Assembly: GCA_946807835.1 (NCBI GenBank)
Contig: OX327683.1
Coordinates: 12,405,001-12,469,000, forward strand
Reading direction: 5' to 3'
DNA length: 64,000 nucleotides
DNA from: Ailanthus altissimus
Lineage: Eukaryota > Streptophyta > Magnoliopsida > Sapindales > Simaroubaceae
The position numbers were made by a program, and so were the translations under genes. Each line of letters starts with the position of its first letter. Positions within the stretch are counted from its first letter, which is position 1. The notes under the pieces were generated by a model. The model did no database searches. It had not been told where the DNA came from and saw nothing but the letters and a program-made list of their open reading frames with translations. Positions 1-64,000 of this stretch are shown here, piece by piece.

Positions 1-2717
1 ACACACCCTTAACCATCCTAAACCCAAGCCCGAAGCTCGCAAATAAGACCAATTCTATTGGCCGTTATAGATCCACATCAACCTGAGAATCATCACGCAA
101 AGCCTTCACATGCAATTTTACACTTCTTTTTTTGGCGTTGGGTGCTCACCCAATATTTTTGGAAATTTTTTTTCGGTTGATTAAGTAGTGAAAATTCAAT
201 ATTTGTACCAGTAAGTTTTTGTGTAAGCATCACACCCTATGCAAGCCTTTTTTGTTGGACTAATCAAATTGGGACAATTGCATATATTAGTCTATTATAT
301 TATATTTTATTAGTTATTAGTAATAATTATTAAATTATTGGCCACCAATCAAAGGCTTTTTAATTGGAGGACTAGGTAGCTATTAGGCATTTCTTGGAAG
401 GCCATTATGTAATTTTTGGAAAAAAAACAAAAGAGAGAGAGAGAAATTCGGCCATGAAGGGAGAAGAAGATGAATAGTGAAATCCATGATATTTCTAAGC
501 CAAATCAATAAATCCACACCAAATTCAAGTTGTTTTCAAGAGCCTAAGCAAGGTTCAAGAGTGGATTAAGGGTAAATTTACTTTAAAATGTGAGAATTCC
601 AAACTCTAGAATAGTAAATTAGGATTTTTGTATAATTGGGCTTCAATTGAATAAATTTAGGGCATTAGCATGAATTTGGAGGGTAGATAAGACCATAGGT
701 AAAAAGAAATTTGAAAAATGGTAAAAATTCCATTTAGATCATTTAGGTCATTTTGGGATTTTTAGTAGTACAAGTGCAATTAGCTAAATTTGAGGGTTAG
801 GAATGAATTCTAAGACCTTTAAAATAAGTTTTGATAGGTGGAAATTAAAGTTAAGACATGGGACATAATAGTCATTTATGATAAAGATTAGGGGTAATTA
901 TGTCCAAAAAAAATTATAAGGGATTATGGACCCCTTTGACAAAAAAAATGGTAGTTTGTGCATAAATTGAGATTGTTGGGGGAAAAATTATAAATTTAGA
1001 AAGGAATTTTGGTGGTGGTCGAAAATGTGCACTAGGGGTATTTTGGTAATTTTTCTATTTATGGGGACTAAAGTGTAATTTATGCTTTGTAGGTGCCGAA
1101 GGTCGAAACCGATGAAAAAACAAGCTCGAAAAAAAAACTTTAGCGTAGAACAGTTGGTGAGTGGGAAAGCAATTAAAAGAAATTAAATGCAGTTTATTTT
1201 AAATTATTAGTATTTATGTGCTTTCTAATTTAAATATTGTTGTTTTAGATAATTTACTCAAGTTACATGATTTTAAAGAATTTTGGAAAGCATAGTGATA
1301 TTTTATTTGATTTTTTTGATATAATAAGAATTAAAAATTTATCATTTAGAAATACTGCAAAATTTTAGAATTACAATTCAGTATTTTCAACAATTTAGAG
1401 ATTTATTTTTCAAAAGTAAGAAACAGATTTTAGAAATTTACATATCAATTTTAAAAAACAATTTTTAGATACTATCAGTTTTCAAAGGCTAGTGGTACCC
1501 CATTTTTCAATTATCAGCAATCAGATTCAGATCCCTATGGGGATAATATAGACTTGGTCGGTACACCCCTATGCGTAGGCAGGTCAGTCAATTGGGTTGA
1601 ATGTTACTAACTCTGGGGAGTCGGGGTGTTGAGTCAGTGAGTCACTTATGCTATAGGGTGTTGTCTTGCTATATGTTTGCGATATATATTCCACCATATA
1701 GACAGTGAGATGTCCCAGATTTATCAGTTTATCAGATTGGTCATAGTGGTTGTTGCTAGTGGAGACTGCCCTGTGATCGACTCATTTTATCGGCCGCGTC
1801 GACGAGTGGGTCTAGCATTAGGATAGCTATTGGTGCTTTTTAGACAAACTAGAACCGAACAGAAGTTTTAGACAATTTTATGAGATATGTAGTTTTTTTT
1901 CAGAAAATAAAAATATTTGTTAATAATGTTTACAGATTTCGGCAGTAGCCTATTAAGTTTTAAAAAAATTTAAATAAAGAAAACAGCTCGGTAGAGTTTT
2001 ACCAGTATTTAAGATTTAGAAACGATTTAAAATAGTTTTCAGTACTTTTTAGAATTTTCAGTATGTTTCCACAATTATCCAGATTTCACACCCACTCATT
2101 GAGTTTATCAACTCACCCTTTGTTTTTGGTGGTTTTATTTTTCCTCCAGGTCCATTAGCGTACAGCCTACAGTTTCTCCTGTAGATCAGTAGTGGACTAG
2201 CCCTATGACGATCTCCTGTGCATGTACAAAGCTATATGTATACATTTAGTGTATATACATGTATCATGTTTAATTTTGAGTTGTATAGCATGCATAATAG
2301 ATTATAGAACTAAAATGAATATTTATGCCTTTTTGAAATGATTGATTTTCCTACTATGGATGTCTATTAGAGTATGATCAAGAATGTATGTGTTGATTGA
2401 TTTTGGAAGGGACGGGGAGTCCTCTTTGCAGCTGAGAGATGTGAGAAACATTTGGAGTTTATTTTCTATAGGTTTATGAAATAAAATTTTCAGAACAATA
2501 TGGGAAACTCTGCCTATTTTAATCCAAGATTTTTAGAAAAATAAAAAATTTCCCGTGTTTATAAAAATATATCAGAAAGAAATTAAGAGAAGTTTTAGGG
2601 TTCACCTCATGAAATTTTTCAAGGTTTATAGCGGACATTGGGAAGCGTTCTTCTGTTAAGGTGCCCGACAGGACCTACCTAGGTCCACATTGCAAGATTC
2701 TGGGTTGGGTTCTATCA
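1..2717 (+). repeat. Diverged family I LTR, left end not resolved
   Basis: The segment aligns in order with the family I LTRs at 20140-22926, 41473-44214 and 48635-51394. It shares the block near 133-175 (GGCGTTGGGTG followed by AATATTTTTGGAAATTTT), the core near 1540-1830 (GGCAGGTCAGTC, GAGTCGGGGTGTTGAGTCA, GCTATATGTTTGCG), and the 3' terminus GGGTTGGGTTCTATCA, which matches GGGTCGGGTCCTGTCA in the others. It is far more diverged than the other copies, so it is either an old copy or a sister family. The start may lie at or before base 1, and no TSD could be tested. Confidence 0.6.
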
Positions 2718-3559
2718 CACATCCTTATATTGGCACCCAAACACGCTCATCTCTTTGTAGCAGTATCAAGTATAATTACACACTTGCGGGCCTTTAAAGA
2801 TCATATTACATGTCCTTCTGTCACTAATGTTGCTACCCATCCTTTGTAGTCTGAATCTGAACATCATTGATCATGCCTTCTCTGAACAAAAATGAAACAA
2901 TACCAATGAATATATTAAGTTGTAAATAATGTACAAAATCAACTTTAGGTAAATAATGTACTATTGTCTCATCTGCATCGATAAACTTAGTAGATGACTA
3001 AAGGTATTGCATCATGAGTCTTATAAGATGTAAAAGATCCACTTTATTTTTATCTATCTTAGTCTTTAGCTCTGTTTTTATAACTCTCATTTGGTTCCAC
3101 AAATTATCAATCTTATTCTCAATAACGTCATAGTGTAATGGCATTCCCAGCTCAAATTATACATAAATAATTATAATGAAACTTCACATAGTAATACTCA
3201 TCAAAATCTAATAGTGAATAAAAGAAAAAGCATTAAATTATTATGTTGTTGCTCCAAATATAGTTAGAGCTTTAGAGGGTTACCTACGTTGAACATCCAT
3301 ATTATAACCAAGATCAGTGAATTGGACATTTGACTTCACAATAAATTTAAATCTAAGATGTAGATTTCTGAAGAGATGACAACTTCGCTCATTTGTTAAA
3401 CTCCTCAATCTTCTCATGTTTTCACAGTACCAACTTCTTGTGTGCTTTAAGACATATATATATATATAAAAGTGGTTATATGGTGTAAAAATATACTAAA
3501 TCTTCATATCTTTTAAAGAGAATCTATTTAACGTCTTTGAACAATAGAGTGCCCATGAT
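2718..3559. other. Non-coding, no recognisable gene
   Basis: AT-rich DNA with a short AT microsatellite near 3452-3467. Open frames here are short and match nothing I recognise. It is probably pre-insertion flank shared with 5941-6671, since the copia LTR between them has a clean TSD. Confidence 0.5.
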
Positions 3560-3564
3560 ATACT

Positions 3565-5935
3565 TGTTGGAGCTGGTGCTTATATGTCATTCCAATATTT
3601 TATGAATATTAATTGTTAATATTTATATAGTAAACATTTCGAATAAAATTTGTTAATATCATATTTATATGGTATAATGCTTGTAACATTACAGACATTG
3701 TTTGATCTGAAGAAGTTCAGATCTGGTCTAAAGGAATTTAGATTAGAACTAATAGTTAGCAAAGCTGAGAGTTATAAATGCTAAGAGTTAGCACTGTTAA
3801 GAGTTATCAGTTTATAAGAGTCAGCAAGGTCTAAAAAGTTAGGACCTTATCTATAATGGGACAAAGACTTGAGAGTATACTTGTAATGATATAGTTACAA
3901 AGAGTTGCAATAGGAGTTAAGAAATATCATTATGTAAGTATGTCTCAAATATAATGTTACTGGTCTATGATCACCAATGCGGGTCTATCGGTGAATTCAC
4001 TTTATATAGATTAATGTTTGTCTATATTTGACTGGTTCAAATGGTTGTTCTTAGCTGATCATGAGCTTAGAGCTTGTATAGGCATGCGGGTATCCAGTCA
4101 GGTCTAGATACTGAACAGACTCACGAGGACCTCAATAGATATCCTATGAAGCCGTCAAATGAAGGTCCTCTCGAATTGAGTAGTATTCGTGGTCCTTTAA
4201 CCTGAGCGCCATGGTGGTCTTGTAAGTGATCCATTATGCTTTGGTTCTACATATGTCAGAGACCTTTCATGGTCTGACCGCTATGTGTCGCTGGGTATGG
4301 TCTAATACTCATGGAGTCCGATGTGCGTAGATACGAGATCTGTTAGCTTATGTAAGTAAGTTGTATATCCGATGCTCCAAGATTGTATTTCATAAAGTCT
4401 TGTGACCACAAGGATAAACCCGGGAAAAGAGTTTTCCACAGGGTTAAACAATATAGTAAAAGTGTTTGCGTATATTGTTTATCGAGATACGAATCTAGAA
4501 ATAAGATTATAGATGAGCAAATAGGGATTTGACAATGCTGATCTATATCCCCGCACACCCAGGGTATAAATGATGGAAGAATTATACGTATACGTTGTGA
4601 TCTCAACTTGTATGGTCTGATGCTCTAATTTGTAATATTTGTAACGTGTGCATGGGGCATCGATTACGGATTAATGGAATAGCTCCATTTGACAAATCAG
4701 ATGTAGACCTAGAGAGTCCCAATATGAAATGTACTCTTTAAGTACTTGTGCAGTTTACCGTATTGAATGGTTCAATACAATATAATTCAGCAAATTACTA
4801 AAGTTAAGTTAACTAAAGTATATGATTAAATGGTAGGACCTACTTTAAGTTAACCTGGTAACCTAGTAAGGATATAAATATAATTTCACTTTATGATTAT
4901 TTAATTGTTAAATAATTAAAATAAATATTTATTTATTTAATTGTTAAATAAATAATTTAACTTAACTATGATTAAAGGTTAACCATATGGTTAAGTTAAG
5001 TTAACTTTACTTAATGGTTAAGTAAAGGTTAACCTAACCATGGTTAAGTTAGTTAACTATGATTAGAATATTTAAATATTTATTAACTTAAGCGATAAGT
5101 TAAACTAACCTAACTAAAGTTAAATGTTTGTTAAGTTAAATGAAATGTAAATAAAATTCAAATTAGTTCGAAATTTATGCATTAGTACATAAAGGGAAAT
5201 GAAATTCAAAATTAACAGGTTTTTAAGTTTTTTAGATTTTGCGATTTTGGTAGCCATTTTAATTTGAGAAATTGAAATTCTTTATTTTGTATTTTAAGTA
5301 TTAGAACAACAAAACAAATCGATAAATGGTTACTAAATGTAATAACTAAAATAGATTTGTTTTAATTGTTCAAGAGTTGAACAAAAGATAAAATAAATTA
5401 ATTTAATTAGATTAAGAGTTAATCTAATAAGGTTAAGTTGTTTTGGGTTGGCTAGAAAATTAAGAGAGGAATAGAGAACGAAAATTGAAATGTTTCAAGA
5501 GTTGAAATCTTTTCTATTCATCATCTTCTTCAATTAATTTAACCATTAAAACATGAATTAAATTTATTTTTATTCAAAAGTTGAATAAAAGAAAAAATAA
5601 ATTTAACAAAGTTAAAAAATTTAACTTTGAATCAAGTTTAAGAGCTAACCTAAATACTGAATTAACATACTGTCATTCTAGACAATCAAACTCACCCTTG
5701 TTGATTGCTAGAATTGATCAAAGTTTCATTTCATGGTGGATTTCAAGCAAATTAATCTAAAGGCTTCATAGGTTAAATTTCTCAATCTCTTTTTTCATTT
5801 GATAAATATGTATAACATGTGTTCATTGTATTAATTTTAATATTCCGTTGTGCACATATATGTATGAGATATGTATATTTTTGTATGATGGACACATTCC
5901 ACATGTAAGCACCCTAGAATAATCAACACCCAACA
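3565..5935 (+). mobile_element. Ty1/copia solo LTR (family V), 2371 bp
   Basis: The ends are TGTTGG and CCAACA, a perfect 6-bp inverted terminal repeat, flanked by the TSD ATACT at 3560-3564 and 5936-5940. The body matches 34342-38098 (plus) and the LTR ending at 45611 (minus). Shared blocks include AATATTAATTGTTAATATTTAT near the start, and GGTCTGACCG and AAACCCGGGAAAAGA in the middle. It is assigned to copia because the 45611 copy abuts a copia polypurine tract and RNase H. No internal coding region is present, so it is a solo LTR. Confidence 0.88.
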
Positions 5936-5940
5936 ATACT

Positions 5941-8095
5941 ATTACAGTAAGCACAGAAAATAGTCACCATCGAGACGTGTAAATATCGAACAATAAACCA
6001 GAATAGCCTCGTAGATTCAAACCTGAGATAAATATCAATTTAATATCAATAAATGGTAATTCAAACACTTTCTCCGCATTTCAATATAATAATGAATCGA
6101 TAAAATTACTCACTAAGAATGCAAGTGCAAAATTATATGCCTTATACTTTTTATTCTTGTGACCACTACTCGCCACTTTTTTTATTTTGTCGAATTTTTC
6201 ATCACCACTGTGTTTTAAGAGTCGTACATAATGGACCATGCAATTATGCCTTATGAGTACTGATTAAACTAATCCAAGTCAACCATAAGATTAAGCACAA
6301 AATACTAAATCTCTATATAATCATTCCACGATACTAAAATACAATAAAAAAAAATAAAACATAAATAATTTTACTACATCTTCATCGTCTTCTTCAATCA
6401 AATATTTTGTACGAAACTAGCCATCTAACTTCTTATAGTTCAAATACTTTGTATTTCTAAAATATTTATCCCACAATCTATTTCTAAGTTTTTTTTAACT
6501 CTCTAATTAAGGGATAATCTCCATCTTCAATCTTGTAATAAAATAATTTGAACAAGAGAATCTAACGCACTTGTTACATATCAAAAACCACAATTCTTCA
6601 TATAAGTTTTTGGTATGAACTTTCTGTAATAATAGTTCATGCACTAATATACCTAAAAATGTGATATCGTGTGATTGTGTGTGCTATAGTAGCTAAGCGC
6701 AAGTACACATTATCGTATCAAGTAATATAGGATTTTAAGTCCAAGTATCGATTCCACAGGGACTATGCGATCTAATTCTATAAATCAAACACTAAAATTG
6801 TACCTACTTAACTTTTATTTAGAAAACTAAAATATGAAATTTATTTAACTGATCTAACTCTATCAATTAATCTAAACAAAAACAAATGGTAGAATTCACA
6901 AATAAAAATAATCTAGGTTTTTGACTTATCCTTTAGTATTTTATTGGACTCGTTAATTACTTAATTAATCTTTTAATATCAATTGATTGGCTTAGACACT
7001 AATCTTATTACAAGCCTCTGTCGATGATCAAGTGACTATATTACGCATTCTAACAATCACTTATATGTCTATGGTAATCAAATCAGAATGTAATTTATTA
7101 TGTCTATCCTAGATGGAACTCATAGTTGTTACCCTATGATTATGCATCAAACTACCTTAAGCTAAACACATGAATCCCTTCGTCAAGTTCATCATGGTTC
7201 CTCAATCATTCAAAATATTGATCAGGTATAATGAAAGCATTAAACACAAGATAGAATGAATCAATTGAATGTATTAAGTTCATAAACTAAAAATTAACAC
7301 AATCCAAATCTATACTAGGTTCACATAGTCTAACCCTAGATAAACAATTTAGCCCATCACAAAATCAAAAGTATCAAACCAATTAATAAAGATCAATAAG
7401 AACAAGAGTATAATGATAAAGAAATAGAAGAAAAACTAATTAACGTGACTACTTGAGATGCTTCTCCCTCAATCTTGACTTGAAGCTTGAATATTGGTCT
7501 TGGTTCTTCAATCTTTGGCTTAAATATTTCATTTTGTGTTGTGAACTCGTTCTGTAAGTTTTTTACCTCTTTGTCCCCTCTTTTTTTTTTTCCTTCAATT
7601 AGAGTTTTTGACCTTTTATTTATAGATTTTTTCTTCAAATTACTGTTCACGAGTTACTATTCATAAATACTGTTCACCACAGTGGCGCTCACTGGTTAGG
7701 CGCTGCAGCGCCCAATCCTAGTGCACCTTTCATATTTTAAGCTTAACTTCTTCGTTTTACATCCGATTTTTCTCCCGTTTATTTTTATATGTTACATTTT
7801 TCATCGTGCATCTATATATGATAAAAACAATAATTAAATAGACAAATATTTATGATTTGAAGTAAAAAAAATAAAAGTTATGTACAAATCATACTAGTGC
7901 TTTTACGCCTGTATCATCTTGCACATCTAAAAAAATGACCCGAATATTTGTCCTAAATAATTGCATCTGTATAGGTGTCAACTTATGTCTTGTGAGATCT
8001 ATGGCCCACAACTTCGAGTAAAAAGTTACTGACTCTCACTAGAACTCATTTTTCACAACTATAAATGATTTGGACATATTTTTCTTCTTAAAAAA
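5941..8095 (-). other. Non-coding flank, weak replication-protein-A-like traces, split by a solo LTR
   Basis: Outside the LTR at 6672-7916 the minus strand holds two short protein-like stretches. One (about 8090-7930) begins MSKSFIVVKNEF and continues with FYSKLWAIDLTRHKL. The other (about 6671-6500) includes LWFLICNKCVRF. The order, an OB-like start then a W...C..C segment, is loosely like plant replication protein A large-subunit-like genes. Stops interrupt both and the resemblance is weak. It could equally be chance. Confidence 0.15.
6672..7916 (-). mobile_element. Athila-type solo LTR (family IV), 1245 bp
   Basis: On the minus strand it runs TGATACAGGCG to ATCA. The flanking pentamers TCGTG (6667-6671) and TCTTG (7917-7921) differ at one base, consistent with a decayed TSD. 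It matches the LTR at 52285-53665 and the fragment at 61058-61201, including GTGCTATAGTAG, AAGTATCGATTCCACAGGGA and CTAGTGCTTTTACGCC. The block with CCACAGGGA near the LTR 3' end is shared with families II and III, which places all three in one Athila-like group. A GC-rich patch (GGCGCTGCAGCGCC, 7698-7711) sits in its U3. Confidence 0.82.
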
Positions 8096-9351
8096 ATAAA
8101 TTAATTAGAAGAAAATAGCAAATTAATTAATTAATTCAAAACAATTAATAAAAAATTATTTAAAAACTAAATAAATAAATAAATATATTAAAACTTTATT
8201 TTTAATATATTTTTTATTAAATTAATTCTAGTTTTTTGTTAAATTAGACACAAATTTATTGTGTTTATTAATTTTAATTATTACTTGATAAATATTAATT
8301 CTATTAATTATAAATTTTTCTATTTAATTTAAATTAAATATTTAATTATAAAATATCCATTAATAATACTTTATTATTAATTAATTATTCCCTTTATTAA
8401 TTAATTACTAATTAATTATAGATAATTTAATATATTAATTAAATAGTTTATATTATTAAATGTCGTAGTTTTAGTTAATTAATTATTCCATTTATTTATT
8501 AATTATTGTGTTTATTAATTCTATTTAATTGTATAAATTAAATTAATTCTATTTAATTTATTAATAACTATTAATATTCTAGTTTTAGTTAATTAATTGA
8601 TCTATTTATTTATTAATTATATTCAATTATTAATAATTCTATTAAATTTAGATTAAATTAAATAATTAAAAACAAAAAAATTTGAATGCACCATATGGTA
8701 CCATAGGATTTTGGCGCATGCCGCAACGTGCATCGTATCTGCACCATGGTACTTGTGTGCAACCCAGGGTCGTTGCACATAACGCCTAAAATCGGTGGTT
8801 TTTATTAGATTTTTAGACTTATTTTAATATCTAGGCTATTTTTCAGCCATTTTATTATAATATTTATCCATATTATATTAGTATAACAATAATCTATTCA
8901 TTTTAGGGATTGTTTTTTTATTTAAAATGAAAAATGTTAAGGGAGAGAAGAAAAAATATACTTTAAGAATAACATGGTCAAATTTTAAGTTTTTTTGACT
9001 ATAAAAAATTAAAAGATTATTTTCAAAAAATTTCCTTTTAAGTCTCACACACCTCTATACTGGCGACACGTGCAATGACAAACCCAGTTGACCTGGCTTC
9101 TGTTAGCTTTAATTGATTGCTTTGGGCGGCTATTTTGCCCTACTAATGGCCAACAACCTAGTACCAAGGAGATTTCTTTGCCTTGTAGATCATCTTTTTC
9201 TTTTCATAAAAGTTCTGTTGCTAATATAATTGATTTAGTTTCCTCAATCATGTCATTAGATTAATGGATTGAGTATATATGGTTTACACTTTTTCATTTT
9301 TCCCGGGCTTTTATGTTATTTAAGTCTTATTAAGAATTGAAAGCAAAAACA
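8096..9351. other. AT-rich low-complexity DNA, no gene seen
   Basis: 8100-8670 is an irregular TTAATTAA-rich tract. 8690-8790 is a sharply GC-richer island with palindromes such as ATGGTACCAT and GCGCATGC. The rest is ordinary AT-rich DNA with no supportable reading frame. Confidence 0.5.
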
Positions 9352-9359
9352 AGTGGTTT

Positions 9360-9876
9360 TAGGGGTGGGCAAATCCGGTTCGGTTCGGTTTTTAGTGTGA
9401 ACCGAAAACCGAACCGAGCCGGTCGGTTTTTGAAAAATAAAACCGAAAACCGAACCGAAAAATTAAAAACCGAACCGAACCGAACCGGTTCGGTTCGGTT
9501 CGGTTCGGGTTTTGGTTTTTCGGTTCGGTTTGGGTCGGTTCGGTTCGGTTCGGTTTTATAATTTTTTTAATTTTTTTTTTTTTTTTTAATTTTTTTTAAT
9601 TTTTTTAATTTTTTTTAATTTTTTTTTTAATTTTTTTTAATTTTTTTTTTAATTTTTTTTAATTTTTTTTTTTAATTTTTTAATTTTTTTTTAAATTCGG
9701 TTTTTTCGGTTCGGTTCTCGGTTCGGCCTTTCGAACCGAAAACCGAACCGAATTTTTCGGTTTTTAAAATAAAAAACTGAAAACCGAACCGACCAAGAGA
9801 AAAACCGAACCGAACCGACCAATTCGGTTCGGTTTTTCGGGTCCGGTTCGGTTTTCCGGTTTTTTGCCCACCCCTA
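9360..9876. mobile_element. hAT-type non-autonomous element (MITE), 517 bp
   Basis: The terminal inverted repeats TAGGGGTGGGCAAA and TTTGCCCACCCCTA are flanked by a perfect 8-bp duplication AGTGGTTT (9352-9359, 9877-9884). TAGGGGTGGGC ends with an 8-bp TSD are typical of plant hAT MITEs. The interior is almost pure CCGAACCG/CGGTTCGG repeats in both orientations around a T-rich core (about 9560-9690), so the transcript could fold into a long hairpin. The 74-codon ORF inside reads only this repeat and is not a gene. Confidence 0.9.
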
Positions 9877-9884
9877 AGTGGTTT

Positions 9885-11683
9885 AGCTTGATTATTATTA
9901 GTTTAACTTTTTCCTAATTACATATGTGAATAGATTGAGAGATTTAAATATAAATAATTGATACTTATTTTTTTCAACTTTTTTAAAGTTCAATTTTATT
10001 AAGAATGATAGCAAAATTGACAAGACCGAATGTAATCATATCAAATTATATGAATGGTTATGATTTATTCACATCAAAGTGGACTCTTTATCGGTTTTGA
10101 CATGACCCAGTGATGTTCATTAATGTATTAACTTATGAGTTATAATTTGAATAAATAACAATGTTTAAATAGTCGATCATCAGTAATATCTTTTTGTAAA
10201 GTTACACTTAGTTCCCATTTAATTAATTTAATTTTGAAAAAATTGATTAGGGCATGTATCTTAGTTTATTAGTAATCACTTCATAAACCTTAGTTAATTA
10301 AATCTTAATTCTTTTTGAAGTTGAGGAAGGATTATTAATCCCATCCCTCTTAGTAGTGGTATGTTCCTAGTGGTATGGTTTTGGTTCGAAACAGTGGGCT
10401 GTTTGGCAATTTTATACAATTAGACTAATAAAAAACTTAATGTATTGTCAGTCAGTACTAATTTAACTTAATATAAATAATTACCCTTTCATGCAAGTTT
10501 ACGGATTCTGTGGCTCTTTTATTGGCTTGTAAGATAGCCACCCTGGCATAAATTGGAGAGAGAAGAATATTAATGTGGTGAAAGCCCGATTAAAAATGAC
10601 TCAATGACAGATCAGCAATTTTACTAATCCGAATATCAGTAATATTTATGGATCTCCAAAACCCCTACATGTAGTTCTATTTTAGCCCGAATGCAAAAGC
10701 TAAAAGAGAGAACATATGTAGTATAGAGATTAAGAAGAAAATATATGAGAAATTCTTACCAAGGGGATTCATCAAAGAGAAAAAGGAAAGAGAGATAAGT
10801 CATTAAGAATAATATTTAGAGTCATCGATAAGAGACAACTTTTAAAGTAATTCATGTCAATGTCAATAATTTATTAGTAACAAATCAATTTAGAGACCGA
10901 AATTTGTTTTTTTTTTCTTAATCTTGAATATGGTTTAATTTTATTTTTTCAGCTATTAAGTTTGTTTGTTTTTAATTTAATAAAAATTGTGAGTTAATTT
11001 TGACTAAATTAAAAAGAGAGAAATTTTTAACTTTTTATTTAAATACAAAAAATCTAAATCATTTAATTAATTTTATCCTTTAAAATATTCATATTCATAC
11101 TCATTCCATATATTTATATTTATATTTCTATCTATATAATCATTATATTTCTCAAGAGTATTTGTACGGAATAGAACGGCATTAGTTAGTGTTGATGTAT
11201 GGTTGGATGGTCACCACTCACCAACTACTCGTTCTAATATAATAAATTATACAAATAACTTGATATCTAAAAAGGATTAAACCTTTGTATAATTTTAAAT
11301 GTATTTTAGAGAATTATATATTATAAAAAAGAAATTACAAGATAAGTCATTAAAAATAATATTTGAAATCATTGATAAGAGACGAGAGATAACCGTTAAA
11401 ATATTCATGTAAATGTCAATTATTTTATTAGCTGCAAATCGATTCAATAACTAAACACTACTCCCTCAAAATCTTTCATAGTTTAGTAGAATCATTATGA
11501 TGGATGGAGGCTCACCAAATTTGTATAATTTTGTAATGTATAAATTATGTAAATAACTTAGTATCTAATAAAAGGATTAACCCTAGATGATATTATTGTT
11601 GTTATTATATATATTTGGATTAATCGAGGTTTAACGCTTATGCGAGGGAGAAAAAAGAAAGAGAAATCTAATATTGTTAATAG
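9885..11683. other. Non-coding, contains an old interleaved duplication
   Basis: No gene is seen. Segments at about 10790-10900 and 11335-11450 are similar (both contain GATAAGTCATTAA and ATAAGAGAC). Segments at about 11170-11290 and 11480-11580 are also similar (ACTTGATATCTAAAAAGGA and ACTTAGTATCTAATAAAAGG). The order A-B-A-B suggests an ancient tandem duplication. Confidence 0.5.
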
Positions 11684-11691
11684 TACTTAAG

Positions 11692-11706
11692 TAAAGGTTG
11701 CAAATG
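11692..11706 (+). repeat. hAT terminal inverted repeat, left
   Basis: TAAAGGTTGCAAATG. It pairs with the inverted copy at 17524-17538 with two mismatches. Confidence 0.8.
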
Positions 11707-12385
11707 GACTATGCCGCTTACAATGTCTTGCTAGAATGGCACGACACATCTAGTTAGACCATATTAGATTGCAATATGCTATCCAGTGTGCCGTGCTAGC
11801 AACGGGTCTATCATAGGCCACGTGCCAACACGACAACCCATCACGAGCTCAACACGGTATGGCTCCTATCTTTTTTTAAAGTGTTTTAGTTTGTTATATT
11901 TTAAAATAATTGTTTTTATAAAATTTTTAAAATTTTTTAATTACAATTAATTATTATAACAAATAAAATTAATAATTGCAATAACAATTAATATTATAAT
12001 ATATATTGAATTGAAAATTTAAAATTGTGTTATAATCATAATTCATAAATTTATAATTGAAAATTTAAAATTATAATTCTATTAAAAATAAAAATTTATT
12101 GAATTATTCAAAATTTGAGATTATTGAATACAACTACAAAATTAAAAGGTCAAATTTACATTACTATAGTTACAATAAATCTCAACTAGGTCAACACGTA
12201 TTGAATTATCTATCATTTATAAATTCAACTATTATTACATCACTATAATTATAATATAAATTTTTATTTCTAAATTCTAATGATCATATCTCAAAGTTAA
12301 AAGTTTTGGAACTTTATGATCATCTTTTCTTGTCAATTTTGTTTTAGGCCCTTTGTATCTTCCTAATCTTTTACATATACTAAAA

Positions 12386-15140
12386 TGATAGGACTCGACC
12401 TAAGACCTTCTACAGCAAATCCCAGCGGCCCTGCCGGGCATCTCGACAGAAGTTTCTCAGGATATAATTAGGCAAAATGAGAAATTTCTACAAGGCGAAC
12501 CCTTTTTTAGTTTTTGCTATTACTAAGAAAATCTTGTAATATACATGAAAAATACATCATAATTTTTCAAAAAAAACGAGTAGAGTTTTCCCTGTTTTTC
12601 AAAAAATTCATATAAAACTTGCAAAGAAATTTCACTTCTATTTCAAACACTTCTCAATACTACCAATTCGGACCTTCGGTCCTTTCCAAATCAAATCCAA
12701 TACAACTTAATTGTTTCATTTGAATTATAAAATAAGCATAATCATAAAAAGCAAAAACGATCATCATAATATCGAAATCTCTTCTTATTGGTTCAAAACA
12801 TACATACAAATATACATGCCTACAACTATTATGCATAAAGTAAAGGGTGTTATTTAGCACATTTACATGTACAAAAAATGATCTTCAGATTCGGCCCATA
12901 CTCGGTAATAGGAGAATCAGCAGCTTGCGTACCGAGACATGCACCTGGGAAGGGGTGTTTAGAAAACATAAAACACAAAATGAGTGAGCTAAATGAGCTC
13001 AATGAGTGCAATTAAGATTTCAAGTAAAATAACATTTTACATAGATAGCAAATTCTAAAGTACATACAGAAATCATGCTTCTAAAACTGATGTAAAGCTG
13101 TAAAACGGTTTCTAATATCATATGCTAATGAAATCTTGCCTAGCGGGTTTTATCTACTTCTTTAGAAAACAATATCCAGAATCTGTATAACATAATAACT
13201 GTTGTGTGCATATGAATGCATAAATGCTATCGGTAAATCGAAAACTAGTAAAGTCCTCGCTCGACCATTGGTAACCCTAAAGCTCTATACTCACGCAGCG
13301 ACTCAACTAGCACTGCACACGTGAGTAGGTCACGGGGCACCTCAACTAGCAGCACCCGCAATGACATCTCATTGGCTATGCAGCGGAATCATACATCATA
13401 TACATATAGTGAGACAATACCCCGTACATATAGGGCGACTCACATGACTCGACATCTCGACTTCCCGGAGTTAGTGACATACCCCCAAGACCTACCCATA
13501 TGCACGAGATATACCGGCCAGGTCTAATACAATCATCACCACTATAATCTGAGGGTCTAATGGCCTTTAAAACAAATGCAGAAATTTTAAAACTGTTTCT
13601 CAAATCGAACATGTAAAAGCATGTCTATGAATATATATCAAGATCATAAATCATGGTTATACATCGAAAGCTCATAAAACATACATATTCATTATGCGAA
13701 AACATAATAAACGAAAAACAAAAGAAATGGCAGATTTTCACTCACAACCACTTCGCGCTTAATTTCGCTCCCAATTTCTACCCCCGTTACCGCTCTCGGT
13801 TATCTTTATCCACGCGCCATAAATGACATTTCGAACAAAATTGAATGCTAGAATCTCATTTAACTACTAAACGCCTTAATCGGCATACAAAGCCTGGATG
13901 CATACTACTTTCCGATTTTTATTTACGGAGCCATTTAATCTAATCTAACTCACCATCCGGTGCCTTGAAAAATATTGAACGCCTTATAACTTGGTTGGAT
14001 ATAATTGCCCTTCACCTTTTCAAAATGGACAATTATGTCTCATTTTCTTCATTTTTGATTTTTCCATCAACCATATACATTCAATTTACAATATGCACCA
14101 TTTACACACAACAACGCATTCAAAACACCACTCAATCCCTAACTTTCCTAAAGTGGCAGAATTTCACCCTAGGTTCCAACACATTCCTTTTCTCAAATTC
14201 TCGTTCCAATTACAACAAAATCAAGCCAATTTCATTCTAAAGCCCTAATTACAACCAATTAAAGTCTCTACATTCAAATCACCAAAACCCTAATTCTTAC
14301 CTTGCCAATTTCTTCAAATTGATGACTCTTTCAAGCTCCACACTAGAATTCAACTCAATCTAAGCCAAGAATACACACAAGAACATCAATTAAAGCATTC
14401 TTGAAAGCTCATTTATCAAACTCATAAAACAATGCTTTTCTTACCTCTTTTTCTTGAATTTCCACTAATGGAGACTTCAATTGAGCTTAGGGATTGGTAT
14501 GTAACCTTATTTTAGCTTGATTACACATGAAAAATCATGAAGAAAAAAACTAAAATTTCACTGTAGCAGCAGCCCCTTCACCTTGCACGAATTTTGCTCT
14601 CTTTTGCTCTAAATGGTTGCTTTTTGTTCTCTTCAAATTTCTACACACTTCCAACATATATATAATGCTCCCTCAATTGACCATTTTGCCCTTCAACTTA
14701 CTTAAAATTACTAATTTTCCATTAGTTGAAAACTAATTATATAATTAGTTCATTTGTAACTATCTAGTTAGAATAGTCCAAAGAACTAACTAGAATTTTC
14801 AACTTGGCAATCCATGAGATTTCTTCTAATTGGTCCATTCTCTAATATATGGATTATGTTTCTCAACAAAGACTTGTTCCATATATCACCCTTAAATGGA
14901 AATTGATGTAGTAAAGTAGAATTTCCTTTTCCAAGCCAATAGAGAAAAATTCCAAAAATATTTTAGGGTCATCCAGCGCTCCGATCGAGTGTGAAATTAT
15001 CAAATTAGGTCTAATATCTCTCACGTGCACAATAAAGAAAATATTTCTAATAGGGTTAAAATCGAGTAACCCTACGGTGTCTTTATTGCTCTATACTAAA
15101 ATCTAGGTGCCAATACTACTAATAGGGATTGGATATTACA
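12386..15140 (-). mobile_element. Family I solo LTR, 2755 bp, inside the hAT element
   Basis: On the minus strand it runs TGTAATATCC to TCCTATCA. A perfect TSD TAAAA lies at 12381-12385 and 15141-15145. It carries the family core (13270-13540, reverse of the 43010-43330 block) and the start motif TGTAATATCCAATCCC shared with 48635. No gag or pol is inside, so it is a solo LTR. Short plus-strand ORFs within it (for example 13321-13527 and 13965-14248) are shadows of LTR sequence. Confidence 0.92.
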
Positions 15141-15145
15141 TAAAA

Positions 15146-16997
15146 CCTCCAAAGTTTCTAATGCCTATCTTAATCACTTCTCATCCAATATCTTGCCCCC
15201 TAACTAAATGCAGATTTTGATGCTATAGTAGATGTTGTAGTGGATGTTGGAGGTATTAGTATATCTAAAGCCATGATGGATAACATAGAGTAAGCTATTT
15301 TATTTAATTTTCACCATGACAAAATATCAAACCCTCTTTGCTATATCAATATATTTGTTTCAAGTCATAAGCAACAGAAATACCATAACTAGAAACTACA
15401 TTTATTTTATCTTTTAACAAAATAATCTAAGGAGCTCAATCATAAAAAGGCTGCTTATGTGTTTCTTCTATAGCTATAGTTGATCCATATTTATTCTCAT
15501 AAAAAATAAATAACTATGTAATGAAATTATAAATTTCATTAAAATCATAACAAAGTTCAATGTTTAAATTTTTTTAGATCCTAGAAATTAAAATGTTTAC
15601 ACCATACTAATTAATTTTGAGATCTATTATGGTTGCACAAATAAATAATGTAGAAATTTTCCTCAAATACTTTTAAAATTTAATCTCCGTAACAGTCCAT
15701 ATATAAGAAAACATAGGATTATCTCTATATTTCATAAAAACGTCACTAATATACATATGAGTCAAAGTAATAGAAAATAAAGGCTGATACACATGTGAAC
15801 ATACTAATGTACCATTCTTCAAATCATCGTTACTTAGTAGTGTCTTTCATTTTATCATTATAATAATATGTAATATAATCACTAAAACCTATACAAGATT
15901 TCACCATAAAATATATAGCATTCCAATGAGTTTTCACGTTAAGTTTGAACATTCTACTATCTAATCCAAAATTACTTAATACAGTTTTAAATTCTTATAA
16001 TTTAGCAAATGATGAAGTAATAAATTTTATTGATTCTTTATTTTTTTATTTGAGAATTAATTATATTTAAATCATCTTGAATAATTAATTTAAGAATATG
16101 ACAAAAACACTTCAAATAAAAAAAACTTGAACCACGTACAAGTGTTAATTGAATTGAAAATAAATCTATAACAACAATATTTGTACTTGTATTATCAAAA
16201 ATAATATTAATAAGTTTGTCAAAAATATAAAATTCTCTAAAAATATTCATTAAAAAATTAAAAACAACAATAGCTGCATGTGGATGTTACAATTCATACA
16301 AAGTAATAATTATTTTTTGCAAAAAATCATGCATTATCAATATAATGTAGTGTAACATAAATATACCCTAAATCATTACTACCCGTCCAATAATCAAAAG
16401 TAACAAAAATACTTTAAATTGTGAGATTTTATCTATTGGTTTTTGTTTACTATCTATAAATACGGTCAAGTTATCATTTTTAATAGTATTTTTAGGAACA
16501 CGAGAGAAGTTGGGTTGAATGTACTTTTTCATAAATTTCTCATACTTTTTGTCTTCAGCGAATGAAAGAGGTTGTTCACCTGCTGTAATGTATCTAGCCA
16601 ATCCAATACATATACGATGTTAATTAGACTAGAATCCAAAAATAATTCCTCCAAAAGCACTTTAGGCAAGTTGAGTTTGAGTTGGCTCATTTAGACCATG
16701 TTTTTGAAAACATGTCTTAGTACGTTGATTCAAAAGCCTAGTGCCATTAATCACTTTGGCATCTATAGGTTTGCCATAAAACTTACAGATAGCTTTTTCT
16801 TCAGTTCTTTCAGAAGTTTGATCTATATGATCCTTCAATGTGAAAAAATTTCAAAAATCTGATGGTCGTCCTGTTTTTTATTTTCGAATACTTTTAATAT
16901 ATTCAATTGTAGAAGCAGAATGACTATTAAAAATTTGTGATGATGAGATTGAAATATCTTCAAATTCATTTAGAGCAATAAGATTGAAGCTATTCAT
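15146..16997 (-). pseudogene. hAT transposase pseudogene (RICESLEEPER-like)
   Basis: Read on the minus strand from ATG at 16997. A BED-type zinc-finger remnant lies near 16840-16680 (FTLKDHID, then an ERTEEKAICKFYGK-like stretch ending in a C/H remnant); the first Cys pair and one His are lost. The next block (16601-16400) includes ARYITAGEQPLSFAED and PKNTIKNDN, matching the conserved LA..I...E.PFSFVE and P.R.TI....+ region of plant hAT transposases. About 16210-16160 is the DNASAND-like region (FDNTSTNIVVIDLF). The C-terminal dimerisation remnant ILDEK...ETLEVL lies at about 15200-15150, immediately before the nested LTR. Many stops and frameshifts occur throughout. It is the only transposase in the element and is not functional. 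Confidence 0.75.
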
Positions 16998-17523
16998 TGT
17001 ATTGATAATAAAAATGTAAATGGATAAATAAAAATTAAAAAATAAATAAATAATTTGAGAGAATATAATTTTTAAAGAGAGTTAAAATAATTTTGGAGAG
17101 AATTTGGGAATTTTTGAGTTGAGTTAAGAAAAGATTGAGAGAGTGAAAAGTATAGAGAGGAAATAGTGAGTTAAGTAGTGTGAAATGATGTAGGGGTAGG
17201 GCGGGGGGGACTGGGTGCCTTTTTTCCCCCCTCTCTCTTTATCGTTGATCAATGGTAAAGTAAAAAAATGATAATAAAACATTTTTAAATGCTGTTGCAT
17301 TTGCAACGTGGGTGCAATATAAGCCTTTTTAAAATTGTTTTTCGACTTTTATTAAAACAAAAACTTTAAAAGATATATAAAATAAATAAGAAATGGTCCA
17401 TAGGCCATGCCCTAAGTTTTTGTGCTTGGTCGACACAGCTCAGAATCCTTTTGTGTCATACTAACCCAGACACAAAAGCACAACTAGACCTATTTTCATG
17501 GGTCGTGCCAACCCGACAAAGTT

Positions 17524-17538
17524 CATTTGCCACCTCTA
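17524..17538 (-). repeat. hAT terminal inverted repeat, right
   Basis: Reads TAGAGGTGGCAAATG on the minus strand. It is adjacent to the 8-bp TSD at 17539-17546. Confidence 0.8.
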
Positions 17539-17546
17539 AACTTAAG

Positions 17547-18155
17547 TGGTTTGTTTTTGTTAAAGGCTATTTTCGTAAATACCTTGGGCTGATTTAGCAA
17601 ATTAATTTAGTAATCTTATACCTTATTATTTTACTCATAAAGAAGTGAAGAAATGTATTAAGCTCTCTTCTTTTAGATTGGTCATGCCTAATATAAATTA
17701 ATTATTTTCATGATTTACAAGGTTTCTTATTTATTTATTTTCACTCGCATTTGCATATTAATGTAAGATAAGAACTTAGAATTTGCATTTAGATGATACC
17801 AAAAAAAAAGAGGGAAAAAAATCAAAATATTGTTTAACAAAGTTGTTTTGGTAATAATTTAGAGAAAATAATAATGAATTTATTTTCTCTTTTTCTTTTG
17901 GAGGAATAATGACTTTGATTTCTTAATCCTCATAAAATATATAACTTTTTGAGTTAGTATTTTATTATATAAGTGTCACAAAAAAAAATACTAAAATTAT
18001 TAAAAATATTTCTCTCCATCTTCATATATATCATTGTGTTTACGCCAACCTAAAAATATACGTAGTAGGCCTATTTGGGTTCTTTCTTTTGTATATTTTA
18101 GTACATGCCCAATTAGGTATGAGGCTCATATTAGGTAGCATAGAAAGTTTTAGTT
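17547..18155. other. Non-coding, nothing recognised
   Basis: AT-rich DNA between the hAT element and the candidate copia LTR. No supportable ORF or element boundary was found. Confidence 0.45.
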
Positions 18156-18526
18156 TGTTAGAATACTTTTTCCTTTCAAATTAGGATTAGAATAGGGTTT
18201 TTAGAAGTATATATATATATGCTTAATTCTTCATTGTAATCAATCATTCAACTCAATAAGACAATAGTATAATTTTCTCTTAATTTAACTTTTTTTTTCT
18301 TATTTTCAACCCAAGATCCTGGTCCTTACTTGTTATTTTTCATAGTCTTACTGTTGAACTTTGCCTATCATTCCCCACGAAGTATTCAAATCTACAGTTT
18401 GCTTGCTATCTCACAGCTCAGGTTTATCCTAAGCCTTGCTTGCTGTAAGACAAATTTGACTTTGCCTTGTTTGGTGAAACTTAATCTCAGTTCTTTGTGA
18501 ATTTAAAGTAATCTATCATTCTAGCA
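18156..18526 (+). mobile_element. Candidate small copia-like solo LTR
   Basis: It starts TGTTAGAATAC and contains TTAGGATTAGAATAGGG, a TATA-rich stretch (ATATATATATATGC near 18205), and TTCATTGTAATCAATCATTC followed by CAATAA-type signals, the usual arrangement of short plant copia LTRs. It could end at CTAGCA (18526), just before the Athila element, but no matching TSD was found. The right boundary is therefore unsure. Confidence 0.35.
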
Positions 18527-18531
18527 GGACA

Positions 18532-19723
18532 TGATAAATACTTGAAAATGTATATTTATTAAAAGCTTCAATCATCATTTTACATTTAGAATACTACTAA
18601 TTTCAGCATTGTTTTGTAGTTTTAGAATAGAAATAAAGTGTTGTCCTTAATTTGTGATTAATGAATATATTTTCTTAGGTTTAGTAAAATAGACATAACT
18701 CCCAATCTAAAATTTGAAATGAAGAAATTCTTAAACTTGGAAAAGCATGACTCAATCCTACAAAAAAATTGATGAATAACCAAAAGCCCAAATCCAACAT
18801 ATCATGGATTGAAATTAGGATACAATAAAGCTGAACTGTAAGCTACGCTCAACCTAACCCACCTTCGGTGTTTGCATTGTATCCCACAAAATACGTATCC
18901 AATTAGTATGATTCTAGAAGTTACAGAAATATTAGTCAATTATCTATAACTCTTCTATTGTTCATCAAGTCTAATTTGGCCAGCTTCATCATCAAAAGGG
19001 CATTGCAAATTCGATGGATGGTTTGGTAGCCAACAATATAGAAGATTTAGTCAAACTAGAATAGTTTCCTTATATTTGCCTATTTAAGGACACCCTTGGT
19101 GGAAGGGGGGCATCTCAATTTTGTTATTTTGTAATCAATAGATCACTTTTCATTGTATTTTATTTCCTCAAATTATGTTGTTCTAATCTCCTAGCTAAGT
19201 CGATGAGTGAAACACTTAATGGAATTGTTGTTTTGTTTTATTTGATCCTACTTTTGTGTTTCAATGTTTATGATTATTTCAAATATTTTGATTTATCCTT
19301 TATGAAAATATTTTTGGTTTTATTGAAGCCTTGATTCATTATAGACTAAAGGTACAATGAATGCTTGGAAAGATCTTCTATATATCAACTTATTCTTACA
19401 AATGATGTTTTCAAATAATTGAAAAGCCTTTCTCAAATGAGTAAGTAGGATTAAAGATCTCTACTACAATCCAAATAAGTGTGGATCTCTAATGCATTAG
19501 TGTTCTTTTAAGTAATTCTTAATTTATATTCGATAGCCTTTTCTTTTAAAATCAACCAACATTCATTCATCATTGGATACAAAAATTCATCACTTTTAAT
19601 CATTCATATATTAACCTTTGCTCTTGGTGATCACTCTATGTGGATACAATACTCAGACTCTCGAGTTAAATACTATAATTAAGACAACTTATGTTTGGGT
19701 AAAATAATATTTGAGTTGTAGCA
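18532..19723 (+). repeat. E1 5' LTR
   Basis: It starts TGATAAATACTTGAAAATG and ends GTTGTAGCA directly before the PBS. It aligns throughout with 29332-30778, including GTGTTGTCCTTAATTTGTG and GCATGACTCAATCCTAC. It is about 240 bp shorter than the 3' LTR because it lacks that LTR's tandem duplication. Confidence 0.88.
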
Positions 19724-19729
19724 AATTTT

Positions 19730-19747
19730 TTGCACCGTTGTCTGGGA
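19730..19747 (+). other. Primer-binding site (tRNA-Asp type)
   Basis: TTGCACCGTTGTCTGGGA, six bases after the LTR end, matches 14 of 18 positions of the TGGCGCCGTTGCCGGGGA site, complementary to tRNA-Asp, used by many Athila elements. At least three of the four differences are transitions or simple decay. Confidence 0.75.
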
Positions 19748-20134
19748 GTGAAATTAACTAAAAATAATTGATTTTTGTTTTCATGGAAGGCTAAGCCTTC
19801 TACCTTGTTTTACTTTAATTATTAGTTTTATTTGTTATTTTTATTTTGCTATGGTTAGTTTTACTTAACCACCTACCTTTTGTTTACTAATATTTTATTA
19901 TTCTAATCTAACATTAACTAATCTAATTTTTACTTACTCCTCTAACATTTATTTTATTGTCGGCTTTTCTATCTAATTTGCTTTTATATTTATTATTTTT
20001 TCCTCTCTCTTGTTTATAGCATTTGTTATTATTGTATTTTATTTTTCTTTATATGAGTGGCTGATTTTGAGATCTTATGTCTCATCATTTGATGAAAGGT
20101 AATTACGAAACTCTCTTTGATAGGTTACTTGAAT
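19748..20134 (+). other. E1 untranslated leader, left of the nested LTR
   Basis: T-rich non-coding leader between the PBS and gag, typical for Athila. No ORF is present. The site of the nested LTR insertion is at 20135. Confidence 0.6.
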
Positions 20135-20139
20135 CTATT

Positions 20140-22926
20140 TGTAATGTCCAATCCTTATTAATAGTGTAGATACCTAGATTCGGTTTTTAGCGATAAAGGC
20201 ACCGTAGGGTTACCCGATTTTAACCCTATTAGAAATATATTTTTTTATGGTGCGTTTGAGAGATATTAGACCTAATTTGGTAATTTCACACTTGGTTGGA
20301 GCATTGGACGACCATAGAATATTTTTGAAAAGTTTCTCTATTGGCTTAAAAAAGGAAATTTTAATTTACTACATGAATTTTCATTTAAGGGTTATGCATG
20401 GAACAAGCCTTTGTTGAGAAACACAATCCATATGTTAGAGAATGGACTAATTAGAGGCAATTTCATGGATTGCCAAGTTTGAAGTCTGGTTAGTTCCTTT
20501 GATTATTCTAACCAAATAGTTACAAAGGAACCAATTAAATACTTACTTTATAACCAATGGCAAATTAGAAATTTAGAGTAATTTGAGGGCAAATTGGATA
20601 GTTAAGAGAGCACTATATAAAGGTGGAAGTGTATAGAATTTCGGAAAGATGAAAGCAAAACCTATTAGAGCAAAAGAGGAGCAAAAATTCGGCCAAGTGA
20701 AGAGGGGTGCTGCTATAGTAAAACCCAAAGTTATTTCATATTTTTCATGCTTTTTCAAGCTAAAATAAAGCCAAACACAAGTTCTTAAGATCAATTGAAG
20801 TTTCCATTAGTGAAAATTCAAGGAAAAGAGGTAAGAAAAACATTGTTTTATAATGATGATGTGTGAATTTTTAAGATTGCTTCAATTGATATTTTTGTGG
20901 GAATTATTGATGTAGGTTGAGTTGAATTGAAGTGTGGTGTTTAAAGAACTTGTCAAAGTAAAGGAATTAGTAAGGTAAGAATTAGGGTTTGGTGTGAATT
21001 TGATGTAGAAACTTCAATTGAATGTTATTAGGGCATTAGAATGAAATTGGTTTGATTTTGATGCCATTGGAGTAAGAAATTAATGAAAAGAAATGTGTTG
21101 GGTGGAGGAAGTAAATTTGGTCACATAGGGAATTTTAGGGTTTGAGTTGTATTTTGGTTAAATTGTTGTGTATGAATGATTTTTTGTGTCAATAGGATGT
21201 ATATGGTTGATGAAAAATAAAAAATAAAGAAAATAGGACATAATTATTCTTTATGATAAGGTGAAGGAAAATTATGTCCAATCAAATATATAGGGTGTTA
21301 AGCAATTTTCAGGGCGTCGATTGGTGAATTAGATAAGATTGAATTACTTCGTAAATGAAAATCGGAAAGTAGTATCCATCTGGGTTTTGTAAGCCGATTA
21401 GGGTGTTTAGTAGTTAAATGAAATTTTGGCGTTTGTAAAGGTTTTAAATGTCATTTATGGCGTATAGGTGAAGAAAATCGAGACCAGTAACGGAAGTAGA
21501 AGTTTGGAGCAAATTGAGCTCGGAATGGTTGTGAGTGAAAATTTGTCATTGTTTATCTTTCATTTAATATGTTTCTACATATCAAAATTGTATGTTTTAT
21601 GTGGTTATAATGCATAAACATAATTTACGATTTTGATATATATATATCCATAGATATGCATTTACATGTTCAGTTTAAGAAACAATTTTAAAACTACTAT
21701 ATTAGTTTCAAAGACCATTGGTACCCTCAAATTATAATGGTGGTGATGGTTTAAGACCCAATCGGTATATCCTGTACACATGGGCAGATATTAGAAGGTG
21801 TGTCACTAACACCGGGAAGTCAAGTTCTCGAGTCATGTGAGTCGCTCTATCTGTACGGGATTTTGTCTTGCTATATGTAGGCAATGTAGGATTCCGCTGT
21901 ATAGCCAGTGAGATGTCTTGATATGTCACAGTGAGTGTTGCTAGTTAAGACGCCCCATGACCTACTCACGTTATGCGGTGCTAGTTAAGTCTCTATGTGA
22001 GTATAGAGCTTTAGGATTACCATTGGTACAGTTTAGAAAGAAAATGACCAAGCGAGGGCTTTAATAGTTTTTGAGCTACTGAATACATCTTACGCATTTA
22101 TATATGTACATACTAGTTATTATGTCTTATAGATTTTGATATTATTTTTTGAAGATGTAAATAAAACCCGTTCGAGAAGATTTCATCAGCATATGATGTG
22201 AGAAACCATTTTACAACTTTATAAAAGTTTTAGAAGCATGATATATACATGTCTTTTAGAATTTAATATCTATGCATAATTTTATTTTATTTTAAAACTT
22301 AAATGCACTCACTAAACTCCTTTAGCTTACTCATTTTATGTTTTATATTTCCTAACCCTCTCCAGGTACAGGCCTCGGTGCGTAAGTTGCTGATTCTCAC
22401 ACGACTGATTAGTGGCCCAGTCGAACGATCATTTTGTAAATGTAAATGTACTAAGTAGCACTCTTTTTGCTTTCTACATAGTAGTTATAGACTTGTGTAT
22501 TTTGTAAATATGTTTTCGACAAACAAGAAGAGGTTTCGATACGATGATGATCGTTTCACTTTTTATTAGTATACCAATTTATGATCAAAATGAAAATTTT
22601 GAGTTTGAATTTGGTTGTGAGAAGGATCGGAGGTCCTATTTGGAAGTATTGAAAAGCTGGTTGACATAGAAGTGAAAGGTTTCTTGCAGGTTTTATATGG
22701 GTTTTTTAGAAAAATAAGGGAAACTTTGTTCCTTTTTTTTATTTATAAATTTAATAAGTTATTTTCATGTATATTCTAGAATTTTTTCAATAATAGTAAG
22801 AATTAAAAAGGGGTTCACCTCGTGAAATTTCTCAAATTTCACAGTTAGATTCTGAGGAACTTTTGTTGAGGTGCCCCGCAAAGCCGCTGGAATCTATAGT
22901 AGAGGTTCTTAGGGTGGGTCCTGTCA
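20140..22926 (+). mobile_element. Family I solo LTR, 2787 bp, inside the E1 leader
   Basis: Runs TGTAATGTCCAATCC to GTCCTGTCA. The flanking pentamers CTATT (20135-20139) and CTCTT (22927-22931) match at 4 of 5 bases. A TATA box (CACTATATAAAGG, about 20610) lies roughly 470 bp from the start, so U3 is short and R plus U5 exceed 2 kb. The family core is at 21720-22030. It lacks internal coding and is therefore a solo LTR. Confidence 0.88.
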
Positions 22927-22967
22927 CTCTTTCTTCCTCTCATTCTTCATCAAACACATCATACACC

Positions 22968-24300
22968 ATGGCCGATAATGAAACTATACACGAAGATCAT
23001 GTTAATGCACCCATCTGAACCATGCGAGAATACTTGCAACCTCCTTAGAACTTTACACCCTCATGCTTCATTTTCTATTGAATGCCAATAATTTCAAATT
23101 TAAGTCTGGTATGATTCCCTTAATTCTAAATTTTCATGGCTTAGAATCGAAAAGTCCATACTTACATTGGAAGGAATTTGAGGAAGTTTGTAATACATTT
23201 AATTACCAAGGATGTAGTGAAGAAATAATTAGGCTTAAGTTGTTTTCATTTTCATTGAAAGACAAACCAAAAACTTGGCTTAGTTCTTTAAAATCAAGGT
23301 GAATAGGTACTTGGCAAGAAATGCAATGTTAATTTTTAAAAAAAGTTTTTCCAACACATAAAATCAATGCTTTGAAAAGACAAATTCAATTTTTCTCAAA
23401 AGGAAAATGAAACATACTTTCAATGTCAGGAAAGATTCAAAGACTTGTTACATTTTTGTCCACATCATGGTTTTCAAAAATGGTTTAATTCCCGAGACTA
23501 AACAATTCATAAAAACCATATGTAATGGAGAATTTCTAGATAAAGATCAAGATGAGGCATTTGATTATTTGGATCATTTATCAAAAAATTCTTAAAATTG
23601 GAAAATTACTAGTTCTATCAATTCAATTAGATTTAATCTTGCAAGTTATAGTGGAGGAAAATATCAATTGAGTTGAGAACATGATTTCAGTGCTAGGGTA
23701 GCTAGTTTGGCTAGGAAAGTGGAAGCCATGAAAATGAGGAAACTAAGGGAGACCAAATCCATCCTTACTAAAGAAGTTAGTGGTATTTGTAACATTGTTG
23801 GTCATCCCAAAAATGTGTGCCCAAATCTTCTGATCTTTAAAGAATCCATGCATAAGCAAGTGAATGCCACGAATTATACTAACAAAGCTTTCCCATCCCA
23901 TTACTTCAACACGTACAACCTAAATTGAAGAAACCATCCAAATTTCTGTTGGAGAAATGATAACAATGTCCAAACATAACATCAACAAAAGTCTTCAAAT
24001 CCTCCTCCATATCACTCACTAAACATAAAAATCCTTAAGAAGACATTGCAAGCATTCAAGCGTGAGCAATCAAGATTTAATGATCAGACTTCAGGGGCCA
24101 TAAATGAGATCAAGAGTACACTTTCTAATCTGACATCTTTTGTACAAAGTCAAAAAAAGGATAAGTTTCCTCCTCAGCCTAAACCTAATCCCTAAAGTCA
24201 ATTCAATGTAAATGAATCTTGTGGAAAATAAAAATCACTTGAAAATATCAATAACATCACAACACTTTATAGTGGTAAGGTTATTGATAAAACTCTTCCT
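22968..24300 (+). pseudogene. gag: E1 gag pseudogene
   Basis: ATG at 22968 opens MADNETIHEDHVNAPI, followed by MREYLQPP, the usual N-terminus of Athila-type gag. The capsid-like region is well preserved in 23063-23302 (FHGLESKSPYLHWKEFEEV, then KLFSFSLKDKPKTWL) and 23407-23595 (ETKQFIKTICNGEF, DEAFDYLDHL). A degraded CCHC knuckle lies near 23780-23825 (GICNIVGHPKNVCP, first Cys lost). At least five stops or frameshifts interrupt it. In an intact element this protein would form the particle that packages the RNA. Identification is by recognised family motifs. Confidence 0.85.
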
Positions 24301-25345
24301 TAAAAAAAGATGAACCTAAACCACTCGAAAGTAGAAATTGAGAAGAAAAAAGGGTCAAAGCCTTTTGAGAGAGAAGAGTGTCCAATTCTTACCTCATTTC
24401 CTCAAAGATTGAAACCAATTAAAAAGTTGAACCTAAATTCTGACATCTATGAACTTTTCAAGCAAGTCAAAATAAATATCCCTTTGTTGGATGCAATAAA
24501 ACAAGTCCTATCTTATGCCAATTTTTTGAAAGATTTGTGCATGGTTAAAAGAAAGCTTAATGTTTGAAAAAAAAGGATTTTTGACCGAGAGTGTAAGTTC
24601 AATCATTCAACAAAACACTCCTCCAAAATACAAGAATCTTAGATGTTCAACCATTTTTTGTGTGACTGGTAATTTTAGGATTGACCGTGCATTGGTTGAT
24701 TTAGGAGCTAGTGCTAATGTTTTGCCTTATGCTGTTTATGAGCATTAAGAATTTGGTAAGCTCAAACCTACTCCAATCATTCTTTAACTTGCTGATAGAA
24801 GTGTGAAAGTTTCAAGAGTAGTAGTGGAAGATGTGCTTGTTCAAACTGATAAATTTTATTTTCATATTGATTTTATTGTTTTAGACATACTTGTTTTGAA
24901 CTTGAATGCTCAAATTTCAGTCATTCTAGGTTGTCAATTCCTTGCAACTTCTAATGTTTTAATTAATTGTAGAAATAGTTTGTTGAAACTATCATTTGGT
25001 AATATGACTTGTGAACTGAATGTGTTTAATATTTTCAAGCAATTTTGGGATGATAATAATGTGCATGAAGTTAATCTAATTGAAGAACTAGTACATAATG
25101 AATTTAATATCTATTCTTCTAGTAACGATTATGAAATGGAAAAGAAAACAATTATGAAACACATTTTTCTTCACAGGTTTTTGGAATAGATAAGCGGAGA
25201 CCAAGATTTAAAGAATTACCACAAAATACAAATGCTACCTTGCCATTAAATGTGCAACTACCGAAACTTAAATTGAAGCCATTGCCATCTCTTCTCAAAT
25301 ATTCATTTTTAGGTGAAAATGAAAATTTTCCAGTTGTGATGAATT
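24301..25345 (+). pseudogene. pro: E1 protease region pseudogene
   Basis: The frame at 24310-24567 holds the pre-protease segment (CPILTSFPQRLKP, then FKQVKINIPLLDAIKQV). The frame at 24560-24748 contains the aspartic protease site ALVDLGASANVLPY, with the catalytic DLGAS at 24698-24712. The fold continues in 24803-25189 (FYFHIDFIVLDI, ILGCQFLATSNVLI). Breaks separate all three. The end (SLLKYSFLGENENFPVV, about 25290-25340) is the segment that normally leads into reverse transcriptase, but RT does not follow. Confidence 0.8.
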
Positions 25346-26620
25346 GAAGACAAAAAGAGAGTTGAAAATATTGTGGTTGATCACTTGTATAGACTTATTT
25401 GTGATGAATCTTTAATAATTAATGATATATTTCCAGATGAACAACCTTTTGGCATTGTTAATTTACCTTGGTTTACTGACATTGCTAATTTTCTTGTTAT
25501 AGAAAAACTTTCACCTCATTGGCAAGCCCTACAAAAGAAAAATGTTATGCGAGGTACGCAATTTTTTTTAGGAGGATCCATAACTCTTCAAATATTATCC
25601 TAACTAAATCATAAGATGATGTGTGCTTGATAATAAAATTCAAAAGCTTGTGGTAGTTATTTTTCTTCAAAGCAAATTATAGCAAATATTTTGCAATGTA
25701 GATTTTTTTAGCCCACTTTATTCAAAGATACACATGTATTTTGTAAAATGTGTGAAAATTGTTAAAAATTGAGATCCATTTCAAAACAAAATATGATGCC
25801 TTTGAATCTCATTCTAATTAAAAAAATTTATTACTGAGGGTAGATTTCTTGGTCGCACTAGATTATATGTTTTAAAATAGATTAAGATAATTCTATGTTG
25901 AAACAATGAGCACAAAATGCTCATAAACTTTTTAAAAGAAAATATCTTAAGTCGATGTTGAAAAAGATTATATGTTAAACTTTTTAATAGGCTGTTTGAA
26001 ACATTAATGAGAAAATATTGAATTACTCACAAAGTTGCCACCTTTTATCACCTTCAAACAAGCGGACAAGTTGAATTAGCTAATCGAGAGATAAAACCAA
26101 TTTTGGAGAAAACCGTAAGCCCAAATCGCAAAGATTGATCTTTAAGATTTAATGATGCACTTTGGACTTATTGACCTGCTTTTAAAAATTTATTTGGTAT
26201 ATCTCCTTATAGGCTAGTTTATGAAAAAATTTGTCACTTGCTAGTGGAACTTGAGCATAAAGCCTATTGGGCATTAAAACTTTTAACTCAAACCATGATG
26301 CTAATGGACAGATACATAAATTACAAATAAATGAACTTGAAGAGTTGAGTAATGATGCATATAAGAATTCAAAAATTCATAAAGTTAAAATCAAAGGTTT
26401 TCATGATAAAAAATTCTAAGAAAGATATTCAAAGTTGGTTAGAATGTTTTATTTTATAAATCTCAACTTCACATATTCCCTTGGAAATTAAGGTTAAGTG
26501 GAGTGGCCATTTTGTTGTGAAACATGTGTACCCTTATAGAGCTATGAACATTGAAAATCCTAAAAATGGTAATATATTTAAAGTAAATGGGTAAAGACTC
26601 TAACAGTTTCTAAAAACTAA
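25346..26620 (+). pseudogene. int: E1 integrase pseudogene, RT and RNase H deleted upstream
   Basis: Begins with the post-RNase H linker (RVENIVVDHLYRL) and FPDEQPFGIVNLPWFTD. The zinc-binding HHCC domain is only traceable (about 25600-25790). The catalytic core shows its glutamate block near 26040-26090 ([15 protein letters not shown]). The C-terminal domain follows ([22 protein letters not shown], then a trace of the SRWSGPF-like module near 26490-26600). Many frameshifts occur. The 61690-63044 copy is the same domain in better condition. This integrase would insert the cDNA, and no working copy exists here. Confidence 0.82.
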
Positions 26621-26896
26621 GTTTTTCAAGAAGAAATTTTGTCCTTATCTTGTCCTTGTTATGAGACCAATTAATTTTTGTTGTACATATTTATATATAT
26701 TTGTCCTTCTTCTAACATTATTTATTTTCCATACTTGTAGGTTAGTTTAAGTATCTTTTTTGTTTTAATATTGTTTTGTACCTAGTTAAGTGATAGATAA
26801 CGATATTCTGTGATATTTCAAGTCAGTTTAGTCTGTTTCCTATAATTATTGATACAAAAAAGTCTTCTCTGTCTTTCTCTCATTTCTCTTACAAAA
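26621..26896 (+). other. E1 spacer between integrase and aORF1
   Basis: T-rich non-coding spacer. The matching spacer in the second element is 63045-63273. Both end in a pyrimidine-rich leader just before ATGGATAGC. Confidence 0.6.
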
Positions 26897-27401
26897 ATGG
26901 ATAGCATTTTGATGAATTTGAAAAAGCATTTTCCCTATTTGTCTCAAAATGCCTCAAAGAAAATTTACTAAGCCCGATGTGAAAGATTACGACTATTAAT
27001 GATTATGAACATACCTGTTGATGTACATTTATTAATTGAAGCTAATGTCTGATTGGTAGGTGAGTTTTCATATTCATTAGTTACCTACATACTAGGTTTA
27101 GGTAAAAGATCTTTTTGTAAAAAAGCGAAGAGCAAAAAAGATTAGGTGTTTGTTATAAGTGTGCACGTACGACTTGTAACACAGATGCCGTACTTTAGGA
27201 TTGGTGTTTATAAATCATGAAGATAAAATTAGATTCATTAGGGATGGATTGAGTAAGGAGTCTTTGGATGATATCTTAATCCCTCTTTAGACACATCCTA
27301 GTGGATATGTGCATATTGCCATTCGTAATTTATGGGAATTATTCCTAAAGAAACATGAGTGGTACAGTCTTGAGAATCTGACTCTAAAAGATCATGTTTG
27401 A
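26897..27401 (+). pseudogene. Extra ORF 1 (aORF1), basic Cys-containing protein, carlavirus CRP-like layout, broken
   Basis: ATG at 26897 opens MDSILMNLKKHFPYL. Then come stops at two places, a hydrophobic stretch (NIPVDVHLLIEANV), LGLGKRSFC, a lysine/arginine patch, and the pair CYKC followed by AR..CN (about 27150-27185). A charged tail follows (EDKIRFIRDGLSKESLDDIL). At least two stops and one or more frameshifts break it. The same order occurs in 63274-63779. A basic patch immediately before a CxxC finger, with a DV..LI segment upstream, is the layout of the small nucleic-acid-binding, silencing-related proteins of carlaviruses. That link is inference from layout and short motifs only. 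It may instead be an unrelated basic zinc-finger protein. It lies between integrase and the 3' LTR, so it is element cargo. Confidence 0.6.
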
Positions 27402-27697
27402 TAATTTATAAGAAAATTAGATGGAAAACCTATTCCCGACCCATAGAGGGTGTTTAACCCATTTCAGGACGTAAAACTAGAGAAAGATGTGAGCCACAAT
27501 CACAACTACCTGTACATTTGCATGTTAGTCGCTCTTTTTGAATAATTTGCAATTTAATTTTATTTTTTGACAATAGCCAACTACGTAGACTTTACATTAC
27601 AACATCTTCTTTTTTTTTCGATTCTATAAAAGCACTGCTTTACTTCTACATATTCATACAAATTCAAAATCAATTAAAGTTTAGAGTAAGTGCAATA
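27402..27697 (+). other. Spacer between aORF1 and aORF2
   Basis: Non-coding, with a conserved stretch also present after aORF1 in the second element (CCTATTCCCGACCCATAGAG, 27429-27448 and 63807-63826). The right half becomes T-rich and leads into a TATA box. Confidence 0.6.
27624..27631 (+). promoter_or_regulatory. Candidate TATA box for the LOG-like ORF
   Basis: CTATAAAAGC (27624-27633) lies about 70 bases before the ATG at 27698. A transcript starting about 30 bases downstream would have a leader of roughly 40 bases. This could be an internal promoter captured or evolved with the ORF, but TATA-like strings are common in AT-rich DNA. Confidence 0.35.
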
Positions 27698-28235
27698 ATG
27701 GAAAAAACCTTGACTCATAGATTTATAAAAATTTATGTTTTTTATGGATCCTACCTCGAGAGAACTGGAGAGTTTTTAGAAGTAGCAGAAACTCTTGGTA
27801 AGGTGTTAGCTGAATGAAATATGCATTTAGTATATATGGAGGTAGACATGGGTTAATAAGGGGTATAGTAAAAGATGCACAAAATAATAACAGTCGTGTT
27901 TTGGGTATCATCCCGAAATCTTTAATTGTTGAGAATATTATAAGAAAACTAGCTGGGGATGAGTTACAGGTTTCAACTATACATCATAGAATGCCTTTAA
28001 TGTTTGGGAATTCAATTGCCTTCATAGCTGTACCAAGAGGTCTTTTCATGGTTATCTTGTGGAAAAATAATTCATTTCACATTTGGCACGGTGGATCTTT
28101 ATTTCTGCTTCAACTATTGATGAGTTGATTGAAACTGCACTTGTCCCTCTATCTGATCCAACATTATATGAGTTGGATTGGTTTATTGCTAATAGTGAGA
28201 AAAAATACAAGATAGATTTGACTCTCCGTCTGTAA
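27698..28235 (+). pseudogene. Extra ORF 2 (aORF2), LOG-like cytokinin-activating enzyme, broken
   Basis: LOG enzymes release active cytokinin bases from their riboside 5'-monophosphates in the plant cytosol. The frame opens MEKTLTHRFIKIYVFYGS (LOG: start, beta strand, C/YGS loop), then EFLEVAETLGKVLAE, a stop, NMHLVY, and after a one-base shift GGRHGLIRGIV (the GGGS.GLMG nucleotide-binding glycine loop). RVLGIIPKSL, ELQVSTIHHRM and SIAFIAVPRGL follow, matching VLGIIPK, V..MH.R and DAFIALPGG. The PGGxGTxEE motif is damaged (PRGL, no GTxEE) and about 40 residues before the C-terminal ISASTIDELIE segment are missing. No introns are visible, although plant LOG genes have several. It lies inside E1 between aORF1 and the 3' LTR. 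It is non-functional as read. Confidence 0.82.
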
Positions 28236-29331
28236 CTTCTCTACTCTTATATTCTTACAATATTTTATTTTCATTAGAATGGCTTGTTTTATTTTGTTGC
28301 AGATTTCATTTGAATAAAAGTTGTTCCAGTTATACTTCTATATATAACTCTTTTTATATTTTTACATTAAGGACAATGTTTCAATCTAGTTAAAAGGAAT
28401 GATAGTTCATATAAAATGTTAGTGTTAATTTTTGTAATCATTTTGTTATTGTTTTTATAAAAAAAATTGACATTGGCATCACGAATGGCATAAGTAAGGG
28501 TTCATATTTGGACTCTTGAAACGCATTCTAACCCACTTGTTATTATTATTATTTTTGTTATTTTATTTTTATTTTTATTTTTTTTTAGCATTTCATGCAC
28601 ATGTGTTCTTAGTAGTTCTTATGTTAATAAGTTTGATTTTCTAAGTGGTATGATTTCAAAATTATTTAACTTTAGTCACTTTTCTATCTAGGTTACTAAA
28701 GAGCGAGTTTCGAAATCAATCTTATTTTGTAATGTTTTCTTATGTTCTTCACATTATAAAGAAAAAAAGTCACTTCATTCAATAAAGTCTTCTTTCAATT
28801 TTAGAAGACAAAAGTGTAAAAAAAAAGGTTAATTCATTTTAATAAAGTCTTTATTTTATAAAAAAAAAGTCTTTAGGTAGTTTTTCTCGTCGGGCTCTAT
28901 TTGCAATATTCGTGATTAAAGTCCTAAAAGCTAGCACATGGCAAGAGTGGTGTAACTCTAAACAATTAATTTTCTTATCTTTGAGTCAATGTTAGTTGGT
29001 CTGTTTATCCTTAAATATGACTTTTTCTTAAGCGCTTATCTATTTTTTAACTCTATAAGTGAAATCTTAACCCTTGAAATAGTTATTCACCCAAGAGGAT
29101 ATAGAGTTGAAGCTTTTACTTGGAGAAAATTTTCAAGACTATATATATTGTGGTTTGTGGTAAGAAGGTTTTGGCTTAGTTCACATATACATAATTTTGA
29201 AAGTTATGATTGAAATAAGCTTGATAGCAATTGTGATCTTAAAATGACGCTTTGTTTGAAATACTTATATAGTTTTTTAATTTATTTACGCTTGAATTGC
29301 TAGGGACTAACAATAAACTGGTTGGGAGTTG
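28236..29331 (+). other. E1 3' non-coding region and polypurine tract
   Basis: Contains ACATTAAGGACAATGTTT near 28365, a string usual in the 3' non-coding region of Athila elements, and T-rich stretches. It ends in GGTTGGGAGTTG (29320-29331), a degraded polypurine tract abutting the 3' LTR. The ORF at 28989-29213 matches nothing recognisable. Confidence 0.6.
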
Positions 29332-30778
29332 TGATGAACACTTGAAAATGCATAGTTGTTAAGAGCTTCAATCATCATTTTACATTCAGAATACTACTTA
29401 ATTTTAACATTTTTGTAGTTTTAAACCAGAAGTAAAGTGTTGTCCTTAATTTGTGATTAATGAACATTTTTGTGTAAGTTTAGTAAAATGGACATAACTC
29501 TCAATCTAAAATTCAAAATTAAGAAACTATTGGATCCAGAGAAGCATGACTCAATCCTACACAAAATTAATGAACAATCAAAAGCCCAAATCTAACATAT
29601 TATGGACTGAAATTAAGACACAATAGAACTGAACTGCAAGCTACGCTTGGCCTGACCCACTTTCTGTATTTGGACCGTATCTTACAAACTATGTATCTAA
29701 TTAGTACTATCCCAGAAGTTATGAAAATATAAGTCAATTATCTACAACTCTTATATTGGTCACAAAGTCCAATTCGATTGGCTTTATAGTTAATACGGTA
29801 TTGTAAATTTGATGGATGATTTGGTATTCAACAATGTGGAAGATTTAGTCAAACTAGAATAGGTTTTTTATATTTGCTTATTTAAGGACACTCTTGCCCA
29901 CTTTTTGTATTTGGACCGTATCTTCAAAATATGTATCTAATTAGTACGATCCTAGAAGTTATGAAAATATAAGTCAATTATCTACAACTCTTATGTTGGT
30001 CACAAAGTCTAATTCGATTGGCTTTATAGTCAAAAGGGTATTGTAAATTCGATGGATGATTTGGTACTCAACAATGTGGAAGATTTAGTCAAACTAGAAT
30101 AGTTCTTTTATATTTGCTTATTTAAGGATACCTTTGCTAAGAGAGAGGGGGGAGGATAGGGCGACGACATCTCTCTTTTGTTATTTTGTAATCAATAGTT
30201 CACTTTTTATTATATTTTATTTTCTCAAGTTATGTTGTTCTAAACTCCTAGTTAGGTTTAGGAGGGAAACACTTAATGGAATTGTAGTTTTGTTTCTTCG
30301 ATCTTATTTTTACATTTCAATGTTTATGGTTGTTTTTAAATATTTTGATTTATTATTTATAAAAATTATTTTGATTTTATTAAAACCTTGTTTCGTTACA
30401 AAATAAGGGCAAACGAAAAGCTTAAAAAGATCTTTTATATATCAACAACTTATTCTTCTAAATGACGTTTTCAAACAATTGAAAAGTCTTTCTCAAATGA
30501 GTAAAGAGAATCAAAGATCTCTCTTATAATATAAATAAGTGTAGATCTCTAATACATTAGTATTTTTTCAATTAATTTCTTAATTTATATGTGGTACCTT
30601 TTTCCTTTAAAATCAACCGACACTCTTTCATCTTTGGATACAACACTTAATCACTTTTAATCATTTTCACAATAACTTTTGCTTTTAGTAATCACTTTAT
30701 GTGAATACAACACTTAAACTCTCGAATTAAATACTTTTTAATACTTGTACTTAGTAAAATAATATTTGAGTTTAACTA
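29332..30778 (+). repeat. E1 3' LTR with internal tandem duplication
   Basis: It starts TGATGAACACTTGAAAATG and ends TTTAACTA, where the 5' LTR ends GTTGTAGCA; the CA is mutated. Perfect TSD GGACA follows. It is longer than the 5' LTR because a 241-bp stretch is repeated. Confidence 0.88.
29656..30137 (+). repeat. Two tandem 241-bp units in the E1 3' LTR
   Basis: Unit 1 is 29656-29896 and unit 2 is 29897-30137. Both contain TATTTGGACCGTATCTT, GAAAATATAAGTCAATTATC and AACAATGTGGAAGATTTAG. The 5' LTR has one copy, so the duplication arose after integration or by slippage while copying this LTR. Confidence 0.88.
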
Positions 30779-30783
30779 GGACA

Positions 30784-31366
30784 CTTGACATATATGTATT
30801 CAACCCTTCAATTTTTAACCACGAACACATTGCTTTTCACTTAACAATTCTGGTAGTCTATATATTTTATTTTATTTTCATCTTCCTCTTGTTGGGAAAA
30901 TTGTTTTTTTCTATCCATTGAAAAATTGTGGGAACTTGAAAACCACGCTATTCGACTCTATTAATTTCGCTAGTGGTGGAGCACTAGGCCGAGAAGCAAT
31001 AAATTTTAAAGACACTCCCCCCAATTCTATAACTCCCCGTCATTAATTACCCTTTGAAATGTTTAATCTCACACTAAGTACTGTGGAGTGTATTCACAGG
31101 CCTCTTCTGCTTCTTTTTAATTAGATGGGCCTATTCAAAATTGGTTCACAATATTGAGCAGTTCTATTGGGCCACCTCATCAATCCCAAATAAAAATTAC
31201 CCTTTAAAATGTTTAATCTCGCCGTAGATAGTTTGGAGTGTATTCAAACTTCTCAGAAGATTCTCTTTAAAAATAAAAACCTTGTCATAAGATATTGATT
31301 CATAGGTTAAGTTGGCTTCGTTTTAATTAGATGGGCCTATTCAAAATTGGTTCACGACATTGAGTA
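30784..31366. other. Non-coding with short direct repeats
   Basis: No gene is seen. TTAATTAGATGGGCCTATTC occurs at about 31117 and 31322. CCCTTTGAAATGTTTAATCTC and CCCTTTAAAATGTTTAATCTC occur at about 31048 and 31200. These show a local duplication with a period near 150-205 bp. Confidence 0.55.
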
Positions 31367-31933
31367 TAGAGATAACAAAATTTAAATATAAATTCTTTTG
31401 TGATCTTAGAATTTTGATTTTTTTTTTAATTTAAATTTTTTTAGATCTGAATCTGAGTTGACCTGGATTAATTTTTATATTTCAATTTTTTTAAAATTGT
31501 AAAGCATCTTTCATTATGTTAGATTGGTCAGAACAAATTAGTCTCATAACAATTATTAACGGGTCCTATTTTGCATCAACTTTCTAACATACTTCAATTT
31601 CATACCAAAGGCATATGAGATTTGCATGAAATATGAAACTAATTAATTAAGTTTTTCATCCTATTTCCCACTTTTTGTAGACACAAGTCAGACAAGTCAC
31701 AAGACTCGAGAGTCCTTTTCCAAATTCCAATAACCTTTCTGCAAATGAATAGAACTTTTTTAAATTAAAATAAAAATAAAAATTAAAAAGTCTGAGTTTT
31801 TGGATTCGGGTTTCTCAAATAGTATGAATCTTAGATCCAAGATTTACATAAGAAAATAAAATTTGAACTCGAAAAAATTTAAAAATTTAAAATTTAAAAA
31901 TTTTTTTGGATTCGATTTTTTTTGCTATCTCTA
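31367..31933. mobile_element. hAT-like MITE, 567 bp
   Basis: The ends TAGAGATAACAAAATTTA and (minus strand) TAGAGATAGCAAAAAAAAT are inverted repeats. The 8-bp flanks ATTGAGTA (31359-31366) and ATTAAACA (31934-31941) differ by three transitions. The empty site exists nearby: the duplicated segment at about 31145-31175 reads ATTGAGCA without the insert. The interior is AT-rich and non-coding. Confidence 0.7.
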
Positions 31934-34066
31934 ATTAAACAATTCAATTGGGCCATCTCATCAATCCCGAATAACAATTTTTTTTATTATTAAAAGAGAA
32001 GTTACACCTTAACCCACAAAAATTGATGAAAGTAATATAAACATCCTTATAGTTTATAAAAAGACACATAAACCTTTCATTTTCTAAAACATTTCTTTAA
32101 TTTTGGATTAAAAAAAATACTCTAAAAATATGAAAACATCTTTTTCACCCTTTAAATGATACATGACATATTTTTATCCATTCTTTTTTTAGTAGTTTTA
32201 GTAATTAAATCATATTACTAGTCAACAACTATCTTTATCCCTTGTCAGTTAATATTATTGATTTTCACATTTATCCCTTGTCAGTTAATATTATTGATTT
32301 TCACATTTATCCCTTGTCAGTTAATATTATTGATTACTTGTGAAAGATTAATGTTGCCAGCAAAAAGACTAATTGGTTCACTAAAAAAATACTTTTGAAC
32401 TCCAAATTTTACGATTTACCCACCCATTAATAGTAATAATTTCAAAAATATAAGTAATGCAAGAGTGAGAAATGGATGGAGAAAGGTAGTGATCATTACG
32501 GCAATGCCTTTCAACGACAAAATATTATGGTGCATTGCCACTTAAATTTGATAGATCATCAGCTAATGATTTGAGATATGGTGGCAGTGCATGTAATGTA
32601 CTACCATTAAAAGGTGCTACAATAACTACCACCTTTCTATATTAATCTCTCTTTTCTACTATTTTAACAGCAAAATTTACATTGTTATTATATATATATG
32701 ATGAAATTTGAAATATAAAGATGGCTATAATAAATTGATCGAATGGTATCATTAGTGATTGATGACCATCACCATTGACCAACAATGACATTCGATAGTA
32801 ATTATTTTTTAAAATTTTATTTAATAATATTAGAAATATTTAATTAAAAGTTTTAATTTAGAATTCAATTGACCATTTTACCTTTTTAATAATCTAATCA
32901 AACATAATCCAGATGGAAGTCTATATGTCCTTTTCAAAATTATGGGAGTCTTTATATCCCTTTTTAAAAATTAAATTATAAAAAGAGTTAAATCTAATTT
33001 TACCTTCTTCCTTTTATGTTGTTCTTTAGTTTTCTTTTCTCATTTTCTTTCTTTTGACCCCAAAATTTAATCAACTTAAAACCAACGAGTGAAATTTATT
33101 TTTTATGGGTCAACTAGACTTTCGGAGGAATTGGTAAATTGGTTCACTCCAAGAAAATTAGATCTATCGAAAATCATACAATCAAAGAAAAATATAAGGT
33201 CGTGCTAAAAGTTATTTTGGTGGAGATACTGATGCTTAAGTTAGCAACGGTTAAAAAAAGAGGAGAAAATAGTATAAGGGCAAGAAGAAAAGGTGATGAG
33301 TGGTGAAATGGAAGTTTTGTTGAGTGCTTAGAGGCTAAGAAGGCTCTAAATATTGAAGGATAGTCTATATATGTATATTTAAATGCTGATACCTATATCT
33401 ATATGGATGTCAATATTGATCATCATTATCATGCGTGTCCTATGTTTGTTCTCCCTTTAACTCAGCAATTTGGACTCTATTTATAAAATTGTAATGTAAG
33501 TTTAATATGTTGTTGTAGAATCCTAATACGGTTAAAAGTTAGTAAGACTTCTCCTTCTTGGATTTATACATTAGAGTTTTATTTAAATAAGGTTAGACAT
33601 TTCTTACATATGTAGGACTTCTTCTAAGATTATTGGAGTCATATTTGTGAAAGGTATATCAAGTTTGTGATTTTCAATTGTAAGTTCATTTTAGGGTACT
33701 TCTGCACGACCAAGGTGGTCAATTAACTCGAGGAGGGATACCTAATATCAAGGATGATGATGGAGAGAAGAGGACTAAAGCCAACTTGAGGACATCTACA
33801 TACCTTTGTAATATCTAGGCCTTGAGCTCATGGGATTGCGCTTTGTGGGCTATATAGCAAATGGGTTGGGCTTTGTAGTGATTGGGCCTGTAAGTCGAAT
33901 TCAGGGGAACAGAGGTCCCTTAATTTTTAGTATTAACTTATTGATACTAAAAACTTTATAAGTTTAGTCCTTTAAATTGAGTAGTCTTCGGAGTGCCTTT
34001 TGATATGATTGACTAAAGTCCTTTGCTTGTCAATTTAAGGTAATGCTCCAAATCGAGTATTATATC
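31934..34066. other. Non-coding, nothing recognised apart from a short tandem repeat
   Basis: AT-rich DNA without a supportable reading frame or element end. It contains the 36-bp repeat listed separately. Confidence 0.45.
32234..32336 (+). repeat. 36-bp tandem repeat, nearly three copies
   Basis: Units start at 32234, 32270 and 32306 (TTTATCCCTTGTCAGTTAAT...). They are essentially identical, with the third cut short after TTGATT. Confidence 0.95.
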
Positions 34067-34341
34067 TTTGTAGAGGATATATGCACTGGTTATTAAGATT
34101 CCCCATTTGTATATGTCTTTGCAAGGAAATGGATGCACTAGTTAGTGAGATTCCCTTTTGTTTATGTCTTTGTAGGGAATAGATACACTAATTTGGTGAG
34201 ATTATCTTTTGTAAATATCTTTGCAGGGAATGGATGCATTGGTTAGAGTTTCCTTTGTATATGTCTTCGTAGGGGAATGAATGTCTGATTTTGTGAGATT
34301 CTCATTTGTTTATGTCTTTGTAGGAGAATGGATGCACTAAT
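34067..34341 (+). repeat. 51-bp minisatellite, left part
   Basis: Five full diverged units and the start of a sixth, of about 46-52 bp, with the pattern TTTGTAGGGAATGGATGCAC, then GGTTAGTGAGATTCCC, then TTTGTAAATGTC. The array resumes at 38099 after the copia solo LTR. About 13 units exist in total. Stops in all frames make it non-coding. Confidence 0.85.
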
Positions 34342-35064
34342 TGTTGGAGATGGTAATTACGTGCTATTTTAATATTGTATGAATATTAATTGTTTAATAT
34401 TTATACAATATAAAATTTAAATAAAATTATTAATATTATAATAAATGATAAGATGCTTGTAACGTTTTAGATATTGTATGACCTAAAAGAGTTCAGATCT
34501 GGTCTAAAGGAGTTTAGATCAGTACTAAGAGTTAGTACCACTGAGAGTTATAAATGCTAAGAGTTAGTACTACTGAGAGTTAGCAGATTATAAGAGTCAA
34601 CGAAAATCTAAGAAGTTAGAGCTTTGTCTAAAATAGGATAAAGACCCGAGAATATATTAGTAATGACATAGTTACAAAGAGTTACAAATGGTGCTAGGAA
34701 ATGTCATTATACAGTCTATTATTAAAAATTATATTTTTGATTTCTTTTATCGATGTGATTCTGTTGGTAAAACCCTTTTATATATATTAGTGTATGTTTA
34801 TATTTGGATGGTCTAGATGATTAGTTTTAGCAAACTTGAGCTTAGTGAAAGCTCATATAGGCATACAGGTATTCAATAAGGATTGGGTATTGAACAAACT
34901 CCAAGACCTCTAATAGACATCTCATAAAGCCGTTAATGGCAGGTCTTCTTGAGTTAAGTAGTATTCGTAGTCTTTTGACTTAAGCGCTATGGTGGGTTTG
35001 AGAGCGATCTACCATACCTTAGTTCACGGAGGTCAGAGACCTTTCATAGTCTGACCGTTGCATG

Positions 35065-36438
35065 TGTTGTGTGATTTCTATAACACAAACTAACGCAAGT
35101 GCACGTATCGCAACAAGTAATAAAGTGATAAGTAGAGTGTCGATCCCACGGGGAATTGTTATTACTTGCTAAGTACTAAAATTATGTTCTCCTATTCTTA
35201 TTAAAGCTATTGGCAATTTAATGGTTTTAATATCTAAACTAACTAAACAAGAAATAATAATAGTTACAAGAATTGAGCAAGGAGAACAATTGTGATAGCA
35301 CAAATACTCAGATGCCTAGGATTACAATAATCCCTCAATACTTCACTTGAATCCAACTACTCCCCTTAGAACTATCAATATGAATGTCAACCAAGAACTC
35401 TAATATCCTCACAAGCCTCTTTTGCAGGTCAAGTGAGTATATCTCATTCAATTAACTATCTATATGTCTATGATAATCAAATTGAAATAAGATTCATTAA
35501 GTTCAAATTCTCTAAATGGTCATATATGCCTATGAGTATATGTCTATCTCATATGAAACTCATGCTTTTACACCATGATCATACATCAATTTATCCATGG
35601 CCAACACAAAATTTCCTTTGTCAAGTTCCTTAAGGTTCCCTAATCAATCTAATACATTTTCATGTAATTAGAAGCATTTAGCATAGAACAAATTGAACAA
35701 TTCCATACCAATATGATAAATAAGGGAAAATAATCAATCCAAGCTATATATTGAGTTCACATTGTAATCCTAGCAATAAAACTTAGTTCATAATTGAAAA
35801 TATAAGTTTAGAGCATCTAACAACATCATTATACATGTTGGAATCAACAACAAATACGAATTTGAAGAGAAGAAGAAATTTCCCTTGATGCAATGGTGAT
35901 GTTCTTCCTCCAAAATGCAGAAATTCTTCTTCTTCCCCTTGATTTTTGCCTCTTGTTGTTGATTCTTGCTTCCAAGACCCAAATGAAGTGTTTATTTTCG
36001 TGCTCTCAACTGCCCCTTTTGCTCCTCCTCCCTCTTTGGCTAAACAATGGGTGTTTATATAGGTAGGGTTGCAAAAAGAGGACAAAAATACCCCAAAGAA
36101 GTGCCCAGAATTCAGCGCCGCGGCGCTGCGATTCAATGCCGCGGCGCTCACTTTCTGCAATTGGCGCTGCGGCGCTGAAATCCAGCGCTGCGGCTCTGCA
36201 CTGTTGCTACAGTGGCACTGTAGCAGTACTGTAGCTACAGTGTTACTGTAGCAACAATGCCTCCTTCGTATTTTTATCTCTAATGCTCCGATTTGCGTCC
36301 GTTTTCCGGTATTTTTGCTCCGATAATGCTTCAACCTATAAAACAACATTAATACGCATAAATAGCCCAATTATTGAGATAAATTGAACAAATATCAAGT
36401 TAGGAAGATAAAATAGTTTATACAATTACGCCTTATCA
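35065..36438 (-). mobile_element. Athila-type solo LTR (family III), 1374 bp, inside the copia LTR
   Basis: On the minus strand it runs TGATAAGGCGTAATTG to CACACAACA, with perfect TSD GCATG at 35060-35064 and 36439-36443. A TATA box (TATATAAA, 36061-36054 minus) and a GC-rich palindromic U3 lie on the minus strand. The block TCGATCCCACGGGGAATTG near the LTR 3' end is shared with families II and IV. The 195-codon minus ORF (35783-36370) spans promoter and palindromes and is a chance frame. Confidence 0.92.
36113..36254 (-). promoter_or_regulatory. Palindrome cluster in family III U3
   Basis: Perfect 16-bp palindrome CAGCGCCGCGGCGCTG (36113-36128), three related GCGC boxes, then CTACAGT/ACTGTAG repeats including the perfect palindrome ACTGTAGCTACAGT (36228-36241). 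On the minus strand the cluster lies about 50-200 bp upstream of the TATA box, so it is a likely promoter or silencing target. Confidence 0.6.
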
Positions 36439-38098
36439 GCATGTCGCTAGGTATGGTCTGATGCTCAGGGAGTCTGGTGTACGTAGATATGAGATTCGTC
36501 GGCTCATATGGGTGAGTTGTATATCTGGATGCTTAGAGATTATATCTTAAAAAGTTTTATGGCCATAAGCAGTAAACCCGGGAAAAGACTTTTTCGTTGG
36601 GTTAAATAATATCGCAAAAGTGTTTACTTATATTACTTATTGGGATATGAATTTGGAGATAAGTTCACAAATGAGCAAATAGAGATTTGATGGTGGTGAT
36701 CTATATCTCTGCTCTTCTAGGATATAAGTGACAGAAGGATTATATCTATACATTATAACCTCAGCTTGTATAATCTAGCACGCTGATTTATAATATCTAT
36801 GATGTGTGCATAGGAAAATGTTCACGGACTCATGGAAGAGTCTATTTAACAAACTGGGCATGAATATAGAGAGTCTCGCTATATAGTGTATCGTTGTGTA
36901 CTAGGATAACGTATTCAATTAAACAGTTTGATTTAGTAAATTTTAGCAAACCAGACATTTGTTTCAAGATCCCTCGGGGTGTGCACTTGTCAAGATTTAA
37001 GTATTAAGTAAATCAATTAGTTAACAATAGTTATTGACCAATATAATGATAATAAGTGGCACAATGTGAGCCATTTATTGTTTGACTTTGAAATTACAAA
37101 ATTGACCTTACTTGTTAGACAAGCAAAGTTAATTTAATAAGTCAAAAATAGTTTCTGAATTATTTAAATTTGCAAAGTCAACATATTGTTATAATAAAGG
37201 GAATGGCTTGTATTATTTGTCAACAAATGATAAATTAATAAAATGCACATGTTTTATTTGCTGTTAAATTGAATAAACAAATGGAAACATAAGACATGGG
37301 CATAGCATGGAAAGCATGGCAAGGTGGGGGTTGTGGCGTGACTTGCCAAAATATAAGGGATCAATTGGCTTTAAAATGAAAGTGTGTATTCATGTTTTTG
37401 GCTAAGGAATGGCACGACAAAGAAGAAAAGGTAATAAAAAGACTTATAACAAATAGCTTGATGATTAAGTAATAGTGTGGCATTTGTTTAAGTGTTAGCA
37501 TTTGAATAAAAAGACTTATAAAATGAATTGATATTTTTCATTTGGTGAGACTTTATGATTTGGCCAAACAAAAGGGAAAATAAGAGAAAAAATGTTTTGT
37601 TTTATTTTCGAGTGTTGAAGTAGCTATTCATTTTCTTTTCTCTTCTATTTTGGCCGGTCACCATGCAAGCAAAACTAAAAGCTTGTTTTCTTGTTCAAGA
37701 GTTGTACAAAATCAAAACAATTTTATTGCTTTGTAACTAATAGCTTAAAGAGTGTAGCAAGGGTTTAGAGTTAACCAAGTTTATTGTGTTTAAGTGTTAA
37801 ACACAGTACTGGAATTGTAACTATCATTCTAGAGGCTCAAGCCTATACCGTTGAGTCCTAAAATTGTTCAAGAGTACCTTTCAAGGTAAACTTAAGTTTT
37901 CAACCTAAATTCTAAAGGCTTGACAAAATGATTTCTTAATCTTTATTTCATTATTCTAATGAAAGACTTAAATTAAATGTATTTATCGCTTTAAAAAATT
38001 ATATTTTTGGTTCTGCTGCACTAATATGTATAACATGTGTATTATTTAATGATGAACACTTGCATATGCATTTACCTTAATAAAATAGCACACTATCA

Positions 38099-38498
38099 CT
38101 AATACTAATTTAGTAAGATTCTCCTATGTCTATGTCTTTGTAAGAGACTAGATGCATTGGTTTAGTGAGAATCTCTTTTGTAAATGTCTTTATAGGGGAA
38201 TAGATGCATTGATTTGTGATATTCTCCTTTGCAAATGTCTTTGTAAGGGAAGGATGCACTTATTCAATTCCTCTTTGCAAAATGTCTTTGTAAGGGGAAG
38301 TGGATGCATTGGTTAATAAGATTGTCCTTTGTAAAATATCTTCGTTAAGGAAAGTGGATGCATTGGTTTGTAAGATTTTCCTTTGTAAATGTCTTTATAA
38401 GGGAATGGATAGACTAATTTAGGGAGATTCCCCTTTGTAAATTTCGTCATAGTGAAATGGATGCACTGGTAAGTGAAGTTTCCCTTTGTTTATAGTCC
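38099..38498 (+). repeat. 51-bp minisatellite, right part
   Basis: Continuation of the array at 34067-34341, about seven to eight more units (GGAATGGATAGACTAATTTA, GGAAGTGGATGCATTGGTT). The first five bases are the TSD copy. Confidence 0.85.
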
Positions 38499-38951
38499 TT
38501 AAGCCCGTATGATGTAATCATATATTCACAACAATGAAAGAGATTGATAGTTTGAATCCAAGTCCAAATGTGGTATTTAATGTTTGGAAACCTTTTGAAA
38601 AATACATACCAACAAGTCACTTACTAAACCGTTGTCCTTTCTTTTTTTCAATTTATGATGATGTGGTGTCATCTAAAATAGCAATAGGGTGGCAATAGGG
38701 TGCGTGAGGGTAGGGATCACAATACCCATTCTCGTATACTTGAATGGGTTAAGAAATTTTATATTCACCCTATACTTGATTTATGTAATTCAGATACGGG
38801 GCATAGGATCTCCAAATGGGGATGGGGATCCTAATAAGTACCCTATACTCAAATATTTTTTTAAAAAATTTTAAAATACTCTTTTACTTGTATCAATTTA
38901 ATTTTATAAAATAGTTTTTAACCCGAACAATTATAATATACCAAAAAAAAG
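38499..38951. other. Non-coding, possible old DNA-transposon fragment
   Basis: 38690-38850 holds GGATCACAATACCCATTCTC and GGGGATGGGGATCC strings like those in GC-rich plant MITEs, but no matching pair of ends was found. No gene is present. Confidence 0.3.
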
Positions 38952-40368
38952 GAAATTTTTTTATAAACGGCTTATATTTTTTGGCAACATTCTTTTTAAC
39001 AACAAATGAATATGTTAATATTTATTAGTTAAGAAATGAAAAATTGGACACTTATGCCTTTAAATTATATTTGTCTCTCTTACCAAACATTTGAACCCGT
39101 TCCCTTTCAAGAAATTCAAGGTTTTGAAATTTTTTGTGTTAATTTTTTAAATACAAAAGTTTAATATAATGAAGTGAATAAAACAAATTGGTAAATTTAA
39201 GAGAAATATGATGAAATAGGGAAGAAATATGAAAAATATGATAATTGGATGAAAAATAATGAAGTGTTTTGCGACCTGCGAATAGGATCCGCGAAAGTGG
39301 CTTCAATCATTGTTTTTTAAATTTATTTTTAATTAATAAAAGTTTTTTATTTTTAATTAATTTAATAAAATATTTTATTTATTTTTTAATTATATCTTTC
39401 GCACGGGATGTGCAAGTACAGCTTGCATGTGTGGGCTGCGTGGTAGGTAGTTGTGTCATACATGGCAATGGGTGTGTTATTTTAATTGTTTATTAATTGG
39501 AAATAAATAAATAATTTATAAAAATTAAGTTATTTTTATAATTATTTATTTAATAATTAAAACATATATTTTGCGTGTCGTATCTCGCGTGCGACGTGCA
39601 TGCATAGGATACCTATTGGGCGCCTTCGACACGTGCTTTCTACCTTGCAACATGCACAAGCATGTCACGTGCAAATTATATATTTTAATTTGATTATTAA
39701 ATTTAAAAATAATTAAAATAATTTATTTATATATTTAGTCATTAAAAAAATAAGTTATTTTTATTGTTTAATAATATTTTGTTAAAATAATTATATATAA
39801 ATATTTATTAATTTTAGTAAATTATTTTAATTAGTTTTTATTTATTTAAATTATTTATTTAAATTATTTATTTATAATTAAAAAACAAAATAAAAACAAA
39901 ATAAAACCTTTATTGAATAAAAATAAATTAAAAAAATTAAAAAAGAAAAAAAAGTGATTGAAGCCACTTTCGCAGATCCCATTCGCAGTCTGCCAAAGTG
40001 GCTTCCGTAAATTATTTTACGAAAGAGTTTTGCGGCCCGCAAAATACTTCAATGAATTAATTCCTAGTTATCAAAATTTTCCAAGTTACTTTAACTTTTT
40101 CTCCGATTCGTCACTTTTCTTTTAAATTTACTATATTTCTTCTACAATTCATTATATTATACTTTTTCATTTAAAAAACAAATACAAAAAACTTTAAATC
40201 TTTGAATTTATTGAGAGAGAGCGGGTCCAAGTGTTTAATGAGAGAACAAATATAACTTAATGGCATAATTGTCCAATTCTCCATTTCTTAGCTAATAAAC
40301 ATTAATCTATTCATTTGTGGCTAAAAAAGAATAGTACCTAAAAATATGGGCCATTTGTTGAAAAATTC
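38952..40368. mobile_element. Mutator-like non-autonomous element with long inverted-repeat arms
   Basis: The left arm (about 38952-39315) is repeated in reverse at about 39950-40368, with matches along the whole length. Examples are AACAAATGAATATGTTAATATT and AATGAATAGATTAATGTT; GAAATGAAAAATTGGACA and GAAATGGAGAATTGGACA; CGCGAAAGTGGCTTCAATCA and TGCGAAAGTGGCTTCAATCA. The right arm has an extra 50 bp or so near 40000. The A-rich flanks (CAAAAAAAAG, CTAAAAAAATG) could be a 9-10 bp TSD. The AT-rich centre (39360-39930) codes for nothing recognisable. Long arms and a GGAAATTTTT end suggest a MULE, which is an inference. Confidence 0.7.
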
Positions 40369-40689
40369 ACTAAAAAAATGTAAACATTACATGAAAATAT
40401 AAATTATATCCAGTTTTCAAGTCTTCAATTACTAATTTTAAATATTAATAACATGAATTAAAATTCAAAAATTAATGGAGCTTGGAAACCCCAGTGTCGC
40501 AGCGCTGTGCAGTGAGCGTCGTGGAGCTGGGGCCTAGGAACCTTGGCGCCGCGGTACTCCTTATCAACATTGCAGTGTTAGAGCCTGGATAGCCCCAGTG
40601 CCACAGCACCAAATGACACCACTGCGGTATCCCTTTTAGCTGTGTCTTGATTACATGTTTTTAAACATTCGAATCACATAATCAATAGC
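40369..40689. other. Non-coding, GC-rich island
   Basis: 40485-40640 is GC-rich with GCGC/CAGCGCTG and GGCGCCGCGG boxes like those in the Athila-type U3 regions, but no LTR ends could be placed. Possibly a relic of another LTR. Confidence 0.35.
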
Positions 40690-40870
40690 CCTAGAACATC
40701 CTAATTATGCTACGGATACTCCAATTAAGCACAAACAACATACAAACATGCACTCTAATACCAAAATAGCACACAAGCATGCTAATTACGCTATGGAACA
40801 TTCTAATTATGCTACAGACACTCCAATTAAGCACAAACAACACACAAACATGCACTTTCACATAAAAAAT
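40688..40870 (+). repeat. Imperfect tandem duplication, period about 111 bp
   Basis: CTAATTATGCTACGGATACT at about 40691 and CTAATTATGCTACAGACACT at about 40802, each followed by CCAATTAAGCACAAACAACA and CAAACATGCACT. Confidence 0.85.
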
Positions 40871-43800
40871 TAATGTAGCTCAATATAAAAATATATCTCA
40901 TTACACTAATGAGATAAAATAAAGCTTATCTTTAAAGCATGCTTTTGGTAATTCTAGTTGAGGACGTGATGTGATTCCTTGAACTAGAATGATAGCCTTC
41001 TTTTCTTGACAGAAATTCGTTGAAGCAACACTTGCTTCTCTTTTATATCTCTCGGCCTATATATATTTCCTTAATTCACATCACATGTTCATATTAAGAA
41101 AATGAAATACGGCCCCTTTATATAGCAAACTTATCCATCCTTTTGCCAAATCAAATTCAAGTTAATGCCAAGCATAGAAAAGTAATAAAATTAACACTTC
41201 ATGCTTGTAAAGAGATTGGCAACATGGTGCTAAATGTGTTGGCTGAGTATTAGTGCAATTGGTGGCTATTTACTTTAGAAATCAATAATATTAAGCCACC
41301 TTTTGCTAATAGAAATAATTTGTTTGAATATTTAAGCTACCTCTTGCTTGTTAATTGAAAGCATGACTCATGTTTAAAGAATAATATATTAACCATTAAA
41401 AAGATGCCAGCAGTTGCTTAATAAAGCACTGAATTGCAACCTCTTGCTTAACAACTTAAGCCTGACAAAAGATGTAATATCCAATCCCTATTAGTAGTAT
41501 TGGCACATAAATTTCGGTATAGAGCAATAAAGACACTGTAGGGTCACTTGATTTTAACTTTATTAGAAATATTTTCTTTATCGTGCGCGTGAGAGATATT
41601 AGACCTAATTTGATAATTTCACACTCGATCGGAGCGCCGGACGACCCTAGAATATTTTTGGAATTTTTCTCTATTGGCTTGGAAAAGGAAATCCTAATTT
41701 ACTACATGAATTTCCATTTAAGGGTTATGTATGGAACAAGTCTTTGTTGAGAAATACAATCCATATATTAAGGAATGGACCAATTAGAAGCAATCTCATG
41801 GATTGTCAAGTTAGAAATTCTAGTTAGTTCCTTTGACTATTTTAACTAGATAGTTACAAAGGAACCAATTAAATCCTTCTATTTGAACTAATGGCAAATT
41901 AGAACTTTTGAGTAAGTTGAAGGGCAAAATGGTCAATTGAGGGAGCACTATATATATGTTGGAAGTGTGTAGAGTTTTCAAGAGATGAAAAGCAAACACT
42001 TAGAGCAAATTCGTGCAAGGGTTGAAGGTGCTGCTACAGTGAAATTTTAGTTTTTTTTCTCATGATTTTGCATGTGTAATCAAGCTAAAATAAGGTTACA
42101 TACCAATCCCTAAGCTCAATTGAAGCCTCCATTAGTGAAAATTCAAGAAAAAGAGGTAAGAAAAGCATTGTTTTATGAGTTTGATAAGTGAGCTTTCTAG
42201 AATACTTTAATTGATGTTCTTGTGTGTATTCTTGGCTTAGATTGAGTTGAATTCTAGTGTGGAGCTTGAAGGAGTCATCAATTTGAAGAAATTGGCAAGG
42301 TAAGAATTAGAGTTTTTGTGATTTAAATGTAGAGACTTCAATTGGTTGTAATTAAGGCTTTAGAATGAATTTGGCTTAATTTTGTTGTAATTAGAACAAG
42401 AAATTGAGAAAAGAAATGTGTTGGAACCTAGGGTGAAATTCTGCCACTTTAGGAAAGTTAGGGATTGAGTGGTGTTTTGATTAAGTTGTTGTGTGTAAAT
42501 GGTGCATCATGTAAATTGAATGTATATAGTTGATGGAAAACCAAAAATGAAGAAAATGGGACATAATTGTCCATTTCAGAAAGGTGAAGGGCAATTATAT
42601 CCAACCAAGTTATAAGGCGTTCAATAATTTTCAGGGCGCCGGATGGTGAGTTAGATTAGATTAAATGGCTTCGTAAAGAAAAATTGAAAAGTAGTATGCA
42701 TCCGGACTTTGTATGCCAATTAGAGAGTTTAGTAGTTAAATGTCACTTATGGCGCATGGGTGAAGAAAATCGAGAGCGGTAACGGGAGCAGAAATCCGGA
42801 GCAAAATTGAATGCGGAGCGGTTGTGAGTAAAAGTCTACAATTTCTTTTATTTTTTGTTTATTATATTTTTGCATAATAAATATGTATGTTTTATGAGCT
42901 TTCAATGCATAAAAATAATTTATGATTTTGATATATATTCATAGACATGCTTTTACATGTTCGACTTAAGAAACAGTTTTAAAATTTCTACATCCGTTTT
43001 AAAGGCCATTGATACCCTCAGATTGTAGTGGTGATGATTGTATTAGACCCGGCCAGTATATCCCGTGCACATGGGCAGGTCTTGGGGGTGTGTCACTAAC
43101 TCCAGGAAGTCGGGATGTCGAGTCATGTGAGTTGCTCTATTTGTACGGGGTATTGTCTCACTATATGTATGCGATGTAGGATTCCGCTGCATAGCCACTG
43201 AGATGTCTTGAAATGTCACTGCGGGTGCTGCTAGTTGAGATGCTCCGTGACCTACTCACGTGTGCGGCGCTAGTTGAGTCGCTGCGTGAGTATAGAGCTT
43301 TAGGGTTACCATTGGTACAGTTTAGAAAGAAAATGGCCGAGCGAGGACTTTACTAGTTTTTGATTTACCGATAGCATTTATGCATTCATATGCACACAAC
43401 AGTTATTATGTTATACAGATTCTGGATATTATTTTCCAAAGATATAGATAAAACCCGCTCGGCAAGATTTCATTAGCATATGATATTAGAAACTGTTTTA
43501 CTGCTTTACATTAGTTTTAGAAGCATGATTTCTGCAAGTACTTTAGAATTTGCTATCTATGCATAATGTTATTTAATTTAAAATCTTAATTGCACTCACT
43601 GAGCTCCTTTAGCTCACTCATTTTGTGTTTTATGTTTTCTAAACACCCCTTCCCAGGTTCAGGTTTCGGTACGCAAGCTGCTGATTCTCCTATTGCCGAG
43701 TAGTGGGCCAAATCTGAAGATCATTTTTTGTACATGTAAATGTGCTAAATAACACTCTTTACTTAAGCATAGTAGTTGTAGGCATGTATATTTGTATGTA

Positions 43801-45611
43801 TATTTTGAACCAACAAGAAAAGATTTCGAGATTACGATGATTGTTTTTGCTTTTCACGAGTATGCACATTTTGTGATTCAAATGAAATAATTGAGTTGTG
43901 TTGGATGTGATTTAGAAAGGACCGGAGGTCCGAATTGGTAGTATTGAGAAGTGTGTGAAATAGAAGTGAAATTTCTTTGCAAATTTTATATGGAGTTTTT
44001 GAAAAACAGGGGAAACTCTACCCGTTTTTTTTTTAAATCAAGATGTCATTTTCGTGTATATTACAAGATTTTCTCAGTAATAGTAAGAACTAAAAAGAGG
44101 TTTGCCTCACGAAAATTTCTCATCTTGCCTAGTTATATTCTGAGAAACTTCTGTCGGGGTGCCCGGTAGGGCCGCTGGGATTTGCTGTAGAGGGTCTCGG
44201 GTCGGGTCCTGTCAAAAGCATTTCACATTTGAATGTTAAACGTGTTGGCCGAATTAATCTTTGTTTCAATTTGTGGCATTGTATTATTAATGCCATATGT
44301 CATGCAATTATAAATTAATGCCATAATATATAGCATTCAATAAAGGGATAAAGTAGCAAGTCTCACTTGCTAACATCCTAGGCTAAACACTTAAACTTTG
44401 TCAATTCCCCGAGAGACCCTAAATAATTCCTGCTTTTCAAGAACTTCCTAGATCGAACCATTCAATCTAGTGTGCTACCTTAATGCACAACGAGTATACT
44501 TCATATAGTGAGATTCCCTAGGTTTACACCCGTTTGTCTTATAGAACTCTTCTGTAAGTCCATAAATGCTACCCACCACATACGTTATAGAAATAACAAA
44601 ATGACGCATTGAACCATACAAGTTAAGGTTATTACATATTCATATAATCCCTCTATAAGATATTTCCTAGAAGAGTGGAGACATAGATTATCACTGTCAA
44701 GTCTTCGTTTGCTCAACCCTAAAACTTATCTCCAGATACGTATTCCCTTAAACAATATTCGCAAACACATTTGTAATATTGTTTCTCTCACAGGAAACTC
44801 TTTTCTGGGTTTGTTACTTATGACTATAAGATTATTTGGAATACAATCTTCAAGCATCTGGATATAAAACTTGCCCATATAAGCTGACGGATCCTATATA
44901 TACACACACCAGACTCTATGAGAATCGGATCACACTTAGTGACACCCAATGGTTAAACTATGAAAGATATCTAATATGTGTGGAACCTAAGTATGGTGGA
45001 TCACTCACAAGCCCATTATGGTGCTTAGGTCAAGGGACCACGAATATTACTCAACTCGAAACGACCCTTTATTGACAGCTTTATACGATGTCGATTGGAG
45101 GTCCATATTAATTCTGTTCAGTACTGAGTCCTCACTAAATACCCATATGCCTATACGAGCTTCCACTAAGCTCATGGTTTACTAATACTAACCATCTAGA
45201 CCATCAAAAATAGATATACAATGATCTAGATATTAAATAAAGTTTTCACCGATATACCCATATTAGTGAAAATAGACCAGGAACATAACTTTCAATAACA
45301 TACTTGCACAATGACATTTCTTACCACTATTTGAAACCTTGTCAACTATATCATTGCTAATATACTCTTAGGGCTTTGTCTAATTTCAGACAAGGCTAAA
45401 ACTCTTTAGATTTTGCTGACTCTCATAACCTACTAACTCTCAGTAGTGCCAACCTTTAGTAATTATAATTCTCAGTGTAACTAACTCTTAGCATTAGTCT
45501 AAACTACTTTTGACCATATATTAAATATAATTAGTGATTTAATGAAATATTAATTGAATAAGTAAAAATATTCATACAAAATGGGATGACATGTAAACAC
45601 AAATCTCAATA
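40690..45611 (-). repeat. 3' LTR (family V) of the copia element, split by a solo LTR, left end approximate
   Basis: The right end is CTCAATA at 45611, the reverse of the TGTTGG-type start. Going left, the body matches 3565-5935 and 34342-38098 in reverse (for example 44850-45070 against 4150-4370, and CTAGAATGATAGCC at about 40995). The left end lies somewhere in 40690-40880, blurred by a local duplication. It contains the family I LTR at 41473-44214. It directly follows the copia polypurine tract. Confidence 0.75.
41473..44214 (+). mobile_element. Family I solo LTR, 2742 bp
   Basis: Runs TGTAATATCCAATCCC to GGGTCCTGTCA. The flanks AAAGA (41468-41472) and AAAGC (44215-44219) match at 4 of 5 bases. 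The TATA box is near 41949 (CACTATATATATG) and the family core at 43010-43330. It is closely similar to 48635-51394. The small ORF 43951-44169 is LTR shadow. Confidence 0.9.
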
Positions 45612-45630
45612 ACTCTCACTTGCTCTAGTG
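45612..45630 (-). other. Copia polypurine tract
   Basis: The minus strand reads AGAGCAAGTGAGAGT directly before the LTR start TATTGAG, as in many plant copia elements (plus-strand DNA priming). Confidence 0.65.
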
Positions 45631-45699
45631 CTATTCATAATGATATCTAATACCTAATGACTCTACGTGTTTCTCAAATACTTTAGGTGTTCAGGCTTT

Positions 45700-46360
45700 A
45701 GTTAGTGGGCCTACTACATTATCTATAGGGTTAACTCTGAAATACAATATCTCTTCTAGCTAAGATCTCTCTAACTATATGGTATTTTCTCTTAACATAC
45801 TTAGATCTACGGTGTGCTCTTAAATATTTAGCTTGTGCAATGGCCTCATTATTGTCATAAAATAATAGGATATGATCCATTGAACTTGGGACTATACCAA
45901 GTTTTACGACAAATATAAGTATCCACATTGCTTTTGAGGCAGTAATATTATTTTACCTCTGTGGTAAAATTAGTTGTGGATCCATGTTTAACATTATTCC
46001 AACTTATTGCGTCACCATTGAGAATAAACACATATCCAGATATAGATTTTCTATTAATTGGATCAGACTGAAAGTTTGAATCTGTGTATCCTCTAACCTA
46101 TCTCCATATATAAGAAACTTTTTCTTTGTACCCTTAAGGTATTTAAGGATATGTTTGACTGTCATCCAATGGCTGTCACCTAGATTAGACTAATATTGGC
46201 TATTAACACTTACAACCATACTGCTATCAAGTCTCGTACACATCACGGTATACATCAAGCTTCTAATAGATGATGCTTATACGATGTTAGACATTCTAAC
46301 TCTTTCATCTTTTGTTTGAAGATACATCTCCCTTGAAAGATAAATGCCATGTCTAAAAGG
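45700..46360 (-). pseudogene. Copia RNase H pseudogene
   Basis: Minus-strand motifs in order are RGYTDSNFQSD, RKSISGYVFILNGDAISW and TTNFTTEVK (the GYxDADWAG, STSGY.F.L.G.AISW, STTEAEY series of copia RNase H). These are followed by FYDNNEAIAQAK and KYVKRKYHIVREIL in the frame at 45731-45928. This is the C-terminal end of the copia polyprotein. Stops and frameshifts are frequent. The solo LTR at 46366-47796 separates it from RT. Confidence 0.82.
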
Positions 46361-46365
46361 TATAT

Positions 46366-47796
46366 TGATAAGGGCAAAATTGTCATATATTTTCTCATGT
46401 TTTTATTGTTGATATTTTATGATTTTATGAGAATAGATGGCTATTTATGTGCATTATTGTTATTTATAGGGACTTGAACGAAATTTAAAGAAAGAACGCA
46501 AAAGGATCGAAAACAGGGACTAAAATGCAAAGTTTTTAAATTATGAGTCTAGCGCCCCCGCGCCACAAGTATTGTCGCCCCAGCTCTGTAATAGTAATCG
46601 AAATAAGAAATACGACCTATTGAAGTCGCATCTGGTGCCCCAGCGCCATAAAGTCACCGTGCCAGCGACACTCCAGCCCCCCAGCGCTATCATCCCACCG
46701 CTCCAGCGGTGAAGCCTTTTTCACGTGTCGCCCCAGGGACAGATGCATAGCGCGCCAGCGGTAGTGCGAGTCCTAGTCTGACGAGAATTGAGATTTTCAA
46801 GCTCATATCAATCCCTATAAAAAGCCACTCGTTCCCAGCCTTCAAAATCAATCCAAGACAACCTAAGAGCACCACGAATACAGAGCACAAGTCTTGGAGA
46901 GCAATAGAAGTTTAATTGAGGCAACTTTAGAGAGAGATTCAAGGCGTTCTTCGACATCAAGAGATCTTAGGCAGCGCAATCAAGAGCAATTCGACGTCTA
47001 CATCGATTTGCAATTGATTGTATCATGTTTTATTTTTATTGCTGTGATTCTCTTGTAGCTATGAACTAATTTATTTTCTAGGGTTAATATTTGAACTCAA
47101 TATGTATGCTTAATTGCCATATCTTTTAGTATTTAATAAACTTAGTCCTTTATTATTTAAATTACTTGTGTTTAATGCTTCAATATATCTGGCCAATATA
47201 TGGTGAATGAGTTGGTAATATTATTGATAAACTCGGAAGAGGAATCATTATATTTAGACCTAGGTAATTTGATGTATGATTGTAGAGTAACATTCAATGT
47301 TGCATATGCAAGTTTCAATTTAGGATAGGAATATACCTAATTGGCATGTATGATCAATAAGACCTAATTTTAATGAATCTTAATTTATTACAAGTACCAT
47401 AGGAATATAGGTATTTGGTAAATTAAGGTATACTTGCATGACCTTGGAAGAGGCTTGTGAATACATTAGTGTCTTGATCAATAACAAAGACTAAGTGAAT
47501 TAAATATTAGAAGATTAATCATAAAAAGCATATTGAGGGATAATATTAATCATAGGTTCTCTCTACGTTGCTATCTCCCTATTCTCTTTGCATTGTGTTT
47601 TGCTTTTATATTTATTACATTCATTCTTAGATTTTTATCTTTCTGAATAATTATTAGGAAGACATAATTTTAGTAATTGGTTAAAAAGAAGAAATTATCC
47701 CTGTGGGTTCGACATCCAACTTATTTAGTCTCTTAATTACTTGCATACGATAGTGTATACTTGCACTTAATTTTATGATATAGAAATATCGCATCA
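46366..47796 (+). mobile_element. Athila-type solo LTR (family II), 1431 bp, inside the copia element
   Basis: Runs TGATAAGGGC to TATCGCATCA, with perfect TSD TATAT at 46361-46365 and 47797-47801. TATA box CTATAAAAAG at 46815-46824. The upstream U3 has GC-rich boxes (46551-46775) partly decayed by C-to-T change. The block GGGTTCGACATCC near the 3' end is the inverted form shared with families III and IV. Confidence 0.92.
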
Positions 47797-47801
47797 TATA
47801 T

Positions 47802-48629
47802 TAACTGTCTTACAGTTATCAAAATTATACCTTTCTAAGGCATTGTTAATCTACATAAATTAAGAGAGTCCTATTAGCCTTTTAGTTCTATCTTTATAAA
47901 ATTTTATAATCAGTATATAAAAAGCCTCTCCCAAATCTTTTATGGAGAAGTTCTTACTTAAATAATATTTTACTAACTGTAACATACCGATATCATTCGT
48001 AATGATTATTATGTCAGCCACATAAAGAATTAAGAAGACACTTATGCTGCCACTGACCTTTTTATACACACAAGCTTCTTCTTCATTTTTTATGAAACTA
48101 AACCATCTGATTACCTTATCAAAATGAAGATTTTAGCTTTGGAAGGCCTGCTTAAGTCCATAAATAGACTTCTTCAGTTTGCATACAAGACTAGAGGTTA
48201 AGGTAGATGCAAAACCTTTAGAATATTCCATATATATCTCTTCCTTGAGATATCTATTCAGGAATACCGTCTTTACATCCATCTACCAAATCTCAAAGTC
48301 ATAATATGTAGCAATTTCCAATAATATTCGAATTGACTTAAGCATCGCTACTGGCATAAAGGTTTCCTCATAATTAAACCTAAATCGCTGAGTATAACCT
48401 TTTGCAACCAGTTGGACTTTAAAGGTCTCTACCTTTCCATCAGGCCCATGCTTCCGCTGTAAGCCATTTACAATCGATAAGAACTATTATTTCGGAAAGC
48501 TTAACCAAGTCCTAGACTTGATTATGAAGCACTAAGTCAATTTTGATCTTCATGGCATCATGCTATTTTCCCAAATTAATATCTAATATTACCTGTTTGT
48601 AGGTTAAAGGATCATTTTTTTTCTTGTAA
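47802..48629 (-). pseudogene. Copia reverse transcriptase pseudogene
   Basis: The minus strand reads, in order, VQLVAKGYTQRF, DVKTVFLNRYLKEEIYM, LVCKLKKSIYGLKQAF and FLILYVADIIIITND, then YYLSKNFSIKDLGEAFYIL. These are the VAKGY.Q, DVKTAFLNG.L.E.IYM, L.KSLYGLKQ, YVDD and KDLG.A.YILG blocks of copia RT. The catalytic YVDD is YVAD, so one active-site aspartate is lost. Several stops are also present. It ends at the TSD of the nested LTR. Confidence 0.88.
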
Positions 48630-48634
48630 GAAAA

Positions 48635-51394
48635 TGTAATATCCAATCCCTATTAGTAGTATTGGCGCCTAGATTTCGGTATAGAACAAATAAGACACCG
48701 TAGGGTTACTCGATTTTAACCCTATTAGAAATATTTTCTTTATAGTGCACGTGAGAGATATCAGACTTAATTTGGTAATTTCACACTTGATCGGTGCACT
48801 GGACGACCCTAGAATATTTTTAGAATTTTTCTCTATTGACTTGGAAAAGAAAATTCTAATTTACTACATGAATTTCCATTTAAGGGTTATGAATGGAACA
48901 AGCCTTTGTTGAGAAACATAATCCATATATTAGAGAATGGACCAATTAGAAGAAATCTCATGGATTGCCAAGTTGGAAGTTCTAGTTAGTTCTTTGGACT
49001 ATTCCAACTAGATAGTTACAAATGAACTAATTATATAATTAGTTTTCAACTAATGGCAAATTAGTAATTTTGAGAAAGTTGAAGGGCAAAATCATAAATA
49101 GAGGGAGGACTATAAATAGGTTGGAAGTGTGTAGAATTTTGAAGATGATCAAAAGCAAACACTTAGAACAAAAGAGAGAAAATTCGAGCTTGGAAAGGGG
49201 GGATGCTACAGTGACCTTTCAAGTTTTGTTTTCATGAATTTTCATGTGTAATCAAGCCAAATTAAGGTTACAAACCAATTCCTAAGCTCAATTGAAGTCT
49301 CTATTAGAGGAAATTCAAGAAAAAGAGGTAAGAAAAGCATCTTTTATGAGTTTGATAAGTGAGAATTCAAGAATGTGTTAATTGATGTTCTCATTTGTAT
49401 TCTTGGCTTAGATTGAGTTGAATTCTAGTTTGGAGCTTGAAGGAGTCATCAATTTAAAGAAATTGGCAAGGTGAGAATTAGAGTTTTTGGTGATTTTGTT
49501 GTAGAGATTTCAATTGATTGTAATTAGGGTTTTAGAATGAAATTGGAATGATTTTGTTGTAATTGGAACAAGAAATTGAGAAAAGGAATGTGTTGGAACC
49601 TAGGGTGAAATTCTGCCACTTTAGGGAAGTTAGGAATTGAGTGGTGTTTTGATTGAATTATTGTGTGTAAATGATGCATATTGTGAATTGAATGTATATG
49701 GCTGATGAAAAAACCCAAAAATGAAGCAAATGGGACATAATTGTCCATGTTGGAAAGGTGAAGGGCAAGTATGTCCAATCAAATTATAAGATGTTCAATA
49801 ATTTTCAGGGCGCCGGATGGTGAGTTATTCGATTATGGCTTCGTAACTAAAATCGGGAAGTAGTTTACATCCAAGCTTTGTATGCCAATTAGGGCATTTA
49901 GTAGTTAAATGAGATTCTAGTGTTTGATTTGGTTCTAAATGTCATTTATGGCGCATAGGTGAGGATAACCGAGAGCGTTAACGGGAGCAGGAATCGGGAG
50001 CGAAATTGAGCGCGGAGCGGTTGTGAGTGAAAATCTGCCATTTCTTTTACTTTTCGGTTATTATGTTTTCGCACAATGACTATGTATGTTTTATGAGCTT
50101 TCAATGCATAAACATGATTTATGATATTGATATATTCATAGACATGCTTTTACATGATCGATTTGTGAAACAGTTTTAAAATTTCTGCATTTGTTTTAAG
50201 GCCATTAGTACCCTCAGATTATAGTGGTGATGATTGTATTAGACCTGGCCGGTATATCCCGTGCACATGGGCAGGTCTTGGGGGTGTGTCACTAACTCCG
50301 GGAAGTCGGGATGTCGAGTTATGTGAGTCGCTCTATGTGTACAGGATATTGTCTCGCTATATCCATGCGATGTAGGATTCCGCTACGTAGCCAGTGAGAT
50401 GTCACTGTGGGTGCTGCTAGTTGAGGTGCCCAGTGACCTACTCACGTATGTGGTGCTAGTTGAGTCACTGCGTGGGTATAGAGCTTTAGGGTTACCATTG
50501 GTACAGTTTAGAAAGAAAATGGCCGAGCGAGGATTTTACTGGTTTTCACTTTACCGATAGCATTTATGCATTTATATGCACACAGCAGTTATTATGTTAT
50601 ACAGATTCTGAATATAGTTTTCCAAAGATGTAGATAAAACCCGCTCGGCAAGATTTCATTAGCATATGATATTAGAAACCGTTTTACAATTTTACATCCG
50701 TTTTAGAAGCATAATTTCTGCATGTACTTTAGAAATTACTATCTTTATATAATATTCTTGTAATTGAATTCTCATTTACACTCACTGAGCTCCTTTAGCT
50801 CACTCGTTTTATGTTTTATGTTTTAAACCCCTTTCCCAGGTGCAGGTCTCGGAATGCAAGCTGCTGATTCTCCTATCGCCGAGTAGTGGGCCGAATCCAA
50901 AGATAATTTTTGTACATGTAAATGTGCTAATAGCACTCTTTACTTTATGCATAATAGTTGTAGGCATGTATATTTGTAAGTATGTGTTGAATCAAGAAGA
51001 AGAGATTTTTAGTTTCTGATGATCGTTTTTACTTTTTATAATTATGCTTATTTTGTGATTTATACGAAATAATTGAGTTGTGTTGGATTTGATTTGAAAA
51101 GGACCGAAGGTCCGAATTGGTAGAATTGAGATGTGTTGGAATTAGAAGTGAAATCTCTTTGCAGGTTTATATGGATTTTCTGAAAAACAGGGGAAACTCT
51201 GTCCGTTTGTTTTTAAAACTAAGATGTCGTTTTCATGTATATTACTAGATCTTCTTAGTAGTAACAAGAATTAAAAAGGGGTTCGCCTCGCGGAATTTCT
51301 TAACTTACCCAGTTAGGTTCGGAGGAACTTCCGTCGGGGTGCCCGGCAGGGCCGCTGGGATCTATAGTAGAGGGTCTCGGGTCGGGTCCTGTCA
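48635..51394 (+). mobile_element. Family I solo LTR, 2760 bp, between copia RT and integrase
   Basis: Runs TGTAATATCCAATCCC to GGGTCCTGTCA, with perfect TSD GAAAA at 48630-48634 and 51395-51399. TATA (GGACTATAAATAGG, about 49110). Core at 50200-50510. No internal coding. The minus ORF 49524-49778 is shadow. Confidence 0.93.
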
Positions 51395-51399
51395 GAAAA

Positions 51400-52279
51400 C
51401 CTCAGGGGCACCTTCAAGTATCATACCATACCTTTTAGGTGGCCTTAATATCCTTTCTTACCTACGTGGATGGTGTTTAAAAGGTGTTTTGCTCGATTAA
51501 GCTTGTGGTTACATCGTTGGTTTATTTTTATTTTGATTGATTTCAACAAGTTCAATATTTCTATATTCCCTATGATCCATTAGAAACTGTTTCTCTAGAA
51601 AAGTGGCATTGCGAGTAACAAACACATTTCGTTCCTTAGGATAATAGAATAGGTATCCTATGGAATGCTTAGGATAACCAATGAATTGATACTTATACCA
51701 TTTGAGTGCAAGTTTATCCTGTTGTGTAACTTTTACATAAGCATGATAGCCCTAAATCTTAAAATATTTAAGATTTAAATTCCTTCAAGGCAATATCTGA
51801 TAGGGAGTAGAGGATATAACTTTGGATGGAACTCTGTTCAAAATATAGGCAGTAGTTTTTAGAGTATATCTTCACAGATATTCCGGGAGATTGGTGAAGC
51901 TCATCACTGATCAGACTATATCTAATAGAGTTTGATTCCTCCTTTACGAAATACCAATGTGTTGTGGAGTAGCTAGAGGGCTGTATTGAGTAAGAATCTC
52001 ATTCTCTTTTAAATAATTCAAATATTCACTGCTCAAGTACTCTCATTCTCGACCTGATCGAAGACATTTAATGTACATGTCAACTTGATTCTCTACTTCA
52101 AGTTGAAATTCTTTAAACTTTTTAAAGGTTTTTGACTTGTGTTTAATAAGAAACACATATTCATATTGTGACAGATCATCGATAAAGATCATGAAGTATC
52201 AAAATTCATCAATTAGAACATGATTCACTAGACTACATACATCACAAATTACAAGTTCCAATAAATTAGTAGCATGGTG
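51400..52279 (-). pseudogene. Copia integrase pseudogene, N-terminus cut off
   Basis: The minus strand from 52200 shows YFITFIDDLSQYEYVFLIKH (catalytic core with its first Asp), KTFKKFKEFQLEVENQVD and SSEYLNYLKENEI, then TPQHIGISRRRNQTL, which covers the catalytic glutamate region (usually NG.AERRNRTLLD; the E is changed). Downstream segments (about 51850-51600) match the post-integrase linker. Copia order IN-RT-RNase H is preserved. The right end is cut by the Athila element at 52285. Confidence 0.8.
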
Positions 52280-52284
52280 TCCAA

Positions 52285-53665
52285 TGATCTATGCTATAGT
52301 AGTTAAGCACAAATGCATGCTATCGTATTAAGTCATATAAGGTTTTAGGTCCAAGTATCGATTTTACAAGGACTATGCGATCTAATTCTATCAATCAAGT
52401 ACTAAAATTATATCTACTCAACTTTTATTCAGATAAATATAAAATCTAAAACTTAATTAATTAATCTAATTCTATCAATTAAACAAAACCTAAATAGCAA
52501 ACAAGAAAAGAGCTAAATTCACAAATTAAGAATAATCTACGGCTTCGACTCATCCCCTAGTATTTCATTGAATTTATTAACTTCTTAGTTAATCCCTTAA
52601 TACGATATGACTGGTTAGACTCTAATCTCATTACAAGCCTTTGTTAATGGTCGAGTGATGATGTTACGCATTCTAACAACTACCTATAGGTCTATGGCAA
52701 TTAGAATAGATTGTAATTCATTAAGACCATATCTAAAGCATACCATACATGCCATCTAGGTATATGTTTATCCTACATAAAACTTATAGTTGTTATCCTA
52801 TATCACGTATTAAACTATCCTAGGTTAAACACATAAATCCCATTGTGAAGTTCATTATGCAATCATTCATAGTTTTAATCAGATATAATGAAAGCATTAA
52901 ACTCAGATAGAATGAATCAATTATAATGTATTAAGTTTAAAAACTAAGAATTAATAAAATTCAACTACATACGAGGTTCAAAAGTCTAACCCTAGATAAA
53001 GCAAGTTTAGCTCATCACAAACTTAAGAGTATCAAATCAATAAATGAATAACAGCAAGAACAAGAACATATTGATAAGGAAAGATAAGAAAAACTTTTCA
53101 AGAAGATGCATCAGTGTGATTTTCTCTCTTCCTTGACTTGAATCTTCAATCTTGAACTTAAATCTTAATTTCTTAGCTTTAATCTCTCAATTTATGTTGT
53201 GAATTATTTCTCTAAGGTTTTCCTCTAAAAACGTCTGTGTTTTTCTCATAAAAGAGTGCTTTTTGAGGTATAAAAAAACTTAGGGTTGAAGGCCTTTGAA
53301 TCTAAGTTAAAATAGGACATTTAGGAAGGTCTTTTATATGTCGCACAGGCCCCAGTAACACGGCGCTGAAAACTTAAAAATTGTGAGTTGGTGAAGGGCG
53401 TTTAGGTGTCGCGGCACCTAAGTCTTTGCTTTGGGTGCTATAATGCCCAGCCATAGGCGCTACGACGCTCAGCCCTGAGTTCAGGTGCTCTCGTATTTTG
53501 AGCACAACTTTTTAATTTTTTTTTTATTTGCCTCTCATTTGTTCCTAAACATCACATTTACTGTCATGCATATACTTATGATAAAAAATATTAAATTGCA
53601 AAACTTAAATTAGAAAAAGTCAGTTCAGAGTACTAATCATACTAGTGCTTTTTATACCTTTATCA
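52285..53665 (-). repeat. E2 3' LTR (family IV)
   Basis: The minus strand runs TGATAAAGGTATAAAAAGC to ATAGATCA. It matches 6672-7916 and 61058-61201. The GC-rich patch at 53346-53480 (GGCGCTG, GTCGCGGCACC, GGCGCTACGACGC) lies in its U3. Confidence 0.85.
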
Positions 53666-54637
53666 AATACCCTCAAACTTAAGACTTTACTCATTCTTAA
53701 GCAAAACAAAGACATACATTCACAACATATTGATTGCAAATAAATACTAAAAACTAAAAAATAATCTCCGATTGACTAGATGCTTATAATTATTGTCTCA
53801 AAGGCTATGAAATGTACAAGTTTTTTTAGAACTGGATATACAACCTTCAATTAATCATCACATCATTCATCAAGATCTTCAATCTCCCATATAATTGAAT
53901 ACTTGTGTGTGTGTGTAGCAAGCAAGTAAATAGTAAAATAAAAATTAGATTTACTCAATACTTAAAAAGAGAATATAAAGATGATATCTTGGCATTTGTC
54001 AATTTATAATACTACCATACGCTTGCTGTTCATACTACTCTCCACTAATATAGAAATACATATGTCTAGGGATCTATTTAAGACTTTAATTAGCTTGTAT
54101 CGTAAGGTTAAGGTTAAGGTGGAATATAAAGATATATATATATATATAAAGTTTAAATTACACCATGAATACTTAACTTTACTTAGAAACCTCTTGACCT
54201 TTTCTACTGAATTTATCTCCTCCCCTAAGCTTATGTTATTTCCATCTTTTTTTAAATCACTTTTGCAAAAAAATTTCTTCTTTTTCTTAAGTTAGGGGTA
54301 TTGCAAGTTTGAAGTTCTTTTTCATTATTAATTTCTTCTTTTTTTATACGCACCCCCAAACTTAGATTGATTTGCACATTTAGGACTTATTACTTTCCAC
54401 TTCAGTACCATTTTCTCATACATACACAACCTTTCTCTTTTTATGAATATTTTTAAGAAAACTCGTGGTTTATAGTGCTATGGGTATATATTTAGGATAA
54501 ATAAACTTAAAGTCTTATCACTTGTAATGTGGTTAAATAGAAAAAATGGGTATTAAGCTCAAAATGGGTGATTAGAGATAAATATACTATAAGGTAGGCT
54601 AGAAGACTCAAATGGCATAATTTCATCTCCTTATTCG
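53666..54637 (-). other. E2 3' non-coding region with polypurine tract
   Basis: The minus strand next to the LTR reads AAGTTTGAGGGTATT, a polypurine-type tract. The rest is T/A-rich with TG (53907-53918) and AT (54133-54146) microsatellites. The plus ORF 53981-54295 lies antisense to the element, matches nothing, and is rejected. Confidence 0.6.
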
Positions 54638-55738
54638 TGTGTTGATAAGGGCAAATTTGTCATATATTTTTTTATGTTTTTATTTTAATATTTTATTGTT
54701 TTGTGAGAATAGATGGCTATTTATGTGCATTATTGTTATTTATAGGGACTTGAACAAAATTTAAAGAATGCAAACTTTTCAAAGTATGTGTCCAGCGCCC
54801 TAGCACCACAAGTATTATCGCCCTAGCACTGGAACAGTGATCGAAATAAGAAAAATGATCTATTTAAGTTGCATCTGGCGCCTTAGCGCCAAAAAGTCAC
54901 CGTGCTAGCGATAGACCAGCGCCTCAGCGCTAACATCTCACCGCTCCAGCGGTGAAGTCTTTTTCACATGTCACCCCAGCGACAACTGCATAGCGCCTCA
55001 GTGGTAGCGCGAGTCCTAGTCCAACGTGAATTGATATTTTCAAGCTCATATCAATCCCTATAAAAAGTCACTCGTTCCCAGCTTTTAAGAATCAACCTAG
55101 AGCACCCAAGACACATTTAAGAACACCAAGAATACAGAGCACGAGTCTTGGAGAGCAATAGGAGTTTAATTGAAGCAACTTTAGAGAGAGATTCAAGGCG
55201 TTCTTCAGCATCAAGAGTTCATATTCAGCGTAATTAAGAGCAAGTCTATATCGGTTTGCTATTGATTGTATCATGATTTATTATTATTTTTACTACTGTT
55301 CTCTTATAGCCATTAACTAAACTTATTTTCTAGGGTTAATATTTGAACTCAATATGTGTGCTTAATTGCCATATCTTTTGAATATTTAATAAACTTAGTT
55401 CTTTGAAATTCAAATTACTTGATCTTAATGCTTCAATATATCTGGCAAATATATGGTGAATGAGTTGGTAATATTGTTGATAAACTTGGAAGAGGAATCA
55501 TAATATTTAGACCTAGGTAATTTTATGCATGATTGTAGAGTAACATTCAATGTTGTATATGCAAGTTTCAATTTAGGATAGGAATATACCTAATTGGCAT
55601 GTATGGTCAATAAGACTTGTTCTTAATGAATCTTAATTTATTACAAGTACCATATGAATATAGGTATTTGGTAAATTAAGGTATACTTGCATGACCTTGG
55701 AAGAGGTTCGTGAATACATTAGTGTCTTGATCAATAAC

Positions 55739-57228
55739 TGATGCGATATTTCTATATCATAAATTAAGTGCAAGTATACACTATCGTATGCAAGTAATAA
55801 AGAGACTAAATAAGTCGGATGTCGAACCCACAGGGATAATTTCTTCTTTTTAACTAATTACTAAAATTATATCTTCCTAATAATTATTCAGAAAAATAAA
55901 AATCTAAGACTGAATGTAAGAAATATAAAACAAAAAAACACAATGTAAAGAAAATTAGGTGATAGCAATGTAGAGAAAACCTAGGATTAATATTATCCCT
56001 CAATATGCTTTCTAATGATTAATCCTCTAATATTTAACTTACTTAGTCTTTATTATTGGTCAAGACGCTAATGTATTCACAAGCCTCTTCCAAGGTCATG
56101 CAAGTATACCCTAATTTATCAAATACCTATATTCCTATGGTACTTGTAATAAATTAAGATTCATTAAGATTAGGTCTTATTGATCATACATGCCAATTAG
56201 GTATATTCCTATCCTAAGTTGAAACTTGCATATGCAACATTGAATGTTACTCTACAATCATGTATCAAATTACCTAGGTCTAAATATATTGATTCCTCTT
56301 CCGAGTTTATCAATAATATTACCAATTCATTCACCATATATTGGCCAGATATATTGAAGCATTAAACACAAGTAATTTAAATAATAAATGACTAAGTTTA
56401 TTAAATATTAAAAAGATATGGCAATTTAAGCGCACATATTGAGTTCAAATATTAACCCTAGAAAATAAGTTAGCTCATGGTTACAAGAGAACAGCAGTAA
56501 AAATAATTATAAATTATGATACAATTATTAGCAAACCAATATAGACGTCGAATTGCTCTTAATTGCGCTGCCTAGGAACTCTTGATGTCGAAGAACGTCT
56601 TGTATCTCTCTCTAAAGTTGCTTCAATTAAGCTCCTATTACTCTCCAAGACTCGTGCTCTATATTCTTGGTGCTCTTGGGTCGTCTTGGATTGATCCTTG
56701 AAGGTTGGGAACGAGTGGCTTTATATAGGGATTGATATAAGCTTGAAAATCTCAATTCTCGTCGGACTAGGACTCGCACTACCGCTGGCGCGCTATGAAG
56801 TTGTCGCTGGGGCGATGCGTGCAAAAGCTATTACCGCTGGAGCGGTGGGATCTTGGCGCTGGGGCGCTGCATGAAAATGGCTTCACCGCTGGAGCGGTAT
56901 GTTGATAGCGCTGGGGCGCTAGAGCGTCGCTGGCGCGGTGAATCTTCTGCGCTGGGGCGCTAGACGCGACTTAAGCAGGTCGTTTTTTTATTTCGATCAC
57001 TATTTCAGAGCTGGGGCGACAATACTTGTGGCGCGGGGGCGCTGGACTCATAATTTGAAAACTTTGCATTTTAGTCCCTGTTTTCGATCCTTTTGCGTTC
57101 TTTCTTTAAATTTCGTTCAAGTCCCTATAAATAACAATAATGCACATAAATAGCCATCTATTCTCATAAAATCATAAAATATCAATAATAAAAATATGAG
57201 AAAATATATGACAAATTTGCCCTTATCA
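55739..57228 (-). mobile_element. Athila-type solo LTR (family II), 1490 bp, nested and inverted
   Basis: The minus strand runs TGATAAGGGC to ATATCGCATCA, with perfect TSD ATAAC at 55734-55738 and 57229-57233. It is opposite in orientation to its host LTR, so the two form a long inverted repeat. The TATA box TATATAAAG (minus, 56728-56720) and a very well preserved palindrome cluster suggest it is the youngest of the family here. Confidence 0.93.
56779..57042 (-). promoter_or_regulatory. CpG-rich palindrome cluster in family II U3
   Basis: Alternating near-palindromes of two types, ACCGCTGGAGCGGT and GCGCTGGGGCGCT, plus variants, about ten in 260 bp. They lie upstream of the minus-strand TATA box. 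The older copies (46551-46775, 54790-55010) show the same boxes with C-to-T and G-to-A losses. Small ORFs crossing it are chance. Confidence 0.65.
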
Positions 57229-57551
57229 ATAACAAAGATTAACGGAGTTAAATATTAGAAGATTAATCATTAGAAAGTATATTGAGGGATAGTATTAATC
57301 CTAGGTTTTCTCTACATTGCTATAACCTAATTCTCTTTATATTGTGTTTTGGCTTTTATATCTTTTACATTCATTCTTAGATTTTTATTTTTCTGAATAA
57401 TTATTAGGATGAGATAATTTTAGTAATTGGTTAAAAAGAATAAATTATCACTGTGGGTTCGACATTTGATTTATTTAGTCCTTTTATTACTTATATACGA
57501 TAGTGTATACTTGCACTTAATTTTAAGATATAAAAGTATACCATCATGTGT

Positions 57552-58619
57552 TTTCTAAGATTTCACCTCAAGTAGTAATCAAGCAAGTTTTAAAGTGTTT
57601 CTCCACGTGACTGTGGTGCACTACTTAAGCATAAGTATCTCTAAGCCAAAAAAAAAAAAAATCAACTAACCAATGCTTATTATCAATGTACTAAAGAGTA
57701 AGTGATCAAAAATAAGATTGAATTCAATCCAAGATTTATGATATAAGAATTATCTTGAGCATATATTGTTTCTTATAGACTTGTAAAAATAAATTAAGTC
57801 AATATTTTCTTTCTAATCATAAACTAATGATCATCTTCTCAATCAAAACTAACAACTAAAAAAAAATTTAACCCACAAGATAATTATTCAATTCATGCAG
57901 TAAAATAAACATAGGTTATGTGTTTCTTACCCCGAAACTTAAATTATACATTGACCTCAATGTCAAAAAAATAAAATTAAGAGTAAGAAAAACTCCTCTA
58001 GTAAAAGAAGTTGAAGCAATGTAGCGTTGTGTCTCTCTTGAATATTACTACGATTTCCTTTGCTTCTAACGCTTGCAAATGCTCATGCTGCTTCTTTGAA
58101 TGATCAACATGTTATCTTATTGCTACAAAGAAAAGAAACTAACATAACAAAAACTAAAACTAAACAAAAATAAAAATAAAAATAAAAATAAAAATACTTG
58201 GATTGCCTCCCAAAAAGTGCTTGATTTAACGTCATTGGTTTATCGAGGTTCTTTCTATTCTTATAGTAGATCAAAGTTATTAGTGAAAGCATCTTTGTAT
58301 GTGAAGTTTTTGGCTTCCTCTCTTTTGGCTTCTACATCTTCTTGATTAAGCCAAAGGCAGTAACTTTTGCCTTATCCTTCTCATGTTTCTCTGCAAAGAC
58401 TTGAATCTTAGACCGGTGAAGTGTCTCTCTTTTACCCTTATCTTTAATCCTTTCATTACACCACTGCTCCTTATTTTTATTTCATTTCCTCATATGCTTC
58501 AACTCATTCTTTTTTATGTGAGGATTCAACATCTCCATGTCTTTGAGCACTTTGGCGTTTAGTTATATCACATCAATGCTACAACAACCTTTACCTTTAA
58601 ATGGCTACATGATTTTTGT
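57552..58619 (-). other. E2 internal non-coding region
   Basis: Includes a poly-A run (57649-57661), the AAAAAT repeat, and, at 58200-58250, the string GATTGCCTCCCAAAAAGTGC. Close relatives of that string recur after gag-pro in many plant Athila-type non-autonomous elements. No intact ORF. Confidence 0.55.
58166..58195 (+). repeat. AAAAAT microsatellite, five units
   Basis: Perfect hexanucleotide repeat. It creates the false FYFYFYFY peptide of the minus ORF at 58104-58292. Confidence 0.95.
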
Positions 58620-59190
58620 AAAGGCTTTGAAAGTGACAGTGTCATCTTGCACCCTCACAGTCAACTCCCCTTTTAAACATCAATGATCATTCGTCTTATG
58701 GCTATGAAGGGTCTTCTAAGGATGATGGGGATCTCTTTGTCTTCTTTCATGTCTATGATGATGAAATCTACCGAAAAGATGAACTTATCTACTTTTACTA
58801 GCACGACCTCTATGATTCCCTTTGGATAGGCGAGAGATGGTTAGCAAGCATGAGTGTGATGTTACTAGGCCTTACTTCTCTCAAAACTAACTTGTTAAAA
58901 ATGGAAAGAGGCATGAGATTTATAATTTCTCCAAATCACAAAGCACTTTATCAAGATTATGATTACCAACAGAGCACAAAATGGTAAAGCTTCTGAGATC
59001 CTTGAACTTTGGAGGTAGCTTTTTCTTAAGGATGACACTACACTCCTCTGTCAATGCTACGATCTCATAATCTACTAGTCTCATTTTCTTAGATAATATC
59101 TCCTTTATAAACTTCATATAACTTGACATTTGTTCAATAGCATCCGCAAAAGGTATGTTAATGTGACGTTTCTTGAAGATATGCAAAAAC
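58620..59190 (-). pseudogene. pro: E2 protease region pseudogene
   Basis: The frame 59186-58920 reads KRHINIPFADAIEQMSSYMK, LTEECSVILKKKLPPKFKD and LDKVLCDLEKL. It breaks exactly at the DLGAS active site (DLEKL). About 58820-58700 continues KFIFSVDFIIIDM and IPIILRRPFIA, the C-terminal half of the Athila protease. The enzyme cleaves the gag polyprotein in live elements; this one lacks its catalytic motif. Confidence 0.72.
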
Positions 59191-60897
59191 TTTGAGAATT
59201 GCTTGTCTAGCTTCTACTTTTGTAGCCTTCGAGGAAATGGTGAATATGGATAGAGATATTGAACTACATGTTTCTATTGGTTTTTAATGTTCTGTGTTGC
59301 TGCATCTGAACTTTTTTAGAATTCTACCCTATTTTCTGCACTTTTTTGCTGCTGCACATCATATTCTGGAGTATTTTATGCACTTTTCTACTGTTACATA
59401 TCATGTTCTGCATTTCCTAGATTGCCTTGCTATAATTTTTCAATTTTTGCACTTGTTTGCACCTATATAATCTTTGTGGAAAAGAAATAGGCGGTCTATA
59501 TGGCATCACTTCTTCTTGTTGTGCCACATTCTCCTTCTCTTTGACACTTGATAGTGGTGGTTTGGGTGTGTTACTATGTAGGATCTTATCACTTCTCAAT
59601 TTTATAGCTTGACATTACTCTATATTTCTTGGATTTGCTTCGTTGTTGCTTGGTAGAGTGCCTTCAGCCTCTTATTAATGGCTGTAGTACGTTATCCCAA
59701 TTGAACTTTCAAGTTCTTCAATGATGCTGAATGATTCAGTATGATGGCATCATTAAACTTCATATATTGCATCAACATATCTTTTAAAGTCGGCTTCTTT
59801 TCTTACGGTGGTTGGAATCCAGGCGGATTCAATAATCTAGATGACGCCCTTTGGTTGTTATGCTAAGCGAAGTTTCAATGATCTCTCAACTTTTGATTAT
59901 AGGAATTTGATTGTGGGTTAGGTTGTTGTAGATTAAAATTGCCCATATAATTCACCGATTCCATGTACCGCCTATTTATGTGGCTTTCACCACAAAACGT
60001 CGCATATCACTTGCTGGGTCTTAACGGCGTTCAATGCATTAAACTTCTTAGATAATGAATTAATCTGTACTGCCAATTGAATGCGTGAATCTCACATACA
60101 TTGGCGACTCTTTTGAGTGTAACTTTTTTTATTGGCCATTAGAAATTGTTTGATGTCATTTCTCCCAGTAGATCATAAGCCTCATTCATCGACTTATTCA
60201 TTATAGCTCCTCCAGCAATAGAATCTACAATGGTCCTAAAATGGCCTACTAATCAATTATAGAACATTTGGAATAATAGTCATTTAGGGACACCATGATA
60301 AAGACACTTCCTTGACATATCCTTGAAGCACTCACATGCCTTATACAATGACTTTCCATTAATCTGACTAAATAAGGTGATGTCATTTCTCATAATTGCT
60401 GTTTTTGTTAGTAGGAAGAACTTGGCTAAAAACCTCTATGCTAGAGTATCCTACGTCGATATGGATCTGGATGATAATGATATCAACCAATTCTTTGCCT
60501 TGTCCTTCAAAGAAAAAAGGAATAGTTTAAGTTAGATAGCATCGTTTGAGACTCTGTTATACTTGAAGGTATCATAAATCTCCAAGAAATTTATGATAAG
60601 CATGTTAGGATCATCATTCGGAGCTTTACAAAACTGTACAGACTCTTTTAGCATCTAAATAATATTTGACTTAATCTCAAAGTTATTAGCATTAATGGTT
60701 GGTCACCGAATATTAGATTGAACAACATCTGTGGTTGGGATAATATACTCTTTTAGTGCTCTCTGTGGTATCATGGGTTCAAGCACAAGATTATTGATGT
60801 GATTATTGTTCTTCTTCATGTTTAAAGATTGCTGGCGCTGTTTATGTTGAAGTCTATACAATGTTCTTTTAGTCTTAGCACTTTTCGCTCTTCGCAT
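59191..60897 (-). pseudogene. gag: E2 gag pseudogene
   Basis: The first ATG at 60897 (MRRAKSAKTKRTLYRL) is followed by PMIPQRALKEYIIP. The capsid-like region (60660-60130) has MLIINFLEIYDTFKYNRVSNDAI, then KLFLFSLKDKAKNWL, ACECFKDMSRKCLYHGVP and AYDLLGEMTSNNF. The C-terminal linker near 59599-59417 shows PYRPPISFPQRLYR. Stops occur throughout. It belongs to a gag branch different from E1 (closer to the NN-rich SLKDKAK.WL.SL type). Confidence 0.78.
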
Positions 60898-61033
60898 GAA
60901 CTGTCAAAACAAAATAGAAAGAAAATTAAAGTAAAAAGAAGAAAATAAACAGAAAAAAAATAAAATAACAAAAAAATCTAAATTAAAAGCAAGTAGTTTG
61001 ATATTAGTATTGATCTAAGGATAGATAGAATAG

Positions 61034-61051
61034 TCCTCGACAATAACGCTA
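61034..61051 (-). other. E2 primer-binding site, decayed
   Basis: The minus strand TAGCGTTATTGTCGAGGA matches the tRNA-Asp site TGGCGCCGTTGCCGGGGA at 12 of 18 positions. All six differences are C-to-T or G-to-A. Confidence 0.65.
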
Positions 61052-61057
61052 AAAACT

Positions 61058-61201
61058 TGATGTGTGCTATAGTAGATAAGCACAAGCACACACTATCATA
61101 TCAAGTAATATTAGATTTTAAGTCTAAGTATCAATACCATGGGGACTATGTGATCTAATTCTATTAATCAACTACTAAAATTATATTTACTCAACTTTTA
61201 T
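61058..61201 (-). repeat. E2 5' LTR fragment
   Basis: 144 bp matching the first 144 bp of 52285-53665 (GTGCTATAGTAG, AAGTATCAATACCATGGGGA, TACTCAACTTTTAT). It ends abruptly at 61201. Confidence 0.85.
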
Positions 61202-61690
61202 CAATGCAGTAACTGATATAAGATTATGCCGGACACTGGGAGCATAACTAGTCCTTACCTATCAAGATATGTCTTGCTCTTCCACTGCCAAACCCAATTC
61301 CAATTCTAAGAAAGATAAATCTTAAAACATTCCTCAATAAATGACGGACCCTATTATACAGATGATAAGATAGGGCTAAGGTAGTAATCTCAACATTTTT
61401 TTTATTTTAATCCACTTTCTAACCTGCCTACTTAATTCTTCCAACTCCGATGGACTCATCCGAGTTATAGCTTGATTTAGTAGCTCTCAAAATTGGTCGG
61501 TAGGTCAGTCCTCTAGTTCAAGAGTTCTAGTACTTGCATTACAGTCCCCTTGCCCTATGGCTCGGGGCAAGACAAGCTCACTTTTCTCCTTTTGCCAATA
61601 AAGAGTTTTGTTGGCACCTACTAGCTTAAGTTATGCACAAGATGCACACAGCTATTGAATTGAAGCCATGTACGAAGCCTAGCCACTATT
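61202..61690. other. Possible organelle-derived (mitochondrial-like) segment
   Basis: Composition changes sharply to roughly 43% GC with no low-complexity runs, unlike everything around it (for example CCCTATGGCTCGGGGCAAGA at about 61553). There are no stop-free long frames and no similarity to other repeats in the window. It looks to me like plant mitochondrial DNA, but I recognise no mitochondrial gene in it. It could instead be an unrelated genic or repeat fragment. Confidence 0.3.
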
Positions 61691-63044
61691 GGACTCTATA
61701 AAAGTTGTTGGCAGTAGTGGCTGATCATTTATCCTGCCTTACGTTCACTGACTCCATTAATGTTCCACCCATTCAAGATGATTTCCCTGATGAACATATT
61801 TTCACTATAAGCGAAGTACCTTGGTACGCACATATCATAAATTATTTAAATTGTGGAGAAATTTCATCTATCTGGAGTGCACAAGATAAGCGTAAGCTTT
61901 TAGTTGAGGTATGTAATTTTTATTGGGATGATTTATATCTTTTCAAATACAACCCTGACCAAATTACGAGATATTGCATTCCTGAAAGTGATGTTTCTAG
62001 TGTCTCAAATTATTTTCATAGTACTGCTTGTGGCAGTCTTTTTCTACAAAGAAGACAGCCGCAAAAATTTTACAGTGTAGTCTTTACTGGCCCACTTTAT
62101 TCAAAAACACTAATAATTTTTGTCGTTCTTGTGAAAAATGTCAAAATTTATGTAATGTATCTTAAAGACATATAATGCCTTTTAACCCTATTCTTGTTAT
62201 CGAGATATTTAATTGTTGGGGTATTGATTTTATAGGTGGAGTTATTAAAAGAAATTGTTGAGGTATCGATTTTATAGCTTGTCGTGCTAATGATAACACA
62301 ACTGTGATAAAGTTCTTAAAAGAAAATGTGTTATATAGGTATGGTACACCAAGTGTCATCATTAGTGACAAAGGAATATATTTTTGTAACCGTTCTTTTA
62401 AAACTTTGATGCGTAGGTATAATGTTCTTTACAAAGTTTCCACTGTATACCATCCTCAGACAAATGGACAATTAGAACTAGCAAATAGAGAGGTTAAACT
62501 AATTTTACGCCTTTCTGATGCATTATAGGCATATCACACTGCATACAAAATCATCTTAGGAATGTCTCTATACCAACTTGTCTATGGGAAGGCTTGCCAT
62601 TTACCTGTTGAGTTAGAGCATAAAGATTACTGGGCTGTCAAAGCCCTTAACTTTGATTTTAGCATTGCAGGTTTTCAGAGAAAGTTACAATTGTTAGAAA
62701 TAGAAGAGCTACGAAATTATGAATATAACAACTCCAAGATTTACAAAGCCAAAATGAAAGCAGCTGATGACAAACTGATCTCAAGGAAACACTTTGAGCT
62801 AAATCAATGGGTTTATCTTTATAATTCTCAATTGCATTTACACCCTAAAAATTTAAGATCTCGATGGACTGGTCTATTAGTGTTAAGGCACGTTTTCCCT
62901 AATGTTGCTATTGAAATCAAAGATTCCATTGATGGGCGAATTTTCAAAGTGAATGAACAGCGGTTGAAAAGTCATGTAGAAAATGTAGATCTCTCTATGT
63001 ACCTAGACAAGATCTTTCTTATGGATCTTGTCTATCATGCTTGA
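61690..63044 (+). pseudogene. int: Integrase of a second Athila-type element (E3), 5' part missing
   Basis: 61705-62175 carries VVADHLSCL, DDFPDEHIFTISEVPWYAHI, the WSAQDKRKLLVEV segment and a degraded HHCC zinc domain (FHSTACGSLF). The first catalytic Asp block is WGIDFIGG near 62220. About 90 residues then collapse into a short duplicated piece. 62304-62528 holds the second Asp (SVIISDKGIYFCNRSF) and the catalytic Glu (YHPQTNGQLELANRE). 62562-63044 is an intact C-terminal domain (SLYQLVYGKACHLPVELEHK, LRSRWTGLLVLRHVFP, IFKVNEQRLK). It is broken by stops at 62176 and 62526. It is the same family as E1 and better preserved. Confidence 0.87.
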
Positions 63045-63273
63045 TCAGGTTCAATCTCTCTGTACCATATTTTATATTTTGACTTTTTTATTTTTGCTTT
63101 TATTTTCTTTCGTATTTTATTTTCTTACTTTTCTTTTCTCTTCGATGTGATTTTATTTTCTGGTCAAGTGGCAGATATGGTACTCTATGACTATTAAAGT
63201 CAATTAATCAGTTCTCTAAAACTTGTCTCCTAAATAGTGCATTCATCTCATTTCTTTTCCCCTTTATTTCAAA
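63045..63273 (+). other. E3 spacer between integrase and aORF1
   Basis: T-rich, non-coding. Counterpart of 26621-26896. Confidence 0.6.
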
Positions 63274-63779
63274 ATGGATAGCATTCTTGCAACCTTCAAA
63301 AACACTTTCTTTCACTACCTTAAAATGCTATACTTAAGATTTATAAAGTACGGTGTAAAAGACTAAAGTGATTAATGTTAAAGAATATCCCTGCGGATGT
63401 TCGTTGTTTAATTGAAGTCAAGGTTCGATTATCTAGTGAGTCTATAAATGATTTTATTTCTTTTATGCTTGGTCTTGGAAAAAGCTCTTATGCCAAAAGG
63501 CGAAGAGCAAAAAGGTTACAAGCCTGTCATAAATGTGCTTGATAGAATTGTAACTGGATTTGTTGTCCTTTAAGATTTACATCTAGAAATTGAGAAGATA
63601 AAATTCAGTTCATTAAGGATGGACTGAGTAAGGAGTCTTTGGATGATATCCTATTGAGTCTTGAGATGCGTCATTATGGGCTCGTGCAACGTGAACTTCT
63701 CGATTTACGGAATAAATTAAAAAATGAACATCAACGATAAAGTCTCGAGATTCTGACTCTAAAAGATCCTGCTTGTTAA
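63274..63779 (+). pseudogene. Extra ORF 1 (aORF1) of E3, second copy
   Basis: Opens MDSILATFKNTFFHYLK. After a frame break it reads NIPADVRCLIEVKVRLSSES, FMLGLGKSSYA, the basic run KRRRAKRL, QACHKCA, then two stops, NCN and a CC pair. The tail is EDKIQFIKDGLSKESLDDIL, then LLDLRNKLKNEHQR. Length (506 bp), position after integrase and stop position match 26897-27401. The two copies are broken at different sites, so both descend from an ORF that was once open. The basic run followed by CxxC is the carlavirus CRP-like feature. Function is unknown and only inferred. Confidence 0.62.
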
Positions 63780-64000
63780 TTTATAAGAAAATTAGATGGA
63801 AAGCCTATTCCCGACCCATAGAGGGCGTTTAAGCCATTACTGGATGTAAACCCAGAGGAAGATGTAAGCCATAATCACAATTACCTATACATACACATGT
63901 GTCTTAATTTTAAACTTTTTTTTATTTTATAAATAATAGGGCTACTTATATAGATGTCTTAAATTCAAATCTTTTGGTTAAATAATGCATGTAGGTCATT
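63780..64000 (+). other. E3 region after aORF1, to window end
   Basis: Similarity to 27402-27600 continues to the end (CCTATTCCCGACCCATAGAG; GGGCTACTTATATAGATGTC against AGCCAACTACGTAGACTTTA). In E1 the LOG-like ORF follows about 100 bp after this point. Confidence 0.6.

Follow-up and report, generated by a model that had tools for sequence, protein, structure and literature searches.

A LOG-like gene and a viral-like neighbour in Athila-type retrotransposons of Ailanthus altissimus

Introduction

LOGL4-like open reading frames (ORFs) were reportedly found by Steinbauerova et al. in 2011 in two Athila-like elements. The closest system that we can document is the LOG (YgdH) domain in Gypsy elements of Citrus sinensis, C. 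clementina and Populus trichocarpa, a finding that the accessible part of the paper calls 'in line with' a 2011 report (PMC9289625). These elements resemble the ones considered here in having a LOG-type domain within plant Ty3/gypsy elements, and differ in that the same accessible part of the account makes no mention of an ORF resembling a nucleic-acid-binding protein (NABP), of a pocket change, of selection on LOG or of a carrier without gag-pol. Since the presence of LOG in plant LTR elements has already been published, the novelty claimed for our locus by a preliminary description, which had proposed from the letters of the sequence that a cytokinin-activating gene of the LOG family rides in an LTR retrotransposon, does not hold. 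A second parallel is offered by the AlkB-carrying Ty3/gypsy elements of Phalaenopsis, where again an enzyme has been acquired by an LTR element and kept in many copies; that enzyme is a different one and, according to the part of the paper at hand, its activity was shown in vitro (PMC9289625). AlkB is also known from Betaflexiviridae (same source and part), and the betaflexivirid replicase-like insert of cucumber is, from what the available part of its description says, a different case (PMC3136472).

We focus here on a stretch of 64,000 nucleotides of Ailanthus altissimus (the window) and on its relatives in the genome of the same species, examined as a 939-Mb assembly of 37 contigs. Three features appear to be unreported, in that we have seen no report of them: the NABP-like partner ORF, the changed pocket, and a second type of carrier whose LTRs are unrelated and in which gag-pol is missing. 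For the NABP-like ORF in LTR elements, the literature covered was the open-licence work on viral and silencing genes, LOG and extra ORFs; for the pocket change and the gag-pol-less LOG carrier, it was the same literature, searched on neighbouring topics. Open-licence papers naming Viral_NABP, PF05515, Carla_C4 or PF01623 were concerned only with methylglyoxal and glyoxalase genes.

The element in the window

An LTR retrotransposon at 18532-30778 of the window is real, being delimited by two LTRs and a perfect 5-bp target site duplication (TSD), GGACA, which stands at 18527-18531 on the left and is matched exactly at 30779-30783 on the right, with no strand assigned; both the LTRs and the duplication had been claimed in the preliminary description and are confirmed at these ends. 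The internal features and the LTRs are on the plus strand. The 5' LTR (18532-19723) is 82.7% identical to the 3' LTR (29332-30778) over 1178 aligned sites and is followed at 19731-19748 by a primer-binding-site remnant, TGCACCGTTGTCTGGGAG, which resembles the TGGCGCCGTTGCCGGGGA of family A, a set of relatives in the same genome; primer sites of the TGCACCGTTGTCTGGGAG/TGGCGCCGTTGCCGGGGA kind are presumably of the Athila/tRNA-Asp type. Searches by tblastn with the family A gag-pol recovered remnants of gag, with a broken frame (23012-24591), of the protease region (LVDLGASANVLPY; 24545-25138) and of the RNase H tail with integrase (25343-26671), and gave no match in this element to reverse transcriptase (RT) or to most of RNase H. 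Downstream lies the remnant of an NABP-like ORF (26897-27443), which aligns in two overlapping pieces at 69% and 67% identity. The 3' LTR contains an internal 240-bp tandem duplication (29685-30137) that the 5' LTR lacks. Divergence between the LTRs (K2P 0.203) translates into an age of 7.8 My at a rate of 1.3e-8, 15.6 My at 6.5e-9 or 40.5 My at 2.5e-9 substitutions per site per year, and we regard the element as a dead member of its group with an age of roughly 8-16 My.

The LOG-like segment does lie between integrase and the 3' LTR, at 27698-28232 on the plus strand, and every LOG peptide named in the preliminary description is present, but the peptides are spread over three frames rather than one. 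The N-terminal piece (MEKTL...KIYVFYGS; 27698-27853) has an internal stop and then a frameshift, the KIYVFYGS frame that starts at 27698 ending at the stop at 27815-27817, after KVLAE. An open frame forms the middle piece (GGRHGL...AFIAVPRG; 27814-28125), and the C-terminal piece (28041-28232) brings the C-terminus in a third frame (28071-28232). AFIAVPRG and a few further codons run directly into the C-terminal part, about 35 residues having been deleted ahead of it and most of the PGGxGTxxE motif with them. Because of the stop, the frameshifts and this deletion, the copy is unable to make a complete LOG protein; it is a pseudogene. The active site of this remnant reads Arg-Met, the pocket Lys being replaced here as in other element LOGs (see below).

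The assignment to the LOG family stands nonetheless. The middle piece matches PF03641 at 25.8 bits (E 1.3e-5), narrowly missing the curated cut-off of 27; it also matches the NCBIfam LOG equivalog (E 4e-6; 26.9 bits, far below the model cut-off of 300) and Arabidopsis At2g37210 (PDB 2a33; E 2e-6). Neither of the two end pieces, taken by itself, matched a Pfam or NCBIfam family at E up to 1. When compared by tblastn with an intact element LOG of the same genome, the three pieces score 60.5, 78.6 and 79.3 bits. In a control of 500 shuffles, any match was obtained in 82 and the best reached 23.5 bits, which excludes chance similarity.

A second LOG-carrying element sits at the right end of the window, where an integrase remnant (61714-63041, plus strand, by comparison with family A) and an NABP ORF remnant (63291-63818, plus strand, 60% identity) predicted a LOG just beyond the end. 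This LOG was found about 140 bp past the end, in 481 bases read there; it is broken and matches family C at 66%. Also in the window are three 71-nt direct repeats (34106-34324) and a further Athila-like gag/protease remnant on the minus strand (58667-60762; 33-47% identity to the family A gag-pol).

Intact relatives and copy number

Family A elements are about 12 kb long, with LTRs of about 1438 bp and the primer site TGGCGCCGTTGCCGGGGA, and run in the order gag-protease-RT-RNase H-integrase, a 182-aa ORF (the NABP-like one), LOG (217 aa) and 3' LTR. Their Pfam domains (gag, RVT_1, RNase H and rve) are in an order that fits the Athila lineage (Ty3/gypsy OTA), and an extra ORF downstream of pol, a 5-bp TSD and the TGGCGCCGTTGCCGGGGA primer site, which we take together as marks of Athila, are all present. 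Twelve family A LOG places, all from the best-scoring list, were read with their flanks. Eleven of them have gag-pol, LTR pairs that are 98.1-99.9% identical and 5-bp TSDs (10 perfect, 1 with one mismatch), corresponding to insertions no older than about 0.6 My at 1.3e-8. The twelfth has a 3' LTR (98.1% identical to that of another copy), NABP and LOG, and shows neither a 5' LTR at the expected position nor a close gag-pol. At all 12 places the NABP ORF precedes LOG and aligns over its full length, in 10 cases without stops, and copies exist in which gag-pol, NABP and LOG are all open. The LOG of an intact element scores 138 bits against PF03641 (cut-off 27) and matches Arabidopsis LOG3 at E 4e-63.

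A PF03641 profile search of the genome yielded 4943 candidates, the best 150 of which all cover 130-131 of the 131 positions in one frame, free of introns and stops, over the cut-off and at E < 1e-36. LOG signatures of two further types, families B and C, occur at 1046 and 751 places, respectively, with up to three mismatches; these counts take in broken copies and were made by signature, without reading the surrounding element. An NABP signature has 2658 matches, and the reversed-pattern controls gave 0. Of the 751 family C LOG sites, the 50 listed on contigs C1-C4 were compared with exact matches to the NABP signature: 43 are preceded by one at a distance of 789-811 bp on the same strand, and 7 have no exact match nearby. 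Scans of IMG/VR for LOG and NABP returned no relative.

Cellular LOGs were sought with a codon-motif pattern, since an exon search was swamped by element copies. The pattern, MH[QE]RKAxMA, occurs at 16 places, which we take as the cellular LOG genes, although it requires the lysine and LOG genes without it therefore escape the count; ten of the 16 fall into five pairs, identical within each pair and located on different contigs, and the remaining six into three pairs that differ by one base.

These data bear on whether the LOG segment could be an independent cellular retrocopy that happened to land in one element. Its lack of introns would fit such an origin, but LOG stands behind NABP in all 12 of the family A places read and in the 43 of 50 listed family C sites, and we give this explanation next to no credence. 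No TSD or poly-A of the segment's own was seen by eye around 27698-28235, and a late insertion of a single copy is excluded by the signature counts of the B and C types, the NABP-LOG pairing and the family A places. The relatives thus support the earlier proposal of an intronless LOG that is carried inside an Athila-type element and has multiplied with it, and LOG is indeed found in many copies at one element position.

The neighbouring NABP-like ORF

The ORF just upstream of LOG is absent from the preliminary description. It is in this ORF that a likeness to plant viruses is found: PF01623 (Carla_C4) and PF05515 (Viral_NABP) comprise proteins of Betaflexiviridae, some of which suppress silencing. 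The 182-aa ORF scores 32.3 bits against PF05515, exceeding the cut-off of 23, and 17.9 bits against PF01623, under the cut-off of 20.9, with the profile match spanning residues 38-125. Its relatives number 551 in the protein database; among the 120 listed, 43 were aligned, and Carla_C4 is matched by 40 and Viral_NABP by 39 of these 43 at E <= 0.01. Among the plants named as sources are Xanthoceras, Acer, Populus and Rhamnella. The structure model is poor (pLDDT 60), and its best viral fold match, at E 0.73, is not significant; viral kinship is thus argued from the profiles. Like the carlavirus-type NABPs, the element protein has a basic stretch followed by a Cys cluster; unlike them, it is encoded by a retrotransposon, is about 182 aa long and continues past the viral match into a conserved C-terminal part.

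A zinc finger and a basic motif could in principle produce this resemblance without any common origin, and the confinement of the match to the basic, cysteine-rich part of the protein, together with the non-significant fold comparison, would suit that reading. We consider it unlikely, however, given that PF05515 is matched over its curated cut-off, that two virus families are recognized by most of the aligned relatives, and that the best fold entry, though not significant, is an RNA silencing suppressor from Fig latent virus 1. That the NABP-like protein might itself suppress silencing is only a guess, made by analogy.

A carrier without gag-pol

LOG is also found in a second type of element. 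In family B, one clean copy is 9.2 kb long; its two 2.7-kb LTRs are identical and begin with TGTCACGCCCC, its TSD, CTAAT, is perfect, and its interior contains long ORFs and LOG, with no match to the family A gag-pol or NABP. The second ORF of this copy (221 aa) has no Pfam match. In another copy, whose LTRs are interrupted, the corresponding position before LOG is occupied by a 407-aa ORF (L016:7983-9203); it has no Pfam match up to E 10, and its identification with the Pfam ATHILA ORF-1 was rejected on that ground. Family-B-type LOGs recur on the same strand at a spacing of 6.3-6.7 kb, as expected of tandem copies that share LTRs (LTR-int-LTR-int-LTR); pairs about 6.6 kb apart on one strand are located, for instance, at C5:4492104/4498654, C27:1871214/1877794 and C17:26112258/26118874.

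BLAST detects no similarity between the LTRs of families A and B. What the two share is LOG, about 75 bp before it and about 170 bp after it; furthermore, two weak matches of 63-66% connect the region of the family B ORFs with sequence lying outside element A. Divergence in the flanks amounts to K 0.24 over 70 sites and K 0.33 over 132 sites, values that do not exceed the dS of 0.49 for LOG itself. Shared non-coding flanks suggest that a LOG cassette was passed between elements or that both stem from one retrocopy, rather than from two captures of cellular genes.

Selection and relationships

Between families, dN/dS of LOG (Nei-Gojobori) is 0.31 for A-B (dS 0.49), 0.23 for B-C (dS 1.19) and 0.14 for A-C (dS 1.79, near saturation). 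Within families it is 0.21 for B-B (dS 0.066), 0.63 for A-A (dS 0.011) and 0.97 for C-C (one pair), the last two values reflecting few, young differences. The comparison covers frames from 10 places of family A, 17 of family B and 2 of family C: 39 frames were fetched, 7 that were short or lacked a start were dropped, and 3 that repeated family A places already represented were removed. Because the copies are young and were drawn from the 150 top-scoring matches, a choice biased towards intact frames, the within-family values prove little. The between-family values indicate that LOG was under constraint while it was element-borne and the families diverged, provided that they split after capture, as the tree suggests.

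In a first tree, 50 element-like LOGs (47 from the list of 120 relatives, together with those of families A, B and C) fall on one side of a branch with an SH-aLRT of 96; 26 cellular-type rows and one bacterial LOG were included. In a second tree, from which the two pocket columns were removed, 43 element-like rows (40 + 3) are split from 14 cellular-type rows with support of 100/100. The cellular rows in the trees are LOG3-like and LOG8. Known hosts of the element-like LOGs are Xanthoceras (Sapindales), Reevesia (Malvales), Populus (Malpighiales) and the asterid Paulownia (Lamiales), their location in elements of these plants being deduced from the number of rows per genome and from one Xanthoceras LOG-type protein fused to an apparent Athila pol fragment. 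The Populus proteins P0026, P0042 and P0098, annotated publicly as 'LOGL10', fall inside the element-type clade, P0026 and P0042 with a Leu/His pocket, and may therefore be transposon genes.

It is in this light that passive carriage has to be weighed, in which LOG would simply ride along, of no use to the element, and decay once each copy has inserted. Plant LTR elements are known to capture genes (PMC7264820, accessible part), LOG is broken in the window copy and in some others, and the A-A and C-C ratios would be compatible with such cargo. Against this stand the between-family ratios of 0.14-0.31, the catalytic residues and length kept by relatives of the element LOGs from other plant orders, and the retention of the cassette in an element without gag-pol. 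Passive carriage is thus, in our assessment, improbable.

The active site and its substrate

In CgLOG, Arg99 and Glu122 are the proposed catalytic residues, and the pocket for the base or prenyl group is presumably lined by Met96, His97, Lys100, Glu125 and Trp129; in the accessible part of that work, alanine at the tested residues nearly abolished activity, S19A excepted (PMC4979012). The element LOGs of this genome keep Arg99 and Glu122 at 36 of 36 compared places. Lys100, on the other hand, is replaced by Met or Ile and Glu125 by Gln, the Lys/Glu pair being kept at 0 of the 36 places (39 frames). Among the 120 element-like proteins listed, Arg99 is found in 114, Glu122 in 116, Trp129 in 120 and the full PGGxGTxxE motif in 102, as against Lys100 in 13, Glu125 in 14 and His97 in 65. 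Both Lys100 and Glu125 are kept by 122 of 122 cellular LOG3-like proteins, a set made up of the 120 nearest to LOG3 and two solved ones, with other LOG classes hardly sampled. Element LOGs thus share with the plant LOG phosphoribohydrolases (PDB 2a33, 1ydh) the sequence family, PGGxGTxxE and the catalytic Arg and Glu; they differ in being intronless and, in most cases, in having Met, Ile or Leu for Lys100 and mostly Gln or His for Glu125.

On a 57-row tree, one loss each of Lys100 and Glu125 suffices (split support 95/91). Since the pocket change is derived and shared, and the gene that bears it is constrained, we read it as a sign that base recognition has been altered and not as decay. The preliminary description had suggested that the element may be able to raise cytokinin in its host cell. 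An active, cytokinin-releasing enzyme of ordinary specificity would be consistent with the full PF03641 domain, with the similarity to Arabidopsis LOG3, with the conserved catalytic Arg/Glu and Trp129, and with the retention of Lys100/Glu125 by some TE-type LOGs, a few from Xanthoceras among them. The replacement of both pocket residues at every place compared in this genome, set against their universal retention among the LOG3-like cellular proteins, makes ordinary specificity rather doubtful here. The catalytic Arg/Glu are kept at all 36 places, but the statement that cytokinin is raised is doubtful as worded, the pocket pair being lost at these places and the window copy being a pseudogene.

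Conclusions and implications

Taken together, the window probably holds a decayed member of a large Athila-type group whose ancestor captured a spliced LOG coding sequence. The capture would have taken place long ago, and LOG would since have been carried beside the NABP-like gene, whose product recalls the small nucleic-acid-binding protein found in carlavirus-like RNA viruses. Both proteins, as we infer, are made from element RNA and help the element. The NABP-like protein would bind RNA, perhaps that of the element itself or the small RNAs of silencing. The enzyme derived from LOG would retain the ability to cleave a nucleoside monophosphate, with release of cytokinin or, given the pocket change, of another base. 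If cytokinin were raised locally, dividing cells that enter the germ line could be favoured; if the substrate has changed, the LOG-derived enzyme would have acquired a new role. More tentatively, and with somewhat less than even confidence, the sequence comparisons may be read as a two-gene accessory module, made up of an RNA-virus-type, silencing-suppressor-like nucleic-acid-binding protein and a LOG-derived enzyme whose base pocket was retuned once and then kept by selection. On this reading LOG later moved to an unrelated element without gag-pol, the lineage spread over rosids and at least one asterid, and the LOG-derived enzyme acts on a nucleotide other than the usual cytokinin precursor.

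For many of the extra genes in plant retrotransposons, neither an origin nor a role is known. In the present case, one such gene appears to be an enzyme of a host hormone pathway kept under constraint as the families diverged, and its neighbour looks viral. For annotation, a word of caution follows, as some of the models annotated as 'LOG' in tree genomes may belong to transposons. More importantly, if the proposal is true, it becomes directly testable whether the accessory genes of plant retroelements, as those of viruses do, target host hormones and RNA silencing.
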